Shown here piece after piece: positions 1 to 64,000 of a DNA stretch of 64,000 nucleotides (position 1 is its first letter; each line of letters starts with the position of its first letter). This DNA is from Thermothielavioides terrestris NRRL 8126. Its lineage: Eukaryota; Ascomycota; Sordariomycetes; Sordariales; Chaetomiaceae. The notes below the pieces were generated by a model. That model did no database searches, was not told the DNA's origin, and saw only the letters and a program-made list of their open reading frames with translations. The DNA is taken from contig NC_016458.1 of the NCBI RefSeq assembly GCF_000226115.1, positions 7,288,001 to 7,352,000 of the forward strand, in the 5' to 3' direction. A program made the translations under genes and the position numbers.

Positions 1-2792
1 TCATGGGCCAGGGAATGCCGTGCATTGGGACTTGCGTGTCAGGACTTCCGCTCAGCCATCCAGCTTGGACATGCCTTCTGCTTTTCTTGCCTAGGTTGAT
101 ACCTGAGTTATTGTGGGCGCTGTGCGTGGACACTACACCCTCCAGACACAAGGTGGGAGGCCCGGCGCGGTGGTTCTCTCAAGGTTTTGGAGATCTCCGC
201 GGCCCACAGATGTTGAAATGAAGTATTGGCTTGGTGATGAACCAAGTTCATGCGGCAACATTAGCTCATCGAGTGGTGATTTCCGTGCCTGCCACGGCCG
301 AGCTTCCCCGACAACACAGCGAGGAGGCGGAGCGTCCGTGCAACCGACCCAGTTGCCAGGGGCCGCGGCGCTGGCGTTCAGCATTATTCTAAGATTAAGT
401 GTCAGTATTCCGTAGTGTGTGTTTGGTGTCCTCTGCGTCATCTGGGCCAGTGCATGAATTTTAGTTCCACCCAACTCTAGCGCCACCTTCAACCTCCAAC
501 AGATTCGACCTCAGGAGCTCGGCCTTCGAGAAGAATGCCCGACACGACACGCCCTGTATGTACTCTGCATTAACGGACAATTTTATCGAACGATGGCCAG
601 TTGTGGGCTCTCCGATCTTCGAATCGCCAGCCCGTGCGCCGGCGACCCCCGAGATCCCCGGCCGGAGCCTGTCCAAGGCTAACCGTTCACATGCTGTTCG
701 TGTCGAACGAGAGGACCTATGTATGGCAGGGCGGCGGATTCGGGGTTTCCGGGTCACCACCATGCTGATCTCGTCGATCTCATCGTATGCAACTCTTTCC
801 GGGAGCACTAGTTAGCCCTGCGCAGTTGCTCCCGTGAACTCGTGGGTTCGACATTACACTATTCCGTCCCACCAGGCGCACGCCTGCTGTGGAGCCCATT
901 CAAGAGACGGCTGTTGTTCAGGTCGTCCATTATACGCTAGCCTCATCTCTTGTTCCGATTCGCGTCGCGTGCCTTTCCTGAGTGGGCAACAACGCCGCGC
1001 CTCCATGCCATCGATATTGCCGGCGGCAAGGTTGCCCAGAAGACAGGGCGGCCGACGTGATGGTCAGTGGCATCTTAACCGGTGACTCTACCGTTTGACG
1101 ACTTCCGCGAGCTTCCGGCCTGTACACCTCTGCTGCTAGAGAAGCCCGAAGAAGTTCACTGTCCATACCGCAAGCGCGAAGGCCACGGCTCCTCTCTGAG
1201 CAGGCGAACACCACCCAAGTTAGTGTTGCTGCCAGTCTAGGCGTCTGTCTGAGGATTGCACTTGTTGCTCGGCCAAGCACAGTTGAAGGCTCTGACGGAA
1301 TATGAACGTCGTGTCCCACGAAGGCATTGATCAGTTCAACGGCCGGAAGAATTCAGCATCCTTCTTCTCCCGGGTCTCGTTTCCTCAGCCTCACTTACCA
1401 GTTGGGACTTTTTCTTTCCGGGAAATGATAGGGTTGCTTCGTCCCAAGCAGATGTATGGAATAAATACCTGATTACTGACTGCAGAGCGCTGCTTGTGGA
1501 TGCGCCAACGTTATCCTCTCCCTCGGAATTCTGGCCACCACCCACCCCCTTCTGGCCCCGGCGCTTATACGTCAGTGATATTGTTACTAGTCACATTGTT
1601 CAATGACAGATCCAGCTTCCGTCACACTGCACGCCGGGCAAAAATCAGACTCGACCACCATGCCAGGGCCACGCAGCCTCAAGCATTGCCCGAATTGGCG
1701 CCTGCAGCCGCTGGTTTCGGGGCGGGATCCCGGAAATAATGCATGCTTGGGACCGCGGTGCTTGTGTGGACATTGCACAGGACAGCCAAACCCGGTCGAG
1801 CACTCAGAAAATGAGAGTCCGATCGTTGCAACTTTACGCAATATAGAGAGATGATTAAGATCCAACGGCAAATCGGGTCGGCGAGGTTAAAATCCAGTCG
1901 AACGCTGCTCTACGTCAGATTGCCGGCTCAATTTGGGGCCGTAATCCGACACAGGTTCGACTTCGACATCGGTCTATCCCTCTCACATGTTTCAAGTTGA
2001 CAAAGCCGCTTGACTCCATGATCTCGGGAGAAAGCTTCTATTTTGGTCTTCTGGTTGGGTATGCAATATGCGTCCACATGGTGATTGTGTCAGAACACCG
2101 CCTGTCATACCTACGAGCAAAGAGGCTGTGGTAAGCTTGCGGCTGCTATTGCTGTAACGCAACCAGCCGCGTCTTCTCGGTTTAACTAGGGCCGCTCGTT
2201 CTGTCGGCGTTTGTAGGTTACAGAACAGGTAGTGAGAATTTTGAATGGATGTCCATGCATCCTGTTGACAGGGCCGCTGTTGGACAACAGGATTCATCCG
2301 TCTGTCTTATGAGCTCGATACACTCACAGCATTTTCCTGTAGCTGTTTCCGGCTTTTGCTGCTTCCTCATTGACGACCATTGCCACAAGGACAGGCCATT
2401 AGCTCATACCATGTGTCTCGCATTCCTTACAGCTAGGTAGGTAACAGTGATTGGCACCTAAACCCCTCCAAACTCTCAAATAGTTACCTGTGTAACATAT
2501 AAAAATTGAATGACTTTGATTGATCTAGTGAACAAACTTGCTCTCGCATTATAACTGCCCAATAAATGGAAAGAAGAAGGGTGATGTGCCGAGTCCAAAA
2601 ATGAGCTGTCATTGTATTGTCAGTCAACATACGTAATATACAGTCACGGGTAAATACACGAAACACAGTATGAGACGCACCGTCCTCAAGGCTCAACTGC
2701 CCTGCCCCTGAACAGCTGGGGCGGCCGCTAAGAACCAACCTTAGCCAGGTGTTGAAAGTCCCGTTAACAACAGCAACGCCACCAAATCGGCA
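1..2792. other. gene-free left flank and upstream region of the MOSC gene
   Basis: I find no convincing coding region here on either strand. Open frames are short (at most about 155 codons), have no family signature and no splice-supported extension. Base composition is more balanced than in the neighbouring genes. The last few hundred bases presumably contain the promoter and 5' UTR of the MOSC-domain gene that starts at 2793. Confidence 0.5.
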
Positions 2793-4481
2793 ATGGACGG
2801 GAGCACGGCCGCGGGCCGCGGGCCAATGATAGACGCACCAGGTGCTTTTCTGGTGCTCATCACCGTTTTCGTCTTCTTCCTGCCTCTGCTCATTTACTTC
2901 CCCCCGGTGCCGCCTTCCAAGCGCGATGCGCTCCTCGAAACACACACCCAAGCCGGCCTTGGGCGCTCACAAGCCAAAGATGACGTGAACGGCGCGCAGA
3001 AGAGCGGCGGCGCATCGGGCCGGGCCAAGATCCGCAGCCTCTGGATCTACCCGCTCAAGTCGTGCAGGGGCATCGAGGTCGCCCAGAGCAAGGTGCTGCC
3101 GACCGGCCTGGAGTTTGATCGGCTCTACACCTTCGCCCAGCTCAAGAGTCCGTTCCCCGTCGGCCTGCAGACACCGGCCGATGAGAAGGGCGCGCATGTG
3201 TGGCGGTTCATCACCCAGCGCGAGTTCCCGCTGCTCGCCACCGTGCAGGTCGACCTCTTCCTGCCGGACATCGCCAAGGCCCGCGGCCAGCTGTCGGCCA
3301 GAGTCGCCGAGCCGTTCCTGCTGGTCCGCTTTCCCTGGCAGGAACGGGGGCTGCGCGGCGTCCTCGATTGGGCGGCCGCCAAGCTCGCGCGTGGGTGGCC
3401 CGCGCGCCCGGAGAAGGAGTTCGTCTTGCCCGTGGTCTTCCCGTCGCGGGAGGAGATCGACGCGCGCGGCTACGCCTACGAGGAGGTGACCATCTGGCGC
3501 GAGACCGTGACGGCGCTCAATCTCGAGGTGGAGCTACCCCGGGAGCTCAGCCTCTACCTGGGCGTGAGCAACAGGCTCGGCCTCTTCCGCATCGACCCGG
3601 CCCAGCTGCGAAACGTCTACCGCTGTGCGCCGACGGCAGACGAGGCCGGCTACCAGCCCGTTACTGGCTTCCAGGATGCCGTGAGGACCTCCCCTTTTCC
3701 CCTTGGCACCCATGCTCCGAGATTGGCCCGATTGCCACCATAGCACCGGGGGCACCGCTCTTAGCTGACTGATTGTCCGTGGTCGGAACTGGCTGCACAG
3801 TATCCCTTGCATCTTCTGAACCTGGCGAGCGTCCGACATTTTGACACCAAGATTGACAAGGACGAGACCCTGCCAGTCCTTGATCCCAGGAGGTTCCGGG
3901 CTAACATTATAGGTGAGTTGCGTTGACTCTGAACATGCAGTGCAGTGGAGCGGGCAGCTGCCATCCCACTTAGTCCGACCATTTGCCTTGTCCACCGTTG
4001 CGGCGACCTCTCCACAATGACTGACATCCTATGCTCTTAACTTGGCAGTTGACGGAGATGACACGCCCTATGACGAAGAGACGTGGAAGAAGATCCGCTT
4101 CATTCCCGGGCCCGGGAGCAAGCGCGACGCCTCGACCTTCCACGTATCCTGTCGTACGGTCCGGTATGTCGGGATGGGGCTTCCGTGCTTGAGCTCAACT
4201 CTGACCAGACTCGGTATTTACTAACACGCCCCTCCCTTCCAAGCTGCAAAATGCCCAACGTCGACCAAGACACGGGCCATCGCCACCCGGTGGAGCCCGA
4301 CAAGTCTCTGCGGAAGTTCAGAGACGTCGACGAGGGCGCGAAGCACATGGGCTGTTTGGGCATGCAACTGACGCCTCTCTATCCAAGGACCGCCTCCCCC
4401 GACGACCTGGAGAGCTGGGTTGAGGTGGGCATGTCCGTCGAGGTGCTAGAGCGAGGTAACCACGTGTACATTAGGCAGTGA
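2793..4481 (+). CDS. membrane-anchored MOSC-domain protein (mARC-like)
   Basis: Four exons: 2793-3680, 3801-3912, 4049-4163 and 4244-4481, giving 450 residues. All introns are GT-AG; the third has a CTAAC branch site. Residues about 18-36 are one hydrophobic segment directly followed by a proline-rich stretch, so the protein is probably anchored by its N-terminus. The N-terminal MOSC barrel begins near residue 79 (KIRSLWIYPLKSC) and the MOSC domain proper fills the C-terminal third. The motif RCKMPNVDQDTG matches the RC..TTVDPDTG motif of animal mARC proteins, whose cysteine binds the molybdenum cofactor; here it is Cys373, and the codon of the preceding Arg is split by the last intron. By homology it is a molybdenum-cofactor reductase of N-hydroxylated substrates or a related MOSC protein; substrate and membrane are not known. 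It ends convergently with SMC2. Confidence 0.85.
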
Positions 4482-4849
4482 ATCATATCCAAGGCAAGGA
4501 GGAAGTGACATATGTAGGTAGGACGGGAAAGGCGTATAGCAGGGAACTGAATTTAAACAAGACGTCACGGCTTAGACTCCACATCCAATACTGCCCCCCC
4601 TAGCCCGTGGCCGGACCTCAAATCATGTGTCAAACCATTGTGCTGGGGAAGACAATTGTCACAGAGTAAAACAAGTCATATCGGCGCACACCGTCCAACT
4701 ACCGAACACAGATACAGATAAACAGACCTTTAACTCAAGCCAGCGGGTGAGCCCTCTCCTAACATCCCTTGACCAAACCCAGTCCAGCTACCGCGAGTTC
4801 TACCACCCACCCATCCTCACAAAACCCGAGAAAAGAGAGGGGGGAAAAC

Positions 4850-4850
<1 letters not shown>

Positions 4851-4880
<30 letters not shown>
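4851..4880. repeat. A30/T30 homopolymer abutting the SMC2 stop codon
   Basis: Thirty A on the plus strand, read as thirty T in the SMC2 sense. The run begins at the base immediately after the SMC2 TGA, so it would form the first 30 bases of the 3' UTR. The remaining bases between 4482 and 4850 are the convergent 3' regions of the MOSC and SMC2 genes and show nothing else. Confidence 0.9.
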
Positions 4881-8837
<3,957 letters not shown>

Positions 8838-9958
8838 GGTGGCGCTGTGGAAGAGTCCCCGTCAAGTTGCTGGGTGTCGATCCGTTTCGGGACTCGGAAA
8901 AGGGCGCGAGTCGCAAAACCAAATTCCAAGACACGCTGCCCCTCGTGTCGCCCCAAGCAGTTTATTTGTTTACCATTCAGGAACCGTCGCCCCGCAGCAC
9001 GTTGGCTGCACGCTGGCACGTGCGCTTTCACCGAGATCTGCAGCGTATTCAGAGTGCGTAACGTATGTACCTTACATACACTAGGTATTACATCCGGCCT
9101 TCAGTCTTGCCGCGGAGCCCCGGCACCTGCATGACTGAGAATGACGGTCGAAGTGTCAGCTGTCGAAGCACATATACCTATCTCTAGATGGAAATTAGCA
9201 TTCTAATGGGACCCATCGTTTATTGACAGAGACTAGCGGCTCCTCTCTGCAGCAATGCACGCTTTTGTGTCCCGGACTGAACAGGTTAGTACCTACCTTA
9301 GAGTGTAGCAGGCCGAATACAGGTATCATTACCGGGCTGTGTGCGGATTACGTAGGGTAGTGGAGCAGGATCCAGTGGACTGTGCATCATCGGTATTAAC
9401 TGAACGTTTGGTGCGCTGCCTAACGTTTGGTGTGTTAGCGCTGTCTTGGCGGCCATTGGCCACCTTGGTCAGAACATGGGCCAGGGATCCCCCAATCCGG
9501 TCCCAGGGACGCCGCAGCTACTGTCGTTGTCCCAACTGGCGACATCCGCCTCGTCGTCAGTTCGCCCTCTTTTCGCAAGTGCCTCCAACCACATCTCTGT
9601 GCTCGCATGCATTGTCCGAGCTCTGATCCGTGCCCGGACCCTGTTTCTCTGGATGCGCCGTCCCCCGACGCTGGATCGTTTAACCGACCTGATTTCCCGA
9701 CTGCCGTACGATACGGCTGCCTCTCAGAGCCCCAGGTCGCCGCCGAGCTGAGCCCGTTTAAGCTGCGTGACATCGAGTACACTCCTGCATAACCAGTGCA
9801 CGGGCAACACAAAGCATCCATGCGGTGCAAGTCTGCAGCCTGCAGATGTGAAGCGCATCAATCAATGATCTGAACGGCCGCGATCTGATGCCCATCCGTT
9901 ATCGCCGCCATTGCCGCGCGCCGAGGCCCCCGGCCTGGTTCGGAGTACGCCCGAGGCC
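8838..9958. other. divergent intergenic region SMC2 / LysM gene
   Basis: Carries the upstream regions of SMC2 (leftward) and the LysM-domain gene (rightward). I see no further gene and no motif that I can name with confidence. Confidence 0.6.
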
Positions 9959-11887
9959 ATGATCCCCTCGCGGCATTCATCCTCCAGTACCCTTACGCCC
10001 GACACAAGAGAGTCAGCCACCGCATCCGTCCGCCCGCGGAACCGTCGCCTTCTCACGACGCAAGACGACGCCGGCTCGTCTTCTGCTCTGTCCAGTCCCA
10101 ACCGCACACCCAGTCGAGGTGCCTCACCAATCCCGTCCACGCATATTGGATCCGTGACGGGGAGGAACGATTCAAGCGCAGATATTGTACAGAGAAACGC
10201 CCGAGGAAAGAGCCCAGGCGTCGCCCGCGGGCTTCTCGATGCATCGTGGGCGCCTAGCTGGGCCTCGGTGCAGCAGTTGGCGTCGTCGCTCCTTGCGGGT
10301 GTGGCGGAGGGATCTGGCGTGCGGCCGAGCAGCAGGGAAGGAAGCAAGTTGCGAAAGCCGACCGGCCAGGTCAGATATCAGGATGACCGGAGGAACGACA
10401 ACTGGGGCCCTGAACCACCGGCCGAGACAAGACCGCGTCCGCAAGACATCGCTGCGGGATCACTCGCGAAGAGGGAGGCCGCGCTGAAGGCCATGCGCAC
10501 GGTAAGCATCCTTGAAAGCCACGACGGCGTCAATGGCGGACTGGACGTGACCGGAAGGTTCAAGAAGCGGAGCTCGGATGAGGACCTGCGAGGGACGGCT
10601 CAGACCCAGGGAGCTGAAGAATATCTGGCCTACATCCATCACGTCCAAACGACAGACACCTATGCAGGGGTCGTGCTAAAGTACAGATGCCGGGAGGACG
10701 CCTTTCGCAAGGCGAATGGGCTCTGGTCGCGGGATAGCATCCAGGTTCGGAAATGGCTAGCCATACCGGTGGAGGCCTGCGAGGTCAAAGGTCGTCCTTG
10801 CGATCCGCCCACGAATCCGTCGTCGAAAGTCGACCTGCTATCCAGAACCCCGGATGCGAGAGATCCATTCGGCCGTGACGGCCAAGACGGCTTCTTCGCC
10901 AGCTCCGCAAACGGGAAATCAAATCAAACAACAAGTGAAGAGGACAGCAAACCATGGACGCACGTGCGGTGGGTTTCGATAGACTCTCATCCACATCCGG
11001 TCGAGGTCGCGCGGGTTCCGCGGAAAGCGCTCGGCTACTTCCCGCCGCGGCGGAAGAAGAGCATACACACCACATCCACCCTCTCCACCCCGCGCGCCTC
11101 GACCGACCTACCGACTGTCACCGTCTCCGAGTCGGGCGTCGAAAGCCCACGCAGCACTTCCTCCCGCCGACCTAGTCTCCTTTCCAATCGCGGCGCGTCT
11201 AGCGCCTCGACGCCACGGAACCGCCTCAGCAGCTTCGGCAGCAACACCGACGACCGCCGCCCCGCTTGGATGCGCCGCCCCGGCGGCGTCGGCTCCCTAG
11301 ACAGACACGTGCGCGAGCCGGGTCCCGAGCGGGACTACTTCAACACGTGGACCAACAAGCACCTCCCCGGGCTCAACATCGACTCCCTGCCGTCCATGTC
11401 CGTGATGGGATCGGAAAGCGCCCGGTTCGGCTTCGCGCGGCCCGACGACAATGCCCCGGTCGCCATCGTCGAGAGTCCCTTCGAGGAGGGCCGCGACGCG
11501 ACGTCGGCGAGCCGGCAGGGCACGGGGCTGGACAAGGCGGCGGCGGCGATCGAGACGTGGATCAGGGGCGCGTTTGAGCGCGCCCGGCAGGGCCCGCTGA
11601 CGCCTGTGTTGGGCCCGCCCGGGAGGCAGGGTGCCGGCGGGGCCGGGGTTGCCGGTGCGCCAGATAGGGGCGGGGATCTGATCGAGCTTGCGGACACGGG
11701 CAGCGACGACGGGAGGTACGAGTCGTCGGCCTGGGACACGGGAGGGCTGCTCAGCTCTCTGTCGGGCCCGGCTTCCGGCAGCGCATCCCGGGACCGGCCT
11801 GGCACGGGGAGCAGTCCCGGCAGGCAGTGGGCCGCTGGAGTGAGAGGGCGTGGAAACGCTGCGCTGGGGAACAAGAAGGCGGATTGA
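9959..11887 (+). CDS. LysM-domain protein of fungal cytosolic type
   Basis: One uninterrupted frame of 642 residues. The frame is open a little further upstream, but 9959 is its first ATG, and the following SSSSTLTP plus RNRRLL stretch resembles the N-terminus I remember for the fungal family. A single LysM motif lies at about residues 220-272 (EEYLAYIHHVQTTDTYAG, then an LKYRCREDAFRKANGLWS-type core). The rest is low-complexity Ser, Pro, Gly and Arg and is probably disordered. There is no signal peptide and no chitinase domain, so this is not a secreted LysM effector; it fits the intracellular eukaryotic LysM proteins, whose function is poorly known. Residues in the second half also look family-conserved (for example RDYFNTWTNKHLPGLN). 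Confidence 0.8.
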   Translation: MIPSRHSSSSTLTPDTRESATASVRPRNRRLLTTQDDAGSSSALSSPNRTPSRGASPIPSTHIGSVTGRNDSSADIVQRNARGKSPGVARGLLDASWAPSWASVQQLASSLLAGVAEGSGVRPSSREGSKLRKPTGQVRYQDDRRNDNWGPEPPAETRPRPQDIAAGSLAKREAALKAMRTVSILESHDGVNGGLDVTGRFKKRSSDEDLRGTAQTQGAEEYLAYIHHVQTTDTYAGVVLKYRCREDAFRKANGLWSRDSIQVRKWLAIPVEACEVKGRPCDPPTNPSSKVDLLSRTPDARDPFGRDGQDGFFASSANGKSNQTTSEEDSKPWTHVRWVSIDSHPHPVEVARVPRKALGYFPPRRKKSIHTTSTLSTPRASTDLPTVTVSESGVESPRSTSSRRPSLLSNRGASSASTPRNRLSSFGSNTDDRRPAWMRRPGGVGSLDRHVREPGPERDYFNTWTNKHLPGLNIDSLPSMSVMGSESARFGFARPDDNAPVAIVESPFEEGRDATSASRQGTGLDKAAAAIETWIRGAFERARQGPLTPVLGPPGRQGAGGAGVAGAPDRGGDLIELADTGSDDGRYESSAWDTGGLLSSLSGPASGSASRDRPGTGSSPGRQWAAGVRGRGNAALGNKKAD

Positions 11888-12451
11888 AGGACAGCGGCGA
11901 AGGAGGGAACTAATTTCATCTACCTATCTATTCATGGCTGTCCAGCGAGCAGCCGGTTGGGAGCGCTGCCGGGATATCCTAGCATTGCGTTATGGGCGTT
12001 TATTGTATTTTGTATGCTTGCTTTCCAAGACTACTGGGGCGGGCCTCTGCATCCGCAAGTTTTGAATAGACATGAATGGCAAGCTGGGGTTTGTCGGTGT
12101 TTCATGGATTCGTCCGAGGTCGGCTCGTTTCGAGTTACGGAGCGTTGTGCTGGTGAGCTGCGTTAGGTCAGTGTAAGTGATCTAGGTATGGGCTTGCTAC
12201 AGGGAGTTTCTGGAACGATAAAACGGGCACCGCGGGGCAATGGCTGAGTGGAACCCGCGGCCACTCATCAAGAAGCAGAGCCTGCTGCTGCCGATAACAT
12301 CCTTATCGCCGGACCTGAAGCGTCACTCAACCACCACCAGACCTGGTCTCTGCAACAAGCATTCTTGGTGCCTTTCCTCGCCTCCTCCGACGAACAAATC
12401 AATTTCCCTCGTCGTCAAAAGTCCTGTCCTGTCCCACGAAATGAGGGCAGC
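11888..12451. other. intergenic region between LysM and ARV1 genes
   Basis: Tandem genes; the region must hold the 3' end of the LysM gene and the promoter of ARV1. No further gene seen. Confidence 0.5.
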
Positions 12452-13592
12452 ATGCCCATCTGCATCGAGTGCCGGCACCCCGTCAAGACGCTCTGGCGCG
12501 AGGGCGGCGGCGACAAGTCGGGCGGGCACAACATCCGGCTGACGGTGTGCAAGAACTGCGGGCGCTTCTGCGACAAGTACGTTGAGCACGACTTTGTCGT
12601 GCTGTTCATCGACCTCGTCTTGATCAAGCCGCAGGTGCGTTGTCTGTGCGCGCGCGCGCCCTCTCCCCGTTGCAGGGCAGGAAACCTGGGCTGGGAATGG
12701 GTAAGGCGCGGGGGATTGAGTCGCTGATGTTGGAGGCTAGGTGTACAGGCATTTGCTGCATAATACGTTGATGAAGGATGAGGACGAGTTTGCGGTCAGT
12801 CAGTTCTTATCTTCACTCTACAGAGCTAAAGGCTTTGGGGGGAACTGGGAGCTGATGGAAGTTCTCCTGGATTTCTCGAAGGAACAGCCCTCCATTATCC
12901 GCCTCGGCATCCTCCTCCTGCTCTTCGATGTTTACCTCACCTGGGCCCGCATCGAGCGGCAGTCCGTCCCCGATGCCGATTCCGCCGACGGAAGCAGCAC
13001 CAACTTCGGCCGGCTCGCGCAGCAGCCGATAGTCTACCAATACATGTTCTTCTGTACGCCCCGTTTCCCCCCGCCCCCTCCCCCTCCCCCAAGTCTCTCT
13101 CTCAACGCTCACCGGCCTGGACGAACAGTACTCCTCTGCACGCTCTCCACCGTGGCCTTCCACGGCTCCATCCGCTTCCTCACCTCGTCGCCCTACTCCC
13201 CGCTGGCCCTGCTGGGCGTCCTGCCGCGGTACCCGCGCCCCAACTCGGTCTCGACCGCGCTGCTCGTGTCGTCGTCGACGAAGCTGTTCCCCATCCTCAT
13301 GGTCATATGGGAGTACGACGTGCCCGCCGCGGCCCGGTCGCTGGGGTGGGCGGTGGTGGCGAACAATGTTGAGGCGCTGAAGATCCTGCTGGACTGCGGG
13401 TACGGCGTGGCGGCGCTGCTGGCCACGGCCGGCGCGGTCAGTCGCTGGGTGGTAGGGCGGGCGGTGCTGTGGGCGGCAGGGCTGGAGGGCGTCGATTCGG
13501 CCGGCGAGGCCGGCGTTGCCGAGGATGGGAGGGCGTTCGTGGCGATGCTGATGTACGTGAGGGACTGGGCCGGGAGGTTGGCTGTGGGTTAG
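12452..13592 (+). CDS. arv1: ARV1 sterol/lipid homeostasis protein
   Basis: Four exons: 12452-12634, 12741-12794, 12888-13053 and 13129-13592, giving 288 residues. The N-terminus is the ARV1 homology domain: a zinc-ribbon CIEC...CKNCGRFCDKY, then KYVEHDFVVLFIDLVLIKPQ and YRHLLHNTL. Several hydrophobic segments follow (for example LGILLLLFDVYLTWARI), as expected for a multi-pass ER membrane protein. ARV1 is known to affect sterol and sphingolipid distribution and GPI-anchor synthesis. The second intron (12795-12887, GTCAGT...ACAG) is 93 bases and contains no stop in frame, so retention would insert 31 residues; I removed it because splicing joins EFA directly to the family motif PSIIRLG. The tail after about residue 245 is Gly/Ala/Val-rich and poorly conserved. 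Confidence 0.9.
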
Positions 13593-13932
13593 TTACCGCA
13601 CGTGCAATCCTGAGGTTCCTGCTTTCCAACTTGCTTGGCCAGTCTCTTTCAGGATTTGATCCGGCTGGCTGACTTGTTGCTTGTAAACGTCGTTTGGATG
13701 TGGTGTACTTTGTATTAGCCCGCTCCCCTGGGGCTTCTTGCTGCATGTACAAGTGAAAACAACTCGCCCCAAAAGTAGAATCCAAACCCACAAGATGCCT
13801 GCCCCGCCCAAACGCCGTCCCGATCTGTATGGAATGCCGTGGGTATTCGTACAACAAGATGGATGGAACATGCCCGCTCGCGCCAGTGCCCTGTCTTTCG
13901 GCACCCCCATCCCCCGAGAGTTTAGCCTCTAA
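13593..13932. other. convergent 3' region between ARV1 and VMA9
   Basis: Short region between the 3' ends of two convergent genes. It must contain both polyadenylation regions. Nothing else recognised. Confidence 0.5.
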
Positions 13933-14293
13933 TTAGTGGTGGATGTACTCCTTCCGCAGATCCGACCGTCTCGGCTCGATAAGAGGGTTGAGTTGAGCCA
14001 GGAAGGTGATGGCCCACATGAGGTAGCAGCTGACGATGGAGAGGATGAGAGACGAGCGCCAGAGCCTGGGTTTCGAGAGGTTCATCGTCAGTCCGACGCC
14101 TACTTAAGGAGGAAGGTTTAGTGTGCGCATACACTTGGTTCTCGCCCTTGGGCGCAAAGAACCACGAGGCTAGGCACATGGCGATGACTACCACCAGGCC
14201 GATGAAGATGCTCCAGCTGCGTCCGGGTCCGTGTTAGTCGGGTCAGCCGATTCCAGGGCGGAGCTGGGTTTTGTTTGCGCACCCGTTGGCCAT
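13933..14293 (-). CDS. vma9: V-type ATPase subunit e (Vma9)
   Basis: Three exons in sense order: 14293-14283, 14216-14133 and 14065-13933, giving 75 residues, the normal size. The protein starts MANGWSIFIGLVVVIAMC, has a first membrane helix, a polar loop SWFFAPKGENQ, and a second helix around LILSIVSCYLMWAITFLAQL, and ends in PLIEPRRSDLRKEYIHH. This matches fungal subunit e of the membrane Vo sector of the vacuolar proton pump. The 11-base first exon was placed because its phase restores MANG-W; the intron after it has a CTAAC branch site. The second donor is GTATGC, shifted two bases from a nearby GTGTAT, chosen because only it keeps VLWRSSLIL in frame. Confidence 0.93.
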
Positions 14294-14709
14294 GTTGCGG
14301 AACTTGTGTACTAATAAGCTTGCAATGTGCTTTGGCACATGGACTGGAATCAAGGTTTGGGCGGTGGGGTTGCGGCCGAGGGAACCGGCGGCGTAGTTTC
14401 GATGGCTGGATGCGCGGGCGTTGGTTTGGAGGTTGGCTCGGAGTACATGCCGCAGCAGCAAGCTTGGGGTCGCCTTGCTTAGTCATACAACTTTTACGCA
14501 CGGCGTATTGAAGTCTGCGGTGATTACAGTTCACGTCACGTACGCTACGTAAATATCAGGCACGATTTAGGAACTGCTAATACACGGCAGGACAGTGAGC
14601 TCTGTCTGCGGCGTACTTCGGTGTCATGACATGTCTCATTGCTAATCCTGTTTTTAATAAGCATGCTTCTCTTCTCTAGGGACTTCTGCCACGCCTATTG
14701 CGCCCCCGC
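14294..14709. other. upstream region of VMA9, downstream of the dehydrogenase gene
   Basis: Both flanking genes are on the minus strand, so this holds the VMA9 promoter and the dehydrogenase 3' end. No gene seen. Confidence 0.5.
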
Positions 14710-15687
14710 TCAGTTGTTCTCGTACTTCAACCCAGCCTCCTGCCTGACAACGCCGTAGATTCCAGCAATGTCGCCCTTCGCTCCGTCGTGCTCCTGCACC
14801 TGGGCCAGATGCGCATCCGCCACCTCGACGTTCCTCAGCCGTGTGCCGGAGGCCTCGGCCAAACTAAGTGCATGCCTGGCGTCTTTCCGGGCGAGGTCAA
14901 CCGGGAACAAGGGGTATGCCATCCGGTGATAGGCCCCGGACTGGATGCGGGTCGAATAAGCCGCATACGGACCGGGGAGGATGTTTTCGACAAAGTCGTG
15001 CAGGTACTTGGTCCCGAGCCCGCACTTCTCCGCCAGCACCAGGCCCTCCGAGAGCTGCTCCACCATGTTCAGGATGAACGTGTTTCCTACCAGCTTCAGC
15101 TGGAGCGCTCTCTCATACGACTCGCCGCTCATGTCGATGTCGCTGCGGGACATGACACCCTTGAAGTAGGGGCGGGCTCTCTGGACCGACTCCGTCGGGC
15201 CTGCCAGCACGCCGACCAGCTGTCCGATCTCGGCCATGGCGGGCGCGCCAAAGACAGGGCCGGCAACGAACTCGGCGCCGCGGTCATGGAAGGTCTTGGC
15301 AAGGCGTGTGGTGGTCTCTGGGTGGATGGTGGAGCACTCGACAATGAGCTTGCCTTTGACGTCGCCCGCTTTGAGGATCTCGTCTGCTACAGCCTCTACG
15401 ACGTCGTCCTTGGCGAGTATGGTGAATATGATGTCGGCCCTGGCAACGCCCGCAGCGATCGAGTCTACGACCTCGGTCTTCCCTGAGGGGAACTTCTCGC
15501 TGAACTCGAGAGAGCGCTGCTTGGTGCGGTTGTAGAGGAGGAGCGGCTGCTCAAAGTCCCCCTTTTCCACGATATTTTTGCACATCCCCTGCCAGACGCG
15601 TTAGATATACGCTGCTTCTGACGCTTGTCACCCTGCACTTACCCGGCCCATGTTCCCCAGGCCAATCCATAGGATTCTCGGAGCCAT
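14710..15687 (-). CDS. beta-hydroxyacid dehydrogenase / 6PGDH-like oxidoreductase
   Basis: Two exons in sense order: 15687-15643 and 15588-14710, giving 307 residues. The N-terminus has the dinucleotide-binding GxGxxG loop (GLGNMG, residues 9-14), restored by removing a GTAAGT...CAG intron. A GPVFGAP stretch at about 125-131 corresponds to the substrate-binding loop and Lys180 in LKLVGN corresponds to the catalytic lysine of the family. Length and order (Rossmann domain then all-helical NAD-binding-11 domain) fit 3-hydroxyisobutyrate and related short beta-hydroxyacid dehydrogenases, which oxidise a beta-hydroxyacid with NAD(P)+. The exact substrate cannot be told from sequence. It is divergent to N-acetylglutamate synthase across about 1 kb. 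Confidence 0.88.
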
Positions 15688-16687
15688 GATGGTCGATGGG
15701 GCCTGGATCTCTATCTAGGTTTGACTGATATCGAGCAGGTGAACGGGATATTGCGAGTGTTTAAACGGCTCAGGTAAGTGGTTCAAGCGTCGCCCAGTTT
15801 GGTTGACGAGGGCCGGGTTGACGAGGGCCGTTGTGTGAGGATTCCAGGTCGTCGATTTATATCCTGCGTTGGCAGTGTCGGCGCTCTCGCGGGAAAACGC
15901 TTTCCCTTTCTTGAGGGCTTACAATTGCCGCCAGTGCAATGTACACCTCAAGTCGGATGCACCTGCCCTGATGGTGGAATCTTCGCGCTTCTATCCGGGA
16001 CATGCTTACCTAATCCTACAATCGGATTTACTTTCATGTTTTATTTACCCCCTACGCTAGGCAGTAAAGCCAGTTTACATCTGGACATGCTCGATGATCG
16101 CTCTTCAACAAGCAGGGTTCCCATAGTTAATCCGTATTTCCAAGCACTGGGTTGCGGGGCAGCCGAATCACCGCTGCGGGGTCGTCGCTGCGCACTCAGG
16201 CTTTGGATCCCATTACAGCAATGCGACGCATTGACCAAGCAATAGGTCGTCTCAACGTCTCCAGGACTGGAAGCCTGGACGGAAGAGAGGTTGGCGACCA
16301 CAATGACAGGCAACACACACAGCCCCTCCATGATAATCGGTCCTCCTGTGCCTCTGGATTCATCAACTTGAACAGGCTGGGGAAGATGGATATCGGGTTC
16401 CACTTTCACCTTCGGGTTCACTAACAGAGTTATCTGATGATCTCATAGCTTCGTTGAATGAGCCAGGGGTTGCGTTGTTAGTGTACGGATTAACCCGGGC
16501 GGATTTCTCGTTTTGACTCACTCACGATCACCGCCTTCGCACACGACGCATCACCTGGAAAAACCAGGCCGTAATCGCCTTCATGATGACCGTCGTCTTC
16601 GCCTGATCCTAGTGGTTAGCTTGGTCTCCTCGCAAAGGAGCTCCGGGAAAGTCACCTTGGCATTCCCGGAATCGCTCAAAGAAAAGC
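15688..16687. other. divergent intergenic region dehydrogenase / N-acetylglutamate synthase
   Basis: Shared upstream region of two divergent genes. It contains a TGACTCA box and a possible seven-codon upstream ORF (ATGATG... to TGA, 16583-16606) on the plus strand ahead of the N-acetylglutamate synthase start. No other gene is supported. Confidence 0.6.
16514..16520 (+). promoter_or_regulatory. TGACTCA box, likely CPC-1/Gcn4 site
   Basis: Perfect seven-base TGACTCA, the binding site of the general amino-acid-control activator (Gcn4 in yeast, CPC-1 in Neurospora). It lies 167 bases before the ATG of an arginine-pathway gene, a family known to be induced by amino-acid starvation. A seven-base match alone can occur by chance; the position is what makes it credible. 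Confidence 0.6.
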
Positions 16688-18840
16688 ATGTTTGCCCGAG
16701 GCGGTGGCTTGTGGAAGAAGACGGCTTCCGGGATCGCCCAAGTAAGACACGTATCGAGGGAACGCTCTCCCTTTTGCTACGTGGGATAATCAGAACTAAC
16801 GGTCAACCAGTCTTCCATTCGTCGAGACAATGGGGCCAGACGCTACTACTCGTCAATGGCCGAGAGTGGCACCCGGCCTGGAAGCGTCGGCGTGGGTGTG
16901 GCCGAGAACCATCACCCCTCGTCCGTGGACGCAAAGCAGAAGAGAGAATCGGACAGGGTTGGCGGCGTCACCTCCCACATCAACAGCGCCTTGCTGACTC
17001 CCCGTAGCAATTCCTGATCTCGGTGCTCGAATCAGCCGCCACTAAGCGCGACGCCAAGGCATATCTCCAAACTTTCGGTTCGTCCCCAGGTTCGGGGCCG
17101 AAAAGTACGCCCGCTTTCACTACACTCCTGGATGACGGGCCGCAGGGCCTGAGCGGCTTCCCTCGCTTAGTCCAGGGACCCGTCAGGGTACCCCTAGCCG
17201 ACGCTGTCGAGGTGCCGCATATCGCCATCGTCAAGCTTGGGGAGCCCGAGACGTGGGACGATGCGCTCCTCGATGGTGTTGCTAAAACGCTCATGCAACT
17301 GCGGGATCTGGGTCTGCGGAGCGTCATCGTTCTTGACTGCAATCTCGACGAGAGAAAGGGCTTGCGCTGGCAGGAGCTCGTGTCGCGGCAGACCGACCGC
17401 GTCATCCGAGCCATTCGTCGACACGGCTCGCCAGGTGCGGAAGTGGCAGCCTCGGGCATATGGAGGAAGAAGAAGAATGGGTCGCCGCCCAAGATTTCTT
17501 CGGTTGGTGCTCTGGCTACGGACCTCTTCGTTGGGTTTGGGCCAGCGTTCACCAGTCCACTCAAGCACGGCCACATTATTGTGGTACCGCCTGGTGCATT
17601 GGATGAGGAGGCGCTGATGTACACAGCGGCCGATGCGAACGAGATCGTCGTTGCTTTGACAAATTTCTTCGCAGGCCTCCAGTTCGATTCGCGTTCAGGC
17701 GCGGAAGGGAACTCCGAAAACACCTCCGAAGGCCGTCCTGTGCGGAAAGCTTTGGTGGACAGGATTATTGTTATCGACCCCTTTGGAGGGATTCCAGCGA
17801 ACAGTCGCGGAGACGGCGCTCGAGTCTTTGTCAACCTGGAAGAGGAATTCGACATCCTGCAAACTGCTCTCGCTGCTCATGTGCAGACTGGCCCGCCTAT
17901 GACCACTGCAGGTTTGATAGGCAATCCCACTCCGAAGCACACGGAGCACCTCAGACTCGTCCAGCGTACGCTGGCCATTCTTCCATCGACCGCCTCGGCA
18001 GTGATAACCAGTCCGGCCGAGGCGGCAAACCTACGATTCTCAGCCGCCCAGGTGGATCCGACCAATGTTGGGCAGTTCGCCGGCGAGGTCAAGACCAGGA
18101 GGTGGCAGAACCCGCTGATCCACAACCTCCTCACCGACAGGCCTATTTATTCGGCCTCCTTACCCATCGGCAAGATTAAGCCCTCCGGTCGCGGCACCGA
18201 AGTCACGCCGCCGCGCATGCCGACCACTACCTTGGTGAAAAGGGGCCTGCCTGTGACTATCTTCCCTGACCCGCGCTCTGGTCGCTGGCAGCCGCCGAAA
18301 CCAGGAACACCGCGGCTTAGACTCACCGACACGTGCATCGATTTGCCACGGCTCGTCCACCTCATCAACGACTCGTTCAACCGCAAGCTCGACGTCGAGC
18401 ACTACCTCCGCCGGGTCGAGGACAGTCTGGCGGGCATCATCATCGCGGGCGAGTACGAGGGAGGCGCGATACTGACATGGGAGCGGCCCTTTGGCATGGA
18501 CGAAGAGACGGCGTACAACGCCGGTCGGCTCGTCCCGTATCTGGACAAGTTTGCCGTGCTCAAGAAGAGGCAGGGAGCCGGCGGCGTGGCGGACATCGTC
18601 TTCAACGCCATGGTGCGTGACTGTTTCCCGCGGGGCGTGTGCTGGCGGAGCAGGAAGGACAACCCGGTGAATAAGTGGTATTTTGAGCGGTCGTGCGGCG
18701 CGAGGAAGCTGCCGGATAGCAACTGGGCCATGTTCTGGACGACGCCCGAGGCCGCGACGAGCGAGCAGCTCATGAGAGACTACGAGGATGTGTGTAGGAA
18801 TGTGGTGCCCTCATGGGAAGACATGAAGCCCGCAGATTAG
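16688..18840 (+). CDS. arg-14: mitochondrial N-acetylglutamate synthase
   Basis: Three exons: 16688-16741, 16811-16957 and 17008-18840, giving 677 residues. The N-terminus is rich in Arg, Ser and Gly with no acidic residue before position 22 (MFARGGGLWKKTASG), typical of a mitochondrial presequence. The family motif LESAATKRDAKAYLQTF follows right after the second intron (50 bases, GTTGGC...TAG). An amino-acid-kinase-like region comes next, and the C-terminus is the fungal/animal-type acetyltransferase domain, ending with RKDNPVNKWYFERS and WAMFWT. The enzyme makes N-acetylglutamate from acetyl-CoA and glutamate, the first step of arginine synthesis, and in fungi is arginine-sensitive with acetylglutamate kinase. 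The symbol is the Neurospora one (ARG2 in yeast). The spliced start is inferred. Confidence 0.92.
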
Positions 18841-19422
18841 GCTTCGTGGTGCACTGTTGACTGTGACTGGCGTCACCAACCGCACTCGAGCAACTAGGCG
18901 AGTATACGTGCACGCGGGGCGGATGGTGGAAAAGGACTGGGCGGAAGGGTTTGTAATTGAGCTACCTGTCTCATTCAGTGGGTTCATTACCCAACATGCA
19001 CGGATGCACGAAGATTTATTGAATGTCTCATCTGCGACCTCGTCCATTCAGGTCAGTTGAAGATGTCCCAGGCAACATTCCGTAAGGAGTTGCAGAGGGC
19101 TGAACAACCTGGAACCCAGGCCGGGCAGGCAGTGCCCTGTGAGTTGCCTGACGAAACGAAAGCAGGCAGCCCAGGTCATGGATGACGGGAAGCCTCCTCC
19201 AATCACACAAGGGCTTCAGTACTGGCGGACGTTGGCGGGGCGCGTCAGCAGTGGGGCTGGGCCTGTGCTTGGCGGCCCCCTAACAACGGCCCTGCAACGC
19301 TCCCAAAAGCTTGGTTCTCTTTATCAACAACAACCGGTTTCCAGGTGCTGACCGACAATACCATTCTGTGCAAAGTACTCGATCGCGCGCGGGTTCCCAA
19401 GTTGTCTCCCGTTATTGCCAAC
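18841..19422. other. intergenic region upstream of the BAR gene
   Basis: Between two plus-strand genes. No gene or clear motif seen; presumed terminator of the upstream gene and promoter of the next. Confidence 0.5.
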
Positions 19423-20790
19423 ATGGACGCATTCAAGGGTCTCGGGAAAAGTCTCAGGTAGAGATCTCCAGAAACTGCGAAGCCGACCCCCGTCACGGTC
19501 GGTCGAGGAAGCGTTGACGCGGACGATGGCTGACGTTCAACCGCAGCTCTCTGGGCGGGCAGATTACGCCGTTTGCCTCGCGCACCTTCCAGTACACCAA
19601 GGAGCAATTGGGTCAGGCCGATGACAAGGTTCGCGACATGAGTGATGGTGGCTTTGCGAGTCGGGATGATGGCTAATGTCGATGGAAACTGGCAGACTCA
19701 GCTCCCTCCCGACTACATCGACCTGGAGAAGCGGGTCGATGCGCTGAAGGCGGTGCATCAGAAGATGCTTTCCGTGACGTAAGCCAACTGCGCGCCTGCC
19801 CCAAGTCTCGCAGCTTCCTCTGACATTCTTTTTCTTAATTAAACAGTTCGCAATACTCGCACGAGGCTTATGACTACCCGCCCAACATCAAGGAGACCTT
19901 CCAGGACCTGGGCCGCACCGTTAGCGAGAAGGTTACGCTCCTGTCGAATGCCACGTCGCCCGCCGAGGCGCAGGCGGCCCTGACGGCGCCGCCGTCTGCC
20001 AAGCCCCAGCCCAAGACATTCCACCACGCGATCGCGCGCGCGTCGCTGGCCAGCAGCCAGACGCTGCACCAGCAGCACACGGGCGCGGGCGAGGACCCGC
20101 TGGCGACGGCGCTCGAGAAGTACGCGCTGGCGATGGAGCGCGTGGGCGAGGCGCGCCTGGCGCAGGACGCGCAGATCCAGAGCCGCTTCCTGGCCGGCTG
20201 GAACACCACGCTCAACACCAACATCCTGTTCGCGACGCGCGCCCGCAAGGCCGTCGAGAAGGCCCGCCTCACGCTGGACGCCGTCAAGGCCCGCGTCAAG
20301 GGCACTACCTGGAAGCTGGGCGGCCCCTCGCACCGCGCTGAGACGCACGACGAGCACGAGCTGAGCCCCGAGGCGCAGGAGGAGATCGAGAAGGCCGAGG
20401 ACGAGTTCGTCACGCAGACGGAGGAGGCGGTCGGGGTGATGAAGAATGTAGGACCCCCCTGCTGACTGTTTCTACCTGGCGGTGCCATGCGGCTGACCTT
20501 GTTTCCCTTTCTCCCTCAGGTTCTCGACTCCCCGGAGCCGCTGCGCAACCTGGCCGAGCTGATCGCGGCGCAAATGGAGTTCCACAAGAAGGCCCACGAG
20601 ATTCTGAGCGAGCTTGCGCCCGTCATCGACGGGCTGCAGGTCGAACAGGAGGCAAGTCGTGCTTCGGCCTACGCTTTGCACTGAGAAGGGAGGGGGGACA
20701 AAACGACGGGAGAGCACTGTGCTGACACAAAGTGCCGTTGTGCCCTTTCTCCAGGCGAGCTATCGCAAGAGCCGAGAGAGCGCCTCCTAA
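19423..20790 (+). CDS. BAR-domain protein, Gvp36-like
   Basis: Six exons: 19423-19457, 19547-19628, 19696-19778, 19847-20447, 20520-20651 and 20755-20790, giving 322 residues. The product starts MDAFKGLGKSLR and has an amphipathic N-terminal stretch (GGQITPFASRTFQYTKEQLG), then long helices with regularly spaced Lys/Arg and Glu, as in N-BAR/BAR membrane-curvature proteins. It matches the fungal group around yeast Gvp36, found on Golgi and endosomal membranes and involved in vesicle traffic. The last intron begins with GC (GCAAGT) and ends with CCAG; it is accepted because it joins VEQE to ASYRKSRESAS and a stop, while reading through gives an unrelated short tail. Confidence 0.85.
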
Positions 20791-21342
20791 GCGGGCCAAG
20801 GTAAAAAGCGCAGTGCCGGCTCGGAATGGGCTCTTCGCACAAGAGAGAGTGGGCCCTTCTCCGACGGGACATGGCAGGCTGACCTTGCCTGGGGTTGGTG
20901 TGTTGGATTTGTTGGGGAGAGCTCTGGACAGCGCCAGCCCCTGCGGGGCAAGGCGGTTTAGGCAAGCTGTGCTGTCTCTCTCGTTGACAAGGGCTGCTCA
21001 GTTGAACGCGCAATTGGTTTTCTTTTCTCCCCGTGTCTGGCTTTTCGTCTTTGTCATGGGTTTCAGTTGTGTATTTTGGGGATCGTATTGCTGCCGTTAT
21101 ATTCTCATTTTCGAAGTATAGATGCAAGTTTGAACCGGATCCGAGGTTGAACCAGCCCCACCATGCATTCCTGTCTCTGTATCCCGTATCGTTCGCGGCG
21201 ATGCGAGGGCTGGCACCCTTGCCACCTTTGCTGGATCATGACCATGGCGCCGTTGTGTCTTGAGCGAGTCCCCGTGGTAATCGGAGAGGCCTGCCCGGAA
21301 CCATAGGTGGTGCAGTCCGACATTCGCTGTATCGTCTTGTTC
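20791..21342. other. intergenic region before tRNA-Ala
   Basis: 3' region of the BAR gene and upstream flank of the tRNA gene. No coding feature supported; open frames here lack any family signature. Confidence 0.5.
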
Positions 21343-21433
21343 GGGCGTGTGGCTCAGTTGGTAGAGCGTTCGCTTAGCATTATGCCTTCCTGGTGTATGC
21401 GAAAGGTCCTGGGTTCGATTCCCAGCTCGTCCA
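21343..21433 (+). tRNA. tRNA-Ala (AGC) with a short intron
   Basis: Folds as a full cloverleaf: acceptor GGGCGTG/CTCGTCC with discriminator A, D-arm GCTC/GAGC, anticodon stem TTCGC/GCGAA, T-arm CTGGG-TTCGATT-CCCAG. The loop TTAGCAT gives anticodon AGC when about 18 bases are removed after position 37, the usual place of nuclear tRNA introns. The third acceptor pair is G-T (G3-U70 in RNA), the alanine identity pair. One mismatch (T-T) is seen at acceptor pair 6. Confidence 0.93.
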
Positions 21434-21869
21434 ATTCACTTTTGTCTGTCCTCTCTCCGTCGGGGAGATGGCGGTTGTTATTTTGCTTAAATCTTCGTTG
21501 TGAGACGGTGATGCCATGTGGGAAGGTGGTCAGCGCTTAGCAGTCACACGCGTAGGCACCAAGTGCCACGTCAAAGAATCCGGTTCTGGTTTCGGTGCGT
21601 TCCAACATTGCATATGTGTCAGCGATACGCACCTAGAGTAGCTTGTAATGTAAGGTAATTACCGGTACGCTTCCGGCCCCGCTTTAGCCTCATGCAGGTT
21701 GCCCAGTCATCCAATCACGGCCTCTGCTCCAATAGCTATCCAAACGGGCGTCATTGTCGCGCTCGCCTCAAAGCTTCGCCGAGTTCCAGGTGCCACACCT
21801 CCATCGGCCAGCTCCCCCAACCCAGCAGCAACGCAGATCGGCGCTGGGACGCACGCATAGACTGCGAAG
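21434..21869. other. intergenic region tRNA-Ala to LSM4
   Basis: Upstream region of LSM4. Starts with a T-rich stretch after the tRNA (possible RNA polymerase III terminator, TTTT within 10 bases). No gene seen. Confidence 0.5.
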
Positions 21870-22479
21870 ATGGTGAGATTGCGCCCATCCCGGGATTAAT
21901 CCCAATTGTCGAGCTACTGACCTCTGTTTCGGCTTTGGCTTTGTTAGCTGCCCCTCGGACTCCTGAACGCGGCGCAAGGCCACCCCATGCTGGTCGAGCT
22001 CAAGAACGGCGAGACGCTCAACGGCCACCTCGTGCTGTGCGATACGTGGATGAACTTGACGCTGCGCGAAGTGGTGCAGACGAGTCCGGTGTGTCCTCGG
22101 CCCATCATGTCTTGGGGGAGGGCCGGGCGGTTGCTGACGCGGGATGCGTGGCTAGGAGGGCGACAGATTTATGCGGCTGCCGGAAGTTTATGTTAAGGGG
22201 AATAATGTGGGTGATGTCTTTCCGTCTTGCATTCTGCGGGCGCTGGTTTGGTGGGCTGGTACGGTTGCTGACTTCCGTCGCGCTGGGTAGATCAAGTACC
22301 TGCGGGTGCCGGACGAGATCATCGACATTGTCAAGGAGCAGCAGAGTCAACAAAGCGGCTACCGTGGTGGACGTGGCGGGCAAGGGAGAGGAGACCACGC
22401 GGGGAGAGGCGGGGATAGGGGGCGTGGCGGAAGAGGACGTGGAGGCGGGCGGGGTGGAAGAGGAGGCCGGGGGTCATGA
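21870..22479 (+). CDS. lsm4: U6 snRNA-associated Sm-like protein LSM4
   Basis: Four exons: 21870-21872, 21948-22088, 22156-22206 and 22291-22479, giving 127 residues. The first coding exon is only the ATG, followed by a 75-base GTGAGA...TAG intron. The body is a complete Sm fold: [20 protein letters not shown], the Sm1 region with [17 protein letters not shown], and Sm2 with [16 protein letters not shown]. The tail from about residue 87 is almost pure RGG repeats, as in fungal and animal LSM4. LSM4 is part of the LSM2-8 ring on U6 snRNA in splicing and of LSM1-7 in mRNA decapping; the RGG tail favours RNA binding and P-body assembly. All splice phases agree with the family alignment. Confidence 0.95.
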
Positions 22480-23296
22480 ACATGAGCCTAGGCGCGGTTG
22501 TGGTGATGCTCGGCGGAGAAGTCCGGCTATGGATGTTGGACTGTGGACTCTGCGGGAGGAAGACGGCGACATCCTAGTCCCAGATTATCACGGCGTCTTG
22601 GAGGCCTTTCGCAACTTGGCTACGCAGCTCTGCGGGACGCTGGAGCGACTGGTTTGCAAGCTGGCCCTCCTGCGAAGTGATGCCACGACGGCCTGGGACT
22701 CCCGCAAGCTTGGTGGGCCAACTGCAGTTTGCTTTTCACCGGCAAACCGATCTTTCTCAGTAAAGAACCAAGAGTGAAGAACGACGCGATGTACGCGTTG
22801 GTTCATCATGCAGGCCGTCCCTACACTCCAGATGACCACGTGACCTGGCACTGAGGGTTCCATCAGCTGTTTGCGCGGGCGTTGCCGTCTTGGCAGTGCT
22901 ACCAGGGAGCACCCAGGAGCCCGCAGTGTCTCAACTGACTGCGTTAGCGTGAGTTAGTTACCGCCTTTCGAAATGGTTTCCTCTGGCAGAATCTAACCCC
23001 TGCCATTACACAGCAGTTTCCCTGCTGCCCAGACATCATCGAGCGCAGCACGCCCCAGCACACCACGCATCCCAATGACTCCCTAGGTAGCCTGACCTGA
23101 CCGGAGCGCCTCCTAATACGCACTGCGTGTTGCCCGCAGAAAAAGAAAACGAAAAGCTGGCTTCCTGGAGCTGAAAATTCCTGGGAAGGAGTTGAGAGCA
23201 TGCGCAGAGTCTGCAGTGTTGCAACCAGTCTCACTTGAGCCTTCCAGTCCAGTCAAGATTCCAACCAGTTGTTGGCCCGCCTGTCTCACGGCGGCA
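22480..23296. other. intergenic region LSM4 to PPR gene
   Basis: Open frames that run past the LSM4 stop are in another frame and have no support. Holds the 3' end of LSM4 and the upstream region of the PPR gene. Confidence 0.5.
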
Positions 23297-25437
23297 ATGC
23301 GCGCCTATGTTGATGCGCTCTTGCGGGCCCTATGTCCTTCCGTAGATGCGACTCTCCTGTCCGCGGCGAGTCGTGTCCGGGTGCCTCGTGGTCAGGACGG
23401 CGTTGGGTCGCCCCGAAGACACTGCGCCCGTCGGGTCCGCCCCGTGCACACCAGCACTTCGACAAGGGGACAGCCACCCCAGCCGACCCAAATTGAGCAG
23501 TTCGTTGCGCTTGAGGGGTTGCAGCCGGGAAACCCCGGAGCAGCGCGCTCGCGAGATGCAGACGCCGTTGTCTCTCGAGACCCCTCTGCGGCGTGGGCTT
23601 CGCAGCAGCAGCAGCCGCCGCGAGCACCGGCCGGAGACACCCAGCCTCGGCCAAATCCACACCGTTTGATAGAGGCCAAGCGCCGCAAGCTGAAAGCCGG
23701 CACTGTGCCAAGGGAAGTGCCACTCCCGCCGCTTCCTCCTGGCTTGGGCTTCCCAGGGGAAGCATCGAAGAGTGGCATCGAACCAGGTTTAGGCCTTGAT
23801 TCCGAGACAAGGGAGACTCCTGGGCCAGAGCCGGAACCAAACGTGGCGGCTCTCAAGCCATCAGACAGAACTCCACTGACTGCACCGGAGCTCTGCGAGC
23901 TGTCTGATGTCCCGGCGTCCAGGCTCGACAGCACCCCCACGCCCGTCATATACCAGGCACTGCACCTCTTGCCTAGTCGCCAGGGACAAGGCGGCAGGAT
24001 AAGGCACCTTGTCCGGTACCTCGTCGAACAGCGTGGTGAGCCGCCCAGTGTGTCCCTGTATGAAGCGCTCGTCGTCGCAAACTTCGACACAGCGACTGGT
24101 TCGGCAAGCGAGTTGAGGGATATGTTGCTGGAGATGAAGAAGGCAGGCGTGCAACCGTCTCGGAGCTTCTATCACCGCGCCCTGCAGGTATGTACCATGT
24201 CCTCATGACAGGGGGACGGTGTCCCCTTGGCTTCTGTGTGGCCGTTTGGCTGACCATCCCACAGCTGCTTGCGATCCACCCGGACTATCTGTCCCGAAAT
24301 ACCATCCTACGGGACTTGAAGGACAGGGGGATGGAGTTGAATGACAGCGGAAAGTGCAGCGTTGCCTTGGGGTTGCTACGCGACGGCCAGAACGAGATGG
24401 CCCTGGACTACTGGGATGAACTGTGCCGCGACAAAACCGACATACCCGATTGGGTGTTTGAGATCTTCGTCTACGTTCTCACCGCGCGTGGCTTTGTGGA
24501 CGAAGCGCTGCAGGTGTTCCGCCAGCGCCTGGACAAGGTACCGGTTCCTCTTCGCACCTGGTTCTACCTCCTAGAGGAATGCAGCAGGAGCCTGCACTAT
24601 GAAGGAACCACCTTCATATGGGAGAAGATGGTGCAGCCAGGGACGCTGCATCCGGCCGACGGGATCTGCCTCAACGTGCTGAACACGGCGTCGCGCCATG
24701 GAGACCCGGCGCTGGCTACCGCCGTCATCCAACTCCTCTCCGACCGCGGCGTGAAGCTAGGCCTCCACCACTACGAGCCACTGCTCGAAAGCTATGTGCA
24801 CGTCGGCGACCTAGAGAACGCATTTCGGGTGCTCTGCATCATGGCAGGCGCGGGGGTCCAACCGGACCAGTCGAGCACGCGCTCCATCTATGCGATGCTC
24901 AAAGGCTCGCCCGAACGCGTAAAGGGAGCGGTCAGCATCCTGGAAAAGTTGCACAAGGAGCACGAGCTCCCAGCGGTAGCGCTCAACGTGCTGCTAGAAG
25001 TCCTCGCCGAGACGGGAGACATGGCCCGAACGCTCGACACGTACCGCCAGGTCTGCGACCTCTGCCGGTCGGGGCCCAACCAGCAGACCTTCGACATCCT
25101 TCTGGGGCAGGACTGCCGGAGCGCCGACGCGGTGTTCCTCATCTCCGAGATGGACCGCTTCTCCATCAGGCCGTCGGCACCGATCCTCGACAGCCTGATT
25201 TACAGCTTCGCTCTCGACGGCAACCTCGATGTGGCGATGCTCTACCTGACCGAAATGAACCGCTTGGCCGGGTCGTCGAGCTGGCTGAGCAGACGCACCT
25301 TCCTCACGGTACTGCTGCGCTGCTACAAGGAGAATGACCCGCGGCTGCCGATGCTGCTGGAGGAGGCCAAGAGGAGATGGGCCGATATCGAAGAGGAGTT
25401 CGCCAGCCGCGTGACCGAGATTCGCCGTCGTGAGTGA
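23297..25437 (+). CDS. pentatricopeptide-repeat protein, probably mitochondrial
   Basis: Two exons: 23297-24187 and 24265-25437, giving 687 residues. The frame is open upstream, but 23297 is its first ATG, and it gives a start rich in Arg and Ala that looks like a mitochondrial presequence. Residues about 70-200 are Pro/Arg-rich and disordered. From about residue 215 the protein is helical with repeated pairs of about 35 residues (such as SVSLYEALVVANFDT, then SFYHRALQ and VFEIFVYVLTARGFVDEALQ), the PPR pattern. The intron lies inside a repeat and its removal joins RALQ to LLAIHPDYLS. PPR proteins bind organellar RNA; the target is unknown here. Confidence 0.8.
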
Positions 25438-25710
25438 GGTACATGTTACACGTGGCATGGGGGTTGTTGGGCCGGCTCGGTCATGCCATGCTCGAGCTGA
25501 GGGATGTAACGGAAACAAGGATACATATCTCCATCCCGTTGTTCACCTTGGCGAGTGGGTATGTGCTTGTCCACTCGGCCCTACACCCAGCATGAAAAGT
25601 TTCCAACAGCCATCCATATCGCCGACATTGAACGGACCCGTCCCCCGTTTCCCGTAGGGTCGCATTCCGCTAAAACAGAACATCCCCCGCCATGTCCGAG
25701 ACACCACGGA

Positions 25711-26148
25711 AACGACGAGGACTACTTCTACACCGCCGCCGTCCTCGATGGTGTCACCGCCGTGACGCCCTGTCGGCCCGCCAACCGTGGTAGCATCAAC
25801 GTAGGCCTCCTTCTCCACTATGACAGCGGCCGCCACGCCAGCCTCGGACAGGTCAGGTCCGCCTGGACACGCTGCAACATGCTGCTGTCACTCTCTGTCG
25901 ACTCGGCCGCTGGGCAGGGGCAGATGTGGCTCCGTTTTTGTCCTGTCGCTTGATGGCTGCCCCCCCAACGAGGATGCCATCGAGTTTGAGACACCGCCGC
26001 CGGCAGAGCACGCCGCTGGGCTGGAGTACTTCTCCGTTGCCTGGCACGGAACGTTGGAGTGATGGTTTTTCTATAGGCAGTGCCGGCTGTGGCACGACCA
26101 GCGGTCGAGTCCGCCGACGGATCATCCGGACTGGAAAAGGAGTGGATA
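25711..26148 (+). pseudogene. broken relic of a small fungal gene
   Basis: Two adjacent frames read as one protein: DGVTAVTPCRPANRG and VGLLLHYDSGRHASLGQVR in the first, LSLDGCPPNEDAIEF and WHGTLE in the second. The second frame hits TGA and then continues as WFFYRQCRLWHDQ, so the stop sits exactly where a Trp would make TLE-W-WFFYRQC. A frameshift and a TGG-to-TGA change together point to a decayed gene, possibly touched by RIP. I recall similar short hypothetical proteins in Sordariales, but cannot name a function. Confidence 0.45.
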
Positions 26149-29100
26149 GGTACCAGATAGTTTCCTATCTTGAAGTCTACTTTGTACTGCTAGGACGTTC
26201 CCTGCCTCTTGTCGAGGTGAGGTCTATAAAAAGAGCGTTAGTGCCGGCTGGCACACAACCGAGCATACTTTGCCGGAACACACCCTCACCCCGTCCACCC
26301 AATCCCCCTTAACGCACCATGGTATACTGTGTATACGGTGGGAGCCTTTTCGCAGCCCGCCTTGCCCGCCTTCCATGAACATGATCAGCATCGGGGCACG
26401 CGGAGCCGAGGAAAAGCAAATCCCTCTTCGCCTACTTGTCGCTCCCTCCCGGAGCTTTGAACCCCCGGGGGGCAAATTGGGCTCGTAAATGCCAAGATTG
26501 CCTCATGCTGCACGACACAGATTGCTGCATCTGCTGCAACGGTTCCTCTGCTACCTACCTATGCTCCATAGCGGAACCCCCGGTCTTGGCCCTCTGCAGG
26601 AGTCCGGCTTGGCAATTGCTTGACTTGACTACAACCGAGTCAATCCGTGTTTCCGCAGTGGACGTTGTGCGACCCCCAACGGATATTAGTTAGGTGGTTA
26701 GTGTGACAGGCTCCCAATAGCGGTCGCCGATCCTGAATTGGGGGTGTTCTGCCCCTGGAGCTTGTGGGTAGAAAGGGCTGGGTAGGTGTCCATGATGCAA
26801 CGCAATCGGGATATAAAGCTGTTTTTGAGCTGGTGCTGTTCGGTCTTGGAGGAACCACCGGCGTGGCAGCTGAAAGAGGACTCTGAAAATATCCGCCCCC
26901 GGCTTGCCATTGGTAGCTCCTGATGAGCGGTTAAGGAGCGTGTACCGAATCTACTCCTGCGTAGGCGGTTAGGCAGGAATCTGCTAGCTGGAGTAATTCC
27001 GTGTCTGAGTACCGCTGATCTGCAGGTAGTGAATAAGTGAATCTATCGTGCCGTGCGTGTGTGAACTGGGAGGCGAGGGGTAAGAACCTGGGGTGGGGTT
27101 AACGATGCCGGGAGCAGCCGCGCTGAAGCCGAATACCTTGTTAGTGGTAAGCCGCGGGTCTTACATGCCTTAGTTGAGGGCTGCTGCAAGATATCATGGA
27201 CGACAGGATGCTCCAACACCCTTTCGGTCAGCTGGACGTGGATTGCGGGAAGAACACTGCCGACAGCGCTCTTGACCTGGTGGATGTGGAAGATATTTCT
27301 CCTCGGACACATCACCCGTCCGTGGGAGAGCGTCAACAAGTCGCGGATGTTTCGCTCCTGGCATTTGCGGATGGGTCCTGCGGTTGAACAGACTTTCGGC
27401 ATCGTCTTTGGCGCAAGCAGTCCCACAATAACAAGGGAACGGCCCGTTGCCGTGGGGTAAGATCGTTCCCGGACCGGCTGTCGGTGATCGATGGAGGGGC
27501 GGGTAGCAGTAAACACGCGTCCAATCTCAGCCCCCTGTTGAGCACGGCTAGCTGCCGTAGTTGCAACGTAGCCGTAGTAGGAGCAGCGATGGTAGCATGC
27601 CTGGTCCTAAGTCGAGCGGCAGCCGGTGTGGGCAGGTAACATTGGCTGTGATCGACGTGAAAAGAGCGGAGGCAACGCGTTCGGTGCCAACGCTGTGACC
27701 TATGATATGTCCGATTATGGCATCAATGGCGGCACGGGAGTAGGAGCTGTATGAGTAGCAGCGAGGTCCTGCACGAGTGAGCAGAATTTGAGTGGCCGTG
27801 AGGGCTGTGCGACTATCGGGAAGTGTTGTCGGTATGAGATAGACTCCGACTTTTGCGGGCGGCTGTAGCTGCTGCAACTGCGGCGTCCTCCGTGCTTCCC
27901 CAGGGACTCACTAAGAATGGTCAAGAGAACATGGATGGCACAACTAGCCTATGCAAGTCCTGGCAGCTTCGATGCTGCTTCAGATCGCGAACCGCCCGCC
28001 ATCGTGCTTGTTGCAACCTAGGTCTCCAGTCCAAGTCTGAAGGACGACAACTCGGTCAAGGCGGCGTTATTCCCGGCGGCTATCAAGAGGAGGCGGCAAC
28101 GTGGCTGAACAAGTGCCGTGACTTGCCTTCCCAGCTGTCTCTAAGTAATTGCTGCATGTCCTTGAGTCCATTGACATCTGAGAGCCGACCAAGGTTGCAT
28201 TGTCCGTCGGCAGGCCGACAGAGAACGTGGAGAGTTACAGAGTCCATGTTGGATCATAGTTCAGGACAAAGGCAAGCGGAGGGAGGCTGCGTGGTCGGCG
28301 AGGAAGCGACCCTACTTGAAGAAGTTGGAGTTGCGCGATTTCTTCATCTGGGCTTACCAATCGCCAGTCGTCAGGTATCGGTTCTGAGACAGAGCAGCGG
28401 CATTTCGAGGAATCCCGATCCTGCGTCTTGATCGAAACGAAAACGCGGTGCGTACCGAGCAAGCAGACGACGGCAGCGGGGAGGGAAGTACTCGAAAACC
28501 AAGGTCTCCCAGTGTCTTCGAGCAACCATTGGTCGTCATAACGTTATTGAGGTAGCTGCCTGGCCTTGATAAGGCGCCGGCCCGTTACAAGCTCCCGAAG
28601 GTCTTATTGGACGGATGCTGCTTGCCTTAGTCGGCCATGCAAGTGACAAGTGATGGACTGCACTTCCAGGTTGAGTGTCATGGGCATGCCCGCCCCTTGT
28701 CGAAGCAAGCTGCTATGAATGCAGCTAACGAAACTTTGGCCTCGAGGTATTTGCATTGTTGCGCACCTTTCCCCAGGCTGGCCCCCACGCCGCAACCCAC
28801 TAACCTTCGGTGGTAAGTAATGGCAGCTCTTGGCAGCAGCCGTCCCTCACGCTTGGCTCCTGACACACCTTATCAGTGGCTTGGCTGTTCACGTCCAAAC
28901 CACCGAAGTCAACGGTTTCAGCGGGAACGGAAGCTCGTGTCATTCATTGAGCTATAACATCCCGAAGTGTATGGTAATTTTCACCACGTGGTTTGAGCTG
29001 ATGAGCCGCTGCTGGCCACTTACACACAGGTCAGAGAGGTAGGAGAGAGAAATTGTTAGTTCTCTGGGCGGTCCCTTCGTGGGCCGCCGTCAACACAAAC

Positions 29101-30020
29101 CCGGCATTCCTCCACGCGACAACGCCCGCCTTATCTCTCGCGATGATCCGGAGGGGTATGCGCCTTATCTCTGCGCATTTCCCGCCAGCCAGTGGGATCC
29201 TGCATTGCTGGGAACCGTCTCTGTCCCGACTTGTCTGTGCAGGTTGAGCTGCGAGCTGCTTGTCGAGGTTGCCACCCATGCCACCATGCCGCCATGTCGG
29301 AGCGCCGCAGTTCCACCACCCGGCGAAGGGCAATTCTGAAAACCGCGCTCACCCCGCCTTTTGCCTTCTCCCGAGTCGGATCCAGGCCGCCGTGGGAAAG
29401 CCGGGCCAACACGTCGAACCCCATCAATTGTCCCTCGCACGACTCACTCTACACGGTAGTTCTTCGCCTGACCAATGCGATTGCCGCTGCCGATGGGTGG
29501 CGAGCGTAACCGGCCGGCTGAATCCACAAAAAACTGCCTCTTCGCGGCGTCTCGTTGGCGTTTTATAATGTTAACCCACAGTTCCGCACGGGCCTTGACG
29601 AACTGAGGCGTCACCTATGTAGGTACCAAGAAATGTCGGTCGATTGATCGTTCGAGCCTCTTTTACCTTGTTCCAGCTTCCAGGTCTATCCTCGTCGCTC
29701 GCGCCTCTCACGCGAACAGAGGGAATTGTGACTAACATTGCCTCTCCCGGCCCCAACACTAGACCGTGCAAGTGGGCCACCCAAGGCCCAGCGTCGCGCC
29801 CCTTCAGCCAACCCAGAAACAGCCAATTCGTCCGGCGATCGCCCCGCAGTCCCCAACATCTGCTGGTAGGCTGGGCTTCTGACTTCATTCATCCACAACC
29901 TGCAAGGGCAGGACGCGTTCGGAAAACCCATCGCCAGCCCGCCTCGAACCTCCGGCATCGCGGGCTTTCCGCAATCTGCGCCGAACCTGCCGTGAGCTCG
30001 TCGTGTCCACCGCCGCGGCA
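26149..30020. other. long gene-free stretch before the transcription factor gene
   Basis: Nearly 4 kb without a supported gene. Open frames are many but short, on both strands, with no recognisable motif and no plausible splice-joined product. The last few hundred bases are the upstream region of the Zn2Cys6 gene. The sequence has the look of decayed or regulatory DNA rather than coding DNA. Confidence 0.5.
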
Positions 30021-32807
30021 ATGGCTGGCCCCGACACATCCTCGGTCTCGCAGGCGCCGCCGGGCGGACCGGACGGCCACAGCGCCGCCACGTTTACCGA
30101 GCCGTCGGCGCCGTCGCCGTCCAAGAAGAAACCACGGCGTGGTGCTGAGCCCGCCAACCAGAAGCGGAGATGCGTGAGCACGGCATGCATCGCCTGTCGC
30201 AAGCGAAAATCCAAGTGCGACGGCGCCGTGCCGAGCTGTGCGGCGTGCGCCAGCGTCTACGGCACCGAGTGCGTCTACGACCCGAACTCGGACCACCGTC
30301 GGAAGGGCGTATACCGCGAAAAGACGGATATCATGAAGGCGCAGAGTTCGACGCTCCAGATCCTGATCGAGGCCATCCTGAATGCCGCCGAGGAGGACGT
30401 GCCGGCCATCGTGCACAAGATCCGCAACTGCAACAGCCTCGACGCCGTGGCCGAATCCATCCTCAAGAAAGAGCTGTCCGAGAACGAAGACGATGGCAGC
30501 GGGGACGGGGACGCCGGTCGTATGGACGAAGAATACACCACTGCCAACCAGCCCGTCGAGGGCGAGAGGGAACTTGCCCGCAAGATGGGCGAGCTGCGCC
30601 TGGAGAACGGCACTCTTCGCTACATCGGCGGCACGTCTCACCTGATTTACCTGGGGGATGCGGCGGACGCTCCCGACGAGCCGGAATCCAAAAGCGTTGT
30701 CTTATCCAGCGAGGACCCGACCATCAGCTGGACTGATGTCACCAAGGACCCGCAATTGATTGTCCATCTCATCAACATGTACTTCACTTGGCACTATCCT
30801 TACTTCGCCACTCTCTCCAAATCCCTTTTCTACAGGGACTTCCTCAAGGGGAAGCCACGGACGCAACCGAGATCCACCGTGTACTGCTCACCGTTGCTGG
30901 TCAACGCCATGTTAGCCCTCGGCTGTCACTTCACCAGCGTGGCGGGCGCCTTTGCTGTGCCCGGGGACAGCAAGACAAAGGGCGACCATTTCTTTGCCGA
31001 GGCGAAGCGGTTGATAGTGGAGAACGACGAGTACGCCCGGCCCCGGCTCACGACGGTGCAGGCCCTGGCGCTCATGTCGGTCCGCGAAGCCGGCTGTGGC
31101 CGGGAGGCCAACGGGTGGGTGTACAGCGGCATGAGCTTTCGCATGGCGCAGGACATCGGGCTCAACCTGAACCTCGGAGCGGCGCAGAAGGACCAGGGCG
31201 CGCTCGACGAGCAAGAGGTCGACGCTCGCCGGATCACGTTCTGGGGCTGTTTCCTATTCGATAAGTGCTGGTCCAACTACCTCGGCCGCTTGCCCCAGCT
31301 TCCCAAGAACACGTACAATGTCCCCAAATACGACGTCTTCCCGGACGAGGATGCCGAGTCGTGGTCGCCGTACACGGACAGCGGGTTTGACCCATCATGC
31401 AAGCAGCCTTCAAGGACAAGGGCGGTCGGCCTGCACCTCAGCACGCTGTGCGATATTAGCAGCGACCTGCTGTTGTTTTTCTACCACCCCAACCACATCG
31501 GACGGTCCAGTGGCAAGAACGTCGAGCTGAAGAAGCTCAGCGAGCTCCACCGCCGTCTGGAGGAGTGGAAGAAGGGACTGCCGAACGAATTTGAGCCGAA
31601 GGACGGCCAGCTGCCCCATGTCATTCTGATGCAGTAAGAATCGACGCCTCCCACCACAAGCCTCCAGACGAACTGGATAGAAAATGCTGACAAAATCAAA
31701 AGCATGTTTTTCCATTTACAATACATCCACCTATTCAAGGCCTTTCTTAAATACACCCCAGCAACTTCGCCGTTGCCGGCGCACGTCTCCCCGTGGCGGA
31801 TGTGCGGCGCGAATGCCGGCGCCATCTCGAAGCTCATGCGCTTGTACAAGAAGCTGTACGACTTGCGGCAGATCTGCAACATCGCCGTGTACATGATACA
31901 GACTGCCTGCACGATACACATCCTGCACTTGCCCGAAAAGACAGCCAAGCGGGACATTATCCATGGCGTCAAGCACCTGGAGGAAATCGCTGAGGATTGG
32001 CTGTGCGCCCGGCGGGCACTCAGCACTGTGAGCGTGTTGGCGCGGAAGTGGAAGGTCGAGATGCCAGAAGAGGCTGCCCTTGTGCTGCAGCGTGCCGACG
32101 AAAAGTACGGGACCGTCAGTGTCTCCGACGTCCCTTCACCAAACCGATCAGTATCCTCTGGCGCGACATCGCCGAAATCGCCGTCAGTTATAGGGCCGGA
32201 AAAGTCTACCCCGCCGAACCAGCACAGCAAAACGGCTCCCCAGCCGATGACGCTCGATATGCCGACGTCGACGATGTCTTCGGACGTGCTCAGCAGCTTG
32301 ACAGCGTCGAGCATGCCGCCGACTTTGCCAAACATCCAGAGCCAGAACGCGCGGCAAATGGGGCAACCCATCACCACTACCTCGTTGCCCATGAACGACC
32401 CGCTCTCAACCATCAACTCGTGGGCCGTCTCACCCGTGACGCGGAGTATGCCCAGCTATACGCAGGCTTTTGCGCCTATCCATGCGCATACCAGTATGGC
32501 GCCGCAACCGTCATCGCGGTCCGCCCACGGCGCCCGCCAGGTGACTCCCAGCTCCCTCTACGCCATTGACGGGCAGGACTGGTACATCAAGGACGGTGTC
32601 AACTGGCAGCAGAACTTCCAGACCTGGGGCCTTGGCGCCGGCGCCAACCGGCAGTCGAATCCGAACGGAAGCAGCAGCAGCGCCGCGAACAGTGGGGTGA
32701 ACGATCCCTCCATGTTTGTCTTCCAGGGGGTGAACATGAATGATGTGGATCCGGGGTTCGACTCGATGGGCCTGGGCAGCTTGGATCATCTGTCCGGGTT
32801 AGACTAG
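30021..32807 (+). CDS. Zn2Cys6 transcription factor with fungal middle-homology domain
   Basis: Two exons: 30021-31633 and 31703-32807, giving 905 residues. The binuclear zinc cluster has Cys at 56, 59, 66, 73, 76 and 84, preceded by a basic KKKPRRG patch and followed by the linker SDHRRKGVYREK and a short helix (residues about 105-150). The fungal transcription-factor middle-homology region covers about 235-600 (INMYFTWHYPYFATL, FRMAQDIGLNLNL, ITFWGCFLFDKCW). The intron splits a His codon and its removal gives ILMHMFFHLQYIHLF. The C-terminal 250 residues are Ser/Thr/Pro-rich and probably an activation region. It is a nuclear DNA-binding regulator; such proteins are often auto-annotated as NirA-like, but I cannot assign a pathway. 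It is the last gene before the AT-rich repeat block. Confidence 0.88.
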
Positions 32808-33899
32808 CTAGGTCTACATTTGACCAAAAAAAAGCTGGCGTTCTGCGGATATGGACATGGGGAGGAATGTATCATGAGCTGGGCTCGGTGTTCTGGGTCG
32901 GGAAATGCATGGGGCAGGCGCGCTGACTACAGGAGCGGGTCGGGTCGGGATACCATCTCTTGTGTTCGGCTGTGGCAAGTAGGGACGGGATTATGGGCAC
33001 TGTTTAGACGCATTGTATGTATACTATCGCTATGGAACAGAGTTAGCCGTGAAGTTGTCTATATCAAGACTCCGAACAACGCAAATCTATCCAACTCAAC
33101 TCAATCAACTTCAACGCAATTTAACGCAATTTGGCCCTGTTGGCAATCAAATATAGCTCTGGATTTGAGTTGATTGAATTGTCTATTTGCTAAGACCGTA
33201 TACCTCGCTAAGATGCTTCCTAGCCACATCACCAGCCACTATAGCCACTGCCAGCTGCTCTGTTATTTCCCATCTTCTAGGCTTGGCATTGCAAACGGAG
33301 CTAGTCCTAAAGACGTACCGCATCACTATACTACGATTTTAACTGAGCCAACCGTGTTATAGCACGTGCGTAAACTGCTATCGAGTAGAAGCCGGCATAC
33401 TTCTAAGACGGAGTAAGCACCTAGAACCTAGAAGCTTGTATCTATAACGTGCGATATAACGTATATACTCGGAGCCTAGGAACTATAGCTAAAAAGGTAA
33501 GTAGTCGCCTACCGAGGCAGAGGAAGATTCCTAATCTTCTAAGGATTAGCCTCTAATTATAATAGAAGACGTATTTAGATAGTGTCGCCTTAGAGACTAC
33601 AATTACTTGCCCTAGTCACTGCTATAGTACTATTGTACTTCTCTACCTTGAAGTATCTTACTAATAGTACTTAAAGACTTCTATTATAGATTCTAATCTT
33701 TCTTCCTCTATTAGCTAAGATACTATTCGTTTATAGTACCTCGACTTAGATACCTATATCCTTATTCTACTTATCGCTATTAATCACTGTTAATTTGCTT
33801 ATAAATCTAATACAACTTTATAATTCTAAAACAAGGTCTTTTCCTAGCTTTTACTATCTATCTCCTTCACCTCCTAATGTTCTATTGTAAAGAGAGACA
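32808..33899. other. boundary between gene block and AT-rich repeat block
   Basis: Composition changes within a few hundred bases from GC-rich to AT-rich with abundant TA and few CA/TG. No gene is supported; the open frame at 33174-33362 has no recognisable content. From about 33.4 kb the sequence is RIP-like but I cannot assign it to an element until gag-like sequence appears near 34 kb. Confidence 0.5.
33097..33181. repeat. imperfect inverted repeat at the composition boundary
   Basis: CAACTCAATCAACT at 33097-33110 and its complement with one G-to-A difference (AGTTGATTGAATTG) at 33168-33181, 57 bases apart. Could be the end of a decayed DNA transposon or a transcription-end hairpin. Confidence 0.4.
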
Positions 33900-34952
33900 C
33901 TCTCTATAAGGGATCTACTATAGAGGGTATAGGCCTATATTACTTAGCTTTAGGCCTTAAAGGAGCTTAAAGACTAGGAGTAGGAATTACTTTAGTTGTT
34001 AAGAATAGGCGAGTCGTCTAGTAAACGGAAGAGGAATAGTGCTAGATTAACCAACGATAGTAAGAATAAAAGGTAGGATCGCTAAGCTATTAAAGTTAAG
34101 AACATTATACTATTAGAAGAGAATATTACTTTTCAAAAACGTTAGATTTAGCTTTAAGATCTTTATTAAGCCTTTAAAAGTAACTTTAAACACTTTAAAA
34201 TAAAAAAGAATTAGATCTTCTTTACTATTAATAAGATAAAGTAAATGCTATATACCTACTAGTATAGCTACTACAATAACTTATTAAAAGAAGAATAAGT
34301 AGTAGCAAAGTCGATATAGAGGGTCTTTAAAGACTAGACTACTTTATATATCAAGGACCTTGCTAATAGTTAGTCGGAAATCACTAAGGCTATAGACTAG
34401 GCAAAGCAACGAGAGAGCTAGAGCCCTTTGAACTTTTACCAATACCTTAATTCCTTAGAGGCCTAGACTAAGCGCTAAGATAATAAGAAATGGGCTTTCC
34501 TATTCTACTCTAAGTTATCGTTATAGATTTAGTTATATATCGACTAATACTTCTTCGAAAAACCTAAGACCTATAAGGCTATAGTTTAGCTAATAACTTA
34601 GATTTAGAACATTAAGTAGTGTAATACTTACTAGAGACCTTTGAAAGTCGATCAAGGATCTAGGCGGCCCTTCGATTATAGATAGCGAAGTCGAGGGCAA
34701 TCTATACGTTAGGATCGTTATAGTTAGCCCTACTTTAACAACGTAGTAGGGAAAGAAAAGTAGAGCTATAACGATAAGAAGATAAAGGATAAGAGTAATA
34801 ATTCCTTTACCTATTAGACCTATAGCAAGATAGGTTACTTCTTCTACAACTGCCTAGAGAAGCCTAAAGGCGTAGGTAAAGTTAGAGGTATAAGATGTTA
34901 AGGCTATAGAGGTACTTGTTATACCCTAAGAACCAAGTATAATGAATTAGGG
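33900..34952 (+). pseudogene. element H: RIP-degraded gag of an LTR retrotransposon
   Basis: Reading TAG as Gln or Trp gives a gag-like protein (SPLNFYQYLNSLEAQ, WAFLFYSKLSLQIQLYI) followed by an Arg-rich region and a ruined zinc knuckle TYSKIGYFFYNCLEKPKG, where Cys codons have become Tyr (TGT/TGC to TAT/TAC), as RIP produces. The frame stops abruptly at the TGATAGAC that starts element F, so H was probably the first element and F landed in it. Its own LTR and pol are not visible; pol, if present, would lie right of the window. Confidence 0.5.
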
Positions 34953-35402
34953 TGATAGACTGCCTAGACATAGGGACCTAGTTTTTCTATTCGTTTCAGT
35001 GCATTGCATTCGTTGCCAGGGGGGTCTAGCCCTCTGATCATATATATTTAAGTGGGCTAAGCCCATCTTCTTTATTATAAAGCAAGACATCAAGTAGTTG
35101 TCAATATACGTTCGTAGACACTACGTTGGTAGTTCTCCTTCTTCTAGGAAGGCTGTTAAGCCTCTCCTTTTGTTATCCTACCTCTATCTAGACGATAGGC
35201 ATTCGAGCTATTGAGCTCTAACTATATTCTTATTGTCTTCTATCTTTTCTACTATATTCTACTAGATGTACCTAAGCTATATATCTTCTTCTTAGAAGAT
35301 ATCCTTCCTACTACTCGATACGTACTATCTTTATCTGTCTAGAGGGGCACTACATTCCTCTAGGAGCTATCTTATACGCCTAGTCCTAGGTATAGTAGAG
35401 TA
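34953..35402 (+). repeat. probable 5' LTR of element F
   Basis: Starts TGATAGAC. The right limit is a guess: a TA (RIP-altered CA) just before GGTTGGTATAGAGG, which resembles the initiator-Met primer-binding site TGGTATCAGAG with one base missing. The partner LTR is outside the window, so limits cannot be verified. Confidence 0.4.
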
Positions 35403-38400
35403 GGTTGGTATAGAGGTTTTACACTATTTCAAATAGGGGCTTAATCAGGGAAGAGCTTAGCTCTATATTTAAACGGGATAGTATAGACTACAAAGTCTTC
35501 TAAGATTATAGAACTATACAATGCTATATTGATAGCTATATAACGACGATATAGCCAACTTATTAAGGCTCTAGTATACTAATACTAGTATCTCTAGAAG
35601 GCGTAGAAACCTATTGAGGCGTATATATTCTAGAGGTCTATTGAGACCTTGTCCTAGGAGACCTTCCTTTGCCTAGACGGTATAGAGCATCGAAAAGATA
35701 TCCTATTATCCCTAATACTTCGAAGACCTATTAAGGCTTCGTCATTATTAACGTAGTAGTTATAAAACGCTAACCTAATTGAAAGACAATAGTTCTATTC
35801 TCCTAAATAGAGATAAGGGTAGAATTTTCATCAATTGTCATTTTCTTCTCTAGTCTAACTAAACTAGTTATAAAAACGGTTAAGCGTAGTAGCTACTTAC
35901 GAGCTTCTAAGCTTAGGGCTATACCTTTGCGATACTTAGCTCTTTCTAATAATATATCTAGCACTATTTTATATTAGATATAAGGTTTTAGTATAGACGT
36001 TTACTTTTCTTCTTAAGAGCTATACTCTTATCGCTATTACACTAGTTAGGTTTGATATATTAGTTGCTAAGGGTATCTAGGTAATCTATAAAGAACCTAT
36101 AGTCATCCTTTGAGGCCTTTAGACTATATATTCCAAAAGAACCTAGCTTCTTAAAAGGTTTTCTTCCTCTGGACAGACATCGAAAGAGTCGACATTTCTA
36201 TAGAAGTATATATATTAGTCTTTTTATAGTTTATCGATATAGTCGTTGCCTTTTTCAAAGACGATAGCTAAACGCCTAATAACTAGACTCTAGCAACATA
36301 TATATACACTGTCTATAGAAGCTCTAGGAATCCTATCAACCTCTATAACACTATCAATCCTAACACCAACCTCCGAGGGAGAGTCCAAGGACATATCTGT
36401 CTTATAGCCTTTCTAAGTCTCTCTGAAGCTAAAGCTCTAAAGAAGATGACTGAGTACATTCTTGCTACTACGCTTAGTACAACCTTTCTAACCCTAGCGA
36501 AGGCTAGCCTTTAAAGCCGCTTCTCTAGTCAGAATACTATACAATAGATCGAGACCTTCGAGGAGATATATAAGGCTTATTAGATTACTAATAACAAGAC
36601 CTATATATATCTATTTAAGCTTTAGTATAATACTACGATCTAGCCTATTATCTGTCACTAGGAGAAAAAAGACTAAAAGACCTAGGCTATTTTCAAGGCT
36701 AAGTTCCTAAAGCGCTAGAAAGGCGACGATCCTAAGTAGTATAGTGATAGAGGTTACCTTTATAATCTAATTAAAGGGAGATACTAGCTAGTTAGCAAGG
36801 TTATCTACAACTACTTTGAGTTAATCAACTATATATATACTATTGCCTCTACTAAAGTTCGTAAGGAGCTATAGTATATAATCGTTCCAACTATATAATA
36901 TATACTTGATTAACAGATCTAGGTAGCTCTTAAGGACTACTAGCGTACTCTAAAGAAGGACGACAAGGACTCCATCTATACTACAAAGTAGATAGACTTC
37001 CTCGAGTTCGTTTAGGATACTCTTTAAAAGGGTCTTAATATAAGAGACCTCTTCCTTAAGACTTATAAGCGTAAGATCGATCTATAGAAGTACTACTCGC
37101 CTTTGGCTACGCCTACTATTAAGACGACTCCTAAGTTATAGAAGCAAGAAAAGGAGAAGCTAAAGAAAGCTCTTATACCTACGCTCAACGATATTAACGA
37201 TTTAGCTAATTAGCTCTAACATCTATATATCTAGAAGTAGAAGATCGCCAAGTAGTTTAAACAGAAGATCGAGGCCCTCCGTTTATATAGAATCGATTCT
37301 ACTCCTAATAAGATCGAGGTTCTCCGAAAATATTTCTAATAGCAAAGCTATTTATAGAAGAGATGTATTAGCTTCGTCATTAGCTTATATATTGATAGTC
37401 GTCCTCCTAGCTATAGTAGACCTATAAGCTCTAGCTATTACTACTATTGTAGCAACTCTAACTATATAGTCCTCGAGTATATAGAAGCTATAAAAGCTAT
37501 AGCTATAAGTCTAATATATCGTAAAGGTATAGACTACTGCCTTGGCGATAGGAGTAAAAAGGGCTATACGCTAGCTAAGACGATCACCTTTACAAAGGCA
37601 GATATTAATAATATATAAAAGGTTGGCAAGATCGGCTAGCTCGTTCTTATATATATAGCCTATTGCCTATAATATAACAGTTATCCTATATACTAAGTAT
37701 ACTATCGCGAGTATAAGCGCCTAAATAGCTACCTATTCAAGCTAGATATATCCCTAGTACTAAACAAGTACTACCTCTAGTAGCCTAAGCTATATTAGAA
37801 GCCTACGACCGTCTAGACAACGATTAATCGTCTTATATACAAAGGGGAGTCTAAACTCACCTCCGCCTTCTATTATATAGCGTCTAATCAGTTGTCGTTT
37901 TATATAATCCTATTAGAGGGAGGTTATATCTTAACTTAGAAGGTTGTCCTACGACCTACACTAAAGGCTAACAAATTCCGCTAACTACCTTTTCCTCTCT
38001 CCAACTAGACTAAGAGGGAAGCTAAAGAGGAAGCGGACAAGGAAGTAGAGACTATACTTCAAGGTATATCGCCTACTAAACGTCGGTTCGCTAAGGATAA
38101 AAGGGAAGACGATATCTAGATAGGTAGTACTCCTATACCTCTAGCAGAGCCTCTTTATATAACTATCTTTAAGAACCTAGCTACAACGAATTATATAAAA
38201 AAAGAGGAGCTATAGTCTAAGCTACCTATACCAAAGGTTACTATATTGCCTCTATATATAAAGGATACAATCTATACTACAATACAAGCGAAGACTAGTC
38301 TAACCCTTGACGACTTAGTCTATATCTCACCTAAGTACAAGAACGTTCTAATTATATATTTATAGGGCATTTCCGCTAATATCGAGGTTATCGACTATAA

Positions 38401-39109
38401 GGGGTCTAGTATTCCTAAGCCTAATGGACTAGCTACTATATTGAAAGATATAAAGGTTTATATATAGGCTCTATATACTAATGTAAATACGTTTAGTAGC
38501 CCTTGCTCTAGCTAGACGAAGACGGTTCTAGCGATCTTCGGAGTTACTAAGGATAGTATATAGAGTATCTATATAGGAAGCCTCTAAGAGTGTTAGATTT
38601 ATAAAGATCCGCCTAGAGACGTTGACAATTGTATCTACACCCTGCTCTAGAAGTCTATTTCAACGCTTTTAGTCTTATAGCGTATAGAACTTAGTGTAAT
38701 AACAAGAGTATAGTCGCTTCCCACTCTATATATCCAATTCGAGAAAGGTCATTATAATAAGTATCTCGCCCTAATCGACTCTAGTTCAAAGTATAACTAT
38801 ATCTCAATAAGCGTTGTCAAGAAGTATATACTGCTATACTAGCCTACTAAGGTCGTTTTAAAGGGTCTTTACAACTTAGCACCATTTTTTAAAGAGACCT
38901 AGGTCACTCTTTACCTAGGCGGAGTCGGCATCAACCTTTATTTCTTTGTAACTAAGGACACTACTAGTAGGTATAAAGCAATCCTTAGTATACTATTCGT
39001 CAAAGATACTGCTCTAACCTTCAATTACTACGATAGCAACTTAATCACTGTCAATCTACTTATAGAAGGAAAGATAGTCTAGATATATATCATCTCTAAG
39101 AAGATTACC
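34953..39109 (+). mobile_element. element F, left part: Ty3/gypsy LTR, gag and protease, RIP-degraded
   Basis: Begins with an LTR-like TGATAGACTGCC. With TAG read as Gln/Trp, a long gag-type frame runs from about 36.3 to 39.1 kb (MTEYILATTLSTTFLTLA, EEIYKAYQITNNKTYIYLF), with a knuckle relic YYYYCSNSNYIVLEY near 37.44 kb and an aspartic-protease-like ALIDSSSKYNYI near 38.78 kb. It ends at TTACC, the target site duplicated around element G, and resumes at 55727 with RT sequence. Dozens of in-frame TAG codons mean it is dead. Confidence 0.65.
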
Positions 39110-39358
39110 TATAACGTGCTAGCCTTATAGCGTCTGCAGATAAGTGTACAATGTTTTATTCAACTACCTTAATGAAGGAAAAAGGAGAAGTATAGGCTAT
39201 AGTCCCTACGTACAGAGTTTTTCAGGGGCTTGCGAAGTAGGTTTAGACCGACGTTATTCTAGGCGTAAGGCGAGCTAGCTATAGGTCTATCCTAGGGCCG
39301 CTACGGATCCTGGGCATAGCCCTATATACCTAGCCCAGGTATAGCCTAGTCTATAATA
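39110..39358 (-). repeat. 3' LTR of element G
   Basis: 249 bases, same length as the copy at 55473-55721 and nearly co-linear, differing mostly by RIP-type transitions. Ends on the plus strand are TATAACG and ...CTATAATA, that is TG..CA in element sense after RIP. A purine-rich tract (plus-strand TACCCCCCTTGCCC, 39359-39372) adjoins it on the internal side, as required for the 3' LTR of a minus-strand element. Confidence 0.85.
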
Positions 39359-40117
39359 TACCCCCCTTGCCCTATTAGGTAGTTGAACTAGAGTATATAT
39401 AATATTGCATTGAGCGCAGTTTAGGTCTAGTGTAGCGCTAGTCGTAATAGACGCTAGTACCTACTATCTAGTTGTATAGCGCCTACCTCGTCATTAGGGT
39501 AGTCTAATATAGTTGCTTACTAAGGCCTTGCTACTTGTAGCTGTTCTATTGCCTAGGCTTGAGTTATTTGTTTACATTGCCTAGTAAACCGCTAATTGGC
39601 CCTTCCTCGCTTTATATATTTATATATTGCAACTACGTTGTACTAAGTATACCTACTAATTATATATAATCCAACCTTGCCAACTGTTATTTAAACCCTT
39701 CCTCTTGTATAACTTGACTTTCTTATATTTTCTTCCTATACCTAACGTATACCTCCTCTTCCTCCTTTATAATCTGTTCTTCCTCCTTCTTATATAGTGA
39801 TATCGTTCTCCTTATTCCGCCTTATATACGTTTCTTTTCTTTTATGCTCCTACCTTACGTTTGCCTATACCTTTGAGTATACTACTTATTTTCGCCTCAG
39901 CTCCTATAAAAGTCTCTTTGTTCCTTCCTTCGATAGCAATATCGTTCTAAAACTCGTCTACTACGTTTATATATAGGAATACTAAAATATTAGTCGCCGC
40001 TATTGCTCTTAGAGATAGTAGTATAGGCCGCTATCCTAATAGCGATAATAACAAAGACTATAATATAAGTGCTTCTAGGACAACTCCGTTATAGACCTAA
40101 GTTACTTATTAACTATA

Positions 40118-41400
40118 ATGTTATAGAACTAAAATAATCGCTAGAAGAATAATAAGCTATTGATTAGTAAGTTCGTTATCGAAGGAGACTCTAACGACAA
40201 AGAAAATGAACTACTCTCTAATAAAGGAGAGTTCTATATATAGTATATCGCTTACCTTCTTAGTAGTACAAAGGTCGAATATACCCCTAGTTATAGCAAA
40301 TCCTATAAGGAATATTAGAGAGCCTATACTATATATAAATAGGACTTTATATTATAGGCAATAAACCTTTGCCTTTGGTCTAGTCTAAAGAAAATCGTTA
40401 AAGCGTATAATATAGGCTAGGCTATCGAGACTCTAGCCTAGAGGAAGATAAGCTTATAGCCCACTTGCTATATAGTCCTTAAGTGTAAATTCTAGAAGTT
40501 AATATAGTCTTTCTAGACTGCTTTTAACAATATATAGATATATTGTATCCCTACTTAGCTAGTACTACTCCCTCTATCCGCTATTAAGCAGACCTTGACT
40601 TATATTGTCTTCTAGACCCTAGTCACCTCCCCTACTACGTCGAGCTACTATAGGGCTTTAGTGCCCTATAATCTACCTACTTCCTCCCTAGACTGCTTTG
40701 CCTAGCTAGCTACCTACCTAATTTATTACTTAATAAGTAATAAGGAAGCCTACTAATATAATATATACTATTTGGTCGACGCTATTACAATAGTTGTTAA
40801 TATTAATAACCGTCTTATCGACTACGTTTTAAGCTCACTATAGTCTAGCCCCTCTCTATAAGGCAGCTATAGTACAACTCTTACTAGGCGCAATATTGCC
40901 TTAGTTCCCTTTGTTCTATATCCCTAGTACTATCTATCCTCTCCCTTTGAGAACCTTGCCTACGTCCTTTAAGAGTATACTAATCCCTTTCCCTAGACCC
41001 TTAGTAGGTCCAATAGATAGCCGATTATAGAGGTGCTCTCGTCGTCTAACGAGGGTGTCGAGTACTTATCTACTAGCGATATAGTGCTATCTAGAGATAA
41101 AAAGGCTATAGAATAGGGCTAGAGATAGCTCTATCCCCTACTATAGCCCTACTCTCGCTTTATTCTATGCCTCGACCTATTATTGAACTAACCTACTAAC
41201 TAGAGTAGTTGCAATAACTTTGATATCCACCTTTACCTTATCTTAGAGATCCTAGAATAGGTGATATATTAGCTACTAACCCCGCCTTCCTTTAACTTAC
41301 GCCTAGGTATCCTACAGTACTATAGGATTAACGCTAAGGTAAAGCTAGAGAACTATCTATATTTAAGGAAGGAGACTTAGTTAACGTATTAGAGCCTCCC
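40118..41400 (+). other. uncertain antisense reading frame in the 3' region of element G
   Basis: Between the chromodomain end and the 3' LTR of G there is a plus-strand frame of about 430 codons from an ATG, interrupted mostly by TAG (RIP-type) and hardly by TAA or TGA. It reads as a polar protein with Leu-rich helices and an acidic Ser-rich part (VLSSSNEGVEYLSTSD). I do not recognise it. The low TAA/TGA count is weak evidence, because the same plus frame stays similarly open across the antisense of integrase. Confidence 0.25.
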
Positions 41401-41589
41401 TATACTTATATTTTTCTTATTGTTCTTTTGTAATAAGGCTATAACTAGATATATTAGGGTGACTATATATTCGGTAGTACTACTAAGCTATATTCGTTTT
41501 ATCATTGTCGTCTCTTATAGGGTAGTCTATATATAAACATTGCGTTTTCCCTTCTTTCTCTAGTTTAACATTAGCCTATCGTTTTATTG

Positions 41590-44500
41590 TACGTCTCCCT
41601 ATTCTCATTCAAACTTATTGAGTATAGTAATATCTAAGAAGTTCTCTAGAGGCTCCTACGTTGGTTTATTGTAACCTACCCACTTAATATATATATCGTA
41701 GTTATTTCCCCTCCCCTTAGCATTCTAAGCTTTAAGGATTACCTCTACCCTATACTTCTACTAAAGAATACCCTCCTCTAATATAACCTATATAGGGTCT
41801 AGCCACTTATCTATAACTTTCTATAAAGGGAGCAGATCGGAGGCTACTCGCTCAACTAGATCAATATAGAAGGTTGAGTATAGACCACTTAGTATATTGA
41901 GCGTTATCGTTAAGGGGGTAGATACTACAACTACCTTGTATTTAGCATTTAGCTAGTCGAGTTTCTTACTAGGGTAGTTCGTCTTTATATTATATAGAGA
42001 GAGCTATACCTCGTCTTCTACTTTAAACCTCTTAGCTAGGTGGCGAGAGCGGTTTATATTCGTCTACTACTACTACTATATATATATAATAGCTGCTTAG
42101 GTTTACTCTATTCCCTCTTTCAAATAGTAGAGGAACTTAGTAACGTAGCCCTCTAAGGTCGCTATAGACGCTATTAAGATTGTAATAAGTTGTATAAGGC
42201 TTATATTAAACCTATAGAGGAGGTAGTTTAGGCTTACCCTAGTTATAGACAAGTCCTTATTATTAAGTACGAACTAGTAGGCTAGAAGATATTTAGGCTA
42301 GTCGTATTATATAAAGGAGATAAAGATTTAGAGGATAGCCTATACCTTTTAGTTAACCTACTCTATTCCCCTATCTGTCTAGGGATAGTAAGAAGTTGAT
42401 AGGAGCTGCTCTACCTTTACCACCTTATATAGCGTAGTCTAGAACCTACTTAACTAGTCCGACCTATAGTCGGTTATAATTTAAGTTAGGAACCTATAGA
42501 AGTGCTACTATATATTATAGAACTAGAGGGTATACTCTTCCACTCCTATCGAGTATATCACCTTAAGCTATATATATTTAGAGAGATGGTTGGTAATTAT
42601 TATAAGGTAGCTAGGCGCCCCCTTGTCTCTTATAGGGAGGTCGGTTATAAAGTTAATAGAGATCTACTTTTAAAAGCGATTAGGGATAGGCAAGGGTTGC
42701 AAAAGCCTTTGATATAGCTATTAGAAGATCTTGCTCTAGCAGTACTAGTTATAGTTCCTAATGAACCACTTTACATTGGACAATATAAGGTCCTAGTAGT
42801 AATCTCTCTAGAGCATTTTAAATAGCCTATTATACCTTAAGTATCTTAATATAGCTAAGTTATAGATCTGCTAGATAATTATAATAGTTAGGGGCTCCTA
42901 TATAGGGAGCTAGAGATAGCTATAGAACTAGAGTATACTTTATACGTTAAGAGAGTAGTCTACAATCTAGGTTTACACTACGTTCGCCTCCTTTAGAAAC
43001 TTCTAAGCTCCGTTGTAAATAGCTTAGAGCTAGTGAGTATAGTACTTATCTCTGACAATACCCTTGTCCTATAGAGCTATAAGCTGCTTATCCTTAAAGA
43101 GCGTCTCTCCTATAGGCAACCTAGCCTCCTCCTATACGCTAGTCTAGTATACCTTAATTAGAGGAAGTAGCTAGGCGATATACTAGCTATCTTTAGGCTT
43201 ATCTTATTTGCACTAAGAGAGTATATTAGGGCGTAAAGCCTAGGATCCTAGCTAGTACTTTAGCTCAAAGTTAAATAGAGAGAGCGTCTCTGCCTATTAG
43301 GCCTATTGTTCATTAATTAGATATAGCTAAGTAAAGTATTTAAGGTTCTTATAGTTGGTTAAGATAGTAAAGGGGGCTACTATACTTTAAAGCTCCGCTA
43401 ACTAGGCTTTGAAATATAAGATAATAGCTAATAGCCCTTTATTATAAATAGTGTAGTTGTACTTAGTAGGGCTTAGTATAGAGTAGTAGGCTATAGAGTA
43501 AAGAACCCTATTCTCTCCCTACTAAGATAAGTATCTACTAAGTGCTATATTAGAATAGTCCACTTCTATAATCGTCTCTCTCTTAGAATCCTATTAGACG
43601 AGGATTAGCTCTAATATAAATATAGCCTTAAGTATATTAAAGGCGTTCTACTCTTCTTTGCCCTAGTAGAAAGGGACGTTCTTATAGGTAAGGTATATTA
43701 ATAGGGCCGTCTTCTTAGAGAAGTTAGAGATAAAGTCGCGATAGAAATTAGTAAATCCTAGGAAGCTCTATACTCCTTAGACCTTGTAGAGTACCTCCTA
43801 TTTATAAATAGCTTTAATCTTCTTAGGGTTAGGGCGGATATAGACCCCTACTTCTATAATGTACCCTAGGTATTTAACTTCTTTTACTACGAATACGTAT
43901 TTCTTAAGGTCTAGGTTAAGGCCTATATCCCTTAGTCTTTAGAGAACCTTATATACCTTTTTTATATAGTCCTTTTAGCTTTTATTCGAGTATACTAAGA
44001 TATTGTTAAGGTATATCGTTATATAGTCTCCTAGCGTTAGACTAAGGGCGTTGTTAATATATCTTTAGAACGTTATAGGAATACTTATAAGCCTAAAGGG
44101 GTAGACTAGCTACTTAAATAGTCTAAACCTTATATAAAACGCTATAAGGTACTTATCTCCCTTAGCTATTTAGATATAGTAGAATATAGCCTTAACGTTT
44201 AGCTTTATAAGCTATTTAGCCCTAACTAGGGACTAAAGAGTCTCTTTAATCAAGGAGAGTAGGTACTAGTCTTACTTAATAATCTTATTTAAGGCTTAGT
44301 AGTTTATATAGAACCTTTATACTTCTTCTAGCTTCTTTATAAAGAGGACTAGGGCGGCTACTAATAAAGAGCTTACTTAGATCTATCTCTTATCTAATAG
44401 GTCTACGACCTACTTTCAAATCTCTAAGAGATAGTCCTTTAGTTTATTATATAAGGGTCCCTATAAAAGCTTAGGAGGTTTTCTATCTAGGCCTATCTCA

Positions 44501-45464
44501 AGACAGATATAATAGTCGGCCTCCCCCTAATAGGGGGGTAGGTTGTTCACCTTCTCTTTATCAAAGAGGTTAGCGAAGTTATATAGCTCTTCTAATAGGG
44601 CGACCTTTAGGTCTAGGTCGACGTCGAGCTAGGAGATAGCTACTCCTAGTATAATAGTTATCTCGTAGATACTAGTAACGAGGAACGTATTTTATACCCC
44701 TTTAAACTTCTTCTTTTATACCCTATAGGCTAAGTCTATAAACATTGCGTCTATAATTAGGGTAGCGTTAGCTTCTTTCTATTATAAGAAGCACTTGTAT
44801 ACCTATAGGCTGCTTTACGAATTGATAGTAAGGACCCTATTAGCTAGGTTTAGCACGATCCTACAGTAGTTTATCTAAGGGAGCTCTAATATAACGTTAT
44901 AGGCTAGCTCTAGTACTATATAGAATATAGTAGCACTAATCTACCTATTAATATCTATTGTAACATAGGCAATATATATAATTTTCTTTATAATTTACAC
45001 CCCTTTGACTATAATACCTAGGGTATAAAGAGTCGATAGGCTTATCTACTTAATCTCTAACCTTTAATATACTCTTTCGCTAATAGCTCTATAGCTCTAG
45101 TACCTACTATCCACTTATATATTTATAAAACTAAAGAAGTTTAGGAAAATAGGGATAAGAAAGGGGGGCTTATTTATTCTCTCTTTAATCTCTATAAATT
45201 CGTTCTATAAGCAGCTAGGTTCTTTTGGCCTCTATACGAGACTTTATATAAAGGCTACTCTTTTCCCTCCTCCTCCTTAGAAAGGGAGTCCTCTTCTATC
45301 TATTCCTTAGCTTTTAACTTATTGATATTAACCTAAGGAGCTAGTCTCTTAGCTAGGGCAAAGAGATAGGTAGCTATAAAGTGGCCCTAGCGCCTATAAT
45401 AGATATAGGCTCTAGCCTATTAGCGCACTATATATACCTTGTTATTTATCTACTTCGCCTATAG
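41590..45464 (-). pseudogene. element G pol: protease, RT, RNase H, integrase, chromodomain
   Basis: Reading leftward with TAG as Gln/Trp: a spacer and protease region (45.4-44.7 kb); RT with KYVFVVKEVKYLGYIIE near 43.88 kb and active site YLNNILVYS near 44.02 kb; the RT/RNase H joint GVQSFLGFTNFYRDFI; RNase H with TIIEVDYSNIALS and FTILTNYKNLKYFTQL; integrase; and a chromodomain with YDIYIKWVGYNKPT and EPLENFLDITILNKFE at about 41.79-41.59 kb. The Asp-Asp to Asn-Asn change and many TAG codons make it non-functional. The right end is cut by the insertion of copia E. Confidence 0.85.
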
Positions 45465-45469
45465 CGTGT

Positions 45470-45651
45470 TGTCGCGTGCTAGTGCACATGTGACTCCACT
45501 TGCTAGGCTCCCTACGCTTAGGAGGCATATATTAGCTCTGCCTATATATGTATATAGACCTCGGTGCTCCTCCCACCCTATATAAGAGGGGCACCTCCCT
45601 TAATATATATGTCTCTACATCCTATATAGCCCCACTTTACTGCTCTCCTTA
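45470..45651 (+). repeat. 5' LTR of copia E
   Basis: 182 bases, TGTCGCGTGC...CTCCTTA; the partner ends CTCCTCA, so the final CA has become TA by RIP. Contains a TATATAAGAGG promoter-like box. Confidence 0.88.
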
Positions 45652-45664
45652 GTTATAAGCCTAG
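45652..45664 (+). promoter_or_regulatory. primer-binding site of copia E, half-tRNA type
   Basis: GTTATAAGCCTAG directly follows the LTR. Undoing RIP-type changes gives GTTATGAGCCCAG, the complement of the initiator-Met anticodon arm CTGGGCTCATAAC. Copia and Ty5 elements are known to prime from such a cleaved half-tRNA rather than from the tRNA 3' end. Confidence 0.6.
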
Positions 45665-48600
45665 TTCGTATACAACACTTATAACAGCAGTATAGCCCAA
45701 TTGGGGCTATCCTTCTTCTTTTCTTTAATAACTACTTTAAGTCTTCTTAATCATCAACAACTCCTATAAGTTTATATCACCCCTATCGTTTAGTCTAAAC
45801 AACGTAGTACTTCTCAGTTTACTTTAAGATGCTTCTCGAAACTAAAAAAACCGTTATCGTTGCCGTTGTAGCGCTTCTAGCCCTCGATAGCCCTAAAGAC
45901 TAGCTAAGATAGATCTTTACTGTTCGCTAAGAGGCTAACAACTTATAAGTTTAGTATATTATCGACCTAGACACTGAGCTCGCTATAGAAGCTAAGATAC
46001 TTAGCCTTCCTATATAGCCTACCTAGGGTACTGCCTATTAAGTGGTCTAGGATCGCCATCTTTAGGCGTAGTACACTGCGCTATAAACCTAGAAGGCAGC
46101 CGATCCTAACACCTATAGCTAGGAGCCTTAGTCAATCGAGCCTACTAAGGAGAAGATCTACTATAAGTTTCTTAAGCTATATAAGGCGTTTTCGAAATCT
46201 ACTATCGATACTATAGTGTTCTATATAGTCAACAAGCTCTATAAGATAATTAATATATCCGTTAGCGACCGCTACGCCTATACTATATATAATATTATAG
46301 AGGCTAAGAACATTACTAGTACCTATAGGTTTATCTAAATACTATATAAGATTATTGTACCCTCCAATAGCACTACCTTTACTACGCTTACTAAAGAGTA
46401 TATAGCTATACTCGCTAGAGGTAGCTAGAGTAGTATCGAGCCTAGGACTTAGATTCTCAAATATATTTTAGTCCTCTACTATACGAAGGTAGCCAATATC
46501 GCTATAGTCACCGATACAATAGTAGTTACTACGTTCTTTAAGACTGTGCAAAAGCGCCTAGATCCCAAGTAGGCAACCTATACATTGAAGGACATTAGCG
46601 TAGCTAAGAAGCTCGATAGAAAAGGACTAACTCTCCTCAATTTAGCTCTCTTACTTAAAGCGATCCTCTAGGCTAAAGCGGTAGTCTACCTAAAGCTTAG
46701 AACCTACCCTATACTTTTAAAAGTATAGAATAGTTAGAAAAGCAGTTAGAAGCGTAAGAAAAACCGCGACTGCCTATATATACTAAAGACTTATCGCTAT
46801 TAATAGCTTCCCTTAGAGTATTAGCAACTTCGGTATACTCTAATAGGGGAATCCCTAAATAGTATAACGCTCTTAAGTAATATAATGAACAGAGTATACC
46901 AACGGTTCGCTAAAGAGCGCTAGAACAACCTTTAGATAGAGCTTTAAAAGCTTGGCTAGAAGATCTAAAATGTATTGTTAAACGTCAAGGCTACTAGTTC
47001 TAATAGTAGTATAGGTCCTTTATTTCTAGGAGCGCTCTAGGTATATACTATTATCGATCTAGTAATTATAAACAAGCTCAAAGGAGTATATAGTATATTT
47101 GTATCTCTTGAGTTTAACCTATATTTGCTTAGTAAGTACATTCTATTTAACAACTGTAGAGCGGTCAATCTTATTAATAATAGGGCTCTCCTTGTCCCTA
47201 GTACGTTTATTAAGACAAGCGGTAAAACTGTTGAGGCTAGTACTATATCCTTCCCTATCTCTAGCTATAGCAAATAGATCATTAAAAACGTTTTAAACGA
47301 CGTATATAGCCTAAAAACTAAGGACCTTGTTATAGACAACGTTGCTATTGTAGAGGGCTTTTACGTCAATATTGTCTCTAAGAGACACCTCTAAGTATAG
47401 GGCGCTTAGTACTATAGTCTAGATTATATATTGTGTTAGGGAACGTTGGAAAAGAGTATTGTACTTAAGCAACTAGTCGAGAAGTTTAACTTGACCTTCT
47501 TATAATGCAATACTCTTTCCTCCTACTCTAATGCTCTTAGAGTACTCCCTAGAAGCTTTGCTAGACTTATAACTATAAACGCTATAGTTATAAAGAACTT
47601 TAGGAGGGGCAGGCCTTTAAAGGACCTACTCCTAGAAAGAGAAGACCTAGCTACTCTCTAGTACATTAGAGCTAGTTATCTAAGTTCAGAGGCGCTAGAA
47701 TATCTTGTCTTAAACACTAGAGGTATATAGATTCGTAGGCCTTGTAGGCTAGAATATAAGGTATACGTATAGGCATATATAGAATAGGTTATTTCACGCC
47801 GCCTACTATTAAGGCCGTTACTATACCTATTTTAAAAGGTCTCTTAGAACCTATTCAATTTTCTAAGAGCGCTTAACGGCTTAAACTAGCTACTAGTTAT
47901 TAAAGACAAGTATAGTAGGAAGCTTTTTACAACTCTTCTTATATATAAGATATATAACAATGTATATAATAAGCTTATTCGCTTTGAATGCTAGGTGAAA
48001 CGCCAATTTAGGTTGCCCATTTACAAGATTAGATAGAACGGCGAACACTAGTGTTATTAGTATCAAAAGATATATTATATACAAGCTCTAGACGTAGAAG
48101 TAGGGCATCGATTTAGAGGTTACACCTTTGGATACTAAAGAGCCCAATAGTAGTTTAGAACGTATAGGCAAGGAACTTATTACTAAGAGTATCGCAATGC
48201 TTATAGGCGCTAGACTTCCTTAGAATCTATAGCTAGAATCGACAATTGTAGCTATATACTTATATAGTATTAGCCTAAGTCGCGCTTACAACTATTGCTC
48301 GCTAAACGAGGTGCTCGACTCTTAGTTTAAGCATTGGTTCTACTAGTATTAGCCTAGTCTAGTATATACGCTAACTGCCGACCTACGCCTAAACTAGAGC
48401 GGCATTTATATATATAGCTACCAAGTATACCTACTAATAAAGGAGCGCGAAAAGGGGATTGAGAGATATACTAGGAAGGTTAAACCTAGAGTATATATTG
48501 GGTATCTTATTAAATATAAGGCGTCCAACATTTATTATATCTAGGTACTAAAACTTAGGAAAATCATTACAATGTACAATATAACCTTTAATAAATATAT

Positions 48601-50577
48601 ATTCTACTAGAAAAGCGAAGAGTAGCTTAATATTCAATTAGTAGTAGTCGCTAAAAAGGTTGTTAAGCTTATTAAACTCCCTATAGAGCCCTAGAACGCT
48701 AAGGCAATGCCGTTCAGAGTTATAGATGCCTATAAAGACCCTATAACGGTTCCCAGCTCTCTAAGACATCTAGGGGGTATAGCTAAATAGGAACTAGAAG
48801 GGCAGGCTCCTCCCTACTCTCTATCTTGTCTAAGGGGTATAGAAGTACTTAAGTATTATAGCCAAAGTTCGGGTAAGGAGCCTACTAGTAGTCTTTATAC
48901 TCTAGAACCAACTCTAGAGCTACGCTAGGAACGCCTAGACGTATCTAAAGAGAGCGGCCCCCCTACTAATTACAATGCTAGCAGTGACAGTAGAACAGTA
49001 GGAACTATATTATTAAAGGCCCCTAATATAGTTATTAGAGACGCTAATAGCAACGTCGCTAGCAGTATAGCTAAGAGTACTAGCTAAGGTAGTATAATAG
49101 CAAGTACTACTATAGTCGATACTCCTAGTAGTGATAAAGAGGTCGATCGCCTTAGCGATTAGCTAGAGGCTCTAGACGACTAGGAAGACGCTTTAAACTA
49201 TAGTTCTTAGCCTAATTCTAGAACACTTATAGCCTAGCTAGCGAAGGAGAAGCGTAAGTATATATATAAGACTTATAGACCACCTACTTGTCAGTTAAGA
49301 CAAATCTGTAAATAGTTTCCTAGCGGCGGTATAGGTGGAAGTGGCGGTCTAGTATACTTCGTAGCCCTTATATACTACAAGGAGGGCATTGATATACTAG
49401 ATTAGTATATATAGCATTCGTTTAGCTATATATTTTTAGATAACTCTATAAACGCTTTATAGGAGGACAATAGTATCTAGCATTGTATACTATATATAGT
49501 TTTTATAGCGGTAGTTAGCTAATATTGTAATATATATCCTAGAGCAACGCTAAGTAGGCCTAAAGTACATTTCGACGACCTTGCTAAGCTTCCTAAGTGC
49601 TAGAAGGATCTTATTAACCACTCTCAAAGGCGTAAGTTTATAAAAGTGGCTAAGGAAGAGATTTACAATCTCGTCAATAAAAAGATATAGCGTAAAATAT
49701 AGTGTAAGACCTTTAAGGGGAAACTACTACCTCTAAAGTAGGTTTTTATCTATAAGTTCGATTAAGATAGCAACCTTAAAAAGTGTAAATCGTATATCTA
49801 CATTTATAAGGATCTTTAGGAGCTCACTACTCTACAAAGCACTTATATAGCTATACTTATAGTACGCTTGTTCTATATAATAATAGCTATCGCTATGTAG
49901 TTTGATCTTAAGGTTAAGCAATTCAACGTAGTATAAGCGTTCTTGAACGCTGATCTACCTAAGGGTATTATCTATAAGATGCCTAAGGGGTTCAAAGAGC
50001 CTAGATTTCTTATAGAACTGTAGAGAGCTCTATATAGCTTATAAGAGTCTCTATTGCTCTAGTACTAAGAGTTCTCCGATGTACTTTGGAAGCTTAGCCT
50101 TATAGCTTCGCCTAAGGAACTATACTTGTTCTTCGACTATCAACGGTATATACTTATACTATTCTATATAGATGACTATCTAGTCTTCTACTACAAAGAC
50201 TATATAGAAGAGGCTTAGAGGATTATCAATACTTTAAAAGCGAAGTACAAAGTATATAAGAAGGGGGACGTAGCTTAGTTCCTAGGTATTAGGGTAATCC
50301 GCGACTATATACAATGTAAGATCTAGCTCTACCTTGACCAGTATATTAAGAAGATTGCAAAGCGTTTTAGTCTTGTAGATCAAATCACCTTTCTAAGCAT
50401 CCCTCTCCCTATAATAGAGCTTCGTAAGTTCATTGGCATAGCTACTCGAGTATAGATCAAACTATACTAAGAGCTTGTTAGATCACTGCTCTATACTATA
50501 GTTGTACTATATATAGAAGTTGCGTTTCTAGCTTCGTTGCTCTTGTACTTTCTAACGAACCCCTTAGGAACACACAT

Positions 50578-50857
50578 TGTTACACGCAGTTGTAGGTCAC
50601 CTGTGGCCACCTATAGCCAACTGCGCAAGTGTAGGTCCACTGGGCCCACTGGGCCCTACAACAGCACTGGGCCCCACAACAGTGCACAGGCCACCTTGCG
50701 CACAGGCCACTACACTCCTATATTTAGGCAAGCACTTGCCTACATTCTACACTCTTGCAATATATCTATCTTACACTCCTCCGAAGCTCCTACTTAGTTT
50801 AAGTGCTCCGCTGCTTTGGCTAACGAGGTTAAGCAGCACCTACTTGTTCGTATAATA
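50578..50857 (+). repeat. 5' LTR of element A
   Basis: 280 bases, TGTTACACGC...GTATAATA. The last CA is TA, a RIP-type change compared with the 3' copy ending TATAACA. Confidence 0.9.
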
Positions 50858-50859
50858 AG

Positions 50860-50975
50860 TGGTGCCTACTACTGGACTCGAACCTATACGATAAACCGCG
50901 ATAAGACTCCTTTTTAAGGGAGCCAGTGTTCATTAATAGCGTGCCTAAGCAGTACCGCGTCGTATAGCTTAGGCA
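50860..50975 (-). other. extended primer-binding site / tRNA-like sequence of element A
   Basis: The plus strand begins TGGTGCCTACTACTGG. Its complement ends with a canonical tRNA 3' part: T-loop GGTTCGAGTCC (a perfect B-box), acceptor AGTAGGC, A and CCA. The complement also starts with TGCCTAAG, able to pair GCCTA with TAGGC, so the whole 116 bases look like a complete tRNA-like sequence, not only an 18-base primer site. No clean D-arm or A-box is seen. Confidence 0.5.
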
Positions 50976-51418
50976 ACTATACGTGGGCGTAGGTGCCCCA
51001 AGTGCCCTGCTAGGAAGCACTTGTGGTTTTGCTTACTTAGGTGGTCTCCAAGTATTGCGAAGCCCTCGAGCTCCTGAGACCTAACTTAGAGGTCAGTATC
51101 TAGGGCAACAACGTTAATCGCGACCTTCAACACTTCGTCGCCCCGGCTCGGCTCCCTAAGACTATGTCAATTGCGACCACTTTCCAAGACCTCGTCGCCC
51201 TGGCCCAGCTCCCATCCTTCCGACCGCTCCAACCTCCAACCGATCAATCGCTCCAATCAATCGCCTCGACTAGTCGCCCTGATCAAGGAACCTGACCGAC
51301 TAGTCGCCCTGATTAAAGAACCCGATAGGTAGATTGAATGGTTGGATGGTTGAGGTGCAAGATACAATGGACTTGCAAGCTGAGGACAGCTTTTCTATTT
51401 GTTTGTAGGGGGGGCAAT

Positions 51419-51698
51419 TGTTATATATAGTTGTAGGTCACCTGTGGCCACCTGTAGCCAACTATACAAGTGTGGGTCCACTGGGCCCACTGGGCCCTAC
51501 AATAGCACTAGGCCCTGCAACAGTGTACAGGCCACCTTGCGCATAGGCTACTACACTCCTATATTTAGGCAGGCACTTGCCTACATTCTACACTCTTGCA
51601 ATACATCTATCTTGCACTCCTCCAAAGCTCCTGCTTGGTTTGAGTGCTCCGCTGCTTTGGCTAACGAGGTCAAGCAGCAACCCCTTGTTTATATAACA
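51419..51698 (+). repeat. 3' LTR of element A
   Basis: 280 bases, TGTTATATAT...TATAACA, aligned end to end with the first copy and followed by CACAT. Confidence 0.9.
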
Positions 51699-52411
51699 CA
51701 CATCGATGTTGCAAAGTATATAATCTCCTACCTCTTTGGTATACGCTTCCTCGCTATTTAGTTCAAGGGTATACTATAGGATATTACTCCTATACAGATC
51801 CTACTTATTATAAGGGATATATCGTATATAGATAACCCTAATATATATAAATCGTTGTATAGCTACCTTATCTCTCTGTTTAGTAGGCTTATTCATTGGA
51901 AGGCTATACACTAGGATATAGTCACTACTTCGTCTATAGAGGCAGAGCTCCTCGCTCTATCTACTACAATATAGGAAACGATAGCGTTTAAGCGCTTCCT
52001 TAGCAATTTACAACTTGAGTTAGGTGTACCTTAGACTATATTCTATAATAATACGTAGACTATTCGCCTTATAGTAGGCGAGAACGAATATATTAGCACT
52101 TGCCTACGTTATATTGACATCTACAACATATAGCTACGTTAAGAATATACGAAAGGATCTTTTAAGGTTGTATACTTACTAACTATAGAGATACCTATAG
52201 ATAGGCTTACAAAGGTATTGACTCGCTAGAAGTTTAAACACTTTAGAGAGCTCCTCAACCTATAGGATATACGTTATATAGTTCAAGGAGACGATTAGGG
52301 GGACAGGAACGCAAAGTATAAATAAAAACGAACTAAAAACAGGAGCGTACACTAGTATAAAATAGACTAGGGGGTGCCTACACCTATAAAACAACAAACA
52401 AAAACATAAAA

Positions 52412-52829
52412 CTACTTACCGCCCTTCTTCTTCTTAGGGGTAAGCATAGCGAGCACCGCCATAGCTACACTACGCGCTAGCGCATCTAGGTCAAAGCCCA
52501 AAGCAGCCTCCTCCTCATCCTTATCCTCATCCTTGTCCTCCTCCTCACTCTCCACCTTCTTAGCCTTCTTAGCCTTCTTAGGGGGCGCTACACGCTTGGA
52601 GGGGGTCTTCGGCGCGGCGGGGGTCTTGGGCGTGGCGGGGGTCCTGCTACAAAGTGTTAGACACACAGATATACACATCGCATTGGCCAGGCAATCTACG
52701 GTATACTCACTTCTTACTAGCGCCAACGCTAGACTTGGAGGGGGTGGCCAAGAGCAGGGCAGGCTTGTTCTTAGCCGCCTTAGCGGCGTAGGCCTTCTCA
52801 AGGGCGGCGAGGCGTATAACGGACGGCAT
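52412..52829 (-). CDS. antisense lysine-rich accessory protein of copia E
   Basis: Two exons in sense order: 52829-52711 and 52643-52412, giving 116 residues (or 117 with the alternative TAG acceptor at 52647; the acceptor is a TAGCAG pair). Donor GTGAGT and a CTAAC branch site are textbook. The protein starts MPSVIRLAALEKAYAAKAAK, has TPATPKTPAAPKTPSK repeats and KKAKKAKK, then an acidic run (residues 71-85), a helix GFDLDALARSVAMAVLAML and a KKKKGGK tail. The K/A/P-rich part resembles histone H1 tails, hinting at nucleic-acid or chromatin binding; function is unknown. It has no stop or frameshift, although pol next to it is ruined, and is more GC-rich than its surroundings. It lies opposite in direction to pol, inside the LTR boundaries. 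Confidence 0.6.
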
Positions 52830-53230
52830 AGCTACTATTGTTGTTATTGATATTATTGTTGTTGCTAATGCTACTACTATTGCTCGTAGTCTATAAAGGA
52901 AGAGTTTAAGAGAAGGTTTAAGGCGTACTCACTACGATTATATACTTCTAGGAGTATAGCTATCGACTGGCCTACGACACTGCAGTATTGTCTACATAGT
53001 GCGAATACAACAATGGGCGACAATAGTAGGCGTATATTCAAGACGTTGGGCAATAATAGCTACAATGGCGTATACCCAAATGATTGCAACGCTCAATTAT
53101 ATAATATAAACCTACAATCAAGGCGACGCAATTCGAAATACAAGTCAATAGCACGCCTAAATAAGGGATAGGAATAGACTATATAGCGCAATTGGGAAAT
53201 ACATATAATACGATCAATAGCGCTCGCATT

Positions 53231-53296
53231 AATGTCAACAATAGCGCCCCTAAATGTCAACAATAGCGCCCCTAAATGTCAACAATGGAACCCCTA
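53231..53296. repeat. 22-base tandem repeat, three copies
   Basis: Unit begins AATGTCAACAATAGCG and repeats at 53231, 53253 and 53275; the third copy has three changes. It is about 400 bases upstream of the antisense gene of copia E, and could belong to its promoter region. Confidence 0.85.
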
Positions 53297-53517
53297 AATC
53301 TAACTATATACAACGTACTACATAGTTCGCCAACGTAGGTAGCTAGACAATGCTTACACAATAGCGTAGCAACACTTGCACAATAGCTACGATTATATAC
53401 AATAGTAGGATCAATACTAGAGGCTACTGTTTAATACGCCTAGCAAAGCGAGCTCTAGAGTCAGTGCCTAGTATATATATTCTATAGATAGCCTCTTACG
53501 AGCCTATCTAGGGGGTA

Positions 53518-53699
53518 TATCGCGTACTAATATATACGTGACTCTACTTGCTAGGCTCCCTACGCTCAGGAGGTATATATCAGCTCTGCCTACACATATA
53601 TATAGACCTCGGTGCTCCTCCCACCCTGCATAAGAGGGGTACCTCCCTCAATACACATGTCTCTGCATCCTGTATAGCCCCACTTCGCTGCTCTCCTCA
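53518..53699 (+). repeat. 3' LTR of copia E
   Basis: 182 bases, TATCGCGTAC...CTCCTCA; the first TG is TA by RIP. Preceded by a purine tract TAGGGGG and followed by the TSD CGTGT. Confidence 0.88.
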
Positions 53700-53704
53700 C
53701 GTGT

Positions 53705-54590
53705 TTATACTTTGTTTTCCTCTATTCTATTGCTACTTTCCTCTACGACCCCTATTAGCTCCCCCCTAGGCTAGGGCAATATAGGTTATATTAATCCTAG
53801 TTATTAGTATATCTCTATCTATATCCTTCTCTATATCTGTATTAGGCCTAGGTCGCTTACCCTAGGACCGCTAGTGTCGTTCCTCTAGGCAAAGAGCCTC
53901 TAAGTCGGTAGTAATCTTATAGTACCTTGCAATAGCTATAATATAGTTATTCTATAGGACCCCCTATCCTACTACAATGTACTTCAACTTTAAAGAGAGG
54001 TATCGTTATAGTCTAATAAGTTGTACCTTGTTACTCTAATTAAGTCCTCTAGCCTTCGATAGCTTTGCCTTAAAGCGAATAATAAAAGAGGAAAATGGCT
54101 CGTTATCTCCTTAGCGGAGTATATCTAGCTCCGTTAAGGCTATAACCTATTTATAGGAGTCTATATAGACTATTGTAAAATACTTAAGAAACGCTCCTAG
54201 GTCGTAGTTGTAGCTAGGTCCTCCTAACTTATAGAAGGCTACGACCTTGGCCTAAACTCCCTAGCTAAGGTTCCCCTAAATAAATATCTACTAGTTGTAG
54301 AGACCTCTAATAAAGTCCTAGTCTACTACTAAGATGTATACTATTGTAGCCCTCTAGACAGTAAAGAGCTCCTTTTTATTATCGAAGGGTTGTCTTATAG
54401 AGAGGCGCTTCTACTACGTCTAGGGAGCTGCTAGAGCTATAGCGTTAGTTGTCGAAGCCTAGGCATTGGCTAGTGTAGGGGCGTTTATAGTCTAAGCTAT
54501 AGTAATCTAGGTTATATAAAGTTCCTTAATAGTTGCTGTTAAACTTACTATAGCAGTAGGCTATGTAAATAGAGTTGGAGAACTGCTATA
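53705..54590 (-). pseudogene. element G gag, N-terminal part
   Basis: Read leftward with TAG as Gln: gag-type segments FIQGNLSQGVQAKVVAFYKL, GGPSYNYDLGAFLKYFT and LTELDILRQGDNEPFSSFI, then RGTTLAVLG and QYRYREGYRQRYTNNQD. This capsid-like pattern fits chromovirus gag. The 3' part of gag is on the other side of the copia E insertion. Many TAG codons. Confidence 0.65.
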
Positions 54591-54593
54591 GTA

Positions 54594-55140
54594 GTGGTTG
54601 TAGTAAGGTGGTTACCCCGAGCCACCTACCCTGCACCTCTGGCGCAGTGGTGGTTGTCTCCCGAGGGACCTACCCTGCACTGTCTCCCAACTGACCTACC
54701 CTGCACCTCTCCCACGCGACCTACCCTGCACCTCCTACCTACTTTATACCTACTATGTTTGAACGGCTGCATCTAAACCAAACTTTTACCAAAATGGGAC
54801 TAGCTTATATATATCGATAGCTTAGTCAAAGGACTATATATCTATATATATACTATTTAGGGTTAGGGTTGGTAAGGCCTTCAAATTTGGGGTTAAAGTA
54901 GGTAGGGCTACAGAGGCAGTAGGACCGGTGATTGGTTAGAGCCAGTTCGCGAGCTCGCGAGCCGATTTTTAGGAAAACCTAGCTAAATGAGTTTTGCAGG
55001 TGTGGGAAATCCGCCCCACAGCCCGCTAGCTTGTGCAGAACACTGCACCTAGGCCGGTAGGTATATAATCGGGAGAGGAGATGCCCGCTCAGTAGTGGAA
55101 TATAAACAACTGTTCAACGCAATGCAAGCCTATATTAGTC
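54594..55140. other. GC-richer island in the leader of element G, origin unknown
   Basis: Between gag and the 5' LTR of G lies a patch that escaped most RIP. It holds an imperfect tandem repeat built on CCTACCCTGCAC (four or five copies, 54.62-54.74 kb), TTAGGGTTAGGG at 54857-54868, a 14-base palindrome TCGCGAGCTCGCGA at 54947-54960, and a promoter-like segment with TATATAA near 55.07 kb. It may be a nested solo LTR or small element, but I find no matching ends or TSD. Confidence 0.4.
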
Positions 55141-55459
55141 CTTTATCTAGCCTATGCCGCACTGCCACTATAGAAGGCTATAGGCCTATTAGGCCCTGTA
55201 AGCCCTTCTAAGTTCTCCTGCCTAGTTCTAAGCTATAGTGTCGCAAAGCTTCTAGAATAACCTAATCTCAACAGTTGCGTTCTAATATATAATCGTCTTT
55301 TACAAGAGTTGGAAGTATTTATAGACCTAATCTAGGTCTAGGACCTATAGGACGCCTAGGTTATTTATAGTAGCGTCTAGTCTACTTGGTACTAGCGTTG
55401 AAACGCTTAGCATACTACTCTCGTCTATACTTAGAAGTAATAGCTACTCTATTTATATA

Positions 55460-55471
55460 AAGGTAGTTGAA
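55460..55471 (-). promoter_or_regulatory. primer-binding site of element G (self-priming type)
   Basis: In element sense this is TTCAACTACCTT, one base inside the 5' LTR end. It is perfectly complementary to AAGGTAGTTGAA within the same LTR (plus-strand 55522-55533). Tf1 and related chromoviruses prime by folding the 5' end of their own RNA onto the PBS; this arrangement predicts the same here. Confidence 0.6.
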
Positions 55472-55472
55472 C

Positions 55473-55721
55473 TATAACGTACTAGCCTTATAGCGTCTAT
55501 AGATAAGCGTACGATATTCTATTCAACTACCTTAAGGAAGGAAAAAGGAGAAGTATAGGCTATAGTCCCTACGTACAGAGTTTTTCAAGGGCTCGCAAAG
55601 TGGGTTCGGACCAACGTTATTCTAGGCGCAAGGCGGGCCCGCCATAGGTCCGTCCCAGAGCTACCGCAGATCCTAAGCGCAGCCCTATATACCTAGCCTA
55701 GGTATAGCCTAGTCTATAACA
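55473..55721 (-). repeat. 5' LTR of element G
   Basis: 249 bases, less RIP-altered than the 3' copy. Element-sense ends TGTTATAG...ACGTTATA. Followed on the plus strand by the TSD TTACC. Contains the AAGGTAGTTGAA segment complementary to the adjacent PBS. Confidence 0.88.
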
Positions 55722-56459
55722 TTACCTAGCAGAACTGCCTACTATCTCTAATATAACTAGCTATTTAAGAGCAATTTTAGGGATTAACGAAGAGTTTTAA
55801 AAGAATCTTTAACTAGGTAGAGATAAAGGAAGATAAGACTGCCCTCGATTTTCTCGACAGTGATATAGGTAAAGCAGTTTTTATTTCGTTTTATAGAAGT
55901 CCTATATACTACTCTTTAATACTCTTTTTCACGTTATACGTTCTTATTCTTTATCTTCTTTGTCTAGATGGACGAAGATCAAATTGTTGTCCTACTTAAA
56001 AGGGAAGAGGAGGACCCTAGTTGGAAACCCCTTTTCTAACTAGAGGCTAAGGCGGGGATTCGAACGTAAAGTTAGACACACCTTAAAGACGTTTATACTT
56101 CAAAAGAATATTATAAATAAGGTTCAACTAGTCGATTTAGCACTATTAGATAGCTCTACGCTAGAGAGAGACCCGTTATAGCAAGAGAAGCAGCTTACAA
56201 AGGCTAAAGCAAAGATACCGTTTAAGAAGGAATAGAACGATCTTATAGTCCCCTGTTTCTTAGATCTTAAGCTAAGCTTAAGACTTACTAAGGAGCGCCT
56301 TTAAACAATACTCGCTACTATAGATAGGTTCTTTAATAAGCTAGAAAAGAAGATATTTACTAAGATCTTATAAAACTAGGAAGCTACATTTATATAAGAT
56401 TTCACTGAGTATAGGTACATCTATAAGGATATTGTCCTACCCTAATATATTAAGACTAT

Positions 56460-56741
56460 TGTTACACGAACAAAGTGGGTGCTACCCAACCTCGTCAGTT
56501 AAAGTAGCAGAGCACTTAGACCAAGTCAGAACTTTGGAGGAGTGCAAGATAGATGTTTTTACAAGAGCGTGAGATATAGGCAAGTGCCCACCTAAATATA
56601 GGAGTATAGTAGCCTGTGCGTAAGGTGGCCTATACACTGTTGCGGGGCCCAGTGCTGTTGTGGGGCCCAGTGGGCCCAGTGGACCTACACTTACGCAGTT
56701 GGCTATAGGTGGCCACAGGTGACCTACAACTACGTATAACA
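56460..56741 (-). repeat. 3' LTR of element B
   Basis: 282 bases, plus-strand TGTTACACGAAC...GTATAACA, preceded by the TSD ACTAT. Confidence 0.9.
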
Positions 56742-56947
56742 ATTGCCCCCCCTACAAACAAACAGAAAAGCTGTCCTCAGCTTGCAAATCCATTGTATCT
56801 TGCACCTCAACCATCTAACTATTCAATCCATTCAATCCACCTATTAGGTTCCTTGATTGGGGCGACTAGCCGGTTGGGTTCTTTAATCAGGGCGACTGGT
56901 CGAGGCGATTGATTAGAGCGATCGATCAATCGGAGGTTAGAGCAGTC

Positions 56948-57140
56948 GGAAGGATAGGAGCTAGGCCAGGGCGACGAGGTCTTTGGAAAAAGTAGTCGCG
57001 ATTGACGGTCAGAAGGATAGGAGCTGGGCCAGGGCAACGAGGTCTTGGAAAAAGTAGTCGCAATTAACGGTTAGAAGGATAGGAGCCAGGCTGGGGCGAC
57101 GAGGTCTTAGAAAGTGGTTACAATTGACATGGTCTTTAGG
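56948..57140. repeat. about 62-base tandem repeat inside element B
   Basis: Units starting near 56948, 57010 and 57073 each contain AAGGATAGGAGC and GCGACGAGGTCTT-type segments at spacings of 62 and 63 bases; a fourth, degraded unit follows. Element A has a shorter version of the same region. No coding potential. Confidence 0.8.
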
Positions 57141-57339
57141 AGCTAAGCCGGGGCGACGAGATGTTGAAGGTCGCGATTGACGTTGTTGCCCTGGATACCG
57201 ACCTCCAAGTTAGGTCATACTCTTTGGGCAGCTACCCTCAGGAGCTCGAGGGCTTCGCAATACTTGGAGACCACCCAAGTAAGCAAAACCACAAGTGCTT
57301 CCTAGTAGGGCACTCGGGGCACCTACGCCCGCATATAGT

Positions 57340-57454
57340 TGCCTAAGCCATATAACGCAGTACTGCTCGAGCACACTATCGATGAACACGAGCTCCTTTA
57401 AAAGGAGGCTTACCGCGGTTCGTCGTACAGGTTCGAGTCCAGTAGTAGGCACCA
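57340..57454 (+). other. extended primer-binding site / tRNA-like sequence of element B
   Basis: Starts TGCCTAAGCC, contains a hairpin CTCCTTTAAAAGGAG and ends GGTTCGAGTCC...AGTAGGCACCA, a full tRNA 3' part with encoded CCA. It lies two bases from the 5' LTR of B. It is the same 115-base module as in A, so it was carried along with the element. Confidence 0.5.
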
Positions 57455-57456
57455 CT

Positions 57457-57738
57457 TGTTATACGAACAAAGTGGGTGCTGCTTGACCTCGTTAGCCAAA
57501 GCAGCGGAGCACTTAGACCAAGTCGGAACTTTGGAGGAGTGCAAGATAGATGTTTTTACAAGAGCGTAAGATACGGGCAAGTGCCTACCTAAATATAAGA
57601 GTGTGGTGGCCTGTATGTAAGGTGGCCTATGCACTGTTGCGGGGCCCAGTGCTATTGTAGGGCCCAGTGGGCCCAGTGGACCCACACTTACGCAGTTGGC
57701 TACAGGTGGCCACAGGTGACCTACAACTGCGTGTAACA
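57457..57738 (-). repeat. 5' LTR of element B
   Basis: 282 bases, plus-strand TGTTATACGAAC...GTGTAACA, followed by the TSD ACTAT. Confidence 0.9.
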
Positions 57739-57984
57739 ACTATCCTATACAAGGCCTAGTAGAGCAAGTCTATTCTAATTCCAAAGCCGCTAATATAGAA
57801 GGTCATTGATCTACTTAGAGAGAGGTAGATATATAGGATTATTAAGTATAGCTATATAAATTACTATAATAACTAGTTCCTTGTTCTTAAGAAGGATAAT
57901 AGATTATAGCTTATCAATGATATTTAAAAGGCCAATGCTATAACGATTTATAACGCTTTTATCCCACCTACTATAAAGGAATTT

Positions 57985-58233
57985 TGTCACACGCAACTGT
58001 GACAAGGGCACCTATGACCGCACCGCGGTCAGGGGTGACGAGTGTTCCCTTAAAAGAGGGACCTCGCCCGCAACCCCTTCGTAGAGAACGAGACTATATT
58101 AATATACTTTTGTAATATATACTAGTGTTTAGGAGTACCGCCTTATCAGTTAATAAGGCTAAGAGGCATTAATCTCCTTTACTATTATACGTTTACTGTT
58201 AGATAGTTACCGAGAAACTATCGGTATATAACA
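57985..58233 (+). repeat. 5' LTR of element D
   Basis: 249 bases, TGTCACACGC...TATAACA. Contains a short hairpin CCCTTAAAAGAGGG. The partner LTR is right of the window, so the limits rest on TG..CA ends and on the primer site that follows two bases later. Confidence 0.75.
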
Positions 58234-58235
58234 AG

Positions 58236-58348
58236 TGGTGCCTACTAACGATTTGAACTTATCTACTTCTTATTAAGGGGAGCTAAGTTCAGCTCGGAAG
58301 ACATTATAAGTTATGCTTAGCAAGTTGTATAGAGTAGTACCTAAGGCA
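58236..58348 (-). other. extended primer-binding site / tRNA-like sequence of element D
   Basis: Plus strand begins TGGTGCCTACTAACG and ends CTAAGGCA. The complement reads TGCCTTAG... to GTTCAAATC...TAGGCACCA, again a tRNA-like module of 113 bases with T-loop and CCA, but with a T-arm different from that of A and B. Confidence 0.45.
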
Positions 58349-58439
58349 GATAATGCTCCTTTATAAAGGAGCAAGCTTCGAAGTATACGATTTATAACGA
58401 ACTAGTTTATAACCTAGACACTATTATTCTAGTACTAAG

Positions 58440-60250
58440 TACTTACAAAGGGTTAGAAACTAGATATATTTAAGCTTTATAAACGCTAATGTCTATAGAG
58501 ATATATAGTAGATACTTAAGTTTATTAAGGACTTTGAGGTTATCTACAACGTCTAGTAGGTAACTGCTATTAATCTCTAAGACCTCTAATACCTAGAAGC
58601 CACTATATTACTTAAAGAGGCACTAGAAGGAGATGCCTACGCCCAATGGTATACTAGAACACTATATATTATAGAGTACTCTCCCTCTTAGATACTTAAC
58701 AATTATATTCTTTACACCTACTTTGCAACTATTAAGTACAAAGTCTAAGTAGCTATTAGTAAAAACCTTATCCTAGACCCTAGGATCAAAGATATCGCTT
58801 TAAAGACTGAGGACTCGACCTAAGAAACGCTAGAGACCTTAGTACTAGAGAGTTAAGGACCGTTAGAGACCTTAAAGCCTTAGGGGACTAACAATTAGCA
58901 ACTAGGACTAGCTATACTATTAGAAATATTAGTAAGAACTAGATATAATTTGACTAAGAACTAGCTAGTAACTCTACTAAGCTTAACCTTCTAGAAGCAA
59001 CTAGAACTTTAAAATACGTCAACTATTCTTTAACAGAGATATAAAACCTATACTGTTAGTAGCTATAATCTTAGTAGACACTACTAAGTACTGCTAAGAG
59101 AATTGTAGAATCCGCTACTTTAGAACTAACAACCTAGAGAGGAAGACCTATTATCTTCAATAGCTTAGCTAATTAGTGCTTTTAACTAAGTTCCCTAGCT
59201 ACCGCTATAGACGCCTAGCTAACTATCCTAGTACCTATCTAAGCTTCCTAGACTAGATATAGTTATCTAGAACCCTAGAACAAAATATATAAATAGTTTA
59301 GTCGATTTCAATGTCTCTTTACTATTCTAAGAGATACTAAGCCTACTATGTAGACAAGTAGCTAGACCCTCTAGATAAGGAGCTAGACCCTCTAGACAAA
59401 TAGCCAAAGCCGTAGACATCTAAGCCACTTTTGCTATATAGGACTTTCTTACCTAGATAACTAGAATAATAGAGAACCTAAACATTATAATCGAAAGGGC
59501 GAATAGGGCTATAGGTATAGAAGACCGTTAGCTTGAAACCGAGGACGGAAGCACTATATCTTTATAGCTGTCTATACCTACGTTGAAATAAAAGATTTAA
59601 GACACTAGTCTCTTTTAGCTAGATATAGAGAATAAGGCTAAAGAACCCTAGGACCTATAGTATAATAAATAGCAGCTATATTATAGGGATATCAACCTTT
59701 AGGTTAAGTAGGTAGATTAGGTTGTTAGATACTATTTAGTAAAAGAAGAGACCCTATATATAGAGATATAGACCTTACTTTAAAGATTAGCGCTATAATA
59801 GTATAAATAGTAGCTCTTTGCTATAGAAAAGGTAGCATTGACTATATCTATAAAAGTATAGACTAAACGCTTAAAAAAGGAGTTTAGCATTAAAAGATAT
59901 AAAGTAGAGAAATGGCTAAACGAAAACTAGTATACTATAAAGGACAACTATAAAGATAAGCTAGTCTAGAAATTTACTATAGAATACTTTAAATATATAT
60001 ATATTTAGGGAGATACTACTAAGGAGCAACGTCTAATACGCCTATACAACTGCCTCTATCTAGAGCTTCGCTAGCTATACCCTAAACTAGACGTAACTAT
60101 AGAGATAGGTACGTTCCTTAGTATCCTCGATACTAAAGTATATATCGTTAGAGACAAGCTCTACTAGGATACTGCTAAGGGGTATATTATTGGCTATAGT
60201 CCTATTGCCAACAACGTAGATATAGAGTACAACGACGAAGGATAAAGAGA
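58440..60250 (+). pseudogene. element D gag, RIP-degraded
   Basis: Reads with many TAG codons as a polar, Gln-rich protein without clear catalytic motif. Short internal duplication LDPLDKELDPLDKQ near 59.38 kb. The assignment as gag rests on its position between primer site and protease. Confidence 0.45.
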
Positions 60251-61069
60251 CGACTAGGAGGATAGTAGAGCCTTCTAGATAAGAAGAGGTAGAAAAGGAT
60301 ACTACGATCCTTAGAGAAGAGATAGAGATAAACCTTAGCGACTTAGAAACAATTGATATAGAGATAGTAACTAAGTATAGCTATTTAGTGACTAAAACTT
60401 CTATAGTATACCTAGATATAAAAGAGGATACTAACCGTTTAACGATTATAGAAGAGGAGTTAGACTGTTCAATAGCTAGAGAAGAGGCGACAATAGCAAC
60501 TAGGAAAGACTACCTCGACCTCAATAACTTCAATGGATTTAGATATATATATATAAGAAGCATTTCGAAGATAGTACCTTCTTATATTATAATAAGATCA
60601 TAGTAATAGAAGACGATAAAGACACTAACCTTTATTGTAAAATACTAGAGAAGACTAGGTATATTCTTATCGACGAATATAACATTAAAGCTAAGGACAA
60701 GGAGTTAGAAGACGAGGAAGCTGATAGTTCTTACTACTTATATTATACCTTTTGTTAGCCTAGACTAAGTTAGAATAAACTACTATAATAGCTTCTAGAG
60801 ATTTAGTAATATATTGCTTATAGCAGAGTCTTCGCAATACATTGTAAGCTTTTCAAATATATAGCTGACAATAGCGACAAAGACAAATGTAGACCTATAT
60901 AACCTTAGACGAACCGCTAGTACAACCTTAGTAACAACGTAGATAAGCTTAATAATAAAGATATAAACTTTATATTGACTAAAGGACAGATTATAAAAGT
61001 ATAGCTATATATACCACTATTAAAAGCATTAGATAAGCAAGCTATATACCTTATAATCAATATTAGTAT

Positions 61070-64000
61070 AAACCTAGGTAAGCTAAGCACTGAGGTTTAC
61101 TTCGATATAGGTAGCAACGCTAACCTTGTCGATAAGGAGTTTATCTCCAAGTAGGCTAAGAACCTACACTAGATCGATATAAAGCTATACTTTGTCAAAG
61201 GCATTGGAGCCTATACCAAAGTCAAAAAGTAAGTCGAGTTTAACTTCTATATCCAAGGAATCGTCTATAGTACTAACGTAGATAGTCACTTTACTATAAT
61301 AGCCAACGTTATTAAAGGCTTAGGAGCAAAACTATTGATTAGAACTAACTTTATACTCTATAATAGAGTAAAGATTGACCTTAATATATCTATCTATTAC
61401 TTCTAGTCCATTTACAATATAAAGGTAAGAGTATATATAGAATAGAAAAGAACAATCTAGAAAGTGAAAGCTATAAACACTACAATGGTTATACCTATAA
61501 CGGAACACCTAATTAAGACTACGTTCGAGCCTATAGACACTGATAACGATAATCTAGGTAGCTAGAAACATAAACTCTACTTCGCTTTATATATCGAGGG
61601 TATACTAGACGCTATTATAGATACGAAGAGCGTACATTAGGCTATTATAAGGAACAATACTGCTTGCCCAATTACTATTGTCAAAGGATAGCGTATTAGA
61701 CACCTTCTTTAGTATAGCCTAGAGGAGGACATCTAGGTAATAGTATAGAACCTTATACAATAGACCTAAGATAACGTTGTAGACGACAAATACGTATAGA
61801 TAACAATAACTATATAATAGGAGCCTAGCGATAAGGAACCAATAACGGAGACATTGACAGAGAATAAATATAAGCCACCTACTAAGTAAGAGTTCTATAT
61901 ACTATCCTATAGTATCGAGAAACTAGATAATATCCTATACGTCAAGTTAGTAGTAGAGGTAAGCATCTATAGCAAGGACAAACGATATATAGAAGAAATA
62001 AAGGCATTGCTAGATAAGTATAATATCTTTTATAACTATAGTATTGTCCCTATATTAGAGGATTAGAAGATAAGAATTTCGCTTATCGACGGATAGTAGA
62101 ATTAGCTTAAGCCCGTTTAGGTTTACCTACTAAGCGCTAAAGACTAAGCGATTGTCGACGAAGAATACAATAAACTATATATATAAAGAAAGATGGACTT
62201 TATAGACTAGCCAACCTCTGTCGCTTACCTAGTCTTCGTAGTCTATTATATAGTTGCTAGAAAAACGAAAGGTAGAGCTATAGTGGACCTCTAGCCTCTA
62301 AATACATTGGTAGTACTAGATGTATACCTGTTACCTAACTAAGACAACATTATAAATATAATAATAGGCAATACAATCTTTATAGTATTCGACGCCTCTA
62401 GATTTTTCTTCTAGCTTCTAGTCGTAGAAGAACACTATAACTATATAGTAGTCATTAGTCCTAAAGGTTTAGAACGCTTAAATATTGTACTAATAGGATT
62501 TAAAAACTTACTAGCTTTTATATAGCGCTTTATAGACCGTTTATTCTATAAGTATAAACACTTTGTCTACGTCTATATCGACGACATTATTATCGTTAGC
62601 AAGAATATAGAGGAGTACCTTAAGTACATTGAGACAGTTCTCAATATCTTTGACAAGGTATACGTTTACATTTTAGTAGAAAAATCCTTTATAGCCTATC
62701 CATTAGTAAGACTTCTTAGCTATATAGTTAATAGCAAAGGAGTAGCTAAGATAGATATAGGATTACTATATTTTTAAAACTCAAGTTCCTCGATACCTTT
62801 AAGACCTTAGAACAATACCTTAGTATAGCTAGATAGCTATATAAAGGCATCCTATAGTATATAGTGAAAGCGTAGCCTCTATAGGACTATAAAACTAAAC
62901 TCCTTGCCTAAAGGAGAGTAAGCGGAGACCTTCTAGTCGCTAAGTCGAAGAACGCTAGGAAATTATTTACTTTAAACGCTAAATTCTAGCCTATACTAGT
63001 GGAACTAAAGTCCTTTAAGCTGCTATAGAAACATCTATACGAGTAGTACTTCCTATATCATTATCGTCCTAATAAGCCGCTATTTATTAAGCTCGATATA
63101 AGTAGCAAAGGATATAGAGCAATCGTCTTTCAACTCTATAGCGAATAGGACAATACTAGTATCCCTAGCTAAGACATTCTAAATAGTAAGATCTAGCCTA
63201 TTATATTTTTGTCTTGCCTAACTTCTAATATAGAAAGGAAGTATAAGAGTATAGAAGTAGAAGTCGCTACTATTGTATAGGCAGTTAAGAAGCTTTAAAA
63301 AATAGTATAGTCAAACCAACACTTTGTAAATATCCTAATAGACTACGTAGCGACTAGAGGCATTATAAAGTATATCTCTCTTACTACTATAGACCTTATA
63401 AAGGCCAACCTAAAGCTTACCAACGCTATAAACTAGTTATCCTAGTTTAACCTCAATATCTTCTATATACTAGGAAAGCTCAACGTTGTACTAGACGCCT
63501 TGTTACGTCTACTGACCTTCGAGGAAGACGCCTCTAACGAAACTTAAAACGCTATTAACGAGCTAGAGGACATTTAGTCTACTACCTAGATCGACACTAA
63601 GGAATGCTATACTATAGACACTAGTACCTTCGAGCTAGTTATTAATAACAAGTTTAAAGCTAAGCTAACTATAGTTTACCTCAACGACTACTAGTATAAT
63701 AAGATTATTAGAAGTCTCTACAATATAGAAGAACGAGCTAAGAAGATTGCTAAGTAGAGAGAATACGAAGAGTAAGAAGGAGAGCTATAAAGAAAGTAGC
63801 ACTAAAAGCTATAGCTTAGACTCTATAAACTAAAGGACGGTCTTCTCTACTACGTCGACTACAAAGGAGCGAAGAAGCTTTGTATCCCTAGTAGCTATAT
63901 CAAAGACATTCTTGCCGTTATATATAATAACACTTACTACTTTGGTATAGATAATATAATAGTAAACCTCTTAGTATTCGCGTTTAACTGAAAGCGCTAG
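61070..64000 (+). pseudogene. element D pol: protease, RT, RNase H, partial integrase
   Basis: Protease-like EVYFDIGSNANLVDKEFI at about 61.1 kb; RT with IFIVFDASRFFFQLLVVEEH, KGLERLNIVLIGFKN and active site YIDDIIIVSKN near 62.57-62.60 kb; RNase H with PLFIKLDISSKGYRAIVFQL and ERKYKSIEVEVATIVQAVKK near 63.07-63.29 kb; FNLNIFYILGKLNVVLDALL at its end; then an integrase zinc-finger region cut by the window edge. This order is gypsy-type. YIDD is intact but many TAG codons interrupt the frame. Confidence 0.8.

What the first reader, a model, noticed from the sequence alone, without database searches (positions are those of the whole stretch)
52412..52829. Intact, spliced antisense gene inside a RIP-killed copia element
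Seen: within the LTR/TSD limits of copia E, between the end of pol and the 3' LTR, there is a two-exon minus-strand frame of 116 codons with textbook GT, CTAAC and AG signals and no stop, while pol is full of TAG. The product is K/A/P-rich with an acidic run and a short helix, like a small chromatin-associated protein. Known: some plant LTR elements carry extra, even antisense ORFs after pol; I know of no named copia family in fungi with an intron-bearing antisense one. Inference: an accessory gene that acts on element RNA, DNA or host chromatin, possibly spared from RIP because this segment is shared by few copies.
Basis: partly seen in the sequence, partly recalled or inferred. Interest (0 to 1): 0.78.

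Follow-up and report, generated by a model that had tools for sequence, protein, structure and literature searches.

The report
Antisense accessory gene in fungal copia
A jumping-gene (copia) family in the fungus Thermothielavioides terrestris carries an extra gene on its opposite strand, found beside the main gene at 39 of the 40 places found; the gene is predicted to be spliced and likely makes a nuclear zinc-binding protein that would control the element, and the copy flagged here is a shortened relic of it.

Summary
The window lies in Thermothielavioides terrestris. Its copia family has 19 young, near-identical copies and 20 old copies mutated by RIP (repeat-induced point mutation). All 19 young copies carry an intact antisense gene between pol and the 3' LTR: four predicted exons, 249 aa, acidic and Lys/Ala/Pro-rich, with a six-cysteine block. 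The antisense segment accompanies pol at 39 of 40 places; the exception is a 0.45-kb pol fragment.

Synonymous transversions exceed nonsynonymous ones (p = 0.0003), 9 of 9 exon indels are multiples of three, and a homologue exists in Trichocladium antarcticum.

The window copy lost about 510 bp in frame, including the cysteine block and two introns. It has no codon that RIP can turn into a stop, which largely explains its open frame.

Best explanation: a spliced antisense accessory gene whose product likely acts in the nucleus on element DNA, working like Grande gene23 or HTLV HBZ, without shown kinship to them. Expression, splicing and function are untested. New variant of a known kind.

The parts
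45470..53699 (+). old, RIP-mutated copia element; 182-bp LTRs 45470-45651 and 53518-53699; target-site duplication CGTGT on both sides
   Evidence: aligned to the young copy L009; LTR pair; duplication read
45828..52325 (+). dead gag-pol frame (limits by alignment to the young copy; interrupted by a nested insertion)
   Evidence: 87 stops in 1486 aligned codons; alignment
52711..52829 (-). antisense gene, exon 1, with its ATG (reads ATA in the 18 other old copies examined)
52647..52710 (-). predicted intron 1 (64 nt; 67 nt if the acceptor at 52644 is used)
   Evidence: GT...CTAAC...TAGCAG; aligned in 19 old copies and the young one; no RNA evidence
52412..52646 (-). fused remainder of exon 2 and exon 4, ending in TAG
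52579..52616 (-). deletion scar: about 510 bp (against window-type copies) to 533 bp (against the young type) missing: cysteine block, exon 3, introns 2 and 3
   Evidence: two-piece matches; young-copy positions 6006 and 6540 are joined here
52891..52932 (-). tentative 5'-leader intron (GTGAGT...TATAG)
   Evidence: sequence only; weak
53216..53299 (.). 22-bp repeats between the gene and the 3' LTR, possible control region (inferred)
   Evidence: two units in L009:7247-7290

Best explanation
The feature is a truncated copy of an antisense gene carried by a copia retrotransposon family; the complete gene has four predicted exons and likely makes a 249-aa nuclear, zinc-binding protein that would act on the element's own DNA or expression. 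Shown by sequence: its place and orientation, its presence with pol at 39 of 40 places, an intact frame in 19 of 19 young copies, coding-type substitutions and indels, and a homologue in a second genus. Inferred: leftward transcription from a promoter between the gene and the 3' LTR (or in that LTR) and removal of the introns. Because the RNA that is reverse transcribed is the sense strand, antisense introns would not be spliced out of it and would survive each transposition cycle. Inferred further: nuclear entry through the Lys-rich blocks and DNA or chromatin binding through the six-cysteine block and basic tail, tuning transcription, silencing or integration, as proposed for antisense genes of plant elements and shown for HTLV HBZ. 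The window copy lost the cysteine block by an in-frame deletion; its frame likely stayed open because it has no codon that RIP can turn into a stop and because this segment was hit less.
For: 39 of 40 pol places have the segment downstream in antisense. 19 of 19 young copies intact. Transversions in at least 2 of 19 old copies fall 15/9/30 on codon positions 1/2/3, noncoding upstream 14/13/14; synonymous 22/295 against nonsynonymous 32/1205, p = 0.00032. Exon indels 9 of 9 multiples of three, introns 0 of 2, downstream 0 of 2 (17 old copies). Homologue P0005 in Trichocladium antarcticum, E = 1.7e-10, all six cysteines aligned. An annotated protein, P0002, uses introns 2 and 3 as predicted here. 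Branch and splice motifs present. Pattern of known antisense genes of LTR elements.
Against: No RNA or protein data. No Pfam family reached its cut-off; fold model poor and without a significant match, so zinc and DNA binding rest on the cysteine pattern and composition. Constraint is weaker than on pol (ratio 0.36 against 0.12). One sense frame over exon 4 shows the same synonymous excess (9/159 against 6/495); introns gave 10/5/1 over an arbitrary phase (p = 0.02); both upstream indels are also multiples of three. The place of P0005 in its own genome is unknown.
Confidence: 0.55

Rival explanations
1. Captured host gene: a host gene with introns was taken up at the DNA level in antisense and is carried as a passenger, without a role for the element.
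For: Introns are in place, as in a host gene; a homologue exists in T. antarcticum whose setting is unknown.
Against: Present at 39 of 40 places, coding-type constraint, exchanged as a unit between sub-lineages, no non-copia relative found in this genome.
Confidence: 0.2
2. RNA regulator: the antisense transcript, convergent with pol, works as antisense or double-stranded RNA that dampens the element; the protein is secondary.
For: Gene and pol end tail to tail about 87 bp apart in L009, so transcripts would overlap (inferred); antisense RNAs of LTR elements are known (PMC7264820).
Against: Codon-level constraint and triplet indels and protein-level similarity across genera are not expected of an RNA alone.
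Confidence: 0.15
3. The window copy is a kept host gene: the short form is selected for at this locus after the element died.
For: Alone of the 19 old copies examined it keeps ATG, splice sites and an open frame; the deletion is in frame; RIP conversion is lower here than in its own pol (24/58 against 561/772, p = 1.8e-6).
Against: No codon that RIP can turn into a stop, so openness is expected; conversion is not significantly below the next copy (30/58, p = 0.35); no expression data.
Confidence: 0.06
4. Chance open frame in low-complexity DNA.
For: Lys/Ala/Pro/Glu/Asp codons hold few RIP targets, so an open frame survives easily; long open sense frames also cross this GC-rich region in L009.
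Against: Intact in 19 of 19 young copies, coding-type evolution, homologue in another genus.
Confidence: 0.02

Closest known systems
Plant antisense additional ORFs between pol and 3' LTR (aORF-3R): maize Grande gene23, rice RIRE2, Silene Retand, PvRetro13
   Same: [quoted passage not shown] PMC11963269 passages)
   Different: Fungal and copia here; three predicted introns (the word 'intron' occurs in neither review text); six-cysteine block; no named domain shared
Boty brtn (Botrytis cinerea)
   Same: Fungal LTR element with an additional antisense gene (title seen in reference lists, statement in PMC7264820)
   Different: Boty is grouped under BcGypsy1, i.e. gypsy, not copia; the brtn paper was not readable here and the sequences were not compared
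HTLV-1 HBZ / HTLV-2 APH-2
   Same: Antisense, spliced, at the 3' end; nuclear; said to escape APOBEC3G-induced nonsense mutations as this gene largely lacks RIP-stoppable codons (PMC4793531 passages)
   Different: Retrovirus of animals; HBZ is a bZIP protein, no bZIP match here; no kinship claimed
Fungal six-cysteine domains: Zn(2)-Cys(6) (PF00172) and DUF3716 (PF12511)
   Same: Order CxxC...C...CxxC...C; weak Zn_clus match in P0005 (E = 0.13); top Foldseek row is the Leu3 DNA-binding domain but at E = 2.8
   Different: No cut-off reached; spacing here C-x2-C-x12-C-x9-C-x2-C-x5-C, longer in the first loop than in Zn(2)-Cys(6) (recalled)

Membership tests
Ty1/copia LTR retrotransposon (the carrier) | LTRs with TG...CA ends and short target-site duplication | tested here: met
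   182-bp LTRs; duplications ACCTA (L009), ATACT (L010), CGTGT (window)
Ty1/copia LTR retrotransposon (the carrier) | copia-type RT (RVT_2) with integrase parts ahead of it | tested here: met
   L010: HHCC-like motif at 612, SH3_retrovirus 854-926, RVT_2 1296-1520 (E = 4e-32); gag_pre-integrs below its cut-off
Ty1/copia LTR retrotransposon (the carrier) | tRNA-complementary primer site after the 5' LTR | tested here: met
   13 nt complementary to the anticodon arm of tRNA-Met genes in this genome; internal-site priming as in Drosophila copia is recalled
Fungal GalEa clade of copia | post-LTR sequence CHSeq1, RT motifs QTDD and CQPEA | tested here: not met
   Post-LTR sequence is neither of the two main forms; YVDD present, CQPEA absent; a hairpin at that place is predicted
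Antisense additional ORF between pol and 3' LTR (aORF-3R) | antisense between pol and 3' LTR | tested here: met
Antisense additional ORF between pol and 3' LTR (aORF-3R) | present in most copies of the family | tested here: met
   39 of 40 places
Antisense additional ORF between pol and 3' LTR (aORF-3R) | conserved as a protein | tested here: met
   weaker than pol
Antisense additional ORF between pol and 3' LTR (aORF-3R) | transcribed from its own or an LTR antisense promoter | not testable with these tools
   no RNA data
Boty brtn family | sequence similarity to brtn | not tested
   brtn sequence not on hand
HBZ-like retroviral antisense factor | bZIP domain | tested here: not met
   no bZIP family among Pfam matches at E <= 1
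Fungal Zn(2)-Cys(6) (PF00172) | Pfam score at or above 21 bits | tested here: not met
   P0005 12.8 bits; no match for the T. terrestris protein
DUF3716 (PF12511) | Pfam score at or above 22 bits | tested here: not met
   No match at E <= 1 or E <= 10; the 10 places over the cut-off in this genome are at other loci

The most novel reading that the evidence does not exclude
The copia family carries a mutation-hardened antisense regulator, a fungal counterpart of HBZ: its codon make-up (4 of 250 codons can be turned into a stop by RIP, against 108 of 1790 in pol) helps it outlive the element's death by RIP. The window copy, stripped of its cysteine block and of every RIP-stoppable codon, is a still-expressed short form that works in trans as a dominant-negative brake on the 19 young copies, the role that Ty1 p22 plays by other means.
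Probability: 0.06. Interest if true: 0.88.

Novelty: new variant of a known kind. Interest (0 to 1): 0.55.

Why it matters
Antisense accessory genes of LTR retrotransposons have no established function (PMC7264820). Here is one in a fungal copia element, with predicted introns, a cysteine block, 19 intact near-identical copies and a 37-Mb genome, so that transcription, splicing and DNA binding can be tested directly. It also shows how a gene's codon make-up decides whether RIP can give it stop codons, and that the gene is exchanged between element sub-lineages, as an accessory module would be.

Tried and rejected
Chance frame: rejected. 'Spared because few copies share it': rejected; in the other old copies the segment is converted about as much as pol. 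DUF3716 or Zn(2)-Cys(6) membership: cut-offs not met. Fold route: the model of the T. antarcticum homologue, from a two-row alignment, is poor (mean pLDDT 58) and has no Foldseek match at E <= 0.001; not used. PDB sequence search: one weak match, LAP2 (E = 0.0084), over the acidic/basic stretch, read as composition; likewise Pfam Pox_Ag35 (below cut-off). GalEa clade: not met. Non-copia paralogue: only insignificant matches (E = 0.285; E = 0.115). Protein searches: the first scored only the 7996 candidates sharing most words, so distant relatives may be missed; the other two gave nothing new. A 22-base pattern search of the window found only the gene's own end. Paper searches for a fungal copia with a spliced antisense gene (listings, with passages read only in the papers named) showed none; one search returned no paper.

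Rows left out: of 20 old copies one (C5:546941-547138, one piece only) was not fetched. Searches used 18 old copies plus the window, several of them partial. One search dropped L027 and the window (17 old copies left). One search allowed up to 12 kb between pol and the antisense piece; the window and three old copies (C2:4363469, C4:2755552, C3:2404740) had more than 1.5 kb. In some searches the boundary used for the end of pol lay 22 bases before its true end in L009. Genome counts are lower bounds by the tool's own statement.

Full report
WHERE IT IS. The window is C2:7288001-7352000 of a 36,912,256-base, six-contig genome. Proteins identical or close to the antisense gene are named THITE_... 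of Thermothielavioides terrestris NRRL 8126, and their longest contigs have the lengths of C1, C2 and C5, so the genome is that fungus. From about 33 kb on the window is AT-rich.

THE OBSERVATION. The minus-strand two-exon frame is present as described. The acceptor is a tandem TAGCAG, giving 117 or 116 aa. The element limits are right: 182-bp LTRs at 45470-45651 and 53518-53699 with duplication CGTGT. Its pol has 70 TAG and 17 TAA in the 1486 aligned codons examined.

THE FAMILY. A DNA search of the own genome with 52380-52860 gave 77 matches, which sort into 39 copies, 19 young and 20 old with the window. Apart from the window, every copy matches in separate pieces about 500-555 bp apart, or (C5:546941) in one piece only; so the window copy carries a deletion. 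The 19 young copies give identical scores. L009 and L010, two of them, are 7.6-kb elements with identical 182-bp LTR pairs. L010 has an open gag-pol frame (1789 aa from its first ATG); L009 and three others have 22 extra bases in pol, which in L009 break the frame. A pol probe gave 40 places; 39 have the antisense segment downstream on the expected strand within 12 kb, and the exception is a 0.45-kb pol fragment.

THE COMPLETE GENE. In L009 the exons are 6862-6744, 6680-6456, 6408-6333 and 6278-5949, the predicted introns 63, 47 and 54 nt, the product 249 aa. It ends tail to tail with pol, about 87 bp from the pol stop. The leader before the ATG is a CAA repeat. The protein has a Lys/Ala/Pro-rich N-terminus, a Ser/Glu run, the block C-x2-C-x12-C-x9-C-x2-C-x5-C, a less biased stretch, acidic runs, KKSKKAKKAKK and a tail PKKKKGGK (pI 9.17). 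In 19 of 19 young copies it is intact; they form two groups, 13 and 6, that differ by one base. The annotated 165-aa protein P0002 starts inside exon 2 and uses introns 2 and 3 exactly as placed here; P0003 and P0004 are diverged annotated models on C2 and C5.

IS IT A GENE? RIP makes transitions, so I counted transversions only, those seen in at least two of 19 old copies (18 plus the window). By codon position 1/2/3: gene 15/9/30; pol, first part, 11/12/57, second part 0/2/9; upstream noncoding 14/13/14 (p = 0.0015 for the gene, 5.7e-12 for the first part of pol, 0.98 upstream). Synonymous against nonsynonymous: 22/295 against 32/1205 (p = 0.00032); pol 53/1721 against 27/7195. Against this: the introns gave 10/5/1 over an arbitrary phase (p = 0.02), and over exon 4 one sense frame shows the same excess (9/159 against 6/495, p = 0.0031). 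Distinct indels in 17 old copies: exons 9 of 9 multiples of three, introns 0 of 2, downstream 0 of 2, upstream 2 of 2 in the CAA leader. Six of the nine lie in exon 4, whose Lys/Asp/Glu codons are repetitive, where triplet slippage is easy and one event may be counted twice. Independent support is P0005 of Trichocladium antarcticum: E = 1.7e-10 against 5.8 billion sequences, 36% identity over 161 columns, all six cysteines aligned, a similar layout. Its place in that genome could not be examined.

RIP. Counting CA/TG sites of the young copy that read TA in an old copy, the antisense segment of the 18 other old copies is converted about as much as pol. In 18 of 18 the ATG reads ATA, the second donor is lost, and 4 to 6 in-frame stops are present. 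The window copy keeps ATG, GT and AG and has no stop. Three things bear on this. The gene has few codons that RIP can turn into a stop: 4 of 250, against 108 of 1790 in pol (p = 0.0017). All four lie in the part missing from the window copy, whose 118 codons contain none. And the window segment is less converted, 24/58 against 561/772 in its own pol (p = 1.8e-6); the 18 others have 30 to 50 converted of the same 57-58 sites, and the lowest of them, 30/58, is not significantly above it (p = 0.35). The deletion is in frame, a one-in-three chance. I read the window copy as a lucky remnant, with a kept short form as an open but unlikely alternative.

MOSAICS. Transversion distances show diverged versions of the antisense gene, 42 to 74 per 1000 between the young type and the window type (window, L011-L014, L018), in elements whose RT region differs by 8 to 16 per 1000. 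L020, L027 and L028 have a pol nearer the window type but the young-type antisense gene (5, 11 and 13 per 1000 from it); L027 and L028 are window-type again upstream of the gene. So the gene, or a segment around it, is exchanged between sub-lineages, as expected of template switching or gene conversion (inference). L027 is a rearranged copy, so its row is less safe.

HOW IT LIKELY WORKS. Introns antisense to the genomic RNA would not be removed when that RNA is copied, so a gene with introns can persist in this orientation (general principle; inference here). The likely course: a promoter between the gene and the 3' LTR, where 22-bp repeats lie, or in the LTR, drives a spliced mRNA; the basic protein enters the nucleus; the cysteine block binds zinc and DNA or chromatin and tunes element expression, silencing or integration. 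None of these steps is shown.

WHAT IS KNOWN. [quoted passage not shown] passages of PMC11963269, and PMC8365987). HTLV HBZ is spliced, antisense and nuclear, and is said to evade APOBEC3G-induced nonsense mutations (PMC4793531 passages). In the survey of fungal copia PMC5445492 (passages and section 10 read) the word 'antisense' does not occur in the main text. Ty1 p22 was seen in the abstract only (PMC4599808). PMC5408684 was seen in passages and gave no antisense gene. In the listings I found no fungal copia with a spliced antisense gene; most subscription papers are not held, among them the brtn paper.

VERDICT. Observation confirmed; interpretation partly supported; a new variant (fungal, copia, predicted introns, six-cysteine block) of the known kind 'antisense accessory gene of an LTR element'.

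Noticed in passing
window 50578-51698: A 1.12-kb non-autonomous LTR-type element (280-bp terminal repeats, 5-bp duplication CACAT) is nested in the copia pol; a related inverted stretch lies at 56473-56988.
   Followed up: partly
L009, L010, L040-L056: 19 near-identical young copia copies without RIP stand beside 20 heavily mutated ones, so the last burst seems to postdate the last RIP of this family.
   Followed up: partly
L009 pol; also C2:8402700, C1:7734345, C1:4577146: Four of the 19 young copies have the same 22 extra bases in pol, which break the frame in L009, yet they multiplied, which suggests help in trans from open copies.
   Followed up: no
L020, L027, L028: Mosaic old copies: pol nearer the window type with the young-type antisense gene.
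   Followed up: partly
L009:293-305: The 13 nt after the 5' LTR are complementary to the anticodon arm of tRNA-Met and also form a hairpin with downstream sequence.
   Followed up: partly
window 53216-53299; L009:7247-7290: 22-bp tandem repeats between the antisense gene and the 3' LTR, three or more units in the window and two in the young copy.
   Followed up: no
window 52891-52932; same place in L009: A possible 5'-leader intron upstream of the antisense ATG.
   Followed up: no
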